A stretch of 64,000 nucleotides of DNA from Sphingobacterium haloxyli. Lineage in GTDB: Bacteria; Bacteroidota; Bacteroidia; Sphingobacteriales; Sphingobacteriaceae. The notes below the pieces were generated by a model. That model worked only from the letters and a program-made list of their open reading frames with translations. It ran no database searches and was not told where the DNA came from. The translations under genes were made by a program, and so were the position numbers. Within the stretch, counting starts at the first letter, position 1, and every line of letters starts with the position of its first letter. Below are positions 1-64,000 of the stretch, piece by piece. Location: assembly GCF_002980525.1 (NCBI RefSeq), contig NZ_PVBQ01000003.1, positions 62,001 through 126,000 of the forward strand. The letters are read 5' to 3'.

Positions 1-1
1 C

Positions 2-60
2 CGGATGTTTTACAACTGTACACATTCATCCTTAGTACTATCCCAAATGTAAAACATCCG
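2..60. repeat. 13-bp perfect inverted repeat (hairpin)
   Basis: CGGATGTTTTACA at 2-14 is matched exactly by its reverse complement at 48-60, with a 33-base spacer. The inner motif GTTTTACA recurs at about 164-171. There is no T-run after either arm, so this is not a canonical terminator. It could be the end of a small repeated element or a hairpin after a gene outside the window; the copy number in the genome is unknown. Confidence 0.6.
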
Positions 61-125
61 CAGCGACGCTTTTTATGAACTAGTGTTTACTTTGGTGTTC
101 ATGAACTCACTCCGTTCGGTTTGCG

Positions 126-151
126 CAACTTTTTTCTAAAAAAAGTTGCAT
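126..151. terminator. A/T-rich hairpin upstream of recN, possible terminator
   Basis: GCAACTTTTTT and AAAAAAAGTTGC form a stem of about 11 bp around a 2-3 base loop. A second inverted pair, ATGAAC and GTTCAT, lies just upstream at about 75-110. The structure could end transcription arriving from the left edge before recN begins at 240, or it may be a repeated intergenic element together with the hairpin at 2-60. Confidence 0.4.
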
Positions 152-239
152 AAAGAAAACCTTCGTTTTACATCACAAAATTTCATTTTATAGAAACAAA
201 AAACAAAATCATTATCTTTGGTACCACGAACGAGACGCC

Positions 240-1901
240 ATGCTAAATAGACTTTATATCAAGAATTACGCATTGATTGAAAACCTGGATATCCAATTTG
301 ACACCGGGTTGAACACTATCACTGGAGAAACCGGAGCAGGTAAATCCATTATAATGGGTGCGCTGGGACTGATATTGGGCAATCGAGCGGAAGGAAAGCA
401 CTTCTTTCGGGATGATCAAAAATGTGTGATAGAAGGTTTTTTCAAGATAGATGCTTATGGCTTGCAAGATTTTTTCCAGGACAACGAGCTGGACTACGAT
501 GCCGAAACAATTATCCGTCGCGAAATTTCAGTCGACGGCAAGTCCCGTGCTTTTGTAAACGATTCCCCTGTGACCCTAAATATACTCAGGTTGTTGGGCG
601 AGCAGTTGATCGATATTCATTCGCAGCACGCTACTTTACAACTGAATACCGAACGTTTCCAGTTGATGGTATTGGATAGTGTGGCAAAAAGTCAAGGGAT
701 TCTACAAGATTATAAACGAAACTTATCACAATATAGGCGGCAGCAGGAATCCTTGGACCGTCTGCGTGAAGACATTGCTAGTACAAACGCCGCATTGGAT
801 TTTAACCAGTTTCAGTTTGATGAATTAGATCAAGCCAATTTAGCAGAGGACGAGCAGGAAAAGTTGGAAACGGAGTTGAGTCAGTTGGAAAATGCAGAGG
901 AGATAAAAAGAGCATTGTTGCGTGTTAGCCATCTGCTGGGTGAAGGTGAACATTCTGCTACTTTTTCGTTAAAAGAATCTTTGCAACAGCTCCAATCCGT
1001 GGAGCGTTTCATGCCACCGGCGGAAGAACTAGCGAAGCGTTTGCAAAGTGTATGGATTGAAGTGAAAGATATAGCGGACGAGGTCAGCGCCAACGAACAG
1101 GATGTATTGATGGACGAAGGCCGACTAGTAGAAGTCACTGAGCGACTAAGCCTATTGTATAGTCTGCAAAAAAAGCATCGGATGGATACCGTGGCAGAAC
1201 TCATTACGTTACGAGATGAACTAGAACGAAAAATTCTGGCCGTGGCTAATCAAGGCGAACAATTAGCTGCTTTAGAGGAGGACGTCGCCAAATGTTTGCA
1301 AGCTTTGAAACAGACCGGAGAACATCTGCACCATGCTAGACAGCAGGCGGTGAGTAATGTGGAGTGCCATGTACAAGAAGTTTTAGCAGAGGTAGGCATG
1401 CCGAATGCCCAATTAAAGATAGAACTTTCCTTACTAGAAGTCGATAAATACAAAAATACAGGTGCGGATGATGTCCAGTTTCTATTTTCTGCCAATAAAG
1501 GGCAACCGTTGCAGCTTATACACCGTGTAGCATCCGGCGGAGAACTCTCCCGTGTGATGCTCGCTGTTAAATCACTTGTGGCGGAAACGTCTGCATTGCC
1601 AACAATCATATTTGATGAGATCGATACGGGTATTTCTGGTGAAGTTGCCTTAAACGTAGGGGAGATTATGGAACGTCTAGCTGGCAACATGCAAGTACTC
1701 GCCATCACGCATTTACCCCAGATAGCTTCCAAAGGGCAGGCGCACTTTAAAGTCTTCAAGCAAGATCAGGAAGAGAAAACGAAGACTGATATCGCGCTGT
1801 TGAACAAGGAAAATCGTATCCTAGAAGTCGCGCAAATGCTCAGTGGCGCAAACCCGGGAGTGTCGGCTTTACAGCATGCGAAGGAATTGCTTGAAAGATA
1901 A
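240..1901 (+). CDS. recN: DNA repair protein RecN
   Basis: SMC-like ATPase acting in recombinational repair of double-strand breaks. The protein is 553 aa, the usual length for RecN. It has an N-terminal AAA half with Walker A GETGAGKS (residues 29-36), a long charged coiled-coil middle (about 150-380), and a C-terminal half with ABC signature SGGELSR (about 432), Walker B IIFDEID (about 455-461) and the following THLPQIA segment. The split ATPase around a coiled coil is diagnostic of RecN. The ATG at 240 gives MLNRLYIKNYALI, the standard N-terminus. It is probably monocistronic or the last gene of an operon, since a palindrome and a new promoter follow. Confidence 0.97.
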   Translation: MLNRLYIKNYALIENLDIQFDTGLNTITGETGAGKSIIMGALGLILGNRAEGKHFFRDDQKCVIEGFFKIDAYGLQDFFQDNELDYDAETIIRREISVDGKSRAFVNDSPVTLNILRLLGEQLIDIHSQHATLQLNTERFQLMVLDSVAKSQGILQDYKRNLSQYRRQQESLDRLREDIASTNAALDFNQFQFDELDQANLAEDEQEKLETELSQLENAEEIKRALLRVSHLLGEGEHSATFSLKESLQQLQSVERFMPPAEELAKRLQSVWIEVKDIADEVSANEQDVLMDEGRLVEVTERLSLLYSLQKKHRMDTVAELITLRDELERKILAVANQGEQLAALEEDVAKCLQALKQTGEHLHHARQQAVSNVECHVQEVLAEVGMPNAQLKIELSLLEVDKYKNTGADDVQFLFSANKGQPLQLIHRVASGGELSRVMLAVKSLVAETSALPTIIFDEIDTGISGEVALNVGEIMERLAGNMQVLAITHLPQIASKGQAHFKVFKQDQEEKTKTDIALLNKENRILEVAQMLSGANPGVSALQHAKELLER

Positions 1902-1915
1902 TAGATCTTCATGCC

Positions 1916-1929
1916 GCAACACGTGTTGC
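1916..1929. repeat. 14-bp perfect palindrome GCAACACGTGTTGC
   Basis: A perfect palindrome 14 bases after the recN stop codon. It has no loop and no T-run, so it is a poor terminator but could be a protein-binding site or part of a weak hairpin. The function is not known. Confidence 0.35.
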
Positions 1930-2055
1930 AGGATGCTGAATTAAAACAAAATAAAAGATATATTTTTTTATTGTTAAGCGAATAATTAATGGTTATATTT
2001 CTTTAATGCAACATTAAGTTTGTGTTAAGTGGCTGAAGTACTCATATTATATATA

Positions 2056-2063
2056 TAACTTTG
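2056..2063 (+). promoter_or_regulatory. -7 promoter box TAACTTTG for the TonB receptor
   Basis: This matches the Bacteroidetes primary-sigma -7 consensus TAnnTTTG. A CTG at 2033-2035 lies 20 bases upstream, close to the expected -33 TTG. The predicted start of transcription, near 2067, would give a 5' leader of about 40 bases before the ATG at 2106. Confidence 0.5.
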
Positions 2064-2105
2064 TCACGTTAAATTTTGAAACAAACAACAAACTAAAAGT
2101 TGATT

Positions 2106-5100
2106 ATGAAGAAATCTTTACTCATCTTCGCCTTGGCGCTGTCAAGCTATGGGGTAATCCATGCCCAAGTTACCACGAGTAGTATCCAAGGAGTAGTGAC
2201 TCAGTCTAGGGGGCATGCTACAGTCGGTGCTACGATCAAGGCAACCCACGTACCTTCTGGAACTGCTTACACAGGTTCTGCTAATGAGGCGGGTCGATTT
2301 AACTTGGCCAATATGCGTATAGGTGGCCCTTACCGCGTAGAAGTGACCTATGTAGGGCAAGATCCGGTGGTTTATGAGGATATTTACTTGCAACTAGGAC
2401 AACCTTTTGTCTTAAATCCTACGTTCGCGGACAATATGATGACGTTGGATGATGTTGTTGTTACGGGGCAACTAACGAGGAGTCAACGAACCGGAGCTTC
2501 AACGAGCATTGGTCAGAAGCAGTTGAAAGAGCTACCACAGGTAAACCGTAGTATCACGGAGTTTATGCGTTTAACCCCACAAGCCAACGGTACTTCGTTT
2601 GCGGGTCGTGATGCGCGCTACAACAATTTGCAGATAGACGGTGCCAACTTTAATAATGGGTTTGGTTTGAATGATAATCCTCTCCCCGGCGGAAATTCCC
2701 AACCGATCTCACTAGATGCGATTGAGGCTATCTCGGTAAATATTGCACCATTTGATGTAACGCAATCTGGTTTTACAGGAGCTGGTATCAATGCCGTTAC
2801 TAAAAGCGGTACAAATAAAATAGAGGGAACTGCTTATTATTTTCTTCAGAACCAGAATTTACAAGGTTATAAAATTGGTGATGTAACAATAGAGAAAACG
2901 GATGCGGCGAAGCAAAATTTTGGTTTTAGTTTGGGAGGTCCCATCATTAAGGATAAGTTGTTCCTTTTTGTGAATGCGGAACGTGAAATAGCTACAGGAG
3001 GAAATGCGTCTGGCGCTAATTTGTGGCGTGCATCAGAAAACGGGATAGCCGATCCAGAGAACAATATAGCGAGAACAACACGTGCGGATTTAGAGGCTGT
3101 CCAGAGTCACTTAATCAACCAGTGGGGGTATGATCCAGGTCGTTACGAAGGTTATGCAAATGAAGCGGAGCAAGCGAGTACTAAGTTTTTGGCACGATTA
3201 GATTGGAATATCAGTGACCGACATAAACTTGCCCTTCGATACAATCAAGTAATAGGAGAATCCATGAATGTAACGAATGCTAATTCGGGACCACGACCTA
3301 GGGCTGACTTCGACGCATACGGCCGTGTGGGCCAAAACTCAATCGCCTTTGAAAATGCTAATTACGGGTTAAAAAATGTCGTGCGTTCCATTACAGCCGA
3401 GCTTAATAGCAATTTTAACTCAAGATGGAATAATCAATTTCTAGCAACTTATACACGTATTCAGGATACGAGGACTACACCAAGCGACCATTTGTTCCCA
3501 TTTGTCGATATTGGGGATGGTAGTCATCAAGATTTTTTGGATAACCGAGATGAGAAACAAATCGCTGAAAATGCGCAACCGGGTTTCCACAATAATTACA
3601 TGAGTTTTGGTACCGAATTGTTTTCCTATGATAATGACGTTATTAATAATAACTATTCCTTTATTAATAACTTAACGCTACAGGCGGATAAACATACGTT
3701 TACTTTTGGTGGTGCGTTCGAAATACAAAATTTTGGAAATAGTTATATCCGTATGGGGTCTTCTTATTACCGCTATAACTCTGTTGAAGACTTCTTGTCC
3801 ACGGGGACAGCTAATGAGGTTGCCCCAATTATGTTTGGCTTGACCTATCCATACGAAGGGCAAGACACTTATTCTAGAGTAAACTTCGGATTGGCTTCGC
3901 TTTATGCACAAGACCGGTGGTCAGTAGCTGACAACTTAACGTTGACATATGGTATACGTGCAGAGTTGCCGATTTATATGAATAAACTAACGGCGAATCC
4001 TTCGATTGATGAGCTGCAGTTTTTGGACATCAACGGCATGCCTAAAAATTACAGCTCTGGCAAATGGCCGAAATCAAGGTTGTTAGTTTCTCCCCGATTA
4101 GGTATTAACTACGATGTCTTTAAAGACCGTTCTTTGGTGTTGCGTGGAGGAACAGGATTCTTCTCCGGTCGGGTTCCGTTTGTGTGGTTGACGAATATGC
4201 CAACAAACGCCGGTGTATTGCAAAATGTAGTCGAACCGGGATCCTACGGTGATGTACAGGGATGGATTGGTAATGTTCGTTTTAATCCCGATCAGTATTA
4301 TCACTTACATAACGTTCCTCAAGGTGCAGAAAATGTGTTTATTCCTACGCCTGAGTCAGGGGCACCATCTTCGTTTGCCTTAGTTGATGACAATTTTAGA
4401 ATGCCTATGGTTTGGCGTACCAGCATTGGTGGAGATTACCAGATTCCGAATACGCCACTCGTGTTGACAGGTGACTTTATGTATACGAAGGATATCAATG
4501 CGGTATTCCAGTTTGGAGCAAATAGAACGCCTTCAGGTGCGGCCCTAGATTATGGTTCATCTGGCGCTGTTGGTGATTACGGTGACAACCGTGCGTTTTA
4601 CCCAGGTGGTGTTAATGCAGATGGTCGCTATAACAGTGCTATCGGTGCCAACAACGCGACAGTACTGACGAACACCAACGTCAAAGGACATTCTTTGAGT
4701 GCTACCTTAGGTTTGAGCGTTCCGAATTACAGAGGTTTTAGCGGAAGTTTGTTTTATACCTATTCCGATGCGCGTGAGGTAACAAGTAACAGTGGTTCAA
4801 ATGCAAGCTCGGCTTGGGGTGCTTCGGCCAATATCCACGGTCCTAATGATCAATTCTTATATAAATCGAACTTTGCTATTCCACACCGTTTAGTCGCAAA
4901 TCTAAGTTATCGTATTGAATATGCGAATGCCTTGGCGACCACTGTCGGTGTATATTATAACGGAGCGCACCAAGGTCGGTTCTCGTATATTTATTCTAAC
5001 GATTTAAATAATGACGGTATTACTGCGGACCTACTTTATTTGCCAAAACAATCCTCGTCACTTAATTTCCAAGATTACACTATAACCTGGATGGACGATG

Positions 5101-5540
5101 ATAATGTGGAACAATCTAAAACGTTTACTTCGGCTGAACAATTGCAAGCGTTTGATCAGTTCGTTGGTAACAATGGTTTGGAAAAATACCGTGGGGAATA
5201 TCTTCCGCGAAATGGTTTTTTGCGCCCTTGGTTGAATCGTTTTGATGTACGTGTTCTTCAAGACATTTTCACCAATATCGGACCACGTAAGCACACGTTG
5301 CAATTAAGTATGGATGTGGTTAACTTAGGAAATTTGTTGAATAAATCTTGGGGGGTTCAGGAGAACCTAAATACTGCTCAACAATTACTAGGTAGTGTAG
5401 GTAGTATTGGTGCTGACGGTGTTCCTACTTTTAGAATGAATAATGTCGATCGAGAACTTCCTACTTCTGCTCCGTTTCAGAATGCAAGCACTTTAGGAAC
5501 TACATGGCAAATGCAGCTGGGTGTTAGATATATCTTTTAG
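2106..5540 (+). CDS. TonB-dependent receptor, Oar-like with carboxypeptidase-regulatory domain
   Basis: Outer-membrane TonB-dependent transporter of 1144 aa. A signal peptide (MKKSLLIFALALSSYGVIHA) is followed by a carboxypeptidase-regulatory-like beta-sandwich (about 25-110, with NEAGRFNL), then a plug with the VDG-like element LQIDGANF and TKSGTN, and a long barrel ending in an aromatic (GVRYIF). The architecture matches the Oar/CarboxypepD_reg receptors of Bacteroidetes. No SusD-like gene follows, so it is not a classical SusC/SusD glycan system; the substrate is unknown. The reading frame also allows a TTG start 6 bases earlier, but the ATG at 2106 gives a clean signal peptide. A strong terminator follows. 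Confidence 0.92.
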   Translation: MKKSLLIFALALSSYGVIHAQVTTSSIQGVVTQSRGHATVGATIKATHVPSGTAYTGSANEAGRFNLANMRIGGPYRVEVTYVGQDPVVYEDIYLQLGQPFVLNPTFADNMMTLDDVVVTGQLTRSQRTGASTSIGQKQLKELPQVNRSITEFMRLTPQANGTSFAGRDARYNNLQIDGANFNNGFGLNDNPLPGGNSQPISLDAIEAISVNIAPFDVTQSGFTGAGINAVTKSGTNKIEGTAYYFLQNQNLQGYKIGDVTIEKTDAAKQNFGFSLGGPIIKDKLFLFVNAEREIATGGNASGANLWRASENGIADPENNIARTTRADLEAVQSHLINQWGYDPGRYEGYANEAEQASTKFLARLDWNISDRHKLALRYNQVIGESMNVTNANSGPRPRADFDAYGRVGQNSIAFENANYGLKNVVRSITAELNSNFNSRWNNQFLATYTRIQDTRTTPSDHLFPFVDIGDGSHQDFLDNRDEKQIAENAQPGFHNNYMSFGTELFSYDNDVINNNYSFINNLTLQADKHTFTFGGAFEIQNFGNSYIRMGSSYYRYNSVEDFLSTGTANEVAPIMFGLTYPYEGQDTYSRVNFGLASLYAQDRWSVADNLTLTYGIRAELPIYMNKLTANPSIDELQFLDINGMPKNYSSGKWPKSRLLVSPRLGINYDVFKDRSLVLRGGTGFFSGRVPFVWLTNMPTNAGVLQNVVEPGSYGDVQGWIGNVRFNPDQYYHLHNVPQGAENVFIPTPESGAPSSFALVDDNFRMPMVWRTSIGGDYQIPNTPLVLTGDFMYTKDINAVFQFGANRTPSGAALDYGSSGAVGDYGDNRAFYPGGVNADGRYNSAIGANNATVLTNTNVKGHSLSATLGLSVPNYRGFSGSLFYTYSDAREVTSNSGSNASSAWGASANIHGPNDQFLYKSNFAIPHRLVANLSYRIEYANALATTVGVYYNGAHQGRFSYIYSNDLNNDGITADLLYLPKQSSSLNFQDYTITWMDDDNVEQSKTFTSAEQLQAFDQFVGNNGLEKYRGEYLPRNGFLRPWLNRFDVRVLQDIFTNIGPRKHTLQLSMDVVNLGNLLNKSWGVQENLNTAQQLLGSVGSIGADGVPTFRMNNVDRELPTSAPFQNASTLGTTWQMQLGVRYIF

Positions 5541-5561
5541 ATAACATTGAAGCATTAATAC

Positions 5562-5599
5562 AGAGAGCCGCGACTACAGTCACGGCTCTCTTTTTTTTG
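5562..5599 (+). terminator. Rho-independent terminator after the TonB receptor
   Basis: AGAGAGCCG (5562-5570) pairs with CGGCTCTCT (5583-5591) and runs into eight T residues. It lies 22 bases after the receptor stop. Confidence 0.9.
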
Positions 5600-5641
5600 T
5601 CAAGCATGGATAATAACGCTAGGGGGCAGGTTCCGAAGCCT

Positions 5642-6631
5642 CTACGAAATCCGATCTGAAGTAGTAAAATCGGAAAACGAAGTAAGACTATCCAGCCTTT
5701 TATCGATTGGATAGTGTTGCGCCACTACCTTTTTCTCTCCGGTGGCTTTATTGAAAATAACATCGAGCCGTCCTAGGCGTATGCCTGCAAAACCAACTTG
5801 GTTTATCCAAACCTCGTTACCATCCAGATCGGGCACACGGGTAGGTTCATTCAGAAATGTGTGTGTATGCCCACCTAAGATAATATCCACATTCCGGCAA
5901 GCAGCTGCAAGTTTTATATCATCCACCTTGTCGTCTTCATATTTATAGCCTAAGTGGGACAAACAGATAACCAAATCACATTTTTTGTCTGTTTTCAGCA
6001 TTTCAGCGATATGGTTCACTACTGGAATAGGATCTAAGTAAGTCATGCCGGCATGTGCGCTTGGATCGACTAGGCCCGATACATCAATACCGACGCCCGT
6101 AAGCCCAATGCGAATACCGCCTTTTTTTAAGATGATATAGTCTTTTGTCCGGCCTTCCATGGCCGTTCCAGTAAAGTCATAGTTTGCCGCTAAAAGAGGG
6201 AAATTAGCTTTATCAAGGTGCTTGGCGAGTCCTTCTATCCCGTTGTCAAACTCATGATTGCCGACGGTGCCTGCGTCATAACCTAGCTTGGACATCAATT
6301 CCAGCTCCAGCTTCCCCCCGAACATATTGAAATAAGGTGTGCCCTGAAACATATCTCCCGCGTCCAATAAGAGCACATTTCTTTCCTCCTGACGTATATT
6401 ATTAATGAGCGCACTTCGCCGTGCCACACCACCCAACCCTTGGTTACGCGAGCCGTCCATAGGAAAAGGCTCGATGCGGCTGTGTACGTCATTTGTATGG
6501 AGAATCGTCAAACGTTTCGTTTTCAGGCCAGCAAATGTGTCAAAGGGATAAGCACCGAGTGTCGCTAGCGCACTAAGTGCCAACGACTGCTTAATAAAAC
6601 GTCTTCTATCTAATAATTTGGACTCTTCCAT
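5642..6631 (-). CDS. Tat-exported metallophosphatase, N-terminal half of a 5'-nucleotidase (UshA-like)
   Basis: Calcineurin-like metallophosphoesterase of 329 aa, equivalent to the catalytic N-terminal domain of UshA/5'-nucleotidase. A twin-arginine motif DRRRFIK (residues 8-14) precedes a hydrophobic segment, indicating Tat export. Metal-site motifs are present: HTNDVH (D48, H50), DAGD (90-93), GNHEFDNG (N125/H126), SHLG (H226) and GGHTHTF (H255, H257). The substrate-binding C-terminal domain is missing here and is encoded by the upstream gene at 6606-7355, which overlaps this start by 26 bp and suggests translational coupling. The likely role is hydrolysis of nucleotides or another phosphoester in the periplasm. 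Export through Tat implies folding with metal in the cytoplasm. Confidence 0.88.
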   Translation of the reverse strand: MEESKLLDRRRFIKQSLALSALATLGAYPFDTFAGLKTKRLTILHTNDVHSRIEPFPMDGSRNQGLGGVARRSALINNIRQEERNVLLLDAGDMFQGTPYFNMFGGKLELELMSKLGYDAGTVGNHEFDNGIEGLAKHLDKANFPLLAANYDFTGTAMEGRTKDYIILKKGGIRIGLTGVGIDVSGLVDPSAHAGMTYLDPIPVVNHIAEMLKTDKKCDLVICLSHLGYKYEDDKVDDIKLAAACRNVDIILGGHTHTFLNEPTRVPDLDGNEVWINQVGFAGIRLGRLDVIFNKATGEKKVVAQHYPIDKRLDSLTSFSDFTTSDRIS

Positions 6632-7355
6632 CGAGTTGTGCTTGAATGTTTTTTCCTTGTGTTGTGCGGGACGTAACGTATTCCATCAATGTTTCGCGAA
6701 TACGTTGTGGATAGTCTGACCGGGCGATTGGGTTGTCGAAGCAGGAGACATAGTCCCCGCCATTGGCAAGATAATCGTAGGTCGCCAGTTTGTAGGTCGC
6801 CGCGAGGTCGACCGGTTTCCCTTGGATCAAAAGCTCTTTTACTTTTTTATCTTCGATGACCAGTTGGATGCCGCTCACGGGCTGGCCCCCGGTCGTTGCC
6901 ATATATTCCGCCCAGCGGAGCATATCGCCTCCACTTAAAGTGAGAATGGTCAACGCATTTTCGAAAGGCATAATCTCGAAGATGTTGCCTACAGTGATAT
7001 CGCCAGCACGGAGATCTGCCCGGATACCACCTTTGGTTGCAAAGCTTGCGTGTACCTCCGGATCGAGTTGTTTCCCTTTCCATAATAATGCATCTGCGAA
7101 AAAGTTACCGAGCAGACTCTGTGCGCCGCGTCCGCGTGGGAGTTCTTGTGCAGCGAAACCGATTACGCGATTCATCTCCATCTCTAACTGTTCTTTATAA
7201 GGCGCGTAATAAGCCAAAATGCTGCTGTCAGCAACAATCGTCGTGTCTACCTGATAATATTGACCGTTACTTACTTGGTGATAACGTTGTGTTTTGCAGG
7301 AAGACAGCAATAACGAGGCAGATAGAAAAAAACACCATAATAGTGCGCGATTCAT
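6606..7355 (-). CDS. 5'-nucleotidase C-terminal domain lipoprotein
   Basis: Protein of 249 aa carrying the 5'-nucleotidase C-terminal (substrate-recognition) domain as a separate chain. Recognisable segments are TKGGIRADL, GNIFEIMPFEN and LSGGDMLRW, then TYDYLANGGD. A lipoprotein signal with LSSC lipobox (Cys20) starts at the ATG at 7355. An in-frame ATG at 7406 lies inside a terminator hairpin and is rejected as the start. It is the first gene of a two-gene operon with the metallophosphatase. The two chains presumably form one enzyme across the periplasmic face of a membrane; this pairing is inference from domain content and overlap. Confidence 0.85.
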   Translation of the reverse strand: MNRALLWCFFLSASLLLSSCKTQRYHQVSNGQYYQVDTTIVADSSILAYYAPYKEQLEMEMNRVIGFAAQELPRGRGAQSLLGNFFADALLWKGKQLDPEVHASFATKGGIRADLRAGDITVGNIFEIMPFENALTILTLSGGDMLRWAEYMATTGGQPVSGIQLVIEDKKVKELLIQGKPVDLAATYKLATYDYLANGGDYVSCFDNPIARSDYPQRIRETLMEYVTSRTTQGKNIQAQLDGRVQIIR

Positions 7356-7389
7356 ACAGTTCGAATTTTCGATAAAGCTAAATATTAAT

Positions 7390-7427
7390 AACAAAAAAGA
7401 GAACATTTGGCGTTCTCCTTTTTGTTA
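7390..7427 (-). terminator. Terminator of the PfpI-family gene
   Basis: GAGAAC and GTTCTC form the stem, flanked by A-rich and T-rich arms (AACAAAAA and TTTTTGTT), so the hairpin can stop transcription in either direction. It lies between the PfpI gene and the nucleotidase operon on the minus strand. Confidence 0.75.
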
Positions 7428-7460
7428 TATTTTAGTTAAAGAATAGTCACTGACATAATT

Positions 7461-8021
7461 TTAAACATGCTGTCCCGAATGTTTTCCCTCTGCGTATTCT
7501 TCGACAATTTTTTGGTTAAAAGCAGGAAGGTCATCCGGTGTACGACTGGTTACTAATCCTTGATCAGTCACTACTTGGCTGTCTTCCCAGTGTGCCTTTG
7601 CATTGATTAAATCCCTCTTTATTGCGGCAACTGAAGTGAGTTTACGGCCCTCGACCACCTCCGCATCGATTAGTACCTGAGGCCCATGGCAGATGGCAGC
7701 AACAGGCTTTCCGGCTTGGAAGAAATCACGGACAAAAGAGAGCGCTCTTTTATTGGTCCGCAATTTATCTGGATTGATTACGCCTCCAGGAATCAGCAAT
7801 CCATCATAGTCATCGACCCTTGCCTGATTTAGTGGCATATCAACCGAATACTCGTCAGCCCAGTCATCGCCTTTTTTCGAACGTACAACTTTTTCTCGTG
7901 GAGATACAATATCCACCTGTGCGCCCTCATTTTTCAAAGCGTCCTTTGGACTCGTTAGCTCAACTTGTTCAAAGCCATCTTCTGTTAATATGGCGATTCT
8001 TTTTCCATTTAGTTTTCCCAT
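7461..8021 (-). CDS. PfpI/DJ-1 family protein (YhbO-like)
   Basis: Single-domain class I glutamine-amidotransferase-like protein of 186 aa, the usual size of the PfpI/YhbO/YraA group. The nucleophile elbow AAICHGPQ contains Cys111 followed by His112, and ILTEDGFEQVEL is the typical first strand. Family members act as glyoxalase III or deglycase-like stress proteins, and protease activity has been claimed for archaeal PfpI; the reaction here cannot be told from sequence. It is transcribed alone, divergently from the FAD/Rieske oxidoreductase. Confidence 0.9.
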   Translation of the reverse strand: MGKLNGKRIAILTEDGFEQVELTSPKDALKNEGAQVDIVSPREKVVRSKKGDDWADEYSVDMPLNQARVDDYDGLLIPGGVINPDKLRTNKRALSFVRDFFQAGKPVAAICHGPQVLIDAEVVEGRKLTSVAAIKRDLINAKAHWEDSQVVTDQGLVTSRTPDDLPAFNQKIVEEYAEGKHSGQHV

Positions 8022-8274
8022 AGCACTTACCCTTTTAATTTTAATAAGACATTGTTCAATCAGATAACAACCAAAGCATTATCTAGTTCTAAAAATTTAA
8101 AAATACTCGACTGTTTTATCGCTCAACACATCGTCATCATTCTAAAAGACGAAAACTACGTAAGAAGACGTAATTCTACGTGTTTTCTAATCCAGTGGAA
8201 ACAAGGACGCCCTTTTGCGCATTCTATCAAAAAGGATAAACTCACCTTACACATAAATAAACGAATAAGATGAT

Positions 8275-9807
8275 ATGCAAAGAGATGGAATAAACAAGAG
8301 TATTTGGCAGGAGACGACGTTTCCTGAACTGCCCAAATCGCCGATTAGGGAGCACGTCGAAGTAATTGTTGTAGGCGCAGGGATTACGGGACTTACAGCT
8401 GCATTAAAACTCAGAGAAGCCGGTAAGGGTTGTGTAGTCATGGACGCAAATACAGTAGGATTCGGTACCACGGGAGGTACATCCGCACACATTAATACGG
8501 TACTTGATACGCCCTATACGGATATTATTGAACAGCATGGTTTAGAAGCAGCACGCACTGTGGTTGAATCCACACGAAAGGCCATATCGATTATCAAGGA
8601 AAATAAAGAACGCTATAAGATTGAATGTGACTTTGCTCCTTGTTCGGGCGTGATGTATGCACAGAATGAGGAAGAGAAACAAATGCTCATAGCAATAAAA
8701 GACGCATTGGCTCAGGTTGGAATTCCCTGTTCTGAAGTGGACAGCATCCCGGTTCCGGCTTCGTTCGTGTATGCTATCGAATTCGAAGAACAGGCTAAGT
8801 TCCACCCCACAAAATATCTTGCTGGGCTTGTAAGTGCATATATCGGTATAGGTGGGGAAATCAGAGAAAGAACCGTCGTACAGCATGTAGAAAAGGTAAA
8901 CGATGTGCTTCAGGTGAAAACCGATAATGGCCATGTTCTTTCTGCGGATTTCGTTTTGTACGCTACGCATACGCCGCCTGGTGTACAGGTAATGAACTTC
9001 CGTCTGGCACCCTATCGAAGTTATATACAGGTGTGGGAGTTGGAGCGCGAGATAGATTGCCCGGAAGCGTTGGTTTATGATATGCAGGAACCTTTCCATT
9101 ATTTCAGAACCGTGAAGCAGGAGAGCAGGTCTTATCTTCTAGTTGGGGGACAGGATCATAAAACAGCACACCATGATAACGAGACAAACAATTTTCGCGA
9201 GCTGGAGGCATATATTAGAAGCCTCTATGTCGTAAATAAGAAGATATATGAATGGTCGTCTCAATATTACGAAAGTCAGGACAAGCTGCCGTTTATCGGC
9301 TATTACCCGGGAAAGCGCCACCACAGAGAGTTGTTATCTACAGGCTATGGCGGAAATGGAATTATTTTCGGGACGTTAGGTGGTGTCATGATGGCAGAGC
9401 TCGTCGTACACGGGCAAACGGATTTTCAGGATATTTATTCGCCGGGTCGTCTGGGGCCGTTTTCAGCGATTAGTGACCTGCTTGTAGAAAACCTCGATGT
9501 AGCAAAGCATTTTGTAAAAGACCGCTTTTTTCTGGAAGAAATAGACGAGCTGGCAACGTTAAGCCGCGGTGAAGGAAAGATTTTGAATTACAAAGGGAAA
9601 AGAGTTGGATTGTTCAAAGATGAGCAAGGTGAACTGTTTGCCGTAGATCCGGTATGCCGTCATGCGGCATGTATTGTAAAATGGAATAACACAGAACGGA
9701 GCTGGGACTGTCCGTGCCACGGGGCACGATATGCCCCAGACGGAAGGCTGCTGAACGGCCCCTCAGTTGCGCCGCTGAGCCAGCTACTTCTTACGCCTCC
9801 AAAGTGA
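8275..9807 (+). CDS. FAD-dependent oxidoreductase with C-terminal Rieske domain
   Basis: Fusion of a DAO-type FAD oxidoreductase and a Rieske [2Fe-2S] domain, 510 aa. The dinucleotide-binding motif VVGAGITGL is at residues 32-40. The C-terminal Rieske cluster ligands are C461-R-H463 and C479-P-C-H482, spaced as in canonical Rieske proteins. Proteins of this architecture are widespread (YgaF/GlpD-like plus Rieske) but their substrates are poorly defined. No signal peptide is seen. It starts a plus-strand unit from a 250-bp divergent intergenic region and overlaps the convergent permease gene by 24 bp at the 3' end. The position next to PfpI suggests a stress or redox role (inference). Confidence 0.88.
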   Translation: MQRDGINKSIWQETTFPELPKSPIREHVEVIVVGAGITGLTAALKLREAGKGCVVMDANTVGFGTTGGTSAHINTVLDTPYTDIIEQHGLEAARTVVESTRKAISIIKENKERYKIECDFAPCSGVMYAQNEEEKQMLIAIKDALAQVGIPCSEVDSIPVPASFVYAIEFEEQAKFHPTKYLAGLVSAYIGIGGEIRERTVVQHVEKVNDVLQVKTDNGHVLSADFVLYATHTPPGVQVMNFRLAPYRSYIQVWELEREIDCPEALVYDMQEPFHYFRTVKQESRSYLLVGGQDHKTAHHDNETNNFRELEAYIRSLYVVNKKIYEWSSQYYESQDKLPFIGYYPGKRHHRELLSTGYGGNGIIFGTLGGVMMAELVVHGQTDFQDIYSPGRLGPFSAISDLLVENLDVAKHFVKDRFFLEEIDELATLSRGEGKILNYKGKRVGLFKDEQGELFAVDPVCRHAACIVKWNNTERSWDCPCHGARYAPDGRLLNGPSVAPLSQLLLTPPK

Positions 9808-10851
9808 TCTTTTAGCTTTTTTATCGCTCCCTATTAAATAGCCGTAAGGTTGTAGGTTGGGAATACGGTCGCATATAATCCTTATCATACCGGTAATGGG
9901 GATTGCTAGGATCATACCCGGTATACCCCATACCGCTTCTGCTGCTACCAAACTGAAGATGGTAAACAGCGGATTGATATTAACCTCATTTCCCACGATA
10001 AGGGTTTCCAAGAAATACGTTTGAACAAATTGAACGAAACCATATATCAGTACAACACCTAAGATCATATCCGTCTCGCCTCCTTGAGCAGTCACGCCCA
10101 ATACCGTTACCGCCGTGCCGGTTAAATTCCCTATGAATGGAACTAACTCTAGTATGCCGCATATCACGGCAAAAAACAGTGCATTCTCTACGCCGATAGC
10201 CGTGAATCCCACCCCGTACAGGATCCATAATACCACGATCATTTTCGCAAGTCCTGTCATGTAATTGGCAGCCACTTTGCTTGCCGAATCAACGATTTCA
10301 ACGGTTTGCCCCCGATCTTTGGATGGGATTATTTGGAGCAGAAAAATTTTCAGCCGAGCACGGTAAAAGAGTAATAGGAAGGTATAAACCAATACCAAGA
10401 TGACGTCAACCAGCAGACTGAAAATTCCAGATGCAAGCTGCTGGACCGTCGAACCGTTTGTAGACTCTCCTTTCATCTGCTCTTCTGCGATAGCTTGCTG
10501 TTTAGCAGGATCGATGTCTAACCTTTCCTGTATCCAGTGTTGTAAATTTGTAACCACCTGCGACAGGTTTTGTTTCAGCGAACTAATTTGCTCTGCGAAA
10601 TTTTGGAATTGCCAACTCAAAAGGAAGCCGAGTCCCACAAGACATAGTACAAGGATACTTACCATGGTCAGTGCACTTGCCCATCGCGGCAAACCTTTCT
10701 TCTCCATTCTGGTGGAAGGACCAACGAATAACATAGCGAAGATGCAGGCGATGGCTAGTGGAGCCAATATGCCCTTGCCATAATACAAGATTATAACGAT
10801 TAATACAAAGGTGAACGTTAATTGTAATACGCTAGAAATTGATTTCCCCAT
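9784..10851 (-). CDS. AI-2E family transporter (permease)
   Basis: Integral membrane protein of 355 aa with seven to eight hydrophobic segments and the family pattern: two or three N-terminal helices, a soluble loop rich in Gln (about 80-130), then helices with ELVPFIGNLTG and the C-terminal IPGMILAIPI element. The family includes TqsA (autoinducer-2 export) and Na+(Li+)/H+ antiporters, so the name does not establish the substrate. It ends the operon 11818-9784 (acidic protein, 201-aa protein, permease) with a 20-base gap to the gene before. Its last codons overlap the convergent oxidoreductase. Confidence 0.88.
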   Translation of the reverse strand: MGKSISSVLQLTFTFVLIVIILYYGKGILAPLAIACIFAMLFVGPSTRMEKKGLPRWASALTMVSILVLCLVGLGFLLSWQFQNFAEQISSLKQNLSQVVTNLQHWIQERLDIDPAKQQAIAEEQMKGESTNGSTVQQLASGIFSLLVDVILVLVYTFLLLFYRARLKIFLLQIIPSKDRGQTVEIVDSASKVAANYMTGLAKMIVVLWILYGVGFTAIGVENALFFAVICGILELVPFIGNLTGTAVTVLGVTAQGGETDMILGVVLIYGFVQFVQTYFLETLIVGNEVNINPLFTIFSLVAAEAVWGIPGMILAIPITGMIRIICDRIPNLQPYGYLIGSDKKAKRSLWRRKK

Positions 10852-10871
10852 GAGCTTCGACCGATCTATTA

Positions 10872-11477
10872 TTAGTAATTGTCAATGTCGCCGAGTCCCT
10901 CGGTTAATGCTTTCCATTGAGGAAATGACGCGCCCATTTTTGCGCCTAGGCCTACCATAAAATTACGTAAGTTGTCCAGTATAGAGGTATTGTCCGTATT
11001 GACTATTTCATTGCGTCCGGCGTAGTGTAAAGAAATATGGCCGCCTTTTTGTTCCACAAGAAAAGAGGAAGTCGCCAACAATGTAAAGAAGTGTGCGGTA
11101 TCGGTATTATCTTGTGTTGGGTCGGGGCAGGGCCTTAACGTCAAAAGAATACTAGCGCCTTCGACATCCGCAGTTTCCGTAATATCTTCTACGCGTACCC
11201 AGTCATAGCCTTTTGCCGAAGGGAGTCCCGGACCCGGAATGTCTATTCGAATGTAATCGGCTTTTTGGACGGGGCGCTCGATCGGATTACCAGATTTATC
11301 CGTAATGGTAAAAGTGGCCGAAGGCGCCTTTGTTATTTCGTTCCAACGATTCACGTTCAATAACCTGGATCGTATACGCTCAAAAAATCTAGTGGCTTCT
11401 TCTCGGGAAGGGAGTTCAACGGTTTTGAAACAGTCTAGGGACTTACCCTCGACTTGTTTCGGAATATTCTTTTCCAT
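10872..11477 (-). CDS. Unrecognised 201-aa protein upstream of the permease
   Basis: I do not recognise a family. The protein is soluble, 201 aa, with no signal peptide or membrane segment. An N-terminal helical stretch (about 20-45, rich in Glu and Arg) is followed by beta-rich sequence (SATFTITDKSGNPIERP, DYIRIDIPGPG, ASILLTLRPCPD, FLVEQKGGHISLHYAGRNE). It resembles a small sandwich or SRPBCC-like shape, but that is only a guess. It sits 20 bases before the AI-2E-type permease and 38 bases after an acidic protein, so the three are probably one transcript. Confidence 0.7.
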   Translation of the reverse strand: MEKNIPKQVEGKSLDCFKTVELPSREEATRFFERIRSRLLNVNRWNEITKAPSATFTITDKSGNPIERPVQKADYIRIDIPGPGLPSAKGYDWVRVEDITETADVEGASILLTLRPCPDPTQDNTDTAHFFTLLATSSFLVEQKGGHISLHYAGRNEIVNTDNTSILDNLRNFMVGLGAKMGASFPQWKALTEGLGDIDNY

Positions 11478-11515
11478 AAGCTTATATTTTAAATACTGTT
11501 TTAAAACGTTGGCTA

Positions 11516-11818
11516 CTACTTGTTATTTGTAATATCATCGTTATCCTCCAGATTGCTGATATCTATGTTTTCCTCTTCGGAATCAGCGGGCGCAGGCGAT
11601 CCTTCTGTTTCGTAACTCCCATCTGCTTGTTCACCGCCATTCGCTACACGATCGGCTTCCTCTTGGAGAGGTTCTGCGTCCACTAGGTCAGAATCCCGGA
11701 GGTCATCCGTGGGTTTCTCGCGGTACACATCATCCGCACCGCCAATAATAGGGTCTTTATTAATTTCTTGGCCTGCTGCGTCGCCAAATTCATCATCTGT
11801 GTCTTTCGGAGTATTCAT
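11516..11818 (-). CDS. Unrecognised acidic, low-complexity 100-aa protein
   Basis: A very acidic protein with runs of Asp, Glu and Ala (DDEFGD, EEENIDISNLEDNDD). It is probably intrinsically disordered and has no known domain. The ATG at 11818 (MNTPKDTDDEF) is preferred over an upstream in-frame ATG at 11875, because the extra 19 residues are basic and unlike the rest. It is the first gene of the operon with the 201-aa protein and the AI-2E-type permease. Confidence 0.6.
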   Translation of the reverse strand: MNTPKDTDDEFGDAAGQEINKDPIIGGADDVYREKPTDDLRDSDLVDAEPLQEEADRVANGGEQADGSYETEGSPAPADSEEENIDISNLEDNDDITNNK

Positions 11819-11982
11819 AATGGTCGCTATTATAAACCTGCGTTTTCCAAACTTAATTCTATATCTTGCTTTCATCAGTTTATTTATTTTTATCTATATC
11901 TCGCACGTGTTGTTTATTTACTAATGAACAGTCGACTTGCTTTTATGTTTAGGGAGATTGCACCCGACCCTCCCAAGAGATC

Positions 11983-12240
11983 TTATCTACTCTCTCTAAA
12001 TAGAACATAACAAGCCAATAAGGTAGCATTAACGAGGACAGAGAAGGCGTTGGATAAAATAATAGGCCATTCGAGAAGCATAACTCCGTAAACGACCCAT
12101 AGAGATACGCCTGTGAGCAAAATAGCGATCATATAAGGGGACAGGTTTTCGACGTCTTTTTCCTTTATAACCTTAATCAATTGGGGCAACATCGAAATAG
12201 AGGTCAGTATTCCGGCCGCAATTCCAATTATAGTTTCCAT
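11983..12240 (-). CDS. SemiSWEET-type PQ-loop transporter
   Basis: An 85-aa membrane protein with three transmembrane helices, the size of a bacterial SemiSWEET half-transporter that dimerises to move sugars. The conserved Pro-Gln of the first helix is in SMLPQLIKVIK, followed by the typical charged loop KEKDVENLSPYM and a third helix rich in small residues (NAFSVLVNATLL). The substrate is not predictable. It lies 23 bases downstream of the lipid kinase gene on the same strand and is probably co-transcribed with it. Confidence 0.88.
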   Translation of the reverse strand: METIIGIAAGILTSISMLPQLIKVIKEKDVENLSPYMIAILLTGVSLWVVYGVMLLEWPIILSNAFSVLVNATLLACYVLFRESR

Positions 12241-12263
12241 ATCTCTTTATTAGATGCGCGAAC

Positions 12264-13163
12264 TTAACTAAGAAAATCAAGTATATGCTCTCGCACCTCT
12301 ATAGTGAGGGAACCATTGGATGTGGATACGCATTTGTCGTCGATATGGATAGTTTTATTAGTCGACCGAATCTCAAACCTTTTCGCCCGGATTGTCTGAA
12401 AATCAAAAGATGTTGCTTCCCCCTTAGTGATCTTTTTGACATGTAGTGCGAACGCCTCCCGTTCTTTCTCGGAAATTGTAACCAGATCCAAATAGCCATC
12501 GTCTATTTGCGCTGCAGGGGCCAGTGTAAGGTTGGGGCCGATTGAGGGGATATTCATCACCTCCAATAACAAGTACCTATCCTCATAGGTTTTGTCATCT
12601 GCGCGAATAGTGTAAAGATGTGCCTCTGCTGTTTGTATAATTTTATACAAGTTCTCCAACGCTAACTTTAACTGATCGTCCGTCGTTTCTAATTGACTGA
12701 GGTCGATTTTATCCATTGTTTGGATGAGGGACGGAAATATGCCGTACCCGGCACCTTCAAGAAAAAAATCAGCATTTCCGTCATATGCGATGGTGCCCAT
12801 ATCAAACCGTTGATATTCGCCGTTTTTCCAAGCGTTCACATGATTTTCGAAACTGGTTTCTTTGTTAAGTAATAATGTTTTAGATAAATTGTTTGCAGTC
12901 CCCATTGGCAGTAACGCCAAGGTCGCCTTTCTTTTCGCAATGCCCTTTTCGAAGAGTTCTTTAACGACTTTGCGCACCGTACCGTCGCCCCCGGCTACGA
13001 CGACAATATCTGCCTCGTCAATTTGGTCCTTCCACCGCTCATCTTTTTTGATCAAATAATAGGTGCAACGATAGCCCTCCTTCTCGATAGCTCTCATCAG
13101 ATCGGACTTAAAGTGATCTTCGTCGCCGGCCTTAGGATTATGTAATAAGATTACTTGCTTCAT
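12264..13163 (-). CDS. Diacylglycerol kinase-family lipid kinase (YegS/DgkB-like)
   Basis: Lipid or sphingoid-base kinase with a DAGK catalytic domain, about 299 aa. It has the N-terminal HNPKAGD motif, nucleotide-binding GGDGT (58-62) and LPMGTANNLSKTL, then a C-terminal sandwich ending in IHIDDKCVS. The start is placed at the ATG at 13163 (MKQVILLHNP). Alternatives are the ATG at 13172 and a TTG at 13202, but the family normally begins directly with the first strand. Sphingobacteriaceae make sphingolipids, so a sphingoid-base substrate is possible but not shown. It is divergent from surE with only 76 bp between the starts. Confidence 0.88.
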   Translation of the reverse strand: MKQVILLHNPKAGDEDHFKSDLMRAIEKEGYRCTYYLIKKDERWKDQIDEADIVVVAGGDGTVRKVVKELFEKGIAKRKATLALLPMGTANNLSKTLLLNKETSFENHVNAWKNGEYQRFDMGTIAYDGNADFFLEGAGYGIFPSLIQTMDKIDLSQLETTDDQLKLALENLYKIIQTAEAHLYTIRADDKTYEDRYLLLEVMNIPSIGPNLTLAPAAQIDDGYLDLVTISEKEREAFALHVKKITKGEATSFDFQTIRAKRFEIRSTNKTIHIDDKCVSTSNGSLTIEVREHILDFLS

Positions 13164-13239
13164 ATATGCCATTTTAATAGGAGAACATTTTGAGGTACTC
13201 AATTGTTGTTAACCTAAGAAAATAAACAGCGAAAATATT

Positions 13240-13971
13240 ATGAGAATTTTAGTGACAAATGATGATGGTATATATAGCCCGGGAATTTCCGCCTTGGCGA
13301 AAGTAGCAAAGAACTTTGGAGAAGTGCGCGTCGTTGCGCCGGATGTAGAGCAATCTTCTATGGGGCATGCGGTCACACATTCCAGACCATTAGGTTATAA
13401 AAAATCCCCTATTGAGTTCCCGGATATAGAAGCTCACCGCGTAAATGGAACGCCTGCCGATTGCGTAGCGATGGGGATGCATCTTTGGAAAAATGTGGAC
13501 GTAGTTCTATCTGGGATTAATATGGGGCCCAATTTAGGAAATTCCATGTGGCATTCTGGGACACTGGCGGCAGCGAAACAAGCCGTATTGTTTGGTGTTA
13601 AGGGAATTGCACTCAGCACCCCCGTCGGACGGGATGAGCCCGATTTTGAACACCTCGAGACATATGTAGCGAAGACACTAGAACTTTTGCTGGCAAACAG
13701 TGAACTTGCACTGTATAACGTTAATTTTCCTGCGGACCCCACGGATATTGTATGGACCAGGCAGTCCGTCCGGCTATATGACGGTACGATTATTCCGGGA
13801 ACCGATCCCCTAGGCAGAAAACACTATTGGTTTACAGTGAGCCCACTGGATCCCGCGGAGAAAGGCACCGACCGTTGGGCGATAGAGAATAATATGGTTT
13901 CGATCACGCCGTTACGCTTGGACTTAACAGATGAAAAAAAACTCAAAGAAAAATCTCCTTCTTTAACATAG
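13240..13971 (+). CDS. surE: 5'/3'-nucleotidase SurE
   Basis: Stationary-phase survival nucleotidase of 243 aa, the normal length. The metal site is clear: VTNDDG (D8, D9), SSMG (S40) and SGINMGPNLG (N94). RVNGTPADCVAMG is the usual family signature. It removes phosphate from nucleoside monophosphates in the cytoplasm. The start ATG gives MRILVTNDDG, exactly the SurE N-terminus. The short spacer to the divergent lipid kinase implies overlapping promoters. Confidence 0.96.
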   Translation: MRILVTNDDGIYSPGISALAKVAKNFGEVRVVAPDVEQSSMGHAVTHSRPLGYKKSPIEFPDIEAHRVNGTPADCVAMGMHLWKNVDVVLSGINMGPNLGNSMWHSGTLAAAKQAVLFGVKGIALSTPVGRDEPDFEHLETYVAKTLELLLANSELALYNVNFPADPTDIVWTRQSVRLYDGTIIPGTDPLGRKHYWFTVSPLDPAEKGTDRWAIENNMVSITPLRLDLTDEKKLKEKSPSLT

Positions 13972-14046
13972 GACGAAAAAATAATTGATTTTACAGCAAT
14001 TATATATATTATTGCATCCATTCGATCGATCAAGAAAGAGCATTAA

Positions 14047-15066
14047 ATGGAAAACAGCAATAAAAGTCTAAATTTAAGTAATCGGTTGCCTCCTGTAGTA
14101 TTCGGAACAAGTGGATTAGGCAATTTATACGTAGAACTGCCATTCGACGAAAAGGTAGCTATTGTTAGGGAGTGCGTAAAATACGCTCCAGGGAAAGCGG
14201 TTTTTGACACAGCGGGTAAATACGGTGCTGGCCTCTCCTTGGAATCAATAGGGAAGAGTTTAAGTCGGTTGGGCGTCGCACCTTCCGATGTGCTGATTAG
14301 CAATAAGCTGGGTTGGTACCAAGTGCCGTTGACCACAGCGGAACCGACATTTGAACCCGGCGTATGGAAGGGCCTTAAAAACGATGCGGTACAGCAAATA
14401 AGTTATGATGGTATCTTATCGTGCTTTCATCAAGGAAATGCATTGCTGGGCGACTACACAGCGCAGCTGGTTTCAGTGCATGATCCGGACGAATATTTAG
14501 CTAAAGCGCAGTCTCAGGAGGAAGAAGAGGAACGTTATCAAGATGTTCTAGATGCCTATCGCGCCCTTGCGGATCTGAAAGCGGAAGGGAAAGTTGCCGG
14601 CATCGGGGTAGGAGCTAAGAATTGGAAGGTTATCCAACGTATCGCGAATGATGTTATGTTGGATTGGGTGATGATAGCAAATAGCCTAACGGTACATGAT
14701 CATCCGAAAGAGCTTATTGATTTCATAAAAGCATTGGGAAGAAGAGGGGTCGCTGTCATTAACTCTGCGGTATTTAATGGGGGCTTTTTAGTGGGAAGCG
14801 ATTATTACAACTATAAACTTGTTGATAAAAATAGCGAAGAGGGGAAATCGCTATATGCTTGGCGGGATAAGTTTTGGGCGTTGTGTAGTAGATTTAATAT
14901 ACTGCCTGCGGAAGCGTGTTTTAACTTTGGCTTTAATATCGCCGGTGTTGGCAGCGTAGCGCTTAATACTACGAAAGCAGAAAAAGTTCGAATCAATGCC
15001 GCAATGGCGACAAAAGAAATCCCTGCTGATTTCTGGCGCGTTATGCGAGAAGAAGAGCTTATATAG
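14047..15066 (+). CDS. Aldo/keto reductase
   Basis: TIM-barrel NAD(P)H-dependent oxidoreductase of 339 aa, resembling the L-fucose dehydrogenase / D-threo-aldose dehydrogenase branch. The catalytic tetrad can be followed in FDTAGKYGAG (Asp and Tyr), ISNKLGW (Lys) and VSVHDPDEYL (His). The N-terminal FGTSGLGNLY strand-loop is typical. Substrate specificity is not visible and no sugar-pathway genes are adjacent. Its TAG stop lies inside the 5' arm of a 23-bp perfect terminator stem. Confidence 0.85.
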   Translation: MENSNKSLNLSNRLPPVVFGTSGLGNLYVELPFDEKVAIVRECVKYAPGKAVFDTAGKYGAGLSLESIGKSLSRLGVAPSDVLISNKLGWYQVPLTTAEPTFEPGVWKGLKNDAVQQISYDGILSCFHQGNALLGDYTAQLVSVHDPDEYLAKAQSQEEEEERYQDVLDAYRALADLKAEGKVAGIGVGAKNWKVIQRIANDVMLDWVMIANSLTVHDHPKELIDFIKALGRRGVAVINSAVFNGGFLVGSDYYNYKLVDKNSEEGKSLYAWRDKFWALCSRFNILPAEACFNFGFNIAGVGSVALNTTKAEKVRINAAMATKEIPADFWRVMREEELI

Positions 15067-15114
15067 CAAAACAAGAAGGAGAATGTTAGTGCATTCTCCT
15101 TCTTGTTTTGCTAT
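15063..15114. terminator. Bidirectional terminator, 23-bp perfect stem
   Basis: ATAGCAAAACAAGAAGGAG...(15063-15085) is fully complementary to 15092-15114, with a 6-base loop. Both flanks are A/T-rich, so the hairpin can end the aldo/keto reductase transcript (plus) and the tRNA-Cys/59-aa gene transcript (minus). The reductase stop codon is within the stem. Confidence 0.85.
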
Positions 15115-15130
15115 AAATTAAAAGCGATTA

Positions 15131-15310
15131 TTATTTCGCTTCTGCCGCTAATTTATCCAAAATAGCGTTATTCTTCGTGATTTGGCTATGCTTCGGCATT
15201 TGACTTCTTGAGCCTAATTCCACATTGCGACCTAATTTTAAAAACTGTACTTCCACACGTGAAGTAGTTTTATTTCTTCTATCTTTTCTTTTTAAACGTG
15301 TAACTCCCAT
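15131..15310 (-). CDS. Small basic protein, 59 aa, downstream of tRNA-Cys
   Basis: Read directly on the minus strand: an ATG at 15310 and a TAA ending at 15131. The protein begins MGVTRLKRKDRRNKTTSR and ends LDKLAAEAK. The N-terminal third is strongly basic, and the C-terminus resembles the LxKLAAEA tail of small ribosomal proteins. It has no signal peptide or membrane segment. It begins 28 bases after the 3' end of tRNA-Cys on the same strand, so both probably share one transcript that ends at the 15063-15114 terminator. I believe similar small proteins are conserved in Bacteroidetes, but I cannot assign a function. Ribosome association is an inference from size, charge and context. Confidence 0.75.
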   Translation of the reverse strand: MGVTRLKRKDRRNKTTSRVEVQFLKLGRNVELGSRSQMPKHSQITKNNAILDKLAAEAK

Positions 15311-15338
15311 GGTTCAATTTTTTTTATCTTTAAAAGCG

Positions 15339-15409
15339 AGGTCGGAAGCGGATTCGAACCGCTGTAGGAGGTTTTGCAGACCTCAGCCTAGCCACTCGGC
15401 CATCCGACC
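15339..15409 (-). tRNA. trnC: tRNA-Cys (anticodon GCA)
   Basis: A 71-nt cloverleaf on the minus strand. The acceptor arms are GGTCGGA and TCCGACC, the D-stem GCC/GGC, the anticodon stem GAGGT/ACCTC with loop CTGCAAA (anticodon GCA), and the T-arm AGCGG-TTCGAAT-CCGCT. The discriminator base is U73, as expected for tRNA-Cys. The 3' CCA is not encoded. Confidence 0.97.
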
Positions 15410-15430
15410 CTTTTCCCGTTCAAGGGAATG

Positions 15431-15461
15431 CAAAAATAAAGTTTACTTTTGATATATCCAA
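15431..15461 (-). promoter_or_regulatory. Promoter of tRNA-Cys and the 59-aa gene
   Basis: On the minus strand, TTG (15459-15461) is followed after exactly 20 bases by TATTTTTG (15431-15438), a full match to the Bacteroidetes -33/-7 promoter. Transcription would begin about 15-20 bases before the tRNA 5' end. Confidence 0.65.
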
Positions 15462-15605
15462 TAAATTGAAAATTAAAAATAAAAAACCAACGTGGTGACT
15501 GTGTAAATAGCTGATATGTAGTTCTATATAGTTGTATGGATTTCTGCTTTCTTTTTTGGTCTGAATATTGTGTATAACTATCTGTAAAAACAAAATTAAA
15601 AGAGT

Positions 15606-16232
15606 ATGAAAAAGATTTTACTTTCATTAGGAGCAGCATTTTTATTGGCTGCAGGCGCGCAAGCCCAAACGTCTTGGGGTTTGAAAGCCGGTGTTAACTT
15701 AGGTAAATATAGTAACTTTGGTGATGATCAAAAGAACAACACGTCATTTCACGTTACGGGTTTCGCAGACCTTCCGGTAGCACCTAATTTTTCGATTCAA
15801 CCGGGAGTATCCTTGCAAGGTAAAGGAACAAGGTTTTACGAAGATTATGACGGTATTGCGGGAGCTGAGTTCTCTCGAAATGTTATGTCGATAGAAGTCC
15901 CAGTAAATGCCGTGTATTGGATTCCAGCTGGAACAGGGAGTGTGTTTTTGGGTGCGGGTCCGTATATAGGATTTAACGTCAGCGGAAAAGAAAAACTAAA
16001 AGGAAATTTGGGCGATTATAATGGAACGACTGAATGGGATTTGAATTTCTCTGGTGATAATAAAGACATGAATGTTATCGATGCAGGTGCAAATTTTATG
16101 GCGGGGTATAAGCTGTATAATGGTCTGCTCATCAACGCAGGATATAACCTTGGTTTGACGCAATTAGTGCCAAATGCAGATAATAACGTGTCGAATCGAG
16201 TTTGGTCCTTCGGTGTCGGCTTTCAGTTTTAA
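15606..16232 (+). CDS. Outer-membrane beta-barrel protein (OmpA-like barrel/PorT family type)
   Basis: A small 208-aa barrel with signal peptide MKKILLSLGAAFLLAAGAQA. The mature part alternates short beta strands (WGLKAGVNLG, NFSIQPGVSLQGKG, SVFLGAGPYIGFNVSG, NAGYNLGLTQL) and ends in GVGFQF with a terminal Phe, as expected for assembly by BAM. It belongs to the broad outer-membrane beta-barrel (OMP_b-brl_2) group of Bacteroidetes; no specific function can be given. It is convergent with the str operon and shares its terminator. Confidence 0.85.
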   Translation: MKKILLSLGAAFLLAAGAQAQTSWGLKAGVNLGKYSNFGDDQKNNTSFHVTGFADLPVAPNFSIQPGVSLQGKGTRFYEDYDGIAGAEFSRNVMSIEVPVNAVYWIPAGTGSVFLGAGPYIGFNVSGKEKLKGNLGDYNGTTEWDLNFSGDNKDMNVIDAGANFMAGYKLYNGLLINAGYNLGLTQLVPNADNNVSNRVWSFGVGFQF

Positions 16233-16252
16233 GAGAAAAGAAACGAGAAAAT

Positions 16253-16287
16253 AAAAATAGGCTGTCCAAAGGGGCAGCCTATTTTTA
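16253..16287. terminator. Bidirectional terminator between barrel gene and rpsJ
   Basis: AAAAATAGGCTG and CAGCCTATTTTT form a 12-bp stem with a 10-base loop, so the A/T-rich ends give a T-run in both directions. It ends both the barrel gene and the str operon. Confidence 0.88.
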
Positions 16288-16306
16288 TTTTGAAATCTCT
16301 ATCACA

Positions 16307-16612
16307 TCACACTTTGATTTCCACTTCAACACCCGAAGGTAGTTCAAGTTTCATCAACGCATCAACGGTTTTAGAGTTGGACGAGTAGATGTCCAATAAT
16401 CTTTTATAAGCACACAATTGGAATTGCTCACGTGCTTTCTTGTTAACGTGTGGTGAACGCAAAACCGTATAGATCTTTTTCTCTGTAGGCAATGGGATAG
16501 GACCACTGACAACTGCACCTGTAGGTTTTACCGTTTTTACGATTTTCTCAGCCGACTTGTCTACCAAGTTGTAATCGTAAGATTTCAATTTAATTCTGAT
16601 TCTTTGGCTCAT
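16307..16612 (-). CDS. rpsJ: 30S ribosomal protein S10
   Basis: Component of the 30S head, 101 aa, full length. [18 protein letters not shown] is the canonical N-terminus, followed by [28 protein letters not shown]. It is the last gene of the str operon here. In many Bacteroidetes the S10/spc genes (rplC onward) would continue, but a terminator lies 20 bases past the stop. A hairpin (16631-16664) lies in the fusA-rpsJ gap. Confidence 0.98.
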
Positions 16613-16630
16613 TTTTATTTGTTTAAATAT

Positions 16631-16664
16631 GACTGCTGATTAGAGCTATTCACAACCAGCAGTC
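16631..16664 (-). other. Intercistronic hairpin between fusA and rpsJ
   Basis: GACTGCTG (16631-16638) and CAGCAGTC (16657-16664) form an 8-bp stem. There is no T-run. It may be an mRNA-processing or stability element in the operon. Confidence 0.5.
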
Positions 16665-16676
16665 GGTAAATTATAA

Positions 16677-18800
16677 TTAATCTTCGATAGCTTTGATCTT
16701 ACCTTTAGATTTAGCGATTACATCGTCCTGTACGTTACGAGGTGCTTCTGCATAGTGATCAAACTCCATAGTAGAAGTTGCACGGCCAGAAGTAATCGTA
16801 CGTAACTGCGTTACATAACCGAACATCTCTGAAAGCGGAACGTGTGCTTTGATAACTTGTGCGCTACCGCGTGAGTCCAAACCTTGCATTTGACCACGAC
16901 GACGGTTTAAATCGCCCATTACGTCACCCATGTTTTCTTCTGGAGTCAAGACTTCTACCTTCATGATAGGCTCCATCAAAACAGGAGAACATTTAGGTAA
17001 TGCATTACGGTATGCCATCTTAGCAGCTAATTCGAATGATAAAGAGTCAGAGTCAACCGCGTGGAACGAACCATCGATCAACCGAACCTTCATGCCCGAA
17101 AGTGGATAACCTGCTAATACACCATTGTTCATAGAGACTTCAAATCCTTTCTGTACCGAAGGGATGTATTCTTTTGGAATAGAACCACCTACGATTTCAT
17201 TGACGAACTGAAGCGGCGATTTAGTCGGGTCAAAATCTTCATCAGCAGGTGAAACCACTACTTTAATGTCTGCAAATTTACCGCGACCACCAGATTGTTT
17301 TTTGTACACTTCGCGGTGTTCTGTCGTTCCGTTGATAGACTCTTTGTAAGCTACTTGTGGAGCACCTTGGTTAACTTCCACCTTGAATTCGCGCTTTAAA
17401 CGGTCGATCAAAATGTCCAAGTGAAGCTCACCCATACCAGAGATAACGGTTTGACCTGTCTCATCATCCGATTTAACAACGAATGTAGGATCTTCTTCTG
17501 CTAGTTTTCCCAACGCAATACCTAATTTATCGACATCAGCCTGTGTTTTAGGTTCGATCGCCAAACCGATAACGGGCTCAGGGAATACCATAGACTCTAA
17601 AACGATAGGGTTCTTTTCGTCACAAAGGGTATCACCGGTTTTGATATCTTTAAAACCAACTACCGCACCGATATCACCAGCGCCGATTTTCTCAATAGGA
17701 TTTTGTTTGTTCGCGTGCATTTGGAAGATACGCGAGATACGCTCTTTGTTGCCAGAACGGGTGTTCAAAACATAAGAACCAGCATCTAATGTACCAGAGT
17801 AAGCACGAACAAAACATAGACGGCCTACGAATGGATCGGTAGCAATTTTAAATCCTAATGCAGCGAAAGGTTCTGCTTCAGAAGGTTTGCGGGAAATTTC
17901 CTCTCCGTTACGTGGGTCGGTACCTTTAACGGCTTCCACATCCAATGGCGAAGGCAATAATTCCATTACCAAATTGAGCATTGTCTGTACACCCTTGTTT
18001 TTGAAAGATGAGCCACACACCATTGGTACGATAGCATTGTCTAGTACAGCACTACGTAGAGCGTTAAGGATTTCGCGCTCCGTCAATGAATTCGGATCAT
18101 CAAAGAACTTCTCCATCAACGACTCGTCATAAGAAGCAACAGCTTCTAATAATTTCTCGCGATACTCTGCTACCTCGTCTGCCATATCGTCTGGAATAGG
18201 TACTTCGGTAAAGGTCATACCTTTATCTTCTGTGTTCCAAACAATACCGCGGTTGTTGATCAAGTCAACCACACCTTTGAAATCGTCTTCGGCACCGATT
18301 GGCAATTGCAATGCAACCGCCTCAGAACCCAACATTTCTTTTACCTGTTTTACAACTTTCAAGAAATCAGCACCGGAACGGTCCATTTTATTAACGAAAC
18401 CGATACGAGGTACTTTGTATCCATCAGCTAGACGCCAGTTTGTTTCTGACTGAGGCTCGACGCCATCAACTGCGGAAAACAAGAATACTAACCCGTCCAA
18501 TACACGTAATGACCGGTTTACCTCGACAGTAAAGTCAACGTGACCAGGGGTGTCAATAACGTTTACTTGGTACTTCTTGTCGCGGTAGTTCCAGAAGACC
18601 GTAGTTGCAGCAGAAGTAATCGTGATACCACGCTCAGCTTCTTGCGCCATCCAGTCCATCGTAGAGGCACCTTCGTGCACTTCTCCGATTTTGTGGTTAA
18701 CACCAGAGTAGAATAGAATACGCTCTGTTGTTGTTGTTTTACCGGCATCAATGTGAGCAGCGATACCGATGTTTCTTACTAAACTTAAATCTTTTGCCAT
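16677..18800 (-). CDS. fusA: Elongation factor G
   Basis: Translocation GTPase of 707 aa. The start is the ATG at 18800 ([20 protein letters not shown]); a 10-residue upstream extension in the open frame is unlike EF-G. The P-loop is AHIDAGKT (15-22). The switch and G motifs DTPGHVDF and NKMDRSG are present, and so are domain IV ([18 protein letters not shown]) and domain V to the end. It is third in the rpsL-rpsG-fusA-rpsJ operon. Confidence 0.98.
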
Positions 18801-18812
18801 TTTGTTTTTAAA

Positions 18813-18897
18813 TGAAATTACACAGATCAAAAAAGGATTACACAGATTTCAATTATATCCATCTGTGTAATCCTTTATAGCTGTGTAATCAATTTCA
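18813..18897. repeat. Nested inverted repeats of an ATTACACAG motif in the rpsG-fusA gap
   Basis: An inner hairpin has AAAGGATTACACAGAT (18832-18847) perfectly paired with ATCTGTGTAATCCTTT (18861-18876). It is enclosed by TGAAATTACACAG (18813-18825) and CTGTGTAATCAATTTCA (18881-18897). The unit ATTACACAG thus occurs four times, in both orientations, filling nearly the whole 102-base gap. It resembles interspersed repeats I associate with Bacteroidetes genomes (ATCTGTGTAATCC-type), but the copy number here is unknown. In the mRNA it would form a very stable hairpin between rpsG and fusA. Confidence 0.7.
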
Positions 18898-18902
18898 TGA
18901 TA

Positions 18903-19370
18903 TTAAAATCTGAAGTGTGAGAACGCTTTGTTTGCTTCCGCCATTTTATGCGTATCTTCTTTCTTCTTCACAGCAGCACCTTCACCTTTAGAAGCGGAGA
19001 TGATTTCTCCCGCTAGTTTTTCACGCATCGTTTTTTCACCGCGTTTACGAGAGTAGGAGATTAACCATTTCATACCCAAAGCAATTTTACGCTCTGGACG
19101 TACTTCCATCGGAACCTGGAAGTTAGCACCACCAACACGGCGAGATTTAACTTCTACAGCAGGCATTACGTTATTCAACGCTTTTTTCCAGGTCTCTAGA
19201 CCGCTCTCTTGTGTTTTTTGTTCTACTATTTCTACTGCATCGTAAAAGATGGAATAAGCGATAGATTTTTTACCGTCTACCATCATGTTGTTTACGAAAC
19301 GTGTTACCTGAACGTCGTTAAACTTTGGATCAGGTAAAATGATTCTCTTTTTTGGTTTTGATTTTCTCAT
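18903..19370 (-). CDS. rpsG: 30S ribosomal protein S7
   Basis: Primary 16S rRNA-binding protein of the 30S head, 155 aa, full length. MRKSKPKKR and the core [15 protein letters not shown]...[16 protein letters not shown] are typical. It is second in the str operon, 19 bases after rpsL, and is followed by the nested hairpin before fusA. Confidence 0.98.
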
Positions 19371-19389
19371 TTTCTTTCCCTCCGTTTAA

Positions 19390-19797
19390 TTATTTCTTAC
19401 CTTTTGCCGGAGCTGCAGCTTGTCCTGGTTTAGGACGCTTAGTTCCGTATTTAGAACGACGTTGGTTACGACCGTTAACACCAGAAGTGTCCAATGCACC
19501 ACGAATGATGTGGTAACGAACACCTGGTAAGTCTTTTACACGACCTCCACGGATTAACACGATAGAGTGCTCTTGTAAGTTGTGTCCTTCACCAGGGATA
19601 TAGGCGTTCACCTCTTTACCATTGGTAAGACGTACACGAGCTACTTTACGCATTGCTGAGTTTGGTTTTTTAGGGGTAGTAGTGTATACACGTGTACACA
19701 CACCTCTTCGCTGTGGACATGAGTCCAACGCTGGAGACTTACTCTTGTCTACCAGAGCTACTCTACCTTTTCTAACTAATTGTTGAATAGTAGGCAT
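19390..19797 (-). CDS. rpsL: 30S ribosomal protein S12
   Basis: Decoding-centre protein, 135 aa. [12 protein letters not shown] and the streptomycin-region motifs [17 protein letters not shown] and [11 protein letters not shown] are intact; the Lys residues altered in resistant mutants (KKPNS and [11 protein letters not shown]) are wild type. It is the first gene of the str operon, with a promoter at 19847-19854. Confidence 0.98.
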
Positions 19798-19846
19798 TTA
19801 CCTGTTTTTGTTTTTTTAATTCGTTTAAAATTAATTTTTAAGTCTG

Positions 19847-19854
19847 CAAAGATA
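19847..19854 (-). promoter_or_regulatory. -7 box TATCTTTG of the str operon
   Basis: The minus-strand sequence TATCTTTG is a perfect TAnnTTTG box about 50 bases before the rpsL ATG. No clear -33 TTG is present at the right spacing. Confidence 0.6.
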
Positions 19855-19906
19855 GCGATTCCCTTTTGAATAATAAACAGTTACGTGTGTAAATTTTAGA
19901 AATATA

Positions 19907-20506
19907 TTAAATAGCATCTACTACATCTTCTAACGCACGACGGAGTTTGGGTTTAACGGTAGGTTGGTTAAAATCAGCGACGTCTCTACGACCGATAGCC
20001 ACAGCAAATAGTGCTGTATATCCATTGTGCCGTAACACCTTGTTGTATTCGTCCGGTTGGATGCCTTCCATGGGTGTCGAATCAATACCCATGCTGGCGC
20101 ACGCGGCGAGGAAAAACCCTAACGAAAGATAAACTTGATGCTGCATCCAGTTTTTTATACCCGCTTCACCTAGTGGTCTTACATGTTGATTATAATAATT
20201 TACGGCGCCTTCAGGTAATTTACATAGGTTTTCATTTTCAAACTTTTCTACGCTATCAATCACATTGAATACGACCAAATGGCTTGCTTGATTGATTTTT
20301 TCCAAATTGTGATACGATATCGACGCTAGTTCACTTTTTATTTGCGTGTCCGCGATGATTATGAATTTCCACGGTTGACTGTTGATAGAGGAGGGGCATA
20401 ATCGCAGGATTTCTTTTAGCTGTTGAACAACATCTTCTGATAGTTTTTCATTCGGGTTGTATTGCTTCGTGCTATACCTATTTTTAGCGATGTCTAAAAA
20501 ATGCAT
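19907..20506 (-). CDS. Nitroreductase family protein (NfsB-like)
   Basis: FMN-dependent NAD(P)H oxidoreductase of 199 aa. The N-terminal RYSTKQY FMN-phosphate-binding region and PSSINSQPWKFI are characteristic, as are the central GIDSTPMEG and the C-terminal AIGRRD. Family members reduce nitroaromatics, quinones or flavins; the physiological substrate is not evident. Its own promoter box (TAGTTTTG at 20538-20545) and the str promoter between it and rpsL suggest a separate transcript. Confidence 0.9.
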   Translation of the reverse strand: MHFLDIAKNRYSTKQYNPNEKLSEDVVQQLKEILRLCPSSINSQPWKFIIIADTQIKSELASISYHNLEKINQASHLVVFNVIDSVEKFENENLCKLPEGAVNYYNQHVRPLGEAGIKNWMQHQVYLSLGFFLAACASMGIDSTPMEGIQPDEYNKVLRHNGYTALFAVAIGRRDVADFNQPTVKPKLRRALEDVVDAI

Positions 20507-20537
20507 ACTTTGGAGTGTTGTTAATTGTTATTTTTAG

Positions 20538-20545
20538 CAAAACTA
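20538..20545 (-). promoter_or_regulatory. -7 box TAGTTTTG for the nitroreductase
   Basis: The minus-strand TAGTTTTG matches TAnnTTTG, 32 bases upstream of the nitroreductase ATG. Confidence 0.45.
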
Positions 20546-20600
20546 ATTATTTCGTCTTTTGGATGCAGATACGATATGTTCAAATAATGTAATTTCTATA

Positions 20601-20608
20601 TAACTTTG
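20601..20608 (+). promoter_or_regulatory. -7 box TAACTTTG only four bases before the GNAT start codon
   Basis: A perfect TAnnTTTG box ends at 20608 and the GNAT ATG is at 20613. If this promoter is used, the mRNA begins at or within a few bases of the start codon and is effectively leaderless. Confidence 0.5.
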
Positions 20609-20612
20609 TTTA

Positions 20613-21092
20613 ATGCTTCAGCTTGTAAAATATAAATGGGAAGATTTTCACGAGTACTGTATCTTAGTTGCGGACGATCATGTTATGAAGTACATCACTG
20701 GAAAGGGGATGTCGGAAGAACAAGCGAGAGAAAAATTTGCATCGATCATGCAGATTAATGAAGAAGATGATTTGCTAGGATATTTTAAGGTTCTTGATGA
20801 CGCCGCTGGGTTTATCGGAGACTGCAAGCTGGTAAGATATAAATATGACGGTGCTGTATTAGAGATCGGATACCTGCTTCAACAAACATTTTGGAAAAGA
20901 GGTTTTGGTACGAAAATTTGTGAAGCGCTTTTGGGACAGGCTGAAAAGATAGCCCCCTATAAAGACGTGATTGGGATTATAGATCCTGATAATATTGCGT
21001 CAAGACGACTTTTAGAAAAATTTGGCTTCGAAAGTTATTTTGTTGGCGAGGAAGGCGGAGTCTCTACAGAAAAGCTTATTTTCCGTAGGTAG
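20613..21092 (+). CDS. GNAT family N-acetyltransferase (RimJ/RimL-like)
   Basis: A 159-aa acyl-CoA-dependent acetyltransferase. The fold is visible as YITGKGMSEEQA (helix 1), the strands GYFKVLDDAAGFIGDCKL and LEIGYLLQQTFWKRGFGT (the CoA-binding motif is close to Q/RxxGxG/A), and NIASRRLLEKFGFES. The substrate is unknown. The start codon immediately follows a promoter box, suggesting a leaderless transcript; the next in-frame Met (residue 25) would remove the first strand. Confidence 0.85.
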   Translation: MLQLVKYKWEDFHEYCILVADDHVMKYITGKGMSEEQAREKFASIMQINEEDDLLGYFKVLDDAAGFIGDCKLVRYKYDGAVLEIGYLLQQTFWKRGFGTKICEALLGQAEKIAPYKDVIGIIDPDNIASRRLLEKFGFESYFVGEEGGVSTEKLIFRR

Positions 21093-21261
21093 TCATTAGG
21101 ACATGGCCATGCTCCATATAAAGCTAGGGTTCTGGACGTTTTCAAGTGCTACACTTGGCACGAGCCAAAAAAGTGACGGGTAATTAAACCCTGATCGCTT
21201 CTGGACTGTCTTAAAGATAGATATATGCGACAGCAGGTTGAACAAAAAGAAAGGAGAAACC

Positions 21262-21726
21262 ATGAAAAAGTTTACAATAATTGCCTTTGTACTGTTTTTT
21301 AGCACAGTAACCTTAACCGACACCTTTGCTCAAGGGCGAGGGAACGGAAAAAACTTTCGAAAGGAACGGAAAGAGTACGTGAAGTACATCGAGAAGCGAC
21401 AGAAAGACGCTCGTAAATATGCGAAGAAGCAAGATAAGGCTTATCATAAATATTACGAGAAACGGGAAAAGGAATACCGTAAATATGTCAAGAATCAGCG
21501 CAAGCAATATCGCGACCATGATAATTGGTATTACGGTGAGCGTTTTCATCATCGTCCGGACTACGTATATTTTCCGGAGTATCGCACTTATTATGATCCT
21601 TACCGCAGGGGGTATATTTATCGTAGGAATAGTGCATGGGTATTTGATCACGTGATGCCACGGTTTATGGTTGGGGTCAATCTTGGCCGGTTAAATGTGC
21701 AATTCATGGCTGATTTACCGCTTTAA
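21262..21726 (+). CDS. Secreted Lys/Tyr-rich protein with 11-residue tandem repeats
   Basis: A 154-aa protein of unknown function. The start is the ATG at 21262, preceded by AGGAG, and gives the signal peptide MKKFTIIAFVLFFS...TDTFA. Residues 37-80 are four consecutive hendecads with consensus K-x-Y-x-K-Y-x-x-K-x-x (KEYVKYIEKRQ, KDARKYAKKQD, KAYHKYYEKRE, KEYRKYVKNQR), predicted as a highly charged helix. The C-terminal half is Tyr/Arg/His-rich (HHRPDYVYFPEYRTYYDPYRRGYIYRR) and ends in a short hydrophobic tail. I know no named family. It could be a surface- or periplasm-located helical protein binding an acidic polymer (inference). Confidence 0.75.
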   Translation: MKKFTIIAFVLFFSTVTLTDTFAQGRGNGKNFRKERKEYVKYIEKRQKDARKYAKKQDKAYHKYYEKREKEYRKYVKNQRKQYRDHDNWYYGERFHHRPDYVYFPEYRTYYDPYRRGYIYRRNSAWVFDHVMPRFMVGVNLGRLNVQFMADLPL

Positions 21727-21749
21727 GAAAAAGCGAAGTGATGGTTCTT

Positions 21750-21776
21750 AGGGCGCACATTAAGGGGGTGCGCCCT
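21750..21776. terminator. Hairpin between the hendecad protein and rnr
   Basis: AGGGCGCAC (21750-21758) pairs with GTGCGCCCT (21768-21776). The T-run is weak (TATATA), but the position between convergent genes supports a bidirectional terminator. Confidence 0.65.
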
Positions 21777-21806
21777 ATATATAGAAAATGTCATTGCTGG
21801 CGCTTA

Positions 21807-23936
21807 CTACGACATGAGCGTAAAATCAATTTGCCTCTTTTCCAAATCTACTTTCTTAACTTTGATACGTACTTCGTCACCAAGCTGATATTTCTTTTTC
21901 TTCCGTTGACCGATGATGGCATAGTTTTTCTCATCAAGTGTATAGAAATCGTCAGTGATGTCGCGTAAGCGTACCATACCTTCACATTTGTTTTCTTGAA
22001 TTTCCACGTACATGCCCCACTCGGTGACACCCGATACGATGCCTGTATATTCTACGCCGATTTGGTCTTCCAAGTACTCGGCCTGTTTGTACTTAATGGA
22101 GGCGCGTTCTGCTTCAGCAGCCTTTTTTTCCATTTGAGAGGAATGCTCCGTCATTTTTTCGTAATGCTCCGCGTTAATTTTCTTTCCACCATCCAGATAA
22201 AATTGCAACAAACGATGTACCATCACGTCCGGATAGCGACGGATAGGCGAGGTGAAATGCGTGTAATAATCAAAAGCGAGTCCATAGTGGCTGGTACTTT
22301 TGGTTGTGTAAATAGCTTTTGCCATCGATCGGATGGCGAGTGTCGTTAACATGTTTTGCTCCTTCGTGCCTTCGATCTTTGTCAAAAGTGCATTTAGCGA
22401 TCGCGCAGCCTCTTTATCTGTTTTAATAGTGAGCTTGTGTCCAAATCGTAAAGCAAACTGGGAAAAAGTGGTCAACGTTTCCAAGTTGGGCGTATCATGG
22501 AATCGATACACAAACGTTAGCTTATTTTTACCTCTACCTTGCTTACCGATGTACTCGGCAACCTTGCGGTTGGCTAGAAGCATGAAATCCTCGATAAGCT
22601 TATGTGCATCTTTCCGCACTTTAGTATAGACGCCCAAGGGTTTTCCTTTTTCATCAAGGTGGAATTTAACCTCCTCACTTTCGAAGCTGATTGCACCGTT
22701 CTTAAATTTGCGTTCTCGCAGAATATAGGCGAGTTGATTTAGTTTTAGGATTTCGGCTGCATGATCTCCGCTTTGGGTCTCAATAACCTCTTGTGCTTCC
22801 TCGTAACTAAAACGACGATTAGAATTGATAACGGTGCGTCCAAACCACTGGTTTAATACATTTGCTTTGTCGTCCATTTCGAATACAGCGGAGAAACATA
22901 ATTTGTCCTCATGCGGGCGCAACGAACATACGCCGTTTGACAGACGTTCGGGAAGCATTGGGATCACCCGATCAACCAGGTATACGGATGTGCCCCGTTC
23001 AAAAGCTTCTTTATCTAAAAGGGAATCTGGTTGCACGTAGTGAGAAACGTCAGCGATATGGACGCCGACTTCGTAATTTCCATTATCCAATGTTTGGAAA
23101 GAGATTGCATCGTCAAAGTCTTTTGCATCGAAAGGATCTATCGTGAACGTGAGGATATCGCGAAAATCACGTCTTTTCTTTATTTCGTCATCGGATATTT
23201 GCTCTGAGATAGCGTTCGCTTCGGCCTCAACTTGAGGCGGAAAAGACAGTGGGAAGCCAAAGTCCGCGAGAATGGCGTTCATCTCCGTGTCATTCTCGCC
23301 TTTCTTACCTAGGATATTTTTCACCCTACCGATTGGATTTTTGGCATTCTTCGGCCATTCTACAATCGAGACAACAACTTTTTCTCCGTGTTGCGCGCCG
23401 TCTAGATTGTCTAGCGGGATGAATATATCGTGGATCATCTTTCGGTCGTCTGGTAGAAAAAATGCATACGATTTGGAGATGTCTATCGTTCCAGTAAAAT
23501 CTGTTTTTGCCCGTTGGATAATCTCCACTACTTCGCCCTCTCGCTTCCGGCCTTTTCGTCGTTCGTAAACGTGCACCTTTACGATGTCATTGTGTAATGC
23601 CTGCCGCAGCTTGCGAGGCGCGATATGAATGTCACTTTCAAGTTCATCCTCCGGGACGACATAAGCCGAGCCATCGGCTGTCATGTCGACCTTTCCTTGG
23701 ATGTAGACATTCAACTGGCGCAACTTAAATTTGCCCCGCTCCACTTGCAGGAATTTGCCGGATTTCGATTCGTCAGAAAGAATCTCGGCGATTGCATTTT
23801 TTGAGTCGCTTTCGCTAAGGTTAAGTTTCGCAGCTACCTGTTTGTAATTGAGTGGCGTATTATTTGATTTTTCGAATATGTCAACGATAAGATGAGTCAG
23901 TACTTCTCTGTAGGCGTTCTCTTTTTTTTGTTTCAT
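21807..23936 (-). CDS. rnr: Ribonuclease R
   Basis: 3'-5' exoribonuclease of 709 aa. An N-terminal helix-turn-helix-like region (about 1-70) is followed by two cold-shock domains (about 75-250) and the RNB catalytic domain starting near 258, with metal-binding IDPFDAKDFDDA (D267, D273, D275, D276). A C-terminal S1 domain (about 620-709) ends the protein, without the long basic tail of some homologues. It degrades structured RNA and is usually involved in RNA quality control. It is monocistronic: a long non-coding region lies upstream and a terminator downstream. Confidence 0.96.
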   Translation of the reverse strand: MKQKKENAYREVLTHLIVDIFEKSNNTPLNYKQVAAKLNLSESDSKNAIAEILSDESKSGKFLQVERGKFKLRQLNVYIQGKVDMTADGSAYVVPEDELESDIHIAPRKLRQALHNDIVKVHVYERRKGRKREGEVVEIIQRAKTDFTGTIDISKSYAFFLPDDRKMIHDIFIPLDNLDGAQHGEKVVVSIVEWPKNAKNPIGRVKNILGKKGENDTEMNAILADFGFPLSFPPQVEAEANAISEQISDDEIKKRRDFRDILTFTIDPFDAKDFDDAISFQTLDNGNYEVGVHIADVSHYVQPDSLLDKEAFERGTSVYLVDRVIPMLPERLSNGVCSLRPHEDKLCFSAVFEMDDKANVLNQWFGRTVINSNRRFSYEEAQEVIETQSGDHAAEILKLNQLAYILRERKFKNGAISFESEEVKFHLDEKGKPLGVYTKVRKDAHKLIEDFMLLANRKVAEYIGKQGRGKNKLTFVYRFHDTPNLETLTTFSQFALRFGHKLTIKTDKEAARSLNALLTKIEGTKEQNMLTTLAIRSMAKAIYTTKSTSHYGLAFDYYTHFTSPIRRYPDVMVHRLLQFYLDGGKKINAEHYEKMTEHSSQMEKKAAEAERASIKYKQAEYLEDQIGVEYTGIVSGVTEWGMYVEIQENKCEGMVRLRDITDDFYTLDEKNYAIIGQRKKKKYQLGDEVRIKVKKVDLEKRQIDFTLMS

Positions 23937-24388
23937 GTGTTTAAAATTATTGCTTGATGCTTCGCTCTTTTATAGCATCCATCGATAGGAGAGGGATACT
24001 ATAAAAGTGCGCAAGCGTATTATAGCGATATGCTCTTTATATAAACTAAGATACATAAAAAATGTTCTTTATGTTTATTTAGAATCAAAGCATTTCCTGT
24101 CTTATTTCTTATCGTTATGTTATCATTTAATTTACCAATTATAATTTATTGATAATGTTTAATTTAAAATTGATTTGTGCTAAAATATGCGTTGTCTTTA
24201 GTTTGTTTTTGACATGGTTAGAACGATTTTTTTGAAAAAACGGGATAGCAAATGTCGAACTGCTAAATTTATTAAGTTGTCTTTACATTTATTTTAGCGT
24301 AATTAAAATGCTTATTGCAAGTGTATTATATAAGTTATGTGTTTATTTTTATGTCTTTATTTTTTGGTTTTATCACGGGGTTAGTTTA
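23937..24388. other. AT-rich intergenic region upstream of rnr
   Basis: About 450 bases between the rnr start and the Fur-gene terminator. The sequence is A/T-rich with no conserved ORF, tRNA or strong hairpin that I can see. The only open frame (24308-24496, plus) is hydrophobic by A/T content and crosses the Fur terminator. It probably holds the rnr promoter and a long rnr 5' leader. Confidence 0.5.
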
Positions 24389-24425
24389 CATAAAAAAAGC
24401 TTCCCGAATTCAGAAAGCTTCTTTT
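24389..24425 (-). terminator. Terminator of the Fur-family gene
   Basis: On the minus strand, AAGCTTTC-TGAATTC-GGGAAGCTT forms a stem followed by seven T residues. Confidence 0.8.
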
Positions 24426-24449
24426 ATATAAGTATATGTTTTTTGGTAT

Positions 24450-24899
24450 TTAATCTTCTTTTTGGCAGTTTGCACATAATCCCACGGCGTTTATAGCGAG
24501 GGAATGGAGTGCGAAATGAGGAGGCAAAGTGATTTTTGGAAGCGATACTTCGTCCAAGCAAAATACGCTATTACATACCGAACATATGAAGTGGATATGT
24601 TGATCGTGATGGTGGTTTTCGGTGCAGTTAGAAGTGCACATTGCATAGGTCGCTGTACCATTTAAATCGAATATTTTATGGACAATTCCTTTCTCTTCAA
24701 AGCTCGATAATATGCGATATAGTGTTACCCTATCAATATCTTTTCCTACAATTTTTTCTAAATCAGGCTGTGATATGGCTGCATTTTTGTGCGTTATTTC
24801 TTCTAAGACACGCAACCTTTGGGAGGTTACTTTGAGGCCGTTTTCCCGGAGAAGGTCCGGAAATTCCTGTGTGTTTTGTTCTTTTTTTCCATTCGTCAT
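24450..24899 (-). CDS. Fur-family metal-responsive repressor
   Basis: A 149-aa DNA-binding regulator. The winged-helix N-terminus contains LRENGLKVTSQRLRVLEEI and the recognition region DRVTLYRILSSFEEKG. The metal-binding C-terminus has HHHDQHIHF and two CxxC zinc-structural pairs (CSVC and CANC). It could be Fur, Zur or PerR; the Zur group is plausible because of the short His/Cys-rich tail, but ligands alone do not decide. Targets are unknown, and no Fur-type operator could be confirmed nearby. Confidence 0.9.
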   Translation of the reverse strand: MTNGKKEQNTQEFPDLLRENGLKVTSQRLRVLEEITHKNAAISQPDLEKIVGKDIDRVTLYRILSSFEEKGIVHKIFDLNGTATYAMCTSNCTENHHHDQHIHFICSVCNSVFCLDEVSLPKITLPPHFALHSLAINAVGLCANCQKED

Positions 24900-24974
24900 G
24901 ATAGCCGTAAAGTTACGAATTTTATAGTCTTTTTTACCTCAAAAAGAGTGCAGATCAACCGGATTGGAGACTCA

Positions 24975-25012
24975 TAAAAAAAGCCTCTCCAGATAAAACG
25001 GGAGAGGCTTTC
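24975..25012 (-). terminator. Terminator of the small transaldolase gene
   Basis: On the minus strand, AAAGCCTCTCC pairs with GGAGAGGCTTT around a 10-base loop and is followed by a run of T residues. It lies 19 bases past the stop of the aldolase gene. Confidence 0.9.
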
Positions 25013-25030
25013 ATCATGAAATATATTATT

Positions 25031-25690
25031 TTACTTTCCTGCTGCCTTTGCGTGGTCCGCTAAAAATTGCGCTAAGCCGCTATCGGTTAACGGGTGCTTT
25101 AATAAGGATAAGATAACGGATAAAGGTCCTGTCATTACATCAGCTCCAATCTTCGCACAGCCTAATAAATGTGCGCTATGACGTACGGAAGCCGCTAAAA
25201 TTTCTGTTTTGAAACCGTAGTTGTCATATATGTGACGAATTTCTTCGATTAAACCTAGACCATCTACAGAAATGTCGTCCAATCTGCCGATAAATGGAGA
25301 TACGTATGTTGCTCCCGCTTTGGCCGCCAATAGCGCTTGCCCAGCAGAAAACACGAGTGTGCAGTTTGTTTTGATGCCTTTTTGGCTAAAATACTTAATA
25401 GCTTTAACGCCATCCTTGATCATAGGAACCTTCACAACAATTTTTGGATTCAAGGCAGCCAATGCTTCCCCTTCTGTGATGATATTGTCAAAATCTGTAG
25501 CGATAACCTCTGCGCTTACATCACCATCCACAATGTCGCAGATAGCTTTATAATGATTAATTACATTCTCTTCCCCACTGATGCCTTCCTTTGCCATTAA
25601 GCTGGGGTTAGTCGTTACGCCGTCCAACACGCCAAGGTCTTGTGCTTCTTTGATCTGTGCTAAGTTTGCGGTATCGATAAAAAACTTCAT
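25031..25690 (-). CDS. fsa: Small transaldolase / fructose-6-phosphate aldolase (TalC/FSA family)
   Basis: Class I aldolase of 219 aa, matching the compact FSA/TalC group rather than the roughly 320-aa transaldolases. [16 protein letters not shown] is the classic N-terminus (D6) and GVTTNPSL follows. The Schiff-base lysine lies in IVVKVPM (K87). In most bacteria with this form it serves as transaldolase in the pentose phosphate pathway. The promoter box TACTTTTG is at 25754-25761. Confidence 0.93.
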
Positions 25691-25753
25691 GTTTATTAGA
25701 TTGTTTTATAGTGATTTAAAATATTTTAAAACATAGTATACATAAGTATGTTA

Positions 25754-25761
25754 CAAAAGTA
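25754..25761 (-). promoter_or_regulatory. -7 box TACTTTTG for fsa
   Basis: A perfect TAnnTTTG match on the minus strand, 64 bases upstream of the fsa ATG. Confidence 0.45.
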
Positions 25762-25815
25762 ATTATATTATTCTCAATCTGGTTAAGTTTAATCAAAACA
25801 TTTTTTCGGCCGTTC

Positions 25816-27039
25816 ATGGACATATTTAGATCGCTTTCTTACCCCAATTTTCGACTGCATGTCATAGGCCAAGCGATATCACTTTTGGGTACCTGGATGC
25901 AACGGATAGCTATCAGCTGGATGGTATATGAAATGACTAATTCCGTATTTTGGCTCGGTTTTGTTCAATTTATTGCTTTGCTTCCGTCATTGATCCTTTC
26001 CCCATTTGTCGGCTCGTTTGTCGATAAGCACAGGAAATATAAGCTGGTTTTTCTTACGCAGATTGGTTTGATGCTACAAGCTGGTATTTTAACACTAGTG
26101 GTAGGATTGCAGTTACAAACTGTTCTTCTGTTATCTGTGTTAGGTTTTATACAGGGAATCATTAATGCATTCGATGTACTCAGCCGCCAGTCATTAATGA
26201 TATCGCTCGTGGATAACAAGCGAGATTTGCCTAATGCCATAGCGTTAAATTCGTCTATTTTCAACGCCGCAAGAATGGTGGGGCCTGCCATTGGCGGTAT
26301 TTTGTTGACCAGATACGGCGAGCTCGTGTGTTTCGGTATTAATTTCATCAGTTTTGTCCCGGTCATCATCTGCCTTCTGCTGATGCGTGTAAAGGAGGAT
26401 CGCTCAAAGCTTACTAAAGAAAGCCATTCGCAAGCGCTTATTGAAGGATTCAGCTATGTGCGGCGTTCTCCGCATATTAAATCATTGATTATTGTACTGG
26501 TATTTTCTAGCTTATTCGTTATCCCTTATACGTCTTTGTTGCCGGCCATCGCTAAAGACCTTTTTTCGGGAGATGAGTCCACTTTCTCTTGGTTTGAAAG
26601 TGCCGCCGGTTTTGGCGCGATGATCGGTGCCATCAACATGGCAAGATTAAAAACAGGTGAAAACCTTCGGTACCGCGTATTGTTTTCTGCTTTTCTCATG
26701 GGCATAGCACTTTGTTTATTAGCATTTGCCCGGTTCCTACCGTTGGCTTTGGTGTTTACCATGGTGGTTGCTTTTGCGATGATGATGCAGAATTCGTCCA
26801 TAAATACGTATATCCAGACGCATGCGGTTCCAAGCTATCGTGCGAGAGTGATAGGTTATTATGTTATGGCTTTCCAAGGCGTCGCTCCTATTGGCACGCT
26901 GTTAATTGGTGCGATGGCCGAATATATCGGAATCAAGAGCACGCTATACTTTATGGGGACAGTTGGTGTTATCGTTGCGCTAAGCTTTTATACCTATCTG
27001 CGGCTACATATCCATCGAAGACTGTTTAAGAGAATATGA
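25816..27039 (+). CDS. MFS transporter (EntS/MFS_3-like exporter)
   Basis: Twelve-helix major facilitator of 407 aa. FVGSFVDKHRKYK is the loop 2-3 motif A equivalent (GxxxDrxxrk), and the N-terminal half LGTWMQRIAISWMVYEMT is typical of the EntS/MFS_3 exporter group that includes siderophore and drug exporters. No ligand can be assigned. It is divergent from fsa and convergent with the PagL-like gene (9-bp gap). It has no leader ORF, unlike the second MFS pump in this window. Confidence 0.88.
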   Translation: MDIFRSLSYPNFRLHVIGQAISLLGTWMQRIAISWMVYEMTNSVFWLGFVQFIALLPSLILSPFVGSFVDKHRKYKLVFLTQIGLMLQAGILTLVVGLQLQTVLLLSVLGFIQGIINAFDVLSRQSLMISLVDNKRDLPNAIALNSSIFNAARMVGPAIGGILLTRYGELVCFGINFISFVPVIICLLLMRVKEDRSKLTKESHSQALIEGFSYVRRSPHIKSLIIVLVFSSLFVIPYTSLLPAIAKDLFSGDESTFSWFESAAGFGAMIGAINMARLKTGENLRYRVLFSAFLMGIALCLLAFARFLPLALVFTMVVAFAMMMQNSSINTYIQTHAVPSYRARVIGYYVMAFQGVAPIGTLLIGAMAEYIGIKSTLYFMGTVGVIVALSFYTYLRLHIHRRLFKRI

Positions 27040-27048
27040 TCGATCTTA

Positions 27049-28308
27049 TCAAAAGAACAGCGAGGGTGCTTTATTTTTAAATCGGTAGCCGAGACCCAGC
27101 ATCAAATAATTTGGCTCGTGAAAATCTTTCAAATTATAGCCGATATGCAAGAACGAATTTCTAGTGGCTGCAATCTTAAGTGCAAATGTTTGGTGGGAAC
27201 CTCGGAGGTCTCCGCCTCTATGCAGCAGGTTACCTCCTAAGCCGATACCGATAGTGAAAATCGGCATGATATATTCAGCTCTCGCCGACAGGCCTATAGC
27301 TAATTGTTTGTCGATAGATGGCTTAAAGAATTTTTCTTCAAGGGCTGCCGAAAAGTAATTTTTTGTGTAGACATTCGCGCTGCCGTCGTATACGGCATCT
27401 ATAGAGACGCCAGCCCGAAATCTATAGCTTAAATTATACATTGGACCAAAATACAACCCCAAAACAGGATATTGGTGCGGCGAAGGGACCGGTTGTCCGA
27501 TGACTTCGACTCCTTTTCGACGCCACGAACCGAAAAATACCAAATCATAGTGGATGTGTTTGGGGTATTGCGCAATCAACGAATCGGGTATTTTGGGACG
27601 CTTCCCGGCGACTGAATATCGTTTTCGAAAATCATATAAAAAACCTATCTTCAATCCGATCGTGTTAAGGCCAGCATTAGGGAAATTTGTATTTCCATTT
27701 GAAAAATGAGTGAAATCGAAACCCGTAGCCAAATCTGTATTCTGCGTTAACCTCCATCTCAAATATAATCCGGCATTTAAATAGGCATTCGTTTTAGAGC
27801 CAATTGCGACATTGTAGGTATTGTGCTCAAAATCGTGTGGCTCCCAACCGGTCGATAAACCGAAATTCCATTCATAGTCTAATGCTACATTCGGACGAAG
27901 CTGTGTGATCTTGGAGCGCTGGAAAAGGTACATTGTATTAGGAGCTCCTAACTCTCGGTGGTTGCCGAAACTGTAAAAAGACACCCCTATTCCCTGGTAG
28001 GTATGGGGATAAATTTGATCTCCCAATGAGCCATTTGGAAACCGGAATGCGTATTTGATATGTCCGGATAACGCGTTTCGAATAGGTTTTCGCTGATCAT
28101 TCAATCCAGCGTAAAAAGGTACGGTAGGCAATACGAAACCGGGGCGAAGTTCCACCCCAAGATGATGGACAAATCGTCCAGCACCATTCAGCTTATGTGC
28201 AGTATCAATCGACAGTGTGTCTCGGGACAACCCGCTAACTGGGGAAATAAGCAATAAACAGCTGGAGACCGATACATAGCTAAATAACGATTTTACACCC
28301 GAAAACAT
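27049..28308 (-). CDS. PagL-like acyloxyacyl hydrolase (lipid A deacylase family)
   Basis: Outer-membrane barrel of 419 aa. The N-terminal hydrophobic segment is signal-like. The family motif is FTHFSNG with His201 and Ser203 in the positions of the PagL catalytic His/Ser, followed by NFPNAGLN. The acidic partner found 12 residues after Ser in Pseudomonas PagL is Asn here (N215). The chain is about twice the length of PagL, with an extra C-terminal barrel-like region ending in LGLGYRF. The expected role is removal of a 3-O-linked acyl chain from lipid A; the missing acid makes the mechanism uncertain. It lies 9 bases after the retropepsin-like gene and is probably in the same operon. Confidence 0.75.
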   Translation of the reverse strand: MFSGVKSLFSYVSVSSCLLLISPVSGLSRDTLSIDTAHKLNGAGRFVHHLGVELRPGFVLPTVPFYAGLNDQRKPIRNALSGHIKYAFRFPNGSLGDQIYPHTYQGIGVSFYSFGNHRELGAPNTMYLFQRSKITQLRPNVALDYEWNFGLSTGWEPHDFEHNTYNVAIGSKTNAYLNAGLYLRWRLTQNTDLATGFDFTHFSNGNTNFPNAGLNTIGLKIGFLYDFRKRYSVAGKRPKIPDSLIAQYPKHIHYDLVFFGSWRRKGVEVIGQPVPSPHQYPVLGLYFGPMYNLSYRFRAGVSIDAVYDGSANVYTKNYFSAALEEKFFKPSIDKQLAIGLSARAEYIMPIFTIGIGLGGNLLHRGGDLRGSHQTFALKIAATRNSFLHIGYNLKDFHEPNYLMLGLGYRFKNKAPSLFF

Positions 28309-28317
28309 AGGTCAACT

Positions 28318-28755
28318 TCAACTTACTTTACGGTCCCGTAAGGTTAAAAGCTGTTTCCGATAGTCGATACGAGCAGCATAAGTAACTAGGATATCTCCCC
28401 CCAACACCCCAATAACGGGAGGAAGGCCCATTTGTTGGTAAGCATAATTAACCGCGCTTAAATCTAGAACCGCCGTTATAAATTTTCTTACTTTCCAGGT
28501 ACCTATCTCGAAAGTTGGTAGTTCTAAGATAAAACTTTCCATGGAATTTGTACCTAATCCAGTCGAAACGATATTAGTAATTTCAATTTTTTCCTCCGGA
28601 ATACCTGATTGGAGGAGTGTCGTTTTGTCAAGAACGGTTTTTGATGCTCCGGTATCTAATACCATCTTAAAAGATTGATCAAATAGGCAAACATCGATCA
28701 ATATATGATAACCATCGCCTTGTAGTTCCAATATTTCAAACGGAATTTTTTGCAT
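28318..28755 (-). CDS. Retropepsin-like aspartyl protease-family protein
   Basis: A 145-aa single-domain clan AA aspartic protease fold. The catalytic loop VLDTGASKTVL (D34-T35-G36) is intact, and GVLGGDIL near the C-terminus is the usual second hydrophobic-hydrophobic-Gly motif. No signal peptide is seen. Bacterial members dimerise; substrates are unknown. It is flanked by mdh (53 bases upstream) and the PagL-like gene (9 bases downstream) on the same strand. Confidence 0.85.
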   Translation of the reverse strand: MQKIPFEILELQGDGYHILIDVCLFDQSFKMVLDTGASKTVLDKTTLLQSGIPEEKIEITNIVSTGLGTNSMESFILELPTFEIGTWKVRKFITAVLDLSAVNYAYQQMGLPPVIGVLGGDILVTYAARIDYRKQLLTLRDRKVS

Positions 28756-28808
28756 GGGTGTAAACTTAGATAAAATAAATATAAATTAAAACCCACGCAA
28801 AAAGAGCC

Positions 28809-29753
28809 TTATATGATATTACTATCTTTCAACACTTGGTTCATATTCCTTACGGCATTTGCACTATTTTTGAAAAGCGCTTCTTCTTCTTCTGACAACT
28901 CTAAAGGAACGATACGGTCCCAACCTTTTTTATTAATAATTACAGGAACACCAATATTGATATCTTCTTCGCCGTATTCGCCTTCTAGGAAGACAGATGC
29001 TGTAAATAATCTATTTTGGTCGCGTACAATACTTTCTACCATCGCCGCCGCTGCCGCTCCGGGCGCATACCAAGCGGAGGTGCCAATCAATGCCGTAAGT
29101 GTAGCTCCACCCACCATCGTTTTTTTAACGATGGTATCTTGTTCTTCTTGCGTTAAGAAATTGCTGACAGGGATACTGTTCCACGTGGCGTGATGAATAA
29201 GGGGAATCATAGTAGTGTCACCATGTCCACCTATTACAATTGCATTCAAATCGTTCGCCGAAGCTTGTAGCTTTTGGGAGATTTGATATTTAAAGCGCGC
29301 TGAATCCAGTGCGCCACCCATACCAATAATCCTGTTCTTAGGCAGACCACTCGATTTTAACGAAAGGTATGTCATGGTATCCATCGGGTTAGACACAATG
29401 AGAATAATTATGTCGGGGGAATGCTTTACTAAGTTCTCCACAACAGATTTAACGATGCCAGCGTTGGTTCCAATGAGTTCCTCACGTGTCATCCCCGGTT
29501 TTCTGGGTATACCAGAAGTGATGACCGCCACCGTAGAACCTGCCGTTTGTGTGTAATCGTTGGTTACTCCTTTTATAGTGGAATCAAATCCTAAAAGTGC
29601 TGCGGTTTGCATCATATCCTGTGCCTTGCCTTCTGCGACACCTTCTTTGATATCCAACAGCACAATTTCTTCTGCAATATTTCTTCGTACAAGATTGTCC
29701 GCTGTCGTTGAACCTACAGCCCCTGCTCCAATAACTGTTACTTTTGTCTGCAT
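28809..29753 (-). CDS. mdh: Malate dehydrogenase
   Basis: NAD-dependent TCA-cycle enzyme of 314 aa, of the lactate/malate dehydrogenase-like type found in Bacteroidetes. VIGAGAVGST (8-17) is the Rossmann motif and VLLDIKEG has the NAD-selective Asp. Substrate Arg residues occur in SGIPRKPGMTREEL, and the catalytic His is in VIGGHGDTTM. It oxidises malate to oxaloacetate and works with sucAB elsewhere in this window. Confidence 0.96.
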   Translation of the reverse strand: MQTKVTVIGAGAVGSTTADNLVRRNIAEEIVLLDIKEGVAEGKAQDMMQTAALLGFDSTIKGVTNDYTQTAGSTVAVITSGIPRKPGMTREELIGTNAGIVKSVVENLVKHSPDIIILIVSNPMDTMTYLSLKSSGLPKNRIIGMGGALDSARFKYQISQKLQASANDLNAIVIGGHGDTTMIPLIHHATWNSIPVSNFLTQEEQDTIVKKTMVGGATLTALIGTSAWYAPGAAAAAMVESIVRDQNRLFTASVFLEGEYGEEDINIGVPVIINKKGWDRIVPLELSEEEEALFKNSANAVRNMNQVLKDSNII

Positions 29754-29867
29754 ATTTTTTCTATCTTTTGTTGTGGTAAAGACTTGATGTGTAGATAAAT
29801 GTACGGAAAAGAGCGCAAAGACAGAAAACTTTTGATTTTTAACTTTTGTGCATCACTTATAACTCCG

Positions 29868-32177
29868 TTAAAACGGATAACCAATGGCTAAGTTAAATAC
29901 CAGGTTGTTACGACGCCATTCGCGATCTCTAAAATCAATGTATTTGAATACCCAGCGGTCTCCCGGATCTCGATACGGCACACGTACTGGTATCGCACAA
30001 TCTGTACGGATAATCAAGAAATCCAGGTCAAGACGCAAGCCTAAACCTGCGCCCACTGCCAGTTCTTTATAAAAGTCCTTTGTTAGCTTACCCCCAGGTT
30101 TATTTTCATCCGCTCGTTGCAACCATATATTCCCAGCATCTATAAAAGCGGCCCAATGCAGCATACCAGCCAACTGTGCCCGATATTCCGTATTAAGTTC
30201 TAGTTTGAAATCGCCAGTTTGATCGGCGAAGAAATTATTTTCGCCCAAGTTTTCCGGGTAGGCGGTTCCAGGTCCTACTGCCCGAGCCCGATAAGCACGT
30301 AATCCGTTAGGCCCGCCGGAGAAATATTGTTTTAAATAGGGAAGTGAGCGTGAATTTCCATAAGAATGACTGGTGCCCACCATTACTCTAGAAGCGAGTT
30401 GGGATGTAGACGACAACTTCATATAATGACGAAAATCAGCTTCGGCTTTGATAAACTGGGCGTACGGTGTTCCGAAGATCTCTTTGGCACCTTCGTCATA
30501 ATTCGCTCCCTGAATTAATCCCAGCACATTCCCCGATGTATTTAAACCCGTTTTTACGTAAAAAGTATGTTTACGTGAAGCGTCCATAGAATTGGTAAAG
30601 GTATAGGAATAGTTCGGCCCGAACGAAAACTGTGGATCGACGATATGGCGTAGGGTAGGAACGGTGTCCATTTGTGCTCTATATTCATCCGTGATATTTC
30701 GGGGTTGTACGTAGATAATTTCAGCAACTGCCAAATCGTGTTGCTTTTGGTCATCTTCCTTCCAATTATAGCCGTAATTTATGGTCAGCGAATTAAGTGT
30801 ATATGCGTTTCGCCGATTCAAAAACTCATAGCCAACCTTCGCATACGTTTTGGGGATGTAACGTCTCGAGGGCGCCCACTTGTAGGGTGATAACAAACGC
30901 GGCCATACAATGCCCACTTCGGTTCCGTAACGTATATATGCGGAATTCAGATTTACATTTCCCCCGGTCTGCGTTTCGTAACCGCCGAACACACTTACAG
31001 TAAGTGTCTCAAACCCTTTGAAGGCATTTCGAAGCGTCCAATGGGCGTTAGCTTCCGTACCATTATACACGGAAGCCGTTTTTGCAATCACCTCAAAACG
31101 GATCGACTTTCTCTGCATCGGAGTTAAATGGTAATAAACATCCATCGTATTGGCTGAATCAGGACTGTCAACAAATGTATTTTTAACAAATTTAAAAGCG
31201 TTGAGATTAACGAGGTGACTGATCGTCCGGTTGTGTTCCCAGCGTGTATAGGTATCTCCTTTGTTAAAGAAGATATGATTTGCTAATACTTTTTTACGAT
31301 ACGTATTTTGCGGATCTATAATATAATATTGGTTGTCATACAAATATTGTGGCCTTGGTCGGGTTGTTTGGAGACCTTGCGTTGTCTGCCGATAATTTGG
31401 GTAAATGAAAATATTTCCTATTTTTTGAGGCTCTTTCGCTCTCTGTGGGGTTTCAGGCTTAACTTTCAAATACATGTCTACCTGGAAATTTCCCTTGCTA
31501 CTGTCCACCTCCGCCAATAAATGGTCGGGCGAAAAATAATAGTATCCTTTGTTTTTTAAGTCATTGTCGATGCGGTCTCGTTCGTTGAGAATAACATCTA
31601 AATTGTAATTGCTTCCGACATTTAGCAAGGAACGAGATTTTGTGCTCAAAATGTCTTTCCCCAGTTGCTTGGTCGAATCGACCTCGAAATCGACCTTGGC
31701 GATACGATAAATCTTCCCAGGAAACGCATTATAGGTGACCTCTGCCAGTTTGCCATCGATTGTAGTATCTGATGTGACGTAGGCGTTAAAGAAGCCGAAA
31801 TTCTCCATCCGATTACGCAAGAGATTTTCGTTGTACTCTCGGTTTACGTCACGGAGTAGCACTGGCTCTTCTCCCTGATTTCTTAGCCACCTGTTGATGG
31901 CGCCCGATGACGAATCTGGCCCTCCTCCCATATTGTATAGACCTAACTTGAATCGAACACCCAAGAACTTTTTGTTGGGTCTGGGCCTGAGCATTTCTTC
32001 CAAATGTGCTTCAAACGCTTCTTTGCGTTCGTTCGGAATACTATCTTGTGGATGGATGATTACGTGCCCTTTATTGTAGAGTTTTTCATCCTCGGTAAGG
32101 TATTTGGTGGGATTACAGCTAATCACGAAGATCATTGCAGTTATACCCATTGCGACTCGGCGCGAATTAATCATCAT
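29868..32177 (-). CDS. Omp85-family (BamA/TamA-like) outer-membrane protein with lipobox
   Basis: A 769-aa outer-membrane assembly factor: N-terminal POTRA-like region (about 60-330) and a C-terminal surface-antigen barrel ending in FNLAIGYPF. The chosen start, ATG at 32177, has a strong AAGGAGGT ribosome site a few bases upstream, unusual for this phylum, and gives a signal ending VISC (Cys21), i.e. a lipoprotein-type N-terminus. It overlaps the end of tamB by 11 bp, indicating translational coupling. Together they form a TamA/TamB-like pair for envelope lipid or protein transport (role inferred from family). Confidence 0.88.
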   Translation of the reverse strand: MMINSRRVAMGITAMIFVISCNPTKYLTEDEKLYNKGHVIIHPQDSIPNERKEAFEAHLEEMLRPRPNKKFLGVRFKLGLYNMGGGPDSSSGAINRWLRNQGEEPVLLRDVNREYNENLLRNRMENFGFFNAYVTSDTTIDGKLAEVTYNAFPGKIYRIAKVDFEVDSTKQLGKDILSTKSRSLLNVGSNYNLDVILNERDRIDNDLKNKGYYYFSPDHLLAEVDSSKGNFQVDMYLKVKPETPQRAKEPQKIGNIFIYPNYRQTTQGLQTTRPRPQYLYDNQYYIIDPQNTYRKKVLANHIFFNKGDTYTRWEHNRTISHLVNLNAFKFVKNTFVDSPDSANTMDVYYHLTPMQRKSIRFEVIAKTASVYNGTEANAHWTLRNAFKGFETLTVSVFGGYETQTGGNVNLNSAYIRYGTEVGIVWPRLLSPYKWAPSRRYIPKTYAKVGYEFLNRRNAYTLNSLTINYGYNWKEDDQKQHDLAVAEIIYVQPRNITDEYRAQMDTVPTLRHIVDPQFSFGPNYSYTFTNSMDASRKHTFYVKTGLNTSGNVLGLIQGANYDEGAKEIFGTPYAQFIKAEADFRHYMKLSSTSQLASRVMVGTSHSYGNSRSLPYLKQYFSGGPNGLRAYRARAVGPGTAYPENLGENNFFADQTGDFKLELNTEYRAQLAGMLHWAAFIDAGNIWLQRADENKPGGKLTKDFYKELAVGAGLGLRLDLDFLIIRTDCAIPVRVPYRDPGDRWVFKYIDFRDREWRRNNLVFNLAIGYPF

Positions 32178-35100
32178 ATGACCTCCTTTCTTCCTCATCG
32201 TCCCGGATGGCGGCTGATGGAGTGACGGAACCAACCGGCTTATTTGTTGTAGAGCTGTCGGTCCTATTTTCTTGACGTTGCAAACGTTCGTTTTTCTGGC
32301 GTTCCTCGATGCGTTTACGGAACTCTGGGCTATTCTTCATTAGGCTATCACGAATCACTAGGCGTACGCTATCTCGGTAGGCGGAATCGGTTTCCATCCG
32401 CTCTATATCAAACCGGCGGCGAAAACCCCGGCTATCTGTGTTGTAGTATTGCTCTAAAGCGCCGGAACTCATGAAAAGTTCTTTGAACTTGTCATAACTC
32501 ATCGTAATGATAAAACCGATACCAGTTTCGACAAATTGTCCCTGCAACGTTGCTTGATATTGATTTTTCCGGTATACACGAGCGAAGTAGCGCCCATCTT
32601 TTGAAAGTTGGTAATCCAGTGAAATATCGCCCGCGATGTTAGATGCTTTTTCTCCTGGGCGTGTATTTCCTTCGACTTCGAAGTTGGAACCTATCGTAAT
32701 TTTTAAGCGATCATCAAATAACATCTTGGACACGCCCACGTTTAAGTCCGTCCGTGTTTGCGCATTCCCAGTTAGATAATCCTCTTCTGATTGCAGATTG
32801 AAATCAAGTTCCACCCCTTTAACAAGATCGGACGCTAAATTATTCAACTGGCTACTCAGGAACGAACTGACGGTGTTCCGTGCCATTGCTTCAGCTCCGC
32901 CACCGCCCGAAAGGCTCTCAAATGGATTGGCGGACATGAAACGTCCTAGCGCGATTAGTGAGAACACTTGCTTATTCAACTCCGCAGGATCCTCCCGTAT
33001 ATTGGCCAAAGCAATGTTAACTTTACTTACGACATCTTGTGAAACGATAGCGTTATTCTCGTCCAGATCAATATCAAAGTTAATTTCTGGTTTGAACAGC
33101 TCGCCGGTGAGAATAAGCTTTACGTCGAAAGGAATTCGTTGTTTATACAGGTTTGGGCTTTCGCCACCAAGTTGAGATTGTACGAGTTCCAAGGTGGGAA
33201 AACGGTTTCGATATATGGCGGTAATATCCATACGGGCATCCAGTGGATCGCCATTCCAAGTAATGGTGCTCCCTTTTTGGAAGAGGAATGGTTTCGAAAT
33301 CGGTCCCAATGAGAATGTATAATCTCCCCTTTCTACGGTATAGGTGCCTGACATCGTGATTTTGTCACTTGCATCAATGGTAGCGTTCAACTCTGCCACG
33401 CCTTGTATGTTGAGTGCATCTTGTGTGCCTTCGTCTAATATAACCTTAAATTTTGCCTCGGCGTCGGTAGAAAGATTGAGGGCGATGTCCATGCCGGACA
33501 ATTGTGTAGCCGTTGTGATAGAGTCTAATCGGGCAAATACATTTGCACGGGCCGTATCAGAACGATTGACAAATTTGACGACGCCGTCCCGCTGCGCAAT
33601 ACCAGGGTCGTCATTTGGTACGATGAATACAAAATCGGTGTTTTCATTGACCTTAATGTCGCCATCCACACGCGGTTGGTCTAAATTACCACGTACACGC
33701 AGATTCGAGGTCAAATATAGTTTGCCGAAAAATAAATCGTTGTCTTCCCTCGTTGAATTAACCGCGGCAAAGTCGTTCATCGTCAAATTCAGATTGAAGC
33801 TAAAGTCCGTATAGGTGGTGGTAGCAATAGAACCGTTTAATAATGTGGTGTTACCACGTAAATCTTTGATTTCAAATTTTTTGAATTGAATGCCTTGATT
33901 GTTGAAGTGGATAGTTTGGTTGTCCATTAGGAAATCTGCATTCAACATTGCCACATTCAATTTGCCGTTTTGGAACGTGAGTCCACCGTTAATTTTAGGC
34001 GCATCGACAGTGCCTGTGATTTTTAAATCGCCTACCAAATCGCCCGCACAATCTTCTAAATAACCTAGACTAAACGCCTGTATAGTCGTCATTTTCATTG
34101 GTTTTAGCGATAACGTTGCGTCGATAGAAGCGGTCCCGTCTGGCGGACTGATAAAATCACCTATGAGTTGTACGTCGTTACCGTTTCCTTCAATTTTCAC
34201 GTCAGCAGAAAACGTGTTTTCTTTGATATTATCTACTTTGACCAATATATTGCCCACGGTGTCTTTTCCGAAGAAAAACTTATCAATAGTCAGATCGGAA
34301 ACAAATACGGGACTGCCCTCTAGTCGAGATACGGTAGCTGTACCATTAATACCTCCTCCCAGATCGAGCATTTCGGATTCCAACATTTGTGTAAAAGTCT
34401 CGATTCTGAAATTGTTAAAGGTCACATCGATAGGTGCGTTCGGTATAGAATCTCGTGATTGGACAAGAAGCTCCTGTCCATTATTCGTTAAACGGAAGTT
34501 GCGGGCGTGTACGCCGCTTTCACCAAAACTAATTGTATTCGTGGTGTCTATATGCCAATCTTCATAATTTAATTTTAATCCATCTTCATGTAACCTGAAA
34601 ATAAAGTTATTTTCTTCAGCTCGTAACCCGGCGCCTAAATGATACTGCTCTTTATCTTCCTTATCTTTTATCCACAAGCCAAGGTCAACATTGTTTTCCA
34701 CGACACTACCACTTGCTACCGTATTATTCAATTCGATATCACCCATTTTAATTAGGTGAATGAGTGCTGAATAATATAGCGTGCTATCAAATGTCGTCAA
34801 ATCGACGCCAACATCTTCTATAGTTGTGCCGCCGTATACAATTTTCGGTGCGATCAATTTTGCCATAAAATTCTGTGTAGCACTGTTGAATGTACCATCT
34901 AAGGTAATATCACGCATCTCTTCTAAGTCCGGAAGGAAATCCCGGATGAAGCGGGAATTATTAATTGTTGCACTAAACTCAAACTGCTGTGGGGCATACG
35001 AAATGGTGTCTTTTGGTGTGCCACTTGGATTATAGTATATCTGTATGATATCTTGTACTGCGCCACCCAATGCGGTAAGTTGATATTTGCCAACCATGTG

Positions 35101-37455
35101 TGCCTGAAGAAATTCAGATTTTAGAATCAGTGTATTCTTACTGGTATCTGCGGATGCCACTAAAGAGATGCTGTCTAGTGTATAGCGAGCATCCTTATAT
35201 GCAAGGGACGAGTTGGAGACAACAATCGAACCGTTTAGGAAATCTGGATCGGCCGTTTCAAAATCAGCAACAATCTTTCCGTGATATCGAAAGTCGTCTT
35301 CCATCAATTTAAGGTTCCGAACGTTAACACTATCGATCATCAGTGTTGCCTGTACTTTTGGGTACTTATTGCGCATGTCTGCCGCGAAATCCATGTTGAA
35401 CTGTATATTGGGATCTGGACTGTTTAGCGTACCCACGATATCACCGCCTTTAGCATCTACTTGCAACTGTATATCACGATAAGTGTAACCCATCGCATCC
35501 AAGTGATTCAAACGACCATCTACAGCCGCGGTCATGTCCTTGGGGTTTAGTCCAGTGCCAACTACATTCGCTTCCGCAGATATTATACCTAAAACAGAAT
35601 CTTGATTTAGGATGTTTCCAATGTTCAAATCGTCAATGGATACATATGCATTGTATGTCGTATCTGTTCCCATTTGCATATTACCATTCACCGTAGCGTT
35701 GCCTTTCTCGGTAACAAGACTCATGTTCGCATCGAAGCCAGACATACCTCCTTTGAACGTTCCCGATAGGCTGATGGCATTTGGAAGTTGTAAGCTGTCA
35801 GGCATCAAAGATTTCGCAACTAAACGTTCTATATCCGCTCTACCGGTCGTAAATTTTTTAAGATTCAAGTCGATGTAGAGTTTCTCTGTATCAGGTAGCC
35901 CTCTAATGGCTGCACTGGCTACTACGTGGGTGCGGTCTAATGTTTTAAATTCAATATTGGGTATAGTGAGATTATCCATCTGGCCTCTTACACTACCGTT
36001 GATGTAAAAAGACCAAGTCAAAAGTGGCTTCATAACCTCCATGGTGTCCAAGTCTGGTACAAAATAGCGGATATCGCCCATATCGAGTGTGGAATTTTTG
36101 ATGTTAGCTTCTACAAATACTTGGCTCGGATTTTCTGTTAATGCGTCAAGCGACGGATAGGTCAGTTTGATATAATTTCGGATAGTAGTCTTAGGCGTTT
36201 GGGCAATGAAATTTTGGATTTCTACACCCGAATTATGATACACAAAGTCCCCCTGCAACTTTTTAATGGAAAAGCCAGAGTGATCCGCCATCGAAAGGTT
36301 TTTTAATGAACCGGAAATAGAGTCGCTGGAGTAATAGAGGTCATCAAGCTCCGCTAGAAAATCACTGATTTTAATGTTGAAATAATCGAATCCGTTCATG
36401 CGTGGTTCGTTATCGTCTTTAAACCAAATATTCGTTTTATCGATAGTCAATCTGTCGGCAGAAACAACCCAGTTCATGGAACTGCTGTTAGATGTGGTAT
36501 CTGTTTCTGCCGCTACGATGGGTTTCGACGTTAAATTCCCAAATAGTACCTGCGAATCAGACTCGTCTAAATTAATTTCCCCTAAACGTACAATTTCGTT
36601 GTTGAGATCTATTTCTTTGATGTCCGCAGTTAGCTGCCGGATATCAAATCGGGTATCCATGGCGGTCGATGAATCTTGGTATTCTACGAGAATATTGCTC
36701 AGGTTTAGATTCTTTATTTCGAGGTCCGGAAGTAGCGACGATTCTGCGACGGAGGCATCTGTAATACCGAAATCGTCTGCTGAAGGAGCTTCCCCTTCAC
36801 CCATAGGGGCCCATTGTTTAACCAATGCTGTCAACCCGTCCAATCTGATTGTTGGCATCGAAAATGCCATATTGTTAGTCAAGTCAAACCTTTTTACTTT
36901 CGTATCGAAATGCTGCAACCGGATGTCCGCACTCGTTCCGATAACTTCATCGTGATAAACGAAATGGAGGCGCTCAAAAAGTACGTCATTGATATCAAAA
37001 ACGAGGGCCGAGGTGGTATCAGTAGCTGCTGTGCTTTCTTCTTCAGAAGCGAACGCTGCTACAATATAATCAAAATTAAAGCTACTATCGGGTAACGTGC
37101 GGTTTATCTTCGCTGTTATGCCCTTTAATTCTAACTGCTGGACCTCCACCGTGTTTTTCAACAATTTAAACATATTGATATCCACCAATAATTTTTCTCC
37201 AGCAACTAACGTGTCCTTAGATTGGTCTTCAAAATAGACGTTTTCCAATACGATTTTCTTTGGAAAAGTGATATTGACATAGCCAATATCGACCCGAGTG
37301 CCAATCTTGTTTTCCAGATAGTTCGTAACTTTGCCAACTACATAATTTTGAACCGCCGGCATTCGTATAAGAAAAATTATAAATAGCAGAAGGGCAATAA
37401 TACTGCCGATAACCCATAATATTGTTTTTAAAGCTATTCGTCCGAATCGATTCAA
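32167..37455 (-). CDS. tamB: TamB-like translocation and assembly module protein (DUF490)
   Basis: A very large AsmA/TamB-type protein of 1762 aa. One N-terminal transmembrane anchor (about 11-31, LWVIGSIIALLLFIIF) is followed by more than 1500 residues of repetitive beta-rich sequence expected to form a periplasm-spanning groove. The C-terminal DUF490 region (about 1300-1700) includes NLYKQRIPFDVKLILTG. The open frame begins with TTG at 37455, with a stop codon closely upstream. The next in-frame Met lies after the membrane helix, so initiation at TTG is likely. A promoter box is at 37572-37579. It is coupled to the Omp85 gene downstream. Confidence 0.92.
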   Translation of the reverse strand: MNRFGRIALKTILWVIGSIIALLLFIIFLIRMPAVQNYVVGKVTNYLENKIGTRVDIGYVNITFPKKIVLENVYFEDQSKDTLVAGEKLLVDINMFKLLKNTVEVQQLELKGITAKINRTLPDSSFNFDYIVAAFASEEESTAATDTTSALVFDINDVLFERLHFVYHDEVIGTSADIRLQHFDTKVKRFDLTNNMAFSMPTIRLDGLTALVKQWAPMGEGEAPSADDFGITDASVAESSLLPDLEIKNLNLSNILVEYQDSSTAMDTRFDIRQLTADIKEIDLNNEIVRLGEINLDESDSQVLFGNLTSKPIVAAETDTTSNSSSMNWVVSADRLTIDKTNIWFKDDNEPRMNGFDYFNIKISDFLAELDDLYYSSDSISGSLKNLSMADHSGFSIKKLQGDFVYHNSGVEIQNFIAQTPKTTIRNYIKLTYPSLDALTENPSQVFVEANIKNSTLDMGDIRYFVPDLDTMEVMKPLLTWSFYINGSVRGQMDNLTIPNIEFKTLDRTHVVASAAIRGLPDTEKLYIDLNLKKFTTGRADIERLVAKSLMPDSLQLPNAISLSGTFKGGMSGFDANMSLVTEKGNATVNGNMQMGTDTTYNAYVSIDDLNIGNILNQDSVLGIISAEANVVGTGLNPKDMTAAVDGRLNHLDAMGYTYRDIQLQVDAKGGDIVGTLNSPDPNIQFNMDFAADMRNKYPKVQATLMIDSVNVRNLKLMEDDFRYHGKIVADFETADPDFLNGSIVVSNSSLAYKDARYTLDSISLVASADTSKNTLILKSEFLQAHMVGKYQLTALGGAVQDIIQIYYNPSGTPKDTISYAPQQFEFSATINNSRFIRDFLPDLEEMRDITLDGTFNSATQNFMAKLIAPKIVYGGTTIEDVGVDLTTFDSTLYYSALIHLIKMGDIELNNTVASGSVVENNVDLGLWIKDKEDKEQYHLGAGLRAEENNFIFRLHEDGLKLNYEDWHIDTTNTISFGESGVHARNFRLTNNGQELLVQSRDSIPNAPIDVTFNNFRIETFTQMLESEMLDLGGGINGTATVSRLEGSPVFVSDLTIDKFFFGKDTVGNILVKVDNIKENTFSADVKIEGNGNDVQLIGDFISPPDGTASIDATLSLKPMKMTTIQAFSLGYLEDCAGDLVGDLKITGTVDAPKINGGLTFQNGKLNVAMLNADFLMDNQTIHFNNQGIQFKKFEIKDLRGNTTLLNGSIATTTYTDFSFNLNLTMNDFAAVNSTREDNDLFFGKLYLTSNLRVRGNLDQPRVDGDIKVNENTDFVFIVPNDDPGIAQRDGVVKFVNRSDTARANVFARLDSITTATQLSGMDIALNLSTDAEAKFKVILDEGTQDALNIQGVAELNATIDASDKITMSGTYTVERGDYTFSLGPISKPFLFQKGSTITWNGDPLDARMDITAIYRNRFPTLELVQSQLGGESPNLYKQRIPFDVKLILTGELFKPEINFDIDLDENNAIVSQDVVSKVNIALANIREDPAELNKQVFSLIALGRFMSANPFESLSGGGGAEAMARNTVSSFLSSQLNNLASDLVKGVELDFNLQSEEDYLTGNAQTRTDLNVGVSKMLFDDRLKITIGSNFEVEGNTRPGEKASNIAGDISLDYQLSKDGRYFARVYRKNQYQATLQGQFVETGIGFIITMSYDKFKELFMSSGALEQYYNTDSRGFRRRFDIERMETDSAYRDSVRLVIRDSLMKNSPEFRKRIEERQKNERLQRQENRTDSSTTNKPVGSVTPSAAIRDDEEERRSYDD

Positions 37456-37571
37456 CGTGATTTTTTATTAAATTTTATAAGACTTTGTCGTGTATACCTC
37501 TTTATCAACAAACGTCAAAAGAGTTGAAATGTTTATTACTACTCACAATTATTGCTTACATGAGTTACGAA

Positions 37572-37579
37572 CAAAGATA
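37572..37579 (-). promoter_or_regulatory. -7 box TATCTTTG for tamB
   Basis: A perfect TAnnTTTG on the minus strand, about 117 bases upstream of the TTG start of tamB. Confidence 0.5.
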
Positions 37580-37719
37580 AGGTTTGTCAACTATTGCCGA
37601 TAAAAGAGTTAGAAAAAACGTCAAGAAATAGAATTAAAAACCTAGTTTTTAGGGTGCCGCGTAATGAATTTCCAAAATCTTTCCTAATTATGTCCGTAAT
37701 ATCGTAGTTTAGTTTAACA

Positions 37720-38391
37720 ATGAAAGTACTAATTGTAGAAGATGAAACGGACCTCTGCGATGTGTTAAAATCATTTCTCGAGGCCGAAAAATATATGGTG
37801 GAAACCGCTAATGATTACGCTACCGGGTTGGCTAAATTGGTTAATTATGACTACGACTGCGTGTTATTAGATATTATGCTGCCTGGTGGTACCGGAATGC
37901 AGCTGTTAACTGAGCTGAGGGCATTGGGAAAAGACGGCTCGGTCATCATCATTTCGGCTAAAGATTCCGTTGAGGATAAAGTAGAGGGCTTGGGATTGGG
38001 GGCCGACGACTATTTAGCAAAGCCTTTTCATCTGGCAGAACTACTGGCCCGTATCAAAACGATAATCCGAAGGAGAAACCATCACGGTGAACAAGCCATT
38101 CAGTTTAAAGATATTAAATTGTTTCCAGAAGAACGTAAAGTTCTTGTGGGAGCGGATGAATTACAATTAAACCGAAAAGAATACGACTTGTTATATTACT
38201 TTATGATCCGTCCGGAAAAGCTCATTACGAAAACGTCACTTGCCGAAGCCGTCTGGGGTGATGATGCCGATCAGTCGGATAACCTTGATTTTATCTATTC
38301 CCAAATAAAGAATTTACGACGAAAACTAAAAAACTATCAAGCAGAAGTCGATTTTCAGGCCGTCTACGGCGTGGGCTATAAAATGGTATAA
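37720..38391 (+). CDS. OmpR-family response regulator
   Basis: A 223-aa two-component regulator. The receiver domain has EDE acid residues at the N-terminus, the phospho-acceptor D51 (VLLDIMLPGG) and the conserved Lys in LAKPFHL. The C-terminal winged helix contains LNRKEYDLLYYF and RRKLKNY...GVGYKMV, as in OmpR/PhoB. It is followed after four bases by its kinase gene. Targets are unknown; the PepSY-like gene downstream is a candidate part of the regulon. Confidence 0.95.
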   Translation: MKVLIVEDETDLCDVLKSFLEAEKYMVETANDYATGLAKLVNYDYDCVLLDIMLPGGTGMQLLTELRALGKDGSVIIISAKDSVEDKVEGLGLGADDYLAKPFHLAELLARIKTIIRRRNHHGEQAIQFKDIKLFPEERKVLVGADELQLNRKEYDLLYYFMIRPEKLITKTSLAEAVWGDDADQSDNLDFIYSQIKNLRRKLKNYQAEVDFQAVYGVGYKMV

Positions 38392-38395
38392 TACG

Positions 38396-39676
38396 ATGCA
38401 AGTCTCTCTTAAGAACTATACCTTACGTTATTTGAGCATTGCTTTCCTGATGATCATCACCATTTGGGCAGCTTTATTCTATGCCTTTATTTTGGAAGAG
38501 GTCTACGACAATGTAGACGACGGACTGAAAAACCAAAAGATATTGATTTTAAGAGCGGTTTACGAGGATCCCGGATTGCTAGAAACAGATAAGTACGGTA
38601 TCAACCAATTTCGAATTACGCCTGTAAGCGACGACGATGATTTTTCGGAGCAGAATCAACTGAACAATGAGTTTTTCTATATGCCATATGATGACGAGAT
38701 GGAGCCCTACAGGGTGTTGCGGACGGGGTTTTATGCTCCAGACCAAAAACCATATCATCTGGAGATCCGCACGTCCACAGTAGAGGAAGATGATTTGATA
38801 CTTAACCTGACCACTGCGCTCATCGTTTTATATCTTGTGCTTGTTTTGGGAGTATATTCAATCAATGAATTAGTTCTGCGACGAGCTTGGCGCCCATTTA
38901 ATATTATTTTAGAAAACCTAAATCTCTACCGCTTTGGAAAAAAAGATGATCTGAAAGCCCTGTCCACGAATATTGTGGAATTTAATCAATTAAATAAAGA
39001 GATACATCGGATGTGGCGCCGAAATGAAGAAGTGTTTGATGAACAAAAGCGTTTTATCGAGAATGCAGCCCACGAGTTACAAACGCCCTTAGCTATCACG
39101 ATTAATAAATTGGAAATGTTGATGGAGGACGAATCACTGTCTGAAAGCCAACTGACGCAGCTAGCTGCTTCGAAATCGTCGTTGCGGCGGCTTGTAAACT
39201 TGAATAAAGCCTTGCTGATGCTATCAAGGATTGAGAATAAACAGTATAAGGATGTTGATAGGATCGGGCTGAATCAGCTCGTGAAGGAGATCAGTGAAGA
39301 CTATAGGGATTTTTTATCGTTTAAAGGTATAACGCTGCAAGTCGAGGAACATGCGGTTTTTGATGTGTCGATGAACAAAGATTTGGCGCTTGTACTAATC
39401 TCAAACTTATTCCGGAACGCTTTACGATATAATATTAAAGGCGGAATCATATCCATATGTATAAGGAAGAATCAGCTTTCGTTGGCTAATACGGGGAGCC
39501 AGAGCCCGCTAGATCAAAAAAAGATTTTCAGTCGCTTTCATAAAGGTACGCAAGATAGTCAATCAACTGGTCTGGGGCTTGCCATTGTAAAATCTATCGT
39601 AGATACCTACCCTGAGTTGTCAATCGATTATCGCTTTGAGGGAAGTTGGCATGTTTTTTCTTTAGAAAAACCATGA
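38396..39676 (+). CDS. Sensor histidine kinase
   Basis: A membrane histidine kinase of 426 aa partnered with the preceding response regulator. The two transmembrane helices are at about 12-34 and 136-158, with a roughly 100-residue periplasmic sensor. HisKA has the phospho-acceptor His226 (ENAAHELQTPLA) and HATPase_c follows (LISNLFRNALRYN, then the G box STGLGLAIVKSI). The linker after TM2 is HAMP-like but degenerate. Confidence 0.95.
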   Translation: MQVSLKNYTLRYLSIAFLMIITIWAALFYAFILEEVYDNVDDGLKNQKILILRAVYEDPGLLETDKYGINQFRITPVSDDDDFSEQNQLNNEFFYMPYDDEMEPYRVLRTGFYAPDQKPYHLEIRTSTVEEDDLILNLTTALIVLYLVLVLGVYSINELVLRRAWRPFNIILENLNLYRFGKKDDLKALSTNIVEFNQLNKEIHRMWRRNEEVFDEQKRFIENAAHELQTPLAITINKLEMLMEDESLSESQLTQLAASKSSLRRLVNLNKALLMLSRIENKQYKDVDRIGLNQLVKEISEDYRDFLSFKGITLQVEEHAVFDVSMNKDLALVLISNLFRNALRYNIKGGIISICIRKNQLSLANTGSQSPLDQKKIFSRFHKGTQDSQSTGLGLAIVKSIVDTYPELSIDYRFEGSWHVFSLEKP

Positions 39677-39753
39677 TGGACTAGTGGAATGGCCTCATTC
39701 CCAAAAGTTTCCTAAATCAATTGAAATCTTTGTGTTAGTAAAAACGTACTGGA

Positions 39754-40197
39754 ATGAAATCGCTATTAAAAATAACCTTGTCCGTATTATTGTTGTTTAT
39801 GATAACAGCCGCTTCTGCACAAGACAAAGCTATATCGTTTACGAAGTTGCCTGCTAAAGCGCAAGCATTTGTGAAAAAGCATTTTTCGGAGAAAGAGGTC
39901 GTTAAGGTTTCGATGGACACCGAATATCTTTTTAAGAAGGAATATGAACTTACCTTAAAAAGTGGCTCGAACATCGAGTTTGATGCCGACGGAGTATGGA
40001 AAAAGGTGGAAATGAAAAAGAGCGCTGTGCCAGCTATACTTATACCGGCGAACATTTCTCAATATATCCATAAGAGCTTTCCGAATACGTTCGTGAAAGG
40101 AATAAAGAAGAATAGGAATGGGTATGACGTTGAAATTTCAAACGGACTTGATTTGGAGTTTTCAAACGAAGGCAAATTTATTAGGATAGATGACTAA
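39754..40197 (+). CDS. PepSY-like (DUF2874) periplasmic protein
   Basis: A 147-aa secreted protein with signal peptide MKSLLKITLSVLLLFMITAASA. It has two PepSY-like repeats: each starts with LP-rich AFVKKHFSEKEVV or YIHKSFPNTFV and continues with strands such as YELTLKSGSNIEFD and YDVEISNGLDLEF. This family often lies beside OmpR/HK systems in Bacteroidetes and may modulate the sensor. Position, 77 bases after the kinase, supports this (inference). It converges with the YqaE gene, one base apart. Confidence 0.85.
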   Translation: MKSLLKITLSVLLLFMITAASAQDKAISFTKLPAKAQAFVKKHFSEKEVVKVSMDTEYLFKKEYELTLKSGSNIEFDADGVWKKVEMKKSAVPAILIPANISQYIHKSFPNTFVKGIKKNRNGYDVEISNGLDLEFSNEGKFIRIDD

Positions 40198-40198
40198 A

Positions 40199-40402
40199 TT
40201 ATACTCCCGGACGCTGTAACTGTCTTTCTAACCGTCGAATGCGGTTCTTGTTTTTTCCGTCTATACGGGAAGCCACCGCCCAAATCGCTGCTGGCAGCCA
40301 CCCGATTAGCGTAAACTGCAAAATAAGGCAGATAAAACCAATTAATATTTTCCCTCTTAAAAAAAAGGATAACCATGGAAACAGGACTGCTATCAATATC
40401 AT
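40199..40402 (-). CDS. YqaE/Pmp3-family small membrane protein
   Basis: A 67-aa protein with two hydrophobic helices in Pmp3 order: AVLFPWLSFFLRGK, then GFICLILQFTLIGWLPAAIWAV, followed by a basic tail. Pmp3/YqaE proteins are stress-induced membrane proteins thought to affect membrane potential or ion homeostasis. It is on the minus strand 33 bases downstream of the DUF4342-like gene and is likely co-transcribed with it. Confidence 0.75.
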   Translation of the reverse strand: MILIAVLFPWLSFFLRGKILIGFICLILQFTLIGWLPAAIWAVASRIDGKNKNRIRRLERQLQRPGV

Positions 40403-40435
40403 AACGTATTGTCTAATTTTTTGTAATTCGGTTGC

Positions 40436-40711
40436 TTAATAAGGCTTGTCGTTGTGAACAGATTTCTCTTTTTTGCCGATCCGCTCGAAAGTAATGTTTA
40501 TACCAAAAGCCAAAGCCAAAATAATACCAATAACGAGGGCGAATGGAACAAGTATAGCTACAATAAAAGCGACGACGAATGGAAGTCTAACATATTCTTT
40601 ACCGGTCTTTGAAGTAACACTGACCTCGTTTTCCTGAATCCAGTCAACAATTTTTTGAAATGTGTCGGAGATGCTCCCACTGTTTAACGAGTATGTTTTT
40701 TTCGTTTCCAT
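40436..40711 (-). CDS. DUF4342-like small membrane protein
   Basis: A 91-aa protein. The N-terminal helix (SDTFQKIVDWIQENEVSV) and strand (KTGKEYVRLPFV) resemble DUF4342, and a C-terminal hydrophobic segment (AFIVAILVPFALVIGIILALAF) is a membrane helix. The start is the ATG at 40711 (METKKTYSL), because the promoter box at 40758-40765 lies between it and the longer in-frame start at 40777, which is rejected. Function is unknown; the pairing with YqaE suggests an envelope-stress module. Confidence 0.6.
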   Translation of the reverse strand: METKKTYSLNSGSISDTFQKIVDWIQENEVSVTSKTGKEYVRLPFVVAFIVAILVPFALVIGIILALAFGINITFERIGKKEKSVHNDKPY

Positions 40712-40757
40712 GTTTCTATTTTTAATGGCGTTATTTTTATCTCTGTTTGTATACTCC

Positions 40758-40765
40758 AAAGATAA
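40758..40765 (-). promoter_or_regulatory. -7 box TATCTTTG for the DUF4342-like/YqaE operon
   Basis: A perfect TAnnTTTG on the minus strand, 47 bases before the ATG at 40711. Confidence 0.55.
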
Positions 40766-40973
40766 GCTGCTTGTCAAATATAAACGATATAGAATAGGTA
40801 TGCTAGCAGTATCTCTCGGTAAAAGTAGTGTACCAATCGGTAAAAATACACTAATTTGTGCTAATATTTTCCGTTGCGAATTGATCTTCCTACGGTATTA
40901 ATAATTTTTTTTACGAAAAATTAACCGCATCAAGAAACCTTTTCCAAGGAAGATTGTTCTAAGGAGGATATGA

Positions 40974-41060
40974 ATGCTACAAAAATTGGGTGGCTTCATC
41001 GCCGCTAAAAAACGAGGTGTAGAAACATCAAATGAATTAGGTTATGGAAGAGAATTTTGA
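40974..41060 (+). CDS. Possible 28-aa ORF with strong ribosome-binding site
   Basis: AAGGAGGA at 40961-40968 lies a few bases upstream of ATG codons at 40970 and 40974. The second opens MLQKLGGFIAAKKRGVETSN, 28 aa, and overlaps the next ORF by 17 bases. A strong Shine-Dalgarno is uncommon in this phylum. It may be an upstream leader of the ORF at 41044 or chance. Confidence 0.25.
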   Translation: MLQKLGGFIAAKKRGVETSNELGYGREF

Positions 41061-41172
41061 CGTACCCCAGAGAAGCCAAGAAAGCATACAACGGGGGATG
41101 ATGCCAAACGAATCGTTTCTGATGTTCATGGTCGGTTTTGTACTGTTTGTCTTTAAGCTTTGTAAACCTTAA
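41044..41172 (+). CDS. Candidate 42-aa single-span membrane protein
   Basis: The ATG at 41044 opens a 42-aa frame: a hydrophilic N-terminus (MEENFDVPQRSQESIQRG) followed by a hydrophobic span SFLMFMVGFVLFVFKLCKP. A good terminator lies 28 bases after the stop, which supports a real transcript on this strand. It has no recognised family. It could also be a shadow, as no promoter box was found. Confidence 0.4.
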   Translation: MEENFDVPQRSQESIQRGMMPNESFLMFMVGFVLFVFKLCKP

Positions 41173-41200
41173 GACACCATAAGAAGATTGGATAGGATGA

Positions 41201-41235
41201 AATTAAAATAGGGATTTCAGTTCCCTATTTTAATT
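41201..41235. terminator. Bidirectional terminator
   Basis: AATTAAAATAGGGA and TCCCTATTTTAATT form a 14-bp perfect stem around a 6-7 base loop. It serves the minus-strand PEP-mutase-family gene and would end any plus-strand transcript from 41044. Confidence 0.85.
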
Positions 41236-41252
41236 ATTTTACCAAAGTTTGT

Positions 41253-42011
41253 TTACGACGAAGGAAGCCTCGGCTCATTCACAAAATACCGAAATACCTC
41301 TGCATTCTTTTCCACCAGCCATTCATAGATTTTCGCTCCATGGCTGAGCCGTTTTACCCCCCATTGATGTAACGTTTCCAGATCAGGCAATTTATCAGTT
41401 AAAAAAACATTGAGTGGGAGTTGTGTAGATGCAACTAATTTTTCAATATCTTCTTTTGTTTCCACAAGTGGAATAAAGAGTCCGTCCGCACCCGCTTCTT
41501 GATATAACGCAGCTCGTTTAATAGATTCTTCCAGTGCTTGGGGATGCCCTGTCGTGTATGTGTCAGCTCTGGCGTTGATAAACATGTCAGGGGTAGCGGC
41601 TTTAATTGCGCGTATTTTATCGGCCAACAACGGAGCATCCAATAGCTTTCGTTCACCCCCTATGACTTTTCCGTCTTCGAGGTTGATTCCTACGACGCCT
41701 AGATCTGACAGCTGTCGAACATATCCGGCGACGGTATCGGGGTTATCATCGTAACCGGCCTCGAAATCTACCGACACAGGAATATCGACAGCGTTAACGA
41801 TACGTTCAATCATAAACAGTATTTCGTCCATCGATATTTGTTCTCCGTCTTCATGTCCTAAAAGATTAGCAATGGCATGACTAGAACTTCCCAATGCTTT
41901 AAAGCCGGCATCTTGTGCTACTTTCGCACTTTGGGCATCCCATACGTTTCCTAATATTAATATCGATTTCTCCTGATGAAGCTGTTTAAAAATAGTCTGC
42001 GACATAATCAT
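41253..42011 (-). CDS. Isocitrate lyase/PEP mutase family protein
   Basis: TIM-barrel enzyme of 252 aa in the PEP mutase/oxaloacetate decarboxylase branch. The N-terminus LGNVWDAQSAKVAQDAGFKALGSSSHA is the usual start. Metal-binding Asp/Glu residues occur in VDFEAGYDDN and GINLEDG, and INARADTYTTG matches the substrate loop. The catalytic Cys of isocitrate lyase is not present. The substrate is unknown. A second in-frame ATG six bases downstream is also possible. It is 54 bases downstream of valS on the same strand. Confidence 0.85.
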   Translation of the reverse strand: MIMSQTIFKQLHQEKSILILGNVWDAQSAKVAQDAGFKALGSSSHAIANLLGHEDGEQISMDEILFMIERIVNAVDIPVSVDFEAGYDDNPDTVAGYVRQLSDLGVVGINLEDGKVIGGERKLLDAPLLADKIRAIKAATPDMFINARADTYTTGHPQALEESIKRAALYQEAGADGLFIPLVETKEDIEKLVASTQLPLNVFLTDKLPDLETLHQWGVKRLSHGAKIYEWLVEKNAEVFRYFVNEPRLPSS

Positions 42012-42065
42012 GTGTTTTACTAGAAGAACAGCAGGGAGGCCATTTGGTTTTCTATTTACTTGATT

Positions 42066-44684
42066 TTACCCCAAACTTATAAGGCTCTCTGCGAGAATCT
42101 TAATCTTTGCTTCGGCGTCGGCCTTTTTGTTACGCTCATTTTCCACGATTTCCGGTTTGGCATTCTGTACGAAACGCTCATTTAACAGCTTTTTGTCTAC
42201 AGAAACCAAGAATCCCTGGAGATAAGCTATCTCTTTTGTAATGCGTTCACGTTCCGCTTCCAAGTCTATATTTCCAGTATCCAATTTTACGTAGCATTCA
42301 TTCTTTCCGGCTAGGAAGCTTATAGCCCCTGTTATCTTCTCCTGTACAAAGTTCAACTCCGAAACATTCGCTAATTTGATAATACTATCCTGATACTTCG
42401 TGAAATCAATCTCTGTTCCGTTAATGGCCAAGGGCAAGGTCGTTTTCGGTGACATCCCCTTGGAATTTCGCACATTGCGCACTTCCGAAATGATTTGTTG
42501 AACGATGACAAATTCCTTGATTATTTGCTCATCGTAAGCTTGTACGGTAGGATATTGGGCCACGATAACGCAATCTTGAGCATCGCGTGAGCCAAATAAT
42601 TCATCATGCCACAATTCTTCTGTCAGGAATGGCATAAATGGATGTGCCAGTGTCAATACATTTTGAAAAAGAACTTTAGCCTTTTCGAGCGTTTCCTTCT
42701 CAATGGGCGTTTGATACGCTGGTTTCACTAATTCAAGGTACCAAGCACAGAAATCATCCCAAATCAATTTATAAGTCGCCATTAAGGCATCAGAAAGACG
42801 ATAATTAGCAAAATGTTCATCAATTTCGGCTACCGCTTGGTTGAAACGGTTTTCAAACCACAACGCTGCCGTTTTTTGCGCGGAAGTAGCCGGTGCATCT
42901 GTACTTTCCCAACCTTTCACCAAACGGAAGGCGTTCCAAATTTTATTAGCAAAGTTTCGCCCTTGTTCGCAATAAGCAACATCAAACATGAGGTCGTTGC
43001 CCGCAGGAGAGGAGAGAAGCATACCTACGCGTACCCCATCGGTACCATATTGTTCCATTAGTTCAATGGGGTCGGGTGAATTGCCTAATGATTTGGACAT
43101 CTTTCGACCCAATTTGTCACGGACGATTCCGGTAAGATATACATTTCGGAATGGAGGGGTCTGCGTGTACTCGTGCCCCATAATAATCATACGCGCTACC
43201 CAAAAGAATAGAATCTCCGGTGCGGTTACCAAATCATTAGTAGGGTAGTAATATTTGAAATCTTCATTTTCCGGATGACGTACACCGTCGAATACAGACA
43301 TCGGCCATAGGCCCGATGAAAACCAAGTGTCCAAAACGTCGTCTTCTTGTCGGATACCGTCTGCAGACTTCCCATCTGCTTCAAAAGCTTCCTGGGCTTC
43401 TGCCTCGGTTTTGGCTACCACCCACTCATTCCTTTCGTTGTACCATGCTGGGATACGTTGCCCCCACCACAATTGACGGGAAATACACCAGTCTTTTACG
43501 TTTTCCATCCAGTGCTTGTAGGAAGCAAAGAATTTTTCAGGAATCAACTTAATTGAGCCGTTCTCTACATATTCTAATGCCGGTCTCGCCAATTCGTTCA
43601 TTTTGCAGAACCATTGCATTGAGAGCTTCGGTTCTATAGCCGCATCGGTACGTTCGGAGAAGCCTACTTGCGATTTATAGTCTTCGATCTTCTCAATCTG
43701 ACCAGCTTCTTCCAGCATCTTTGCAGCTTTCTTACGTGCTATAAAGCGGTCTTCCCCAATGAGTATTTGTGCCTTTTCATTCAATGTCCCATCGTCGTTC
43801 AGAATATCGATAACAGGAAGGTTATGTTTCTGCCCTAACTCGTAATCATTGAGATCATGCGCGGGCGTTACTTTTAAACAACCAGTACCGAATTCCATCT
43901 CCACGTATTCGTCTTGGATAATAGGAATTTCGCGGTTTATTAAAGGAACAAGGACTGTTTTTCCTTGCAGATGCTGATAGCGTTCATCAAGAGGATTGAT
44001 ACAAATGGCTGTGTCTGCCATGATTGTTTCGGGACGCGTAGTGGCGATGATAATATAATCTTCACTATCTTTGACTTGATAGCGAATGTAATATAGTTTT
44101 TGGTTGACTTCTTTACGGATAACTTCTTCATCGGAAAGCGCTGTTTTTCCTTGTGGATCCCAGTTCACCATTCGTACACCACGATAAATATAGCCGTCTT
44201 TGTAAAATTTAATAAACGTATCGATAACCGCTTCGGACAAATCGGAATCCATGGTGAACTTCGTGCGCTCCCAGTCGCAAGATGCACCTAATTTTTCTAA
44301 TTGTTTTAAGATGATACCGCCATATTTTTCTTTCCATTCCCAAGCGTGTCTCAGAAAGTCCTCGCGACTCAAGGATTCTTTATCAATGCCTCGTTCTTTA
44401 AGCATAGCAACAACTTTAGCTTCGGTAGCAATAGAAGCGTGGTCAGTTCCCGGTACCCAACAAGCATTTTTGCCTTGCATGCGTGCACGACGGATCAATA
44501 CGTCTTGAATGGTATTGTTTAGCATGTGTCCCATGTGGAGAACGCCCGTGACATTTGGCGGTGGCATGACAATAGTATACGGTTCGCGCTCGTCAGGTGT
44601 AGAACGGAAAAAACCATTCTCCATCCAATAAGAATACCACTTTTCTTCCGCTTCTTTAGGGTTGTATGTTTTTGCTATGCTCAT
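42066..44684 (-). CDS. valS: Valyl-tRNA synthetase
   Basis: Class I aminoacyl-tRNA synthetase of 872 aa. The ATP-site signatures are HMGH in PNVTGVLHMGHML and KMSKS in GRKMSKSLGNSPDP. A CP1 editing domain lies between them (residues about 190-330, with TTRPETIMADTA). The C-terminal coiled-coil arm (VDKKLLNERFVQNA) that contacts tRNA is present. It charges tRNA-Val. Its promoter box TATTTTTG is at 44713-44720. Confidence 0.97.
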   Translation of the reverse strand: MSIAKTYNPKEAEEKWYSYWMENGFFRSTPDEREPYTIVMPPPNVTGVLHMGHMLNNTIQDVLIRRARMQGKNACWVPGTDHASIATEAKVVAMLKERGIDKESLSREDFLRHAWEWKEKYGGIILKQLEKLGASCDWERTKFTMDSDLSEAVIDTFIKFYKDGYIYRGVRMVNWDPQGKTALSDEEVIRKEVNQKLYYIRYQVKDSEDYIIIATTRPETIMADTAICINPLDERYQHLQGKTVLVPLINREIPIIQDEYVEMEFGTGCLKVTPAHDLNDYELGQKHNLPVIDILNDDGTLNEKAQILIGEDRFIARKKAAKMLEEAGQIEKIEDYKSQVGFSERTDAAIEPKLSMQWFCKMNELARPALEYVENGSIKLIPEKFFASYKHWMENVKDWCISRQLWWGQRIPAWYNERNEWVVAKTEAEAQEAFEADGKSADGIRQEDDVLDTWFSSGLWPMSVFDGVRHPENEDFKYYYPTNDLVTAPEILFFWVARMIIMGHEYTQTPPFRNVYLTGIVRDKLGRKMSKSLGNSPDPIELMEQYGTDGVRVGMLLSSPAGNDLMFDVAYCEQGRNFANKIWNAFRLVKGWESTDAPATSAQKTAALWFENRFNQAVAEIDEHFANYRLSDALMATYKLIWDDFCAWYLELVKPAYQTPIEKETLEKAKVLFQNVLTLAHPFMPFLTEELWHDELFGSRDAQDCVIVAQYPTVQAYDEQIIKEFVIVQQIISEVRNVRNSKGMSPKTTLPLAINGTEIDFTKYQDSIIKLANVSELNFVQEKITGAISFLAGKNECYVKLDTGNIDLEAERERITKEIAYLQGFLVSVDKKLLNERFVQNAKPEIVENERNKKADAEAKIKILAESLISLG

Positions 44685-44712
44685 TATTGTAAATCATTCA
44701 AAAATCGAAACG

Positions 44713-44720
44713 CAAAAATA
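44713..44720 (-). promoter_or_regulatory. -7 box TATTTTTG for valS
   Basis: A perfect TAnnTTTG on the minus strand, 29 bases before the valS ATG. Confidence 0.5.
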
Positions 44721-44874
44721 CGGAATAAAGAGCAGATTGCGAATATCGGACAACGTGTATTCCCAAATAATAATGTAAATTTGAAATTAATTTTATATTA
44801 AATTATTGTAAATAAGATGGAGGTAAATGTACTTTACCCGTATGTTGCTTGTAGGTTGATTTTTTGCTTTGCTG

Positions 44875-46809
44875 ATGAAAAATAGGTTATCTTATAACTT
44901 GGTCAATACTTTTTGGCTGCTGGTTATCCAGTTTTTCCTGTTACTAATTTTATATACCGTGTTGCGGGCAGGATTTTATACATATAACAAGTCGTTGTTT
45001 CCTAGTGTGGAAACGGATGATTTTTTTCGTATGCTGTGGGGAGGTGTAAAATTTGATGTGGTAGCCTTGCTTTACCTGAATATGCTTTACATCTTGATGC
45101 AGGGCATACCTTTGCTTTTCAAATACACGCGCTCTTACCAGAAGGCAGCCCAATGGCTTTTTATCATCACCAACAGTTTGGGGGTTGCGTTAAACCTGGT
45201 TGATTATGCATATTATCCGTTTACCTTAAAAAGAACAACAGGTACGGTGTTTAGTCAGTTTGCTAACGAAGATAATCTCACTAAGTTGGCTTTTGATTTT
45301 GTGTGGGGGTATTGGGGACTGGTGTTGTTGTTTGTGGCTTTGATCTTTGTGATTAGGGCCGTCGCACGTATAGTTATCGTATATCGTCCGGTAAAGCTTT
45401 CGATTCCGTTTTACACTGCCCATGCGATGCTATTCTTAATGATTGCTTTCTTATTTGTAGGAGGGGTACGTGGAGGATGGGCACACAGTACGCGTCCAAT
45501 CACGCTGAACAATGCGGGGGACTATGTACATAGCCCTGAAGAGATGAATATCGTACTGAATACACCTTTTAGCATACTGAAAACGTTGAAGGCGGTTCAG
45601 TTTAAGGAAGTTCACTATTACTCGGAAGAAGAATTGGAGCAAATTTATCCTGTTATTCATCGGCCCAGTGATACAGCTGTTTTTAAGAAAGCGAATGTGG
45701 TGATCTTGATTTTAGAGAGCTTCGCGAAAGAGCATATCGGAGCATTAAATAAAGATATACAAGGTGGAAATTATAAGGGGTATACGCCATTTTTGGATTC
45801 GTTAATTGCGGATTCGTATACATTTTCAAGAACATTTGCAAACGGACGAAAATCCATCGACGCATTGCCTTCGATTATTACGGGGATTCCATCCATAGGG
45901 GAACCTTTTGTACTATCGATATATTCCGGAAATAAGACCACAAGTATGGCAAAGTTATTGGGCGAGGAGGGATACGAAACAGCATTCTTTCATGGAGCAC
46001 CCAATGGTAGTATGGGGTTTTCGGCGTATATGCGACTGGCAGGAGTTCAACATTATTTTGGTAAGGACGAGTATAATAACAACAAAGATTTTGATGGGAT
46101 GTGGGGAATCTGGGACGAGCCTTTCATGCAATTTATGGCAAAAGAACTAAATAATCTTCAACAACCCTTTTTCGCCGGATTTTTCTCTTTGTCATCTCAC
46201 CATCCCTTTAGAGTACCTATCCAGTACGAAGGGAAATTTCCAAAAGGTCCTCTTCCTGTACAAGAACCTGTAGGCTATGCCGATTACGCTTTGCGGCAGT
46301 TTTTTCAGACGGCTTCGAAAATGCCATGGTTTGACAATACATTGTTCGTCATCTGTGCCGACCACGCGACCGTTAGTCATTTACCCGAATATAAGACATC
46401 AGCTAATAGTGTGGCTATTCCGATTGTCTTCTATCATCCGAGTAATAAAAACTTACGCGGCGTTTCGGACAAGTTGGTACAACAGATCGATATTATGCCT
46501 ACTGTAATGAATTATTTGGGTTACGACAAGCCCTATTTTTCCTTCGGATTTGATGCCTTTGCCGATAATAGTAGTAATTTCTCGGTCAATAATATTAGCG
46601 GCACATATTGTTTCTTCCAAGGGGATTATTTTATGACCCACAATGGAGAGAAACCTCTGTCCTTGTTCAATTTAAGAGTAGACCGCTTGGAACAAGAAGA
46701 TGTATTAGCCGAGGAAGCACAGGTTGCAGACAGCTTAGAACGTAATTTGAAAGCCTTTATTCAGCAATACAATAACCGTATGATACATAATAATTTGGTT
46801 GCACCTTAA
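44875..46809 (+). CDS. LTA synthase-family sulfatase-fold membrane enzyme
   Basis: A 644-aa alkaline-phosphatase-superfamily enzyme with five N-terminal transmembrane helices (about 10-200) and a large periplasmic sulfatase domain. Metal-site residues are in LILESFAKEH and ICADHATVSH. The nucleophile is probably Ser327 in ANGRKSIDALPSI. Family members transfer phosphoglycerol or phosphoethanolamine to envelope glycolipids, or cleave sulfates. The start is the ATG at 44875, six bases after an upstream TTG. Bacteroidetes do not make lipoteichoic acid, so a different acceptor is likely (inference). Confidence 0.88.
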   Translation: MKNRLSYNLVNTFWLLVIQFFLLLILYTVLRAGFYTYNKSLFPSVETDDFFRMLWGGVKFDVVALLYLNMLYILMQGIPLLFKYTRSYQKAAQWLFIITNSLGVALNLVDYAYYPFTLKRTTGTVFSQFANEDNLTKLAFDFVWGYWGLVLLFVALIFVIRAVARIVIVYRPVKLSIPFYTAHAMLFLMIAFLFVGGVRGGWAHSTRPITLNNAGDYVHSPEEMNIVLNTPFSILKTLKAVQFKEVHYYSEEELEQIYPVIHRPSDTAVFKKANVVILILESFAKEHIGALNKDIQGGNYKGYTPFLDSLIADSYTFSRTFANGRKSIDALPSIITGIPSIGEPFVLSIYSGNKTTSMAKLLGEEGYETAFFHGAPNGSMGFSAYMRLAGVQHYFGKDEYNNNKDFDGMWGIWDEPFMQFMAKELNNLQQPFFAGFFSLSSHHPFRVPIQYEGKFPKGPLPVQEPVGYADYALRQFFQTASKMPWFDNTLFVICADHATVSHLPEYKTSANSVAIPIVFYHPSNKNLRGVSDKLVQQIDIMPTVMNYLGYDKPYFSFGFDAFADNSSNFSVNNISGTYCFFQGDYFMTHNGEKPLSLFNLRVDRLEQEDVLAEEAQVADSLERNLKAFIQQYNNRMIHNNLVAP

Positions 46810-46825
46810 AGCGAACGTGTGTTTA

Positions 46826-47836
46826 CTAAAACAACGTTTTGCCGAACCTATATCGCAGGGTAAAAGCTTGTTGGTTGCTGACTTGATCAGGAGCGAAATG
46901 GAAAGAAGCTGTGAATTTTCCTTCCAGATTTCGTTTTCTGAAAGGTATCCAGCCCAAATCAAGGCGATTGTACGTATCCCGGTGATAAAACGAATCGCCA
47001 TTGGGAAGATGCTGTGGGTCGCCCAGATATATGGTGTTATTTAAGAAGAATTGTTTGTAGCCTAGATGAATATTTGAAATGAAGCCTTTGGCTACGCGGA
47101 GGTCGTATTCCGTGCGTACGCGGTCAAAACCGACGGCGGCGCCCGCATCTATAGTCAAGGAGTCCAAAAAAGTCCTGTTACCTAGGTCGGCGCCCACCCT
47201 TAAAAGTACTATTCCATTGTCTTGAATATGCTCGTCCATTTCGTCATTGCTAGTCAATGCATTGTGATAGAGGAGTGCATCATCCGCGACAAAGAAGCTC
47301 CCAAAAGTATATTTCCCAGAAAGTCCAACAATAAAACGTTCACGATGCCGAGGGCTTTGTTTGCTCAGCCAATCGATATAGATAGCCTGCTTGATATGTT
47401 GGTTCTGAAATGCAAAATACATGCCTTCTATATTCGGACGGTCGTACATAAACGTATCCGCCAGTACCATCTTGGGTAGGTCAGCCAGCCGTTCGTGACG
47501 TGGCAGGAGACCTAGAGCAAAATCAATATTTTTGTTCTTGAAATTATAATAGGCAATAGGGGATACGCGTTCCTTGTTTTCGCTATGCATACCGAAATCC
47601 TGATTGTAGTGAAGTCCGCCGTAAACACGATGGTTGCTGTCCAATTCAAAATAAAGCTTAGGGGATAAGATGGCACCAAAGAAAGTTTTGTCCTCCGTGT
47701 AGATAGATTTGTACTCTCGGTTGTCGGCATAGCCAAAAAAATCGACTTCTAAACCGATTTCTTGTGCATCGGATATAAAGGCGATCTTACAACATAAGAA
47801 CGTAAAAAAACCTATGACGCGTAGAAATTGTTTCAT
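46826..47836 (-). CDS. Outer-membrane beta-barrel protein of unknown function
   Basis: A 336-aa protein with an N-terminal signal-like segment (MKQFLRVIGFFTFLCCKIAFISDA) and a body of alternating amphipathic strands (KLYFELDSNHRVYGGLHY, SGKYTFGSFFVADDAL, LRYRFGKTLF) ending in Phe, typical of an outer-membrane barrel. I recognise no specific family. It is convergent with the LtaS-like gene with a 16-base gap, and it lies downstream of the sucB terminator on the same strand, so it has its own promoter. Confidence 0.7.
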   Translation of the reverse strand: MKQFLRVIGFFTFLCCKIAFISDAQEIGLEVDFFGYADNREYKSIYTEDKTFFGAILSPKLYFELDSNHRVYGGLHYNQDFGMHSENKERVSPIAYYNFKNKNIDFALGLLPRHERLADLPKMVLADTFMYDRPNIEGMYFAFQNQHIKQAIYIDWLSKQSPRHRERFIVGLSGKYTFGSFFVADDALLYHNALTSNDEMDEHIQDNGIVLLRVGADLGNRTFLDSLTIDAGAAVGFDRVRTEYDLRVAKGFISNIHLGYKQFFLNNTIYLGDPQHLPNGDSFYHRDTYNRLDLGWIPFRKRNLEGKFTASFHFAPDQVSNQQAFTLRYRFGKTLF

Positions 47837-47870
47837 GAACGAATGTGTGCTAAGAAAACGTGTCTCAGAA

Positions 47871-47904
47871 AAAAGGTCGTCTCTACGGGAGAAGACGACC
47901 TTTT
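47871..47904 (-). terminator. Terminator of sucAB
   Basis: AAAAGGTCGTCT (47871-47882) pairs with AGACGACCTTTT (47893-47904); on the minus strand six T residues follow. It lies 19 bases past the sucB stop. Confidence 0.9.
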
Positions 47905-47922
47905 AGAGAATATTGGTGGATT

Positions 47923-49161
47923 TTACACTTCTAGTAATAGCCGTGCAGGGTCTTCCAGTAATTGTTTTACACGAACAAGGAAACTCACGGATTCGCGGCC
48001 ATCAATGGTGCGGTGATCATAAGATAATGCGATATACATCATCGGACGAATAACCACTTGACCATTTTCAGCTACCGGACGTTGCACGATATTGTGCATA
48101 CCTAGGATAGCGGATTGAGGTGCATTGATGATTGGAGTCGACATCATCGAACCAAATACACCGCCATTAGTGATCGTAAACGTTCCGCCAGTCATTTCCT
48201 CGATAGTCAATTTGTTGTCGCGTGCTTTTGTCGCTAAGTTGATAACTTCTTTTTCAATTTGGTACAGGCTCATAGATTCAGCGTTTCTGATGACCGGAAC
48301 CACCAAGCCTTTAGGAGCAGAAACCGCGATAGAAATGTCAGCGAAGTCCGAATATACGATTTCGTTTTCTTCGATACGTGCATTAACCGCCGGCCATTCT
48401 TTTAATGCCATGGTTACGGCTTTCGTAAAGAATGACATGAAACCTAAACCAACACCATGTTTTTCTTTAAAAGCATCTTTGTATTTTGAACGGAGGTCCA
48501 TGATTGGCTGCATGTTTACTTCGTTAAACGTCGTTAACATAGCCGTTTCATTCTTCACGCTTACCAAACGTTTCGCAATTGTTTTACGAAGCGAGGTCAT
48601 TTTTTCCCGACGCTCATTGCGTGACCCCGTAACAGTGACCGGTGCCGAAGATGCCGGCTCGGAAGCAGCTTTGTTTTCTGCTTTAGACGTTGCAGGTTTA
48701 GCTTGTGCTTTCTCTGCATCTTCTTTGGTAATACGACCATCTTTGCCCGTGCCTTTGATTGTTGATACGTTGATTCCTTTCTCTCTCAATATTTTAGCCG
48801 CAGCCGGAGACGCTGTTCCCGCTGCGTAGGAATCCGAGCTTTCAGCTTCTTCCTTTGCCGGCGCAGTTGTCTCTTCTCTTGCAGTAGGAGCCTCTTCTTC
48901 TTTATCTGCACCTCCCGCCGGAGCATCCCCATCTTCGATGCTACATACTACCGCACCAATTTCTAAAGTATCACCCTCTTGTGCAATAATTTTGAGAATA
49001 CCTGCTTTTTCTGCTGGTAATTCAAAAGTTGCTTTGTCGGATTCCAATTCAGCGATGTTTTCGTCCATTTCTACATAATCGCCATCTTGTTTTAGCCATT
49101 GTGCCAAGGTCACCTCTGTGATCGATTCTCCTACGGCAGGTACTTTGATTTCTAAGCTCAT
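47923..49161 (-). CDS. sucB: 2-oxoglutarate dehydrogenase E2 (dihydrolipoyl succinyltransferase)
   Basis: The transferase core of the 2-oxoglutarate dehydrogenase complex, 412 aa. Its domains are a lipoyl domain with the modified Lys43 (ESDKATFEL), an Ala/Glu/Pro-rich linker (about 80-125), an E3-binding domain ([14 protein letters not shown]...DGRITKED) and the catalytic domain ending [16 protein letters not shown] (His383, Asp387). It transfers the succinyl group from E1 to CoA. It follows sucA with a 147-base gap and shares its transcript. Confidence 0.97.
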
Positions 49162-49308
49162 ATTTTTGTTTTCTATTATATCAACAACAAGGATACTTGT
49201 TAATATGTTTTATATTTCAAACCTAAATAAATTCATTTTTATATGCAATATATCCACCTCAGCATATAAGTTAATTTATTTCGCTTTCTTCAGCCATCAA
49301 GGACTATT

Positions 49309-52038
49309 TTAAAGAAGAAATGCGTTATTAATTATCTCCGTTTGTTGTGCTAAGTGCCGTTTCATATACCCCGTCGCAGGCGATCCGCTTTCTGGACGAG
49401 CTATAACGCGTAGGTTCAGTGACGAACCACTGAGTTTACGGCAATAAAAAGGCCACGCGCCCATGTTTTCATTCTCTTCCTGTACCCATACGAACTCTGC
49501 TTTCGCATATTTTTTGCGGAGGGCTTCAAGTTGATCGTATGCAATAGGGAATAATTGCTCGATACGTACCACTGCAACATCTTTACGTTTATCAGCGTCT
49601 TGTTTCTCCAACAAGTCGTAATAAATCTTGCCCGAGCATAGCACGACACGTTTTACAGACTTGGCTGCTACGTTCTCATCGTCTATTATTTCTTGAAAAG
49701 CTTTTTGTGTAAAATCGGTAAGGGAAGAAACAGCCTTCGGATGCCGTAAAAGGCTTTTCGGCGTTGCTACAACCAATGGTTTACGGAAGTCGCGATGAAG
49801 CTGACGACGTAACAGATGGAAATAGTTTGCAGGTGTTGTACAATTTGCCACAATAATATTATCGTTCGCACTTAATTCCAAATAACGTTCTATGCGACAT
49901 GACGAGTGTTCAGGTCCTTGCCCCTCCATTCCGTGAGGAAGTAGCATAACAAGTCCATTGGAGCGTTTCCATTTTGTTTCTCCCGAGGAGATGTATTGAT
50001 CAAATACAATCTGCGCACCGTTAGCGAAGTCACCGAATTGAGCTTCCCAGATTGTCAGCGCGTTTGGATTAACCGACGCATAACCGTATTCAAATGCTAA
50101 TACTGCATATTCTGATAATAAAGAATTGTATATACAGAATTTGTCTCCACCTTTTAGTTTCGACAGTGGTGTGTAGGTCTCGTCTGAATCTTCTAAAGTT
50201 ACGACAGCATGACGATGAGAAAAGGTACCGCGTTGTACATCCTGTCCGGAGATACGCACGCGATAATCTTCGTTCAATAGCGTAGCATAAGCCATGAGCT
50301 CACCCATTGCCCAGTCATATTTGTCTGTTTCGATCATCTTTAACCGGTCCTCATAGACTTTGGTGATCTTCCGGAAGAATTTCTTATCTTTTGGCAAAGT
50401 GTTCATTTCTTTTGCCAATTCTAAAAATAACGTTTCGGTAACTTTAGTGATTACCGGTTTGTCAATATCAGATTGTCTTGCCGGCCGTAGCCCTTTCCAT
50501 GCCCCCGCAAACATAGGGCGTTCGTCACTAATCTCCTCCACTGCTTTGGCCGCATCTAATCGGTCTTGTAAAATGGCACGAAAATCTTTCTCTAACGTTT
50601 TAGCGTATTCAGCATTGACAGAACCTTGTTTGATAAGCTTATCTACATAAATAGCCAAAGTGTTCGGGTGTTTTTCGATAAGCTTGTATAACGAAGGTTG
50701 TGTAAATTTCGGTTCATCTGCTTCATTATGACCAAAACGTCTGTAGCCCAAAAGGTCGATGAATACATCAGTTTTGTATTTCTGCCGATATTCTACCGCG
50801 AGATTAATAGCATACACCAATGCTTCGACGTCGTCACCGTTGACGTGGAAAACAGGAGATAACGTAACTTTCGCGATGTCTGTACAATAAGTCGACGACC
50901 TACCATCTTTATAGTTGGTAGTAAAACCTACCTGGTTGTTGATCACAATATGAATAGTACCACCTGTTTTGTAACCATCTAGTTTGGACATCTGTATGGT
51001 TTCGTAGACGATGCCTTGAGCAGCTACAGCAGCGTCCCCGTGGATAAGAATCGGTGCTATCTTCGAAGAATCGCCGCCATATTTCATATCGATTTTAGAG
51101 CGTACCATACCTTCCGCAACGCCATCGACGGTTTCTAGATGAGACGGATTTGGCGCAAGACTAAGGTGAATGTTCTTTCCCTCTTGGCTCGTGATATCCG
51201 AAGAAAAACCCAGGTGATATTTTACGTCGCCGCCAAACTGTGTTTCGGGATCCGCTTCGTACATTTTCCCTTCAAATTCAGAGAATATGGTTTTATAAGG
51301 CTTACCCATAATATTGGACAGTACATTCAAACGGCCACGATGTGCCATTCCGATAACAAATTCTTCAATACCAAGCGATGACCCTTTCTGAATAACAGAA
51401 TCTAACGCAGGTATCAAGGATTCGCCACCTTCTAGCGAAAATCGTTTTTGTCCTAAAAATTTTGTACCCAAAAAGCTCTCAAAAATAACAGCCTCGTTTA
51501 GCTTCTTTAAAATACGTTTTTTGCTTTCTATCGGGAAGTTTGGCGTGTTTCTATCCGCTTCCATCCGATCTTGTAGAAACTTAATTTTTTCCGGATGGCG
51601 GATATAGCGAAATTCTGCGCCGATAGAACGACAATAAGTGTCCTCGATAAATTGACGGATGTCTTTGAGTTTAGCAGGGCCGAGGCCTATTTCAACACCC
51701 GCGTTGAAAACGGTTTCCATATCCGCTTCGGATAAACCGAACGTTTCCAGTTCTTTTCCCGGAAAGTACTTGCGGCGCTCACGAACAGGGTTGGTTTCTG
51801 TAAACAAGTGTCCACGGTCACGATAACCATGAATCATGTTTAATACTTTGATTTCTTTAATGGTGTGTTCGGGAGTTTGTTCGGCAATGGTTTCTCCTCC
51901 GTAAGCTTGTCCGAAATCGAATCCTTCAAAAAACTTTTGCCAACTGGCGTCTACTGAATTTGGGTCTTCCTTGTATGCTTGATATAACGAGTCAATATAT
52001 CCGGAATCTGCGTTACTCAAATATGTTAATTTATCCAT
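49309..52038 (-). CDS. sucA: 2-oxoglutarate dehydrogenase E1 (thiamine diphosphate-dependent)
   Basis: Decarboxylating E1 component of 909 aa. Substrate and cofactor motifs are GMAHRGRLNVLSN, the ThDP-binding HGDAAVAAQGIVYE and YRRFGHNEADEP, followed by the transketolase-like pyrimidine-binding half with GMEGQGPEHSS. The N-terminal segment binding E2 is present (YLSNADSGYIDSLYQ). The operon order sucA-sucB is conserved; E3 (lpd) is elsewhere. Its promoter box is at 52068-52075. Confidence 0.97.
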   Translation of the reverse strand: MDKLTYLSNADSGYIDSLYQAYKEDPNSVDASWQKFFEGFDFGQAYGGETIAEQTPEHTIKEIKVLNMIHGYRDRGHLFTETNPVRERRKYFPGKELETFGLSEADMETVFNAGVEIGLGPAKLKDIRQFIEDTYCRSIGAEFRYIRHPEKIKFLQDRMEADRNTPNFPIESKKRILKKLNEAVIFESFLGTKFLGQKRFSLEGGESLIPALDSVIQKGSSLGIEEFVIGMAHRGRLNVLSNIMGKPYKTIFSEFEGKMYEADPETQFGGDVKYHLGFSSDITSQEGKNIHLSLAPNPSHLETVDGVAEGMVRSKIDMKYGGDSSKIAPILIHGDAAVAAQGIVYETIQMSKLDGYKTGGTIHIVINNQVGFTTNYKDGRSSTYCTDIAKVTLSPVFHVNGDDVEALVYAINLAVEYRQKYKTDVFIDLLGYRRFGHNEADEPKFTQPSLYKLIEKHPNTLAIYVDKLIKQGSVNAEYAKTLEKDFRAILQDRLDAAKAVEEISDERPMFAGAWKGLRPARQSDIDKPVITKVTETLFLELAKEMNTLPKDKKFFRKITKVYEDRLKMIETDKYDWAMGELMAYATLLNEDYRVRISGQDVQRGTFSHRHAVVTLEDSDETYTPLSKLKGGDKFCIYNSLLSEYAVLAFEYGYASVNPNALTIWEAQFGDFANGAQIVFDQYISSGETKWKRSNGLVMLLPHGMEGQGPEHSSCRIERYLELSANDNIIVANCTTPANYFHLLRRQLHRDFRKPLVVATPKSLLRHPKAVSSLTDFTQKAFQEIIDDENVAAKSVKRVVLCSGKIYYDLLEKQDADKRKDVAVVRIEQLFPIAYDQLEALRKKYAKAEFVWVQEENENMGAWPFYCRKLSGSSLNLRVIARPESGSPATGYMKRHLAQQTEIINNAFLL

Positions 52039-52067
52039 GAGGAAATCTTACGTATAAAAATTTTGTC

Positions 52068-52075
52068 CAAAGTTA
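52068..52075 (-). promoter_or_regulatory. -7 box TAACTTTG for sucAB
   Basis: A perfect TAnnTTTG on the minus strand, 30 bases before the sucA ATG. Confidence 0.55.
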
Positions 52076-52201
52076 ACAAATATTAGATATTATGTCATGG
52101 ATAAATGCAATAAAAAACAAGTTTAAACCGGGGATAGCGGTATATATAGAAATAATATGACACTGCGCTGTGCCTGTAGGGAGAACATGTGTTATATCGT
52201 C

Positions 52202-53446
52202 CTATTTTATTGTCTTTTTTGCTCGATAGTTTTTCTTGAGGAGCTCTTCCCAGGATAATTTTAAATTATCCTTAGAACTGGTGCCATATCCGGCAAAGTG
52301 AAGCCAATACCCGTATGTCGTTGCGGGCGCGTAATCCAATAAATATTCTTCAAAAAAGCTTGCTCCAATCAAATGATTGACGTTCGATTCTTGGAGCATA
52401 TAAGCGGCCAAAATTTCTCGGTATTCATACGGTAGATTGCCTGTTGTTTGCAGGTCATGGATAAGTTCATTAATGAGAGGGGGATGGCTACCGTCACGTA
52501 TAAATACTTTTAAAGCATCCCCAGGGGCAGTCGGAGAGCTCGCGTTCGCACCGTGCGGCTTGAAAAATATATTAGGATATTTCTTTAACATAAATCGAAA
52601 ATAATCTCGCCATAACAGTCGTGCCAGTAATCTGTCGTACTTCTTTTTTTTCGATGGATGGTAATGTGTTTTGATTTTATGATAGTAAAAAGCTGGCGAA
52701 ACGGCGCCATTTGCTATATAGGGAGATATAAAATTATAATCATTTACGTCATCATAATCTGCGGAAAGCGTCATTTCGATCATTTCCAATGCTTTTCCCT
52801 CCCCCCCTTGTAATGGTGCTTCTATGTTGTTTAATGACACTATGACTTCCTGCGAAAAGCCTAGCTCTTCCAATGTTGGTATGTGGGTCGTTTCCAAATG
52901 GGGGTGGGTCGTTATACGGGAGACGGGGGGTAGGGCAGGTCGCACGAAACTCTCTTTTTCTACTTTTTTCTTGAAAGAGTTGAAAGAGTCCGGGATGTCT
53001 CTAATAGGGATGGGTAAGTCCTCTTTATGATATAGGGTATGTCCTATAAAATGCTTTAAATTAATTTTTTCTTTCCAAAGCGCTTCCTCTACCCGTTCTG
53101 AAATCCTTGTTTCCCGTTGGGCTACCTCCCTGTGGTGATACACTTCGGTTACTTCGTATTTGGCGCAGAGTATACCTATTTCATCCTCTGGTTTACCGTT
53201 AAAAACCAATAAGTCGGCGCCTATTTCTTGTAGTGTAGATTTAAGATGGGTAACAGAATCTAAAAGAAATTTGGCGCGGATAACACCAGTGTTTCGAAAT
53301 CCTAGTTCGTTTGTTTTAAAATAACGGGGGTCAAAAAAATAAACCGGTATGACAATGTCGCCCTTTTGCACTGCTTCATGCAGAATTTCATTATCGTGGA
53401 CACGCAGATCATTCCTAAACCATACTAAAATTACCTTTTTTGTCAT
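52202..53446 (-). CDS. DASH-family cryptochrome/photolyase
   Basis: FAD-binding blue-light protein of 414 aa. The N-terminal photolyase domain has VILVWFRNDLRVHDNEIL and PVYFFDPRYF; the FAD domain has LLWRDYFRFM and ANGAVSP. The pattern of the N-terminal half (FNGKPEDEIG, HHREVAQRETRISE, LGFSQE) fits the DASH group, which repairs cyclobutane dimers in single-stranded DNA. The ATG at 53446 is preferred over a TTG at 53461. A promoter box lies at 53484-53491. Light or oxidative-stress sigma control is possible but not visible. Confidence 0.88.
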   Translation of the reverse strand: MTKKVILVWFRNDLRVHDNEILHEAVQKGDIVIPVYFFDPRYFKTNELGFRNTGVIRAKFLLDSVTHLKSTLQEIGADLLVFNGKPEDEIGILCAKYEVTEVYHHREVAQRETRISERVEEALWKEKINLKHFIGHTLYHKEDLPIPIRDIPDSFNSFKKKVEKESFVRPALPPVSRITTHPHLETTHIPTLEELGFSQEVIVSLNNIEAPLQGGEGKALEMIEMTLSADYDDVNDYNFISPYIANGAVSPAFYYHKIKTHYHPSKKKKYDRLLARLLWRDYFRFMLKKYPNIFFKPHGANASSPTAPGDALKVFIRDGSHPPLINELIHDLQTTGNLPYEYREILAAYMLQESNVNHLIGASFFEEYLLDYAPATTYGYWLHFAGYGTSSKDNLKLSWEELLKKNYRAKKTIK

Positions 53447-53483
53447 ACGAGAAAATGCCAAGCGGAAATGTTAACGATTGACG

Positions 53484-53491
53484 CAAAGATA
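53484..53491 (-). promoter_or_regulatory. -7 box TATCTTTG for the cryptochrome gene
   Basis: A perfect TAnnTTTG on the minus strand, 38 bases before the ATG at 53446. Confidence 0.55.
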
Positions 53492-53655
53492 GCGTAAAAT
53501 ACGGTCCGATTTCGTTGTACGAGGTCTTTTTACAAAGAAGAGACAAATGAAGAAGAAAGTTCCGTGGTGTACTTTTTTGTAACAAATAGGTTTTAGTGTG
53601 AACATTCACCGTTTTATTGTGTTATGAAATCAGATGATTATATAACTGAATTTTT

Positions 53656-54513
53656 ATGAATATACTGATCAGCGGACTCAATAATTACGTGGGGCGGCGA
53701 TGTACGAATCTGATGGCCGATGAAAACTTTCATGTGTTCGCTATCACGAGAAACAGAGCCCTGTTCGAAAAGCGTTTGTCGGAGCCTCTACATGCCGAAG
53801 TGTTTGAGTATGATTTACTCAAAGGGGAAACAGATGGCCAAATAAACGTGCCAGATTTGAAAGCATCGTTTTACTTTACGCAGGTTCCCACGCTAGACGA
53901 TATAGTTAACTTGCGCGTGGAATTATTATGCCTGCGCAATTTCATCCATCTGGTTAAGCGTATGGGGTGTAACCGAATAGTCTACGTGGCCCGTTTAATG
54001 GATAAGCAAGCGTTAGAGCCCATTTTGAATTTGCTAAAGGAATTCGCATTAGATTACACGGTAATCTTAAAAAATATCGTTTTAGGGAAGGATTGTCTGC
54101 TTTATAATGTATATCGTAGTATTGCGAAAAAAAGATTTGTCTTTTACTCGAAGAGATATGGCGGGAATCTGCTACAGCCAATAGGTGTAAATGATTTTGT
54201 ACGTTGGCTAAAAGCTGTTTTGGACGTTCCTGCTTTCCATTATACCGTATTGGAGGTTGGTGGGGCAGAAACGATAACAGCGGTAGACTTATACGGGGTG
54301 TTTCGCGACCTAAAATTAAAGTTAGCTTCCCAAACCGTAGTTTATTTACCGCATTGGCTGCTTAACTTAATATCCAAAAGGAGCGTGGCGAGCGATACTG
54401 CAATGGCTGAGTTTCTTCGTGGTATCCAGGAGGAAAGTGTGGTAGCTAATACTTGGAAAAAACATCTTTCCTTTACTTTCTCTTCAATCGAACAAATCCT
54501 TTTAGCAGAGTAA
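53656..54513 (+). CDS. NAD(P)-binding Rossmann protein (atypical SDR/NmrA-like)
   Basis: A 285-aa protein of the extended/atypical SDR type. The N-terminal loop is GLNNYVG, where the usual GxxGxxG has Asn in place of the middle Gly, so cofactor binding may be altered. Further segments (FYFTQVPTLDDIVNL, CNRIVYVARLMD, HYTVLEVGGAETITAVDLY) follow the NmrA/SDR course. Its substrate is unknown. It starts 66 bases before a UbiD-type decarboxylase on the same strand, so a functional link in quinone or aromatic metabolism is possible (inference). Confidence 0.7.
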   Translation: MNILISGLNNYVGRRCTNLMADENFHVFAITRNRALFEKRLSEPLHAEVFEYDLLKGETDGQINVPDLKASFYFTQVPTLDDIVNLRVELLCLRNFIHLVKRMGCNRIVYVARLMDKQALEPILNLLKEFALDYTVILKNIVLGKDCLLYNVYRSIAKKRFVFYSKRYGGNLLQPIGVNDFVRWLKAVLDVPAFHYTVLEVGGAETITAVDLYGVFRDLKLKLASQTVVYLPHWLLNLISKRSVASDTAMAEFLRGIQEESVVANTWKKHLSFTFSSIEQILLAE

Positions 54514-54579
54514 TTTTTCGTCTATTGCCCGTTTTCCGGTTATTCTGTTAATTTTGTTGCTTATTATATTGCGCAAGAC

Positions 54580-56418
54580 ATGGGATACAACAGTTTGGCA
54601 GCGTGTGTCGCTGATTTGGAACAACACGGACATTTGATACGCATAAGAGAAGAAGTAGATCCCCACCTGGAAATGGCCGCTATCCACATGCGGGTATTTG
54701 ATGTCGCTGGGCCGGCGCTTTTCTTTGAGAATATAAAAGGGTCAACATTTCCTGCGGTTTCCAACCTCTTTGGGACGCTAGAGCGCTCAAAATTCATGTT
54801 CCGTGATACGTTAGACCACGTAAAAAAATTGGTTGATGTAAAGATGAATCCCGCGTCAGTATTGAAAAACCCTTTTGATTATGTCGGTTCGTCCGTGGTA
54901 GCACTTGGTGCACTTCCGTGGAAGAAAAAAAGTAGGGCTCCTATATTGTACGGACAGACGGAAATATCGGCTTTACCCCAAATCATCAACTGGCCAATGG
55001 ACGGCGGTGCGTTTGTGACCATGCCACAAGTGTATACAGAAGATATTTCACGTCCTGGCATTATGCAGGCTAATCTAGGAATGTATCGTATACAATTGTC
55101 TGGTAACGATTACGCTGCTAATAAGGAGATCGGTCTTCATTATCAATTACACCGCGGGATCGGCGTACATCAAACAAAGGCGAACCAGCTCGGTATGCCC
55201 TTAAAGGTCAGTATTTTTGTTGGTGGTCCACCATCGCACGCGCTGTCAGCCGTAATGCCATTGCCCGAAGGACTTTCCGAGATGATTTTTGCCGGAGCGT
55301 TAGGTAATCGACGCTTTCGCTATTTTTATGACGACGAAGGGTTCTGTATTTCAGCTGACGCTGATTTTGTCATAACTGGCACGGTGTATCCTAACGAAAC
55401 GAAGCCCGAAGGTCCCTTTGGAGATCATATCGGTTATTACAGCTTGACGCATCCCTTTCCGCTTATGAAAGTACATAAGGTTTACCACCGCCGGAACCCC
55501 ATCTGGTCATTTACGGTTGTCGGTAGGCCGCCGCAGGAAGACACAAGTTTTGGTGCGCTGATTCATGAAATCACAGGAAATGCAATTCCTCAACAGATAA
55601 GTGGCCTTCATGCGGTTCATGCCGTTGACGCTGCGGGGGTACACCCGTTACTATTTGCTATAGGAAGTGAGCGCTACACACCGTATCAAGAAGTGGATCG
55701 TCCACAGGAAGTCTTGACGATTGCCAATCAGATATTGGGGACAAACCAGCTTAGTTTGGCGAAATATCTTTTTATTGGCGCTTATGAAGATAACCCCGGG
55801 CTGGATATCCACGATATCCCCGGATTTTTCATGCATATTTTGGAGCGCATCGACCTAACCCGCGATTTACACTTTCTCACCAATACCACCATTGATACCT
55901 TGGACTACTCTGGGGATGGGCTAAATGCTGGTTCGAAAGTCACGTTTGCAGCTGTGGGAAACAAAAAACGGGAGCTATTAAGGAATATTCCGGCAGCTTT
56001 AAATTTTCCTAGACCGTTTAACCGGGCTAAAATGCCCCTGCCCGGTGTCGTTGTGGTCGAGGGAGCGCTGTTTACAACATACGCTGATGAGGGAAACGTA
56101 ATTGACGCGTGGTGTAAGGAAGTGCAATCGCAGGATTGGGCCGGCATTCAGCTAATTGTGCTAGCAGATGACGCTGGCTTTACGGCGGATAACATGAATA
56201 ACTTTATTTGGGTGACTTTCACACGTAGTAACCCCGCCTATGATATTTATGGTATTGATAGTTTTACCTCCTTTAAACATTGGGGGTGCAAAGGGCCCGT
56301 AATCATCGACGCGAGACGTAAGCCCCATCACGCGCCGGATTTGATCAAAAATGAAGCAGTGGAGCGAAGTGTAGATCGTTTAGGGTCAAAAGGCGGGTCT
56401 TTGTATGGCATTATATAA
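54580..56418 (+). CDS. UbiD-family decarboxylase
   Basis: A prenyl-FMN-dependent decarboxylase of 612 aa, longer than the roughly 490 aa of E. coli UbiD but of a size seen in Bacteroidetes. The family signature EGPFGDHIGYYSL is present, as are IQLSGNDYAANKEIGLHYQLHRG and NPIWSFTVVGRPPQEDT. In menaquinone-producing Bacteroidetes such enzymes act late in quinone or aromatic acid metabolism. The prFMN-making partner UbiX is not adjacent. Its start has an A/T-rich leader. Confidence 0.9.
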   Translation: MGYNSLAACVADLEQHGHLIRIREEVDPHLEMAAIHMRVFDVAGPALFFENIKGSTFPAVSNLFGTLERSKFMFRDTLDHVKKLVDVKMNPASVLKNPFDYVGSSVVALGALPWKKKSRAPILYGQTEISALPQIINWPMDGGAFVTMPQVYTEDISRPGIMQANLGMYRIQLSGNDYAANKEIGLHYQLHRGIGVHQTKANQLGMPLKVSIFVGGPPSHALSAVMPLPEGLSEMIFAGALGNRRFRYFYDDEGFCISADADFVITGTVYPNETKPEGPFGDHIGYYSLTHPFPLMKVHKVYHRRNPIWSFTVVGRPPQEDTSFGALIHEITGNAIPQQISGLHAVHAVDAAGVHPLLFAIGSERYTPYQEVDRPQEVLTIANQILGTNQLSLAKYLFIGAYEDNPGLDIHDIPGFFMHILERIDLTRDLHFLTNTTIDTLDYSGDGLNAGSKVTFAAVGNKKRELLRNIPAALNFPRPFNRAKMPLPGVVVVEGALFTTYADEGNVIDAWCKEVQSQDWAGIQLIVLADDAGFTADNMNNFIWVTFTRSNPAYDIYGIDSFTSFKHWGCKGPVIIDARRKPHHAPDLIKNEAVERSVDRLGSKGGSLYGII

Positions 56419-56625
56419 GCACCACGTATTTCGAGGTTTAGATCGTGTCGGGGCAAGGTGGATGTCAATTAAATGCTCGTTTTGATATTATTTTGATAAA
56501 CAAATAATTGTTTCTTTATTTTTTTTTCAATGAAAGTTAAAAAACGTTGTTAATTTGATTTTTTATATGTTTCTTTGTGTTATTACGCTAATGCATATTA
56601 GTGAACAGTATTAAAAATTAAATTT

Positions 56626-58317
56626 ATGTGTGGAATTGTTGGTGCTTTTGAATTAAAGCCATTCTCTTCGGAGAAGTTAAGACCGCAGGTTCTGGAGATG
56701 TCGAAGCGGATTCGCCATCGCGGACCGGATTGGTCGGGTATTTTTACCAGCGAAAAAGCTATTTTAGCGCATGAGCGGTTGGCTATTGTCGATCCTAAAT
56801 CGGGGAGTCAGCCGTTGTTTAGTCCGGATAAGAGCGTTGTCCTTGCAGTGAACGGCGAAATATACAATCATCAACAGCTCCGCAATACGCTGCCTAATTA
56901 CGAGTTTACCACACAGTCGGATTCGGAAGTTATTTTGGCGTTGTATCTGGCTAAAGGTCCTTCGTTTATAGAAGACTTGAACGGTATATTTGGTTTTGCG
57001 TTATATGATTCTCGTGACAACTCTTGGTTGGTGGCTCGTGATCATATGGGTATCATTCCTTTGTATTATGGTAAAGATGAACAGGGACAACTCTTTGTTG
57101 CGTCGGAGTTGAAATCATTGGAAGGGTTTTGTGTGGAGATGGCACAATTTCCTCCAGGGCACTATCTTTCGAGTAAAGATGGGGGGGAGCTTAGGAAATG
57201 GTATATTCGGGAGTGGGAGTCTTATGACATAGTGAAAGATAACGAGACAGATTTAGTCAAATTACGACAGGCGCTTGAAGATGCAGTACAACGGCAGCTT
57301 ATGTCGGATGTTCCATACGGCGTACTATTATCTGGTGGCCTTGATTCATCGGTTATCGCTGCTGTCACGAAGAAATTTGCCTCCAAGCGTATTGAAACAG
57401 AAGGGAAGGAAGAGGCGTGGTATCCACAACTGCATTCCTTTGCTGTAGGCCTAAAAGGGGCCCCCGATCTAATTGCTGCGAAAAAAGCAGCTGACCACAT
57501 TGGTACGATCCATCATGAGATAAACTTTACGATTCAAGAGGGGCTAGATGCCATTCGAGACGTTATTTACCACCTCGAAACCTACGATGTGACGACAATA
57601 CGTGCCTCAACACCGATGTATCTTCTATCGAGGGTTATCAAATCCATGGGGATTAAAATGGTGTTGTCGGGCGAGGGGTCGGATGAACTTTTTGGAGGGT
57701 ATCTATATTTTCATAAAGCGCCCAATGCTCAGGAATTTCATGAAGAGACTGTTCGAAAACTGAACAAATTGTACTTATACGATTGTTTGCGCGCGAATAA
57801 GTCGTTGGCAGCGTGGGGTGTGGAAGGTCGCGTGCCGTTTTTAGATAAAGAGTTTATGGATATCGCCATGACGCTTAATCCAGCGGATAAGATGATCAAA
57901 GACGGGCGAATGGAGAAATGGGTGGTGCGAAAGGCATTTGAGGACTATCTGCCAGAAAGCATAGCATGGCGACAAAAGGAGCAGTTCTCTGACGGTGTGG
58001 GGTACAGTTGGATCGATACATTAAAAGAATTGGCAGAAAGCAAGGTCTCGGATGTTGAGTTCGATATAGCGGCAACACGCTTCCCTGTTAATCCACCAAA
58101 AAATAAAGAAGAGTTTCTGTATCGTTCCATTTTTGAGTCGCATTTCCCTTCGGAAGCCGCGGCCCGAACGGTGCCGTCTGTGAAATCGGTAGCGTGTAGT
58201 ACGCCAGAGGCATTAGCGTGGGACGCGTCTTTTCAGAATATGAACGATCCCTCAGGAAGAGCGGTAGCCCATGTGCACAATGATAGTTATGAAAAGACAT
58301 CGAAGCCGTTAATCTAG
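56626..58317 (+). CDS. asnB: Asparagine synthase (glutamine-hydrolysing), AsnB
   Basis: Asparagine synthetase B of 563 aa. The glutaminase nucleophile is Cys2 (MCGIVGAFE), followed by RHRGPDWSG. The synthetase domain has the PP-loop LLSGGLDSSVIAA and LSGEGSDELFGGY. It makes asparagine from aspartate, ATP and glutamine. The ATG at 56626 is fixed by Cys2. The 207-base upstream gap includes an imperfect CTAAT-GCAT-ATTAG palindrome. A terminator follows. Confidence 0.96.
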   Translation: MCGIVGAFELKPFSSEKLRPQVLEMSKRIRHRGPDWSGIFTSEKAILAHERLAIVDPKSGSQPLFSPDKSVVLAVNGEIYNHQQLRNTLPNYEFTTQSDSEVILALYLAKGPSFIEDLNGIFGFALYDSRDNSWLVARDHMGIIPLYYGKDEQGQLFVASELKSLEGFCVEMAQFPPGHYLSSKDGGELRKWYIREWESYDIVKDNETDLVKLRQALEDAVQRQLMSDVPYGVLLSGGLDSSVIAAVTKKFASKRIETEGKEEAWYPQLHSFAVGLKGAPDLIAAKKAADHIGTIHHEINFTIQEGLDAIRDVIYHLETYDVTTIRASTPMYLLSRVIKSMGIKMVLSGEGSDELFGGYLYFHKAPNAQEFHEETVRKLNKLYLYDCLRANKSLAAWGVEGRVPFLDKEFMDIAMTLNPADKMIKDGRMEKWVVRKAFEDYLPESIAWRQKEQFSDGVGYSWIDTLKELAESKVSDVEFDIAATRFPVNPPKNKEEFLYRSIFESHFPSEAAARTVPSVKSVACSTPEALAWDASFQNMNDPSGRAVAHVHNDSYEKTSKPLI

Positions 58318-58346
58318 GACTATTTAGTGCTTTTTTATTTTGTTTT

Positions 58347-58380
58347 GTAGAGATGTGAGGTAGCACATCTCTACCTTTTC
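58347..58380. terminator. Terminator between asnB and the DUF1080 gene
   Basis: GTAGAGATGTG (58347-58357) pairs with CACATCTCTAC (58364-58374) and leads into CTTTT on the plus strand. The other side is A/T-rich, so it may act both ways. Confidence 0.8.
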
Positions 58381-58388
58381 GTCTTAGG

Positions 58389-59123
58389 CTATAATGGTCT
58401 AATCCAGATGTTTCGGAAATTGACCAAATCGCCATGATCCTGTAAGATAATAGGCCCCGCACCGTGAGCTTGCATCTTGGGTAAACCTATATATTCTGTA
58501 GTCCCTTCGATAACGGTATTGTTTTGCACAACAACTCCATTATGGAGTAACGTAAATGTGCCTTTACTGATCAGCATACCATCTTTATTGAATCTTGGAG
58601 CTTTGTAAATGATGTCATATCGGTGCCATCTGTCTTCTGGTGCCCTTACCTCCACTAACGGAGGTCTTTGCTTATATAGACTTCCGGCCTGACCATTGAC
58701 GTACGTGGGATTATCATCGTTATCTAATATTTGAATTTCATAACGTCCCTGAAGGAAGAGGCCACTATTTCCACGTCCCTGTCCCTCGCCTTTGATAACA
58801 GCTGGACTTTTCCATTCTAGATGAAGTTGGAAATCCTCAAATGTTTGTTTAGTCTGGATGTCGCCTGTTTTGGGTTTAACAGTCAAGATGTTATTCTCTA
58901 GTGTCCATTCAGCCGGTTGTGTGGGGTTGTCACGACTCACCCAGTGATCGAGTGTTTTCCCGTCGAATAAAACAATAGCATCGCTAGGTACTTGGTTGTG
59001 AACTGTTACGACAGGAGGGTTAGGTGAGTAAAATTCGGTATCCTCCGGTTTGAATTTTGTCTGTGCCATACTACTAATGGATAATGTTAGAAATAGCAAT
59101 GTGCTCCCTAATTGAATCTTCAT
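58389..59123 (-). CDS. Secreted DUF1080 (3-keto-disaccharide hydrolase-like) protein
   Basis: A 244-aa protein with signal peptide MKIQLGSTLLFLTLSISSMA. The DUF1080 jelly-roll fold is recognisable from FDGKTLDHWVSRDN, QTKQTFEDFQLHLEWKSP, GNSGLFLQGRYEIQILD and IWIRPL at the end. Members of this family have glucan/3-keto-glucoside hydrolase activity or bind sugar. No partner dehydrogenase is in the window. It is transcribed alone, convergent with asnB. Confidence 0.9.
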   Translation of the reverse strand: MKIQLGSTLLFLTLSISSMAQTKFKPEDTEFYSPNPPVVTVHNQVPSDAIVLFDGKTLDHWVSRDNPTQPAEWTLENNILTVKPKTGDIQTKQTFEDFQLHLEWKSPAVIKGEGQGRGNSGLFLQGRYEIQILDNDDNPTYVNGQAGSLYKQRPPLVEVRAPEDRWHRYDIIYKAPRFNKDGMLISKGTFTLLHNGVVVQNNTVIEGTTEYIGLPKMQAHGAGPIILQDHGDLVNFRNIWIRPL

Positions 59124-59199
59124 CAGATGTTATTTTACGTTTAATTAAGCAATAATATGTATTAATTTTTACATTTTTCATTTTTTCATATGTTTGTAT

Positions 59200-59565
59200 A
59201 TGGGTTCTATCACACAAGAAGTAGCGCTTCAGAAGGTGCGCTTCTTTTCTCCAATCGGTTATTACAAAGAAGAACGTATCTTGGGGAACGAGTTTTTCGT
59301 GGATGTTGTCGTTCGCTTTCCGTTCGGCAATGCCAATACGGAAGATTTATCAAATACAATTAACTACGGAGAACTTTACAATCTAGTATATGAGGTCATG
59401 AAAAAAGAACGTAGGCTTCTCGAGTCCGCCGCAGAAGAAATTCTTTCTAAAATACAAAACCGCTATCCCTTTGTTGACGAAGCCCGAGTGTCTGTTCATA
59501 AAACGACACCTCCGTTCGGGCATGATCACGTACAAGCTAGGGTCTCTTTATGTTATCATAGGTGA
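59200..59565 (+). CDS. folB: Dihydroneopterin aldolase
   Basis: A 121-aa enzyme of folate biosynthesis, cleaving dihydroneopterin to hydroxymethylpterin and glycolaldehyde. VALQKVRFFSPIGYYKEER is the typical first strand with the conserved Tyr/Glu region. NYGELYNLVYEVM and LLESAAEEI hold the binding-site Glu residues, and SVHKTTPP has the catalytic Lys near the end. The ATG at 59200 is chosen over a TTG six bases upstream. It is divergent from the DUF1080 gene. Confidence 0.93.
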   Translation: MGSITQEVALQKVRFFSPIGYYKEERILGNEFFVDVVVRFPFGNANTEDLSNTINYGELYNLVYEVMKKERRLLESAAEEILSKIQNRYPFVDEARVSVHKTTPPFGHDHVQARVSLCYHR

Positions 59566-59692
59566 CAATATGGCGTTTTAAATCGTTTTTTAATGACAAA
59601 ATGTCTTTATATTCATTTCTGTATCATTCGGTATAAGATTTGATTTGAAGGTAAGTACATTAAAAGAAATTAAAAAATAGGAGGATACAAAA

Positions 59693-60136
59693 ATGGCATT
59701 AATTAAGTTTCCCAACAGAACTATCAATTCAGACGCAGTTAACCCTTATGTTAACAGCTTTTTTGATAACTTTTTCAACGATTCATTTATCGGTGATCGG
59801 CTTATTACACGTGTACCTGCAGTTAATATTGCGGAAACTGAAAAGTCGTTCAAGATAGAATTAGCGGCTCCGGGACTACAGAAATCAGATTTTAAAATCA
59901 ATGTGGATAAAAATATGATTACCATTTCCGCAGAGAAAAAAGAAGAGACGAGCAAGGGCGATAAACTCTATAGTAAAAAAGAGTTCAGCTATACATCCTT
60001 TACGCGCTCATTTTCACTACCTGATTCTGTAAATTACAATGAAATCGAAGCGGAATATATAGACGGTGTTTTGCAAGTGACCGTTGGTAAGAAAGAAGAC
60101 GCGATCGTTGCAAAAAGGCTTATCGAAGTGAAATAA
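59693..60136 (+). CDS. Hsp20/alpha-crystallin small heat-shock protein
   Basis: A 147-aa chaperone that binds unfolding proteins. The alpha-crystallin domain runs from about residue 40 to 140 with ETEKSFKIELAAPGLQKSDF and the conserved YIDGVLQVTVGKK near the end. A strong AGGAGG site lies 10 bases upstream of the ATG, unusual for this phylum and consistent with high expression. Heat-shock control is expected, but I found no CIRCE element or consensus promoter box immediately upstream. Confidence 0.95.
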   Translation: MALIKFPNRTINSDAVNPYVNSFFDNFFNDSFIGDRLITRVPAVNIAETEKSFKIELAAPGLQKSDFKINVDKNMITISAEKKEETSKGDKLYSKKEFSYTSFTRSFSLPDSVNYNEIEAEYIDGVLQVTVGKKEDAIVAKRLIEVK

Positions 60137-60170
60137 TAATTGTAAGTAGTGTAGTAGTTTAAGGTGAGGG

Positions 60171-60206
60171 AGAGCCTCTGCAGATTTTGCAGGGGCTTTC
60201 TTTTTG
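60171..60206 (+). terminator. Terminator of the Hsp20 gene
   Basis: AGCCTCTGCA pairs with TGCAGGGGCT (one G-T pair) and is followed by a T-rich tail, 35 bases after the stop. It isolates the Hsp20 transcript from the pump unit that follows. Confidence 0.85.
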
Positions 60207-60250
60207 CCATTTTTTTATGTCATCGTGCTGGCTTTTCTATATTTTTCGTT

Positions 60251-60258
60251 TATCTTTG
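60251..60258 (+). promoter_or_regulatory. -7 box TATCTTTG for the leader ORF and MFS pump
   Basis: A perfect TAnnTTTG. A CTG 20 bases upstream (60228-60230) resembles the -33 TTG. The leader ORF begins at 60266, eight bases after the box, so the transcript probably starts within a few bases of this ATG, giving a nearly leaderless uORF. Confidence 0.65.
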
Positions 60259-60265
60259 CTACATT

Positions 60266-60319
60266 ATGAAAATTACTTCTCTATATCGGGTATTGACTGA
60301 ACGCAACAGAATAGCGTAA
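60266..60319 (+). CDS. Candidate 17-aa regulatory leader peptide of the MFS pump
   Basis: Encodes MKITSLYRVLTERNRIA. The segment Arg13-Asn14-Arg15 matches the R/K-X-R/K pattern at which macrolide-bound ribosomes arrest. Leader segment 60287-60296 (codons 8-11) can pair, nine of ten positions with one G-U, with 60341-60350 downstream. That downstream segment can instead pair with GGCATC at 60326-60331. The two pairings exclude each other, as in attenuators. The peptide begins right after a promoter box and lies 126 bases upstream of a Mef-like pump. Function is inferred, not proven. Confidence 0.55.
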   Translation: MKITSLYRVLTERNRIA

Positions 60320-60444
60320 GCACTAGGCATCCACTATGTCTCGATAGCCGTTAAAATAAGCCGTTCCGCGCTTGTTTTATCCATATTCTCATTTTTATTT
60401 TTGATTACAAAACGTCAAAAGATTACGTTTTATACAGAAAGTTT
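60320..60444 (+). promoter_or_regulatory. Leader RNA region between the uORF and the pump, candidate attenuator
   Basis: It contains alternative hairpin arms GGCATC (60326-60331) with GATAGCC (60343-60349, one bulge), and the copy TCGATAGCCG that can pair with the leader ORF. A direct repeat AGCCGTT occurs twice at about 60346-60365. A short stem AAGC...GCTT (60358-60373) runs into GTTTTAT, but it is too weak to call a terminator. The control could therefore be translational or by mRNA stability. Confidence 0.45.
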
Positions 60445-61677
60445 ATGCAAGAGAAAGAAAACTGGAAAAAGAAATTCCTCATTATATGGATTGGGCAGTT
60501 CATATCATTGATTACGAGCTCAGCCGTGAATTTTGCTATTATTATTTGGTTGAGCATCGAACATGGCTCAGCTGAGGTGCTTGCTTATGGCGCTATTGCA
60601 GGAATGTTGCCTGCGGCGGTTATCGGTCCGTTTGCAGGAATTTACATTGACCGCTGGAACCGGAAGAAAACGATGATGTTTGCCGATGGTTTCGTAGCAC
60701 TATGCACGTTGGTCATGTCGATTAGTTTCTATCTTGGATATGAAAGTCTTATTCTAATATATGCTATGCTCGCGCTGCGTTCGGTAGGGTCGGCTTTCCA
60801 TATGCCCGCTATGCAGGCATCCGTCCCCATGATTGCACCAGCGGGTGAATTGTTACGAATCGCGGGCGTGAACCAGATGATACAATCAATATCCGCAATT
60901 GCAGGTCCGGCATTAGGAGCTTTAGCAATTACTTTGATGTCGATAGGCAATGTCTTGCTATTGGATATCGTCGGTGCCACTGTCGCTATCACGGCGTTGC
61001 TGTTTGTACATATCCCGAATCCGGAAATCCCTGAAAAGGCAAAAGCAAGTTTTGGACAGGCGTGGAACGACTTAAAATTGGGATTTAAAGCGATTTTGGA
61101 TAACAAAGGGCTGACCTGGCTTTTCGCTTTTTCTACGATCGCAACCTTTTGTATTATGCCTGTGGCTGTATTGTTCCCGTTGTTAACCTTGCAATATTTC
61201 GGTGGAGGCAAATGGGAAATGAGCATAGTCGAAATGGCTTGGGGAATCGGCATGTTGGTTGGGGGGAGCGTGTTGGGGATCTTTAAGCCCACGATTCGGA
61301 AAGTCGTGATGATCAATATGACTACCATTATTTTAGGGATAAGCTTAGCATTATCAGGTGTTATCCCAACGCATACGTTCTGGATTTTGGTGGGATTAAC
61401 AGCTGTAGGAGGCATAGTAGCAACGATTTATAACGCGAGTTTTATGACCGTATTGCAAGAAGAGGTACGTGCCGAAGTGATGGGACGTGTCTTCTCCCTT
61501 TATTTCAGTATGGCCATCATCCCCACCGTCATCGGACTGCTTGGAACCGGATGGGCAGCAGATTTCTTTGGTGTAAACAATATTTTTATTGCTTTAGGGA
61601 GCATTATTGCCCTTGTTGGCGTGTTTTCTTTCTTTAATCGCTTTGTTATGGAGTTGGGGAGAAAGGATTCGCGTTAA
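60445..61677 (+). CDS. Mef-like MFS efflux transporter
   Basis: Twelve-helix exporter of 410 aa. The N-terminal half follows macrolide-efflux Mef proteins closely: WKKKFLIIWIGQFISLITSS, loop 2-3 motif GIYIDRWNRKK, and LRSVGSAFHMPAMQASVPM resemble Mef positions from memory of that family. Family members expel macrolides or other drugs by proton antiport. The leader ORF upstream supports drug-inducible expression. It is a chromosomal gene with no mobile element near it. The actual substrate is unknown, and a non-macrolide or unrelated substrate remains possible. Confidence 0.85.
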   Translation: MQEKENWKKKFLIIWIGQFISLITSSAVNFAIIIWLSIEHGSAEVLAYGAIAGMLPAAVIGPFAGIYIDRWNRKKTMMFADGFVALCTLVMSISFYLGYESLILIYAMLALRSVGSAFHMPAMQASVPMIAPAGELLRIAGVNQMIQSISAIAGPALGALAITLMSIGNVLLLDIVGATVAITALLFVHIPNPEIPEKAKASFGQAWNDLKLGFKAILDNKGLTWLFAFSTIATFCIMPVAVLFPLLTLQYFGGGKWEMSIVEMAWGIGMLVGGSVLGIFKPTIRKVVMINMTTIILGISLALSGVIPTHTFWILVGLTAVGGIVATIYNASFMTVLQEEVRAEVMGRVFSLYFSMAIIPTVIGLLGTGWAADFFGVNNIFIALGSIIALVGVFSFFNRFVMELGRKDSR

Positions 61678-61804
61678 TCATTATAGTTGTGAAGTCCCTC
61701 TAATAGAATTAAAAGCAGACAGCGTTGTTTTCATGTACACATAATATTGATTATCTTCGATAATTGTCTTTTGGTTTTATAACAAAAATATCATCGGTTA
61801 GCTT

Positions 61805-62218
61805 ATGATAACGTACAACACAGCAGCTTTGCTCTTTCCGGCTATCAGTTTAATTATGCTGGCGTACACCAATCGTTTTTTAGCCTTGGCTGCGCTCGTG
61901 CGGAGCTTACATGCTAAATATCTCGAACACAATAAAAAAGGTGTACTGCAAGGTCAAATCGGAAATCTTCGCTATCGACTTAAATTATTGCGACATATGC
62001 AAGGTGCGGGCGTGGTGAGTTTTATAAGCTGCATTGTGTGTATGTATGGCATCTACTTAGACAATGTATTGGTAGCTGAAATCGCTTTTGCAATGAGCCT
62101 TTTGTTTTTTACCATATCGTTAGTTATTTCTTTCGTAGAAATTCAGTTGAGCAATAAGGCCCTGGAGCTTGAGTTGAGTGACATGGATGCTGGAAAGGTC
62201 GACAATCATCTAACCTAG
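61805..62218 (+). CDS. DUF2721 membrane protein
   Basis: A 137-aa protein with three hydrophobic helices: ITYNTAALLFPAISLIMLAYTNRFLALAALVR, VVSFISCIVCMYGIYLDNVLV and FAMSLLFFTISLVISFVEIQLS. A central amphipathic stretch (ILRYRLKLLRHMQ-like) is typical of DUF2721. Function unknown. It overlaps the convergent treZ end by four bases. Confidence 0.8.
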   Translation: MITYNTAALLFPAISLIMLAYTNRFLALAALVRSLHAKYLEHNKKGVLQGQIGNLRYRLKLLRHMQGAGVVSFISCIVCMYGIYLDNVLVAEIAFAMSLLFFTISLVISFVEIQLSNKALELELSDMDAGKVDNHLT

Positions 62219-64000
62219 ATTCGCGTTTGTATTATGATACCTGTTTGAGCAGGGAGATCTGCGAAACGGTCGGTCAGTATGGCTGAAGAAAGGCCGCCCC
62301 ATTTGCGCTCGGCGGTATCCCACACTTTTTCCCACAGTTGATCTTCAGGAATAGCATAACGCTGCGTGCACGATGAAAAATTGAGAATGCAGATCAGCAT
62401 TTCTTTTTTATATTCAAAACGCAGTACCAGCGAATCTTTCTGCAGGTCACTAAACACATGTAGATTTTCTCTTTTTAGAATCTGAAATACGGTATTCGAC
62501 TTTCTCAAAGCAATCAGACCTTGATAATACCGTAACATGCGTTGATGCTCTGCTACAGCTGTCTCTGTCCAATCCAATATACTATCGCGAAAGGTTTTTA
62601 CATCCTGTGGATCGGGCACCTCTCCTTCGCCGTGAAAATCAGAAAACTCTTCGCGACGGCCTCTGCGGACAGCAGTTATTAGTTCAGGATCGGTATGGCT
62701 TACAAAATAATAGAAAGGCTTTCGTGAGCCCCATTCTTCGCCCATAAACAATAAAGGGATAAATGGGGAGACGATTACGGCCATAGCCATTAAACGTTGT
62801 AACTCGGGTGTAAACAATAAACTGCTTCGTTCACCCAGCATACGGTTGCCGACCTGATCATGGTTCTGTGAGAAAACAATGAATTTCTCTCCTGGGATCC
62901 CATCAGCACTGCTGCCGAAAAACTTGTGACGGTGGGTAGAGTACTGACCCGTAAATACATAAGCTTGCTCATACGCCTTGGCAAGATCTTCGACGCCATT
63001 AAATTCCTTATAATACCCTTTTTGTTCTTCGCCGGCGGCGACACGTAGAGCGTGGTGGAATTCATCAAGCCATTGAGCATCTATGGCGAAACCGTTCCGT
63101 TCCAGGGGCTCTAAAAAGCGTTTGTCGTTCAGATCACATTCCGCTATCAGATAATGTGTTTGCCCAGTTTCACGCATCAAAATGTCTGTTGTCCGTCTTA
63201 TATCCTGAAGTATGTGCGAAGGACTAAAATCCTTTATAGCGTGGACGGCGTCAAGACGAAGTGCGTCTACGTGAAAATCACGGAACCACATCCGTACATT
63301 TTCACAAACGAAGTCTCGTACGCCATGATTCCACGAATCGTCATAATTGACTGCTTTTCCCCAAGGTGTATGGTATTTTTCCGTAAGATATGGGCCATAT
63401 TTCTCTAGGTAATTGCCTTCCGGGCCAAAATGGTTATATACAACATCGAGAATGACGGCTAGCCCTTCTCGATGACAAGCGTCTACCAGCCGTTGCAATC
63501 CTCGCGCCCCACCATAAGCGTGTTGTACCGCAAACAAAAACGTGCCATCGTATCCCCAATTTCGCTCTCCCGGAAACTGTGCTACCGGCATGATTTCTAT
63601 TGCTGTTATACCTAAATTCTTGAGATATGGTAAGCGTTCGATGACACCTTCAAAATCGTGTGAGGGAGAAAATGTTCCGACATGTAGCTCGTAGATAATG
63701 AACTCAGCTAAAGGTGGACATTGATAGTCTTGATCAGTCCAATCGAAATCAAGATCCGCAACCGCCGATGATCCATGCACGCCCTCCGGCTGGGACCGCG
63801 ATACCGGGTCAGGTAGCGCTTCGCCATCAACAACAAAGTGGTAACGCTGGCCCGCAACTATATCCTCATGCTCCGCAAACCAGTAACCATAGGCTTGCTG
63901 CGACAAGACGATATCTTTATTAGGTTGATAGGTCCGACATATTATGCTTTCGGCTTTGGGAGCCCATACTGTAATTTGGGCTTTATTTTCCGTAAGCGTA
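62215..64000 (-). CDS. treZ: Malto-oligosyltrehalose trehalohydrolase (5' end outside window)
   Basis: GH13 enzyme of the TreY/TreZ pathway, releasing trehalose from maltooligosyl-trehalose. The frame stays open to 64000 and the visible N-terminal part reads TLTENKAQITVWAPKAES, the TreZ N-terminal beta domain, so only some 15-20 residues are missing. ORF starts at Met codons further in (around 63906) would cut this domain and are wrong. Catalytic motifs are intact: DALRLDAVHAI (nucleophile Asp) and LIAECDLND (acid/base Glu). NHDQVGNRMLGERSS is present. treY and treS are not in the window. Confidence 0.9.
   Translation of the reverse strand, partial: TLTENKAQITVWAPKAESIICRTYQPNKDIVLSQQAYGYWFAEHEDIVAGQRYHFVVDGEALPDPVSRSQPEGVHGSSAVADLDFDWTDQDYQCPPLAEFIIYELHVGTFSPSHDFEGVIERLPYLKNLGITAIEIMPVAQFPGERNWGYDGTFLFAVQHAYGGARGLQRLVDACHREGLAVILDVVYNHFGPEGNYLEKYGPYLTEKYHTPWGKAVNYDDSWNHGVRDFVCENVRMWFRDFHVDALRLDAVHAIKDFSPSHILQDIRRTTDILMRETGQTHYLIAECDLNDKRFLEPLERNGFAIDAQWLDEFHHALRVAAGEEQKGYYKEFNGVEDLAKAYEQAYVFTGQYSTHRHKFFGSSADGIPGEKFIVFSQNHDQVGNRMLGERSSLLFTPELQRLMAMAVIVSPFIPLLFMGEEWGSRKPFYYFVSHTDPELITAVRRGRREEFSDFHGEGEVPDPQDVKTFRDSILDWTETAVAEHQRMLRYYQGLIALRKSNTVFQILKRENLHVFSDLQKDSLVLRFEYKKEMLICILNFSSCTQRYAIPEDQLWEKVWDTAERKWGGLSSAILTDRFADLPAQTGIIIQTRI

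Follow-up and report, generated by a model that had tools for sequence, protein, structure and literature searches.

A short ORF ahead of a Mef(C)-like pump gene

Near the end of the window, the whole 64,000-nt stretch of Sphingobacterium haloxyli DNA that we analysed and whose numbering is used throughout, a promoter box, a short ORF and an efflux pump gene follow one another on the plus strand:

60251–60258, plus strand: Bacteroidota-type −7 promoter box TATCTTTG (TAnnTTTG), read from the sequence
60266–60319, plus strand: leader ORF of 17 codons and a TAA stop, MKITSLYRVLTERNRIA, read from the sequence and supported by [R/K]-x-[R/W] endings at 63 of 98 pump loci
60302–60310, plus strand: predicted arrest codons Arg13-Asn14-Arg15 (CGC AAC AGA), after the +X(+) motif in excerpts of PMC6238534 and PMC8298421
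60445–61677, plus strand: gene of a 410-aa MFS efflux pump resembling Mef(C) (417.5 bits to NCBIfam Mef(C); Pfam MFS_1)

The box, the ATG at 60266, the 17-codon leader and the pump ORF are all as described in the original prediction, which had been made from the letters of this DNA. TAnnTTTG is the consensus of the Bacteroidota-type −7 promoter box; seven bases separate TATCTTTG from the leader ATG, and the pump ORF starts 125 bases past the leader stop. Because a terminator-like hairpin (60166–60204) closes the upstream hsp20 gene on its 3′ side, the leader and the pump look like a unit of their own. Between the two, no terminator-like site was scored in the window, in line with the earlier remark that no strong terminator is visible there.

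Across both strands of the 64-kb window, 13 short ORFs of 5–30 aa are preceded by a TAnnTTTG box, and this leader is the only one among them with [RK]x[RKW] near its end. Another 17-residue short ORF behind such a box lies on the minus strand at 17242–17189, its end free of an arrest motif of the [RK]x[RKW] type.

Identity and distribution of the pump

The 417.5-bit match to NCBIfam Mef(C), the best of the pump among curated models, compares with a cut-off of 870 for this exception-level model; the next NCBIfam matches were Mef(En2), Mef(A) and Mef(B). Identity to the plasmid-borne Mef(C) was 49.5% over 99% of the query. Judged by sequence comparison, the window pump is a homologue of Mef(C), not Mef(C) itself. 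The forecast of a Mef-like MFS exporter as the next gene agrees with these matches and with Pfam MFS_1, and macrolide export is its predicted function.

A search of 93 Sphingobacterium genomes placed the pump in 75 of them (83 places, E ≤ 1e-60), and one of 399 genomes of the family, which include those 93, placed it in 14 further genomes from other genera (15 places, E ≤ 1e-90), with S. gobiense as the nearest named relative (97% pump identity). Our comparison set was the upstream DNA at all 98 places, 83 in the genus and 15 in other Sphingobacteriaceae. In a phylum-wide sample of 395 genomes, only four had the pump at E ≤ 1e-90. Besides the genome of the window, these were one from another Sphingobacterium and two from other families, which group with Bacteroidales pumps on the tree and had no leader in the upstream DNA that was read.

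Conservation of the leader peptide

A short ORF ending in [R/K]-x-[R/W] precedes the pump at 63 of the 98 loci, with R-x-R in 34 and +-x-W, mostly KPW, in 29; these leaders stand at 49 of the 83 loci in the genus and at 14 of the 15 in other genera. Examples of the peptides are MKITSLYRILTVRDRIA, MKITSLYRILTIRIRIA, MKVIWLQFLLSVRYRIV, MWIAALYRIYTFRDRLVA, MRLVSTQIAFVYRDRA and MKMIDLKKALFSRDRV, and ahead of the second pump group MYTSLYTTYAYKPWVL, MSISIYTTMVAKPWLPVVTK, MNYSNTAMMAKPWNN and MLVIHYTTSAYRPWTK. The motif ending is kept in many relatives while the rest of the peptide varies. The 34 R-x-R leaders encode their first Arg by CGC (19), CGG (8), CGT (3), AGA (2) or AGG (2) and their second by AGA (21), AGG (8), CGG (2), CGC (2) or CGT (1); any of D, N, I, Y and L stands between the two. 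The motif of the 29 +-x-W leaders opens with Lys or Arg, written with five codons, and always closes with Trp.

Because the Arg codons vary synonymously, with five codons at each place, it is the leader peptide itself that is kept, the codons having been counted at 63 loci chosen for a motif already seen there. Conservation of the leader in close relatives was the original prediction's own test, and the leader is conserved in them, its R-x-R retained through synonymous codon change. In a count made without such selection, a box-preceded ORF of 12–20 codons (TAnnTTTG 3–30 nt before the ORF) with [RK]x[RKW] near its end occurred in 51 of the 98 regions versus 4 of 3920 dinucleotide shuffles, the 98 loci being related by descent and not 98 independent cases. 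When no box was required, the figures were 71 of 98 regions versus 314 of 3920 shuffles, and 9 of these 71 matches are frames that we do not count as leaders.

A TAnnTTTG box lies 3–34 nt ahead of the leader ATG at 53 of the 63 leader loci, with a gap of 3–8 nt in 36 and of 20–34 nt in 17; at the other 10, no box turned up in the 45 nt ahead of the ATG. In Bacteroidota, transcription usually starts a few bases after this box, and little use is made of Shine-Dalgarno sites. If transcription starts just after the box at these loci too, many leader ATGs would be only a few bases from the transcript 5′ end. The leader would then be nearly leaderless, as had been suggested for the window and as the gaps of 3–8 nt lead one to expect.

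Leader endings and macrolide arrest motifs

Erythromycin-dependent arrest at motifs of the kind found here is known in E. coli systems, and the R-N-R near the end of the window leader is a known macrolide arrest motif. As reported in excerpts of PMC6238534, inverse toeprinting with erythromycin gave the drug-dependent pause motifs +X(+), XP(X), +X(W) and XP(W), and MAXP(W) peptides were tested in vivo with the drug. ErmDL arrests at Arg-Leu-Arg under erythromycin or telithromycin, and its Arg8Trp change relieves telithromycin stalling (PMC8298421, in the part available). Both leader endings, R-x-R and +-x-W, are published erythromycin-dependent arrest motifs. Because ErmDL Arg8Trp relieves telithromycin stalling, we are cautious about a ketolide response in the sister class: by analogy, the +-x-W and KPW leaders may be responsive to erythromycin but insensitive to ketolides. 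The earlier idea of an arrest leader is strongly supported by the comparison, in that the leader is conserved, Arg-Asn-Arg matches the motif and diverged pumps carry +-x-W, another published one; stalling itself is predicted from the peptide.

On a tree built from the 50 pumps whose sequence was complete, the +-x-W label takes five changes to explain, and well-supported branches force three of these, with only six +-x-W rows in the sample; KAW (L125), RGW (L127, on a long branch) and the KPW clade take three separate places. The label is not significantly clustered on this tree (93 of 500 shuffles as low).

RNA structure between leader and pump

In the window, the leader RNA folds much like its shuffles (z −0.46; 62 of 200 shuffles were as stable or more so), which rules out an unusually stable RNA there. 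From leader stop to pump, the RNA was more structured than shuffles across 54 of the 63 leader loci (mean z −2.17; window −1.09), the set comprising all but L020, L047, L053, L064, L074, L080, L082, L085 and L086. Over the 70 nt directly ahead of the pump, structure is only mild: the mean z is −1.07 where the leader is R-x-R or related (35 loci), −1.27 in the KPW class (17 loci) and −0.66 where there is no leader (20 pumps), with −0.48 for the window. Four helices were traced in the window and its close relatives:

60287–60294 with 60343–60350, plus strand: long-range helix P2, 8 pairs, 87.0% of cells paired, two compensated pairs
60325–60330 with 60336–60341, plus strand: hairpin P1, 6 pairs, 96.3% of cells paired, two compensated pairs
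60353–60361 with 60370–60378, plus strand: hairpin P3, 9 pairs, 97.5% of cells paired, one compensated pair, not scored as a terminator
60409–60431, plus strand: hairpin P4, 94.2% paired over the 6 pairs tested, none of them compensated

A fifth helix included in the count consists of three pairs over the arrest codons. In nine close sequences (the window and eight close relatives; L011, of the same clade, was left out), 94.0% of the cells of the five helices pair, with five compensated pairs (P2 two, P1 two, P3 one). Between 4 and 7 of 500 shuffles reach these measures, and sliding the partners brings pairing to 35–53%. We rate this support as moderate, given the closeness of the sequences and the derivation of all helices from a single one.

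P2 joins leader codons 8–10 to 60343–60350, and P4 ends 13 nt ahead of the pump ATG. The original prediction had paired 60287–60296 with 60341–60350; 9 of the 10 positions can pair (one as G-U) and P2 within it has its two compensated pairs, but the window itself breaks one pair. The alternative partner proposed at 60326–60331 is not supported: it pairs with about 60343–60349 when the stretch under the ribosome is masked, and 60326–60330 is part of the P1 hairpin, kept in 96% of cells. When the stalled ribosome was masked, P2 was lost and P3 mostly stayed; among the folds listed, the accessibility of the pump start hardly changed and no exposure was shared. A helix at the leader start came within 5% of its shuffles at one of 33 loci with R-x-R and related leaders (L014) and is not shared by that class. 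The two-state switch that had been envisaged is not borne out by the masked folds or by the R-x-R class. Few of the loci computed stood out from shuffles in their leader-start duplexes, and RNAalifold on small groups gave little or no shared structure for groups D and E. No Rfam family matched, the only hit up to E = 5 being a fungal snoRNA at E = 4.2.

In the KPW class, the codons Y-T-T (UAUACAAC) lie at a fixed distance ahead of the motif; at 23 of 24 loci they can pair with −31 to −15 of the pump AUG, and at 12 of the 24 this leader-start helix was within 5% of its shuffles. These 24 come from 31 KPW/RPW/RAW/SPW/DPW/SPL loci, L047, L053, L064, L074, L080, L082 and L086 having been left out. 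Both sides of the helix co-vary at some KPW loci (UACAGC/GCUGUA, UAUACG/CGUAUA, UUUGCA/UGCAAG). Cognate duplexes were not set apart by energy from non-cognate ones at 25 KPW-class and related loci, where 4506 of 5000 permutations were as low in a test weakened by the likeness of the segments. We regard the modelled leader-start helix of the KPW class as likely rather than demonstrated. Translation attenuators of the ErmC type use mutually exclusive structures to bury or release the resistance gene's start; of such an arrangement the KPW class has this likely helix, whereas the R-x-R class has no shared one and masking exposed no start in the folds listed.

A putative macrolide-responsive attenuator

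What the computation gives is a leader, its conservation at the peptide level, two motif classes, structured downstream RNA and compensated pairs. On these grounds we think that 60266–60319 probably encodes a drug-sensing arrest peptide, which would control the pump by attenuation, be inducible by macrolides and act most likely through translation. As far as sequence can speak to it, the macrolide-attenuator reading of the sensor peptide is well supported; from the same material we infer the transcription start, stalling in S. haloxyli, the macrolide inducer and the translational output.

Transcription would start a few bases before the leader ATG, and the leader, at a nearly leaderless end, would be translated first. 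Once a macrolide occupies the exit tunnel, the translating ribosome would be unable to add Arg15 to a chain ending in Arg13-Asn14 and would park with codon 14 in the P site and codon 15 in the A site, covering about codons 9–18. The parked ribosome would keep the leader from folding with downstream RNA, here through P2; in the KPW sister class the blocked helix would be the one from the leader to the stretch 15–31 nt before the pump AUG. The pump-producing state would be favoured as a result, most likely by relief of a structured translation start.

Translational output is our first choice, and its main rival is transcriptional output or RNA decay, in which the same sensor would be at work and the stalled ribosome would prevent premature termination or degradation of the RNA, as happens with ermK and the mef(E)/mel genes of streptococci. 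In the stretch from leader to pump, 18 of 54 loci have a terminator-like site versus 3.65 expected, and the portion of PMC4335068 that we draw on has Mef(E)L acting by transcriptional attenuation. These sites are absent from the window, have no shared place and are rare in the KPW class, and in most loci P3, as read from the sequences, has no adjacent U-run; we hold this route to be rather unlikely. A shared intrinsic terminator is ruled out, the 18 sites not lying at a common place.

A different signal is a more doubtful proposition still: the arrest peptide could sense another drug of the tunnel or the peptidyl-transferase centre, or charged Arg or Trp tRNA, given that the macrolide inducer is deduced solely from the motif and the pump family and that the conserved codons are those of Arg or Trp. 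Each leader, however, has at most one Trp, and the Arg codons do not come in runs. The exchange of Arg and Trp at the same place fits macrolide arrest motifs (PMC6238534, in excerpt) and not a single amino acid, and the pump is homologous to a macrolide pump. That the short ORF stands behind its promoter box by chance and has no function is very improbable: although 13 short ORFs follow such boxes in the window and its leader RNA is no more stable than shuffled sequence, box, ORF and motif occur together in 51 of 98 regions versus 4 of 3920 shuffles and the Arg residues are kept through synonymous change.

Relation to known leaders

To our knowledge, the known macrolide-sensing leaders, including those in the papers cited here, come from Gram-positive bacteria, and among the open-licence PMC papers listed by our searches we saw none on leaders of Sphingobacterium or mef(C) pumps. 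The best reading is that the leader family is new and the type of mechanism, macrolide-inducible leader attenuation, already known.

The closest known arrangement is that of streptococcal mef(E)/mel, where the leader Mef(E)L (MTASMRLR) lies ahead of mef(E) and is needed for macrolide induction (PMC4335068, in the part available). It shares with the window a short leader ending in R-x-R, a Mef pump and structured RNA between them. Mef(E)L differs in having a consensus ribosome-binding site and, as its switch, a Rho-independent terminator (PMC4335068, same part), whereas the window family is nearly leaderless, lacks a shared terminator, has peptides unlike Mef(E)L beyond the motif and includes a +-x-W sister class. 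ErmDL and ErmKL, as treated in excerpts of PMC8298421 and PMC4335068, are alike in Arg-x-Arg arrest with the drug in the tunnel and in that most of the signal resides in the motif rather than in a long peptide; they control a methyltransferase and have the motif at residues 6–8, whereas the window leader precedes a pump and has it at residues 13–15 of 17. The tetQ attenuator of Bacteroides (PMC5418344, in excerpt) offers a precedent for drug-responsive translational attenuation in Bacteroidota, likened here by type of control and not by leader sequence, and differs in responding to tetracycline and controlling a ribosomal protection gene.

Leaders ahead of mobile mef(C)

On pAQU1 and on p1681-tetX, an Empedobacter plasmid (loci L114, L115 and L128), mef(C) is preceded by a GTG-start frame ending in AKPWIK. 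Upstream of the pump on Proteus plasmid pPM65-2 (L113) is a short frame ending in KPWIY. The stretch of pAQU1 from leader to early mef(C) matches 11 plasmid records. It is whole in 9; in the remaining two, from E. coli and Salmonella, the match is confined to the pump side (55% and 45%). The start codon of the plasmid leader is uncertain, and we call it a candidate leader on the strength of its reading frame. Mobile mef(C), on pAQU1 and others, resembles the window in having a homologous pump with an arrest-type frame upstream; it differs in that the ending is KPW, not R-x-R, and that mph(G) follows mef(C).

We lean towards the view that the chromosomal Mef-like pumps of the Sphingobacteriaceae are served by a macrolide-sensing, near-leaderless leader family peculiar to these bacteria, in which a +X+ ending gave way to +XW/XPW more than once and the leader helix changed as well, and that the KPW end of mobile mef(C), in 9 of 11 plasmid records, points to a Bacteroidota origin of gene and switch together. 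If true, this would give the Bacteroidota a whole family of macrolide leaders with dozens of natural variants. Such a family would amount to a natural experiment, with +X+ or +XW kept and the rest changed, in which motif preferences measured in vitro could be tested against evolution. It would also provide a lead on the origin of mobile mef(C) and on its possible regulation.

Pump loci with other leader forms

The [R/K]-x-[R/W] ending is missing from 35 of the 98 loci. Reading of their upstream DNA gave the following forms:

L058, L067 and L071: XPW endings
L045 and L060: SPL endings
L028 and L029: IP-stop
L050 and L056: FYF-stop
L024: an RDR frame without its ATG

At 25 of the 98 loci, including the diverged pump group L089–L097, the upstream DNA contained no recognisable leader.

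At L018, L023, L024, L025, L027, L028, L029, L050 and L056, the leaders appear shortened or decayed (MDIN, MNIIY, MWSIT, no ATG, IP-stop or FYF-stop) and the pumps look intact. At the shortened leaders, the switch may have been lost or another arrest signal may be used. The diverged, leaderless pumps of L089, L091–L095 and L097 (about 42–45% identity) stand behind a gene with the C-terminus KYIASCLGMTPQSLSRIRR, whose product resembles a transcription regulator; the stretch TTAACAAATGTTCACGT is common to most of these loci. This group probably has a different way of control. Genome G129 has a diverged second pump at L112; upstream of it, the ORF MSVTN, of five codons, overlaps a 17-base stretch that to the eye looks complementary along its whole length to the sequence immediately ahead of the pump ATG.
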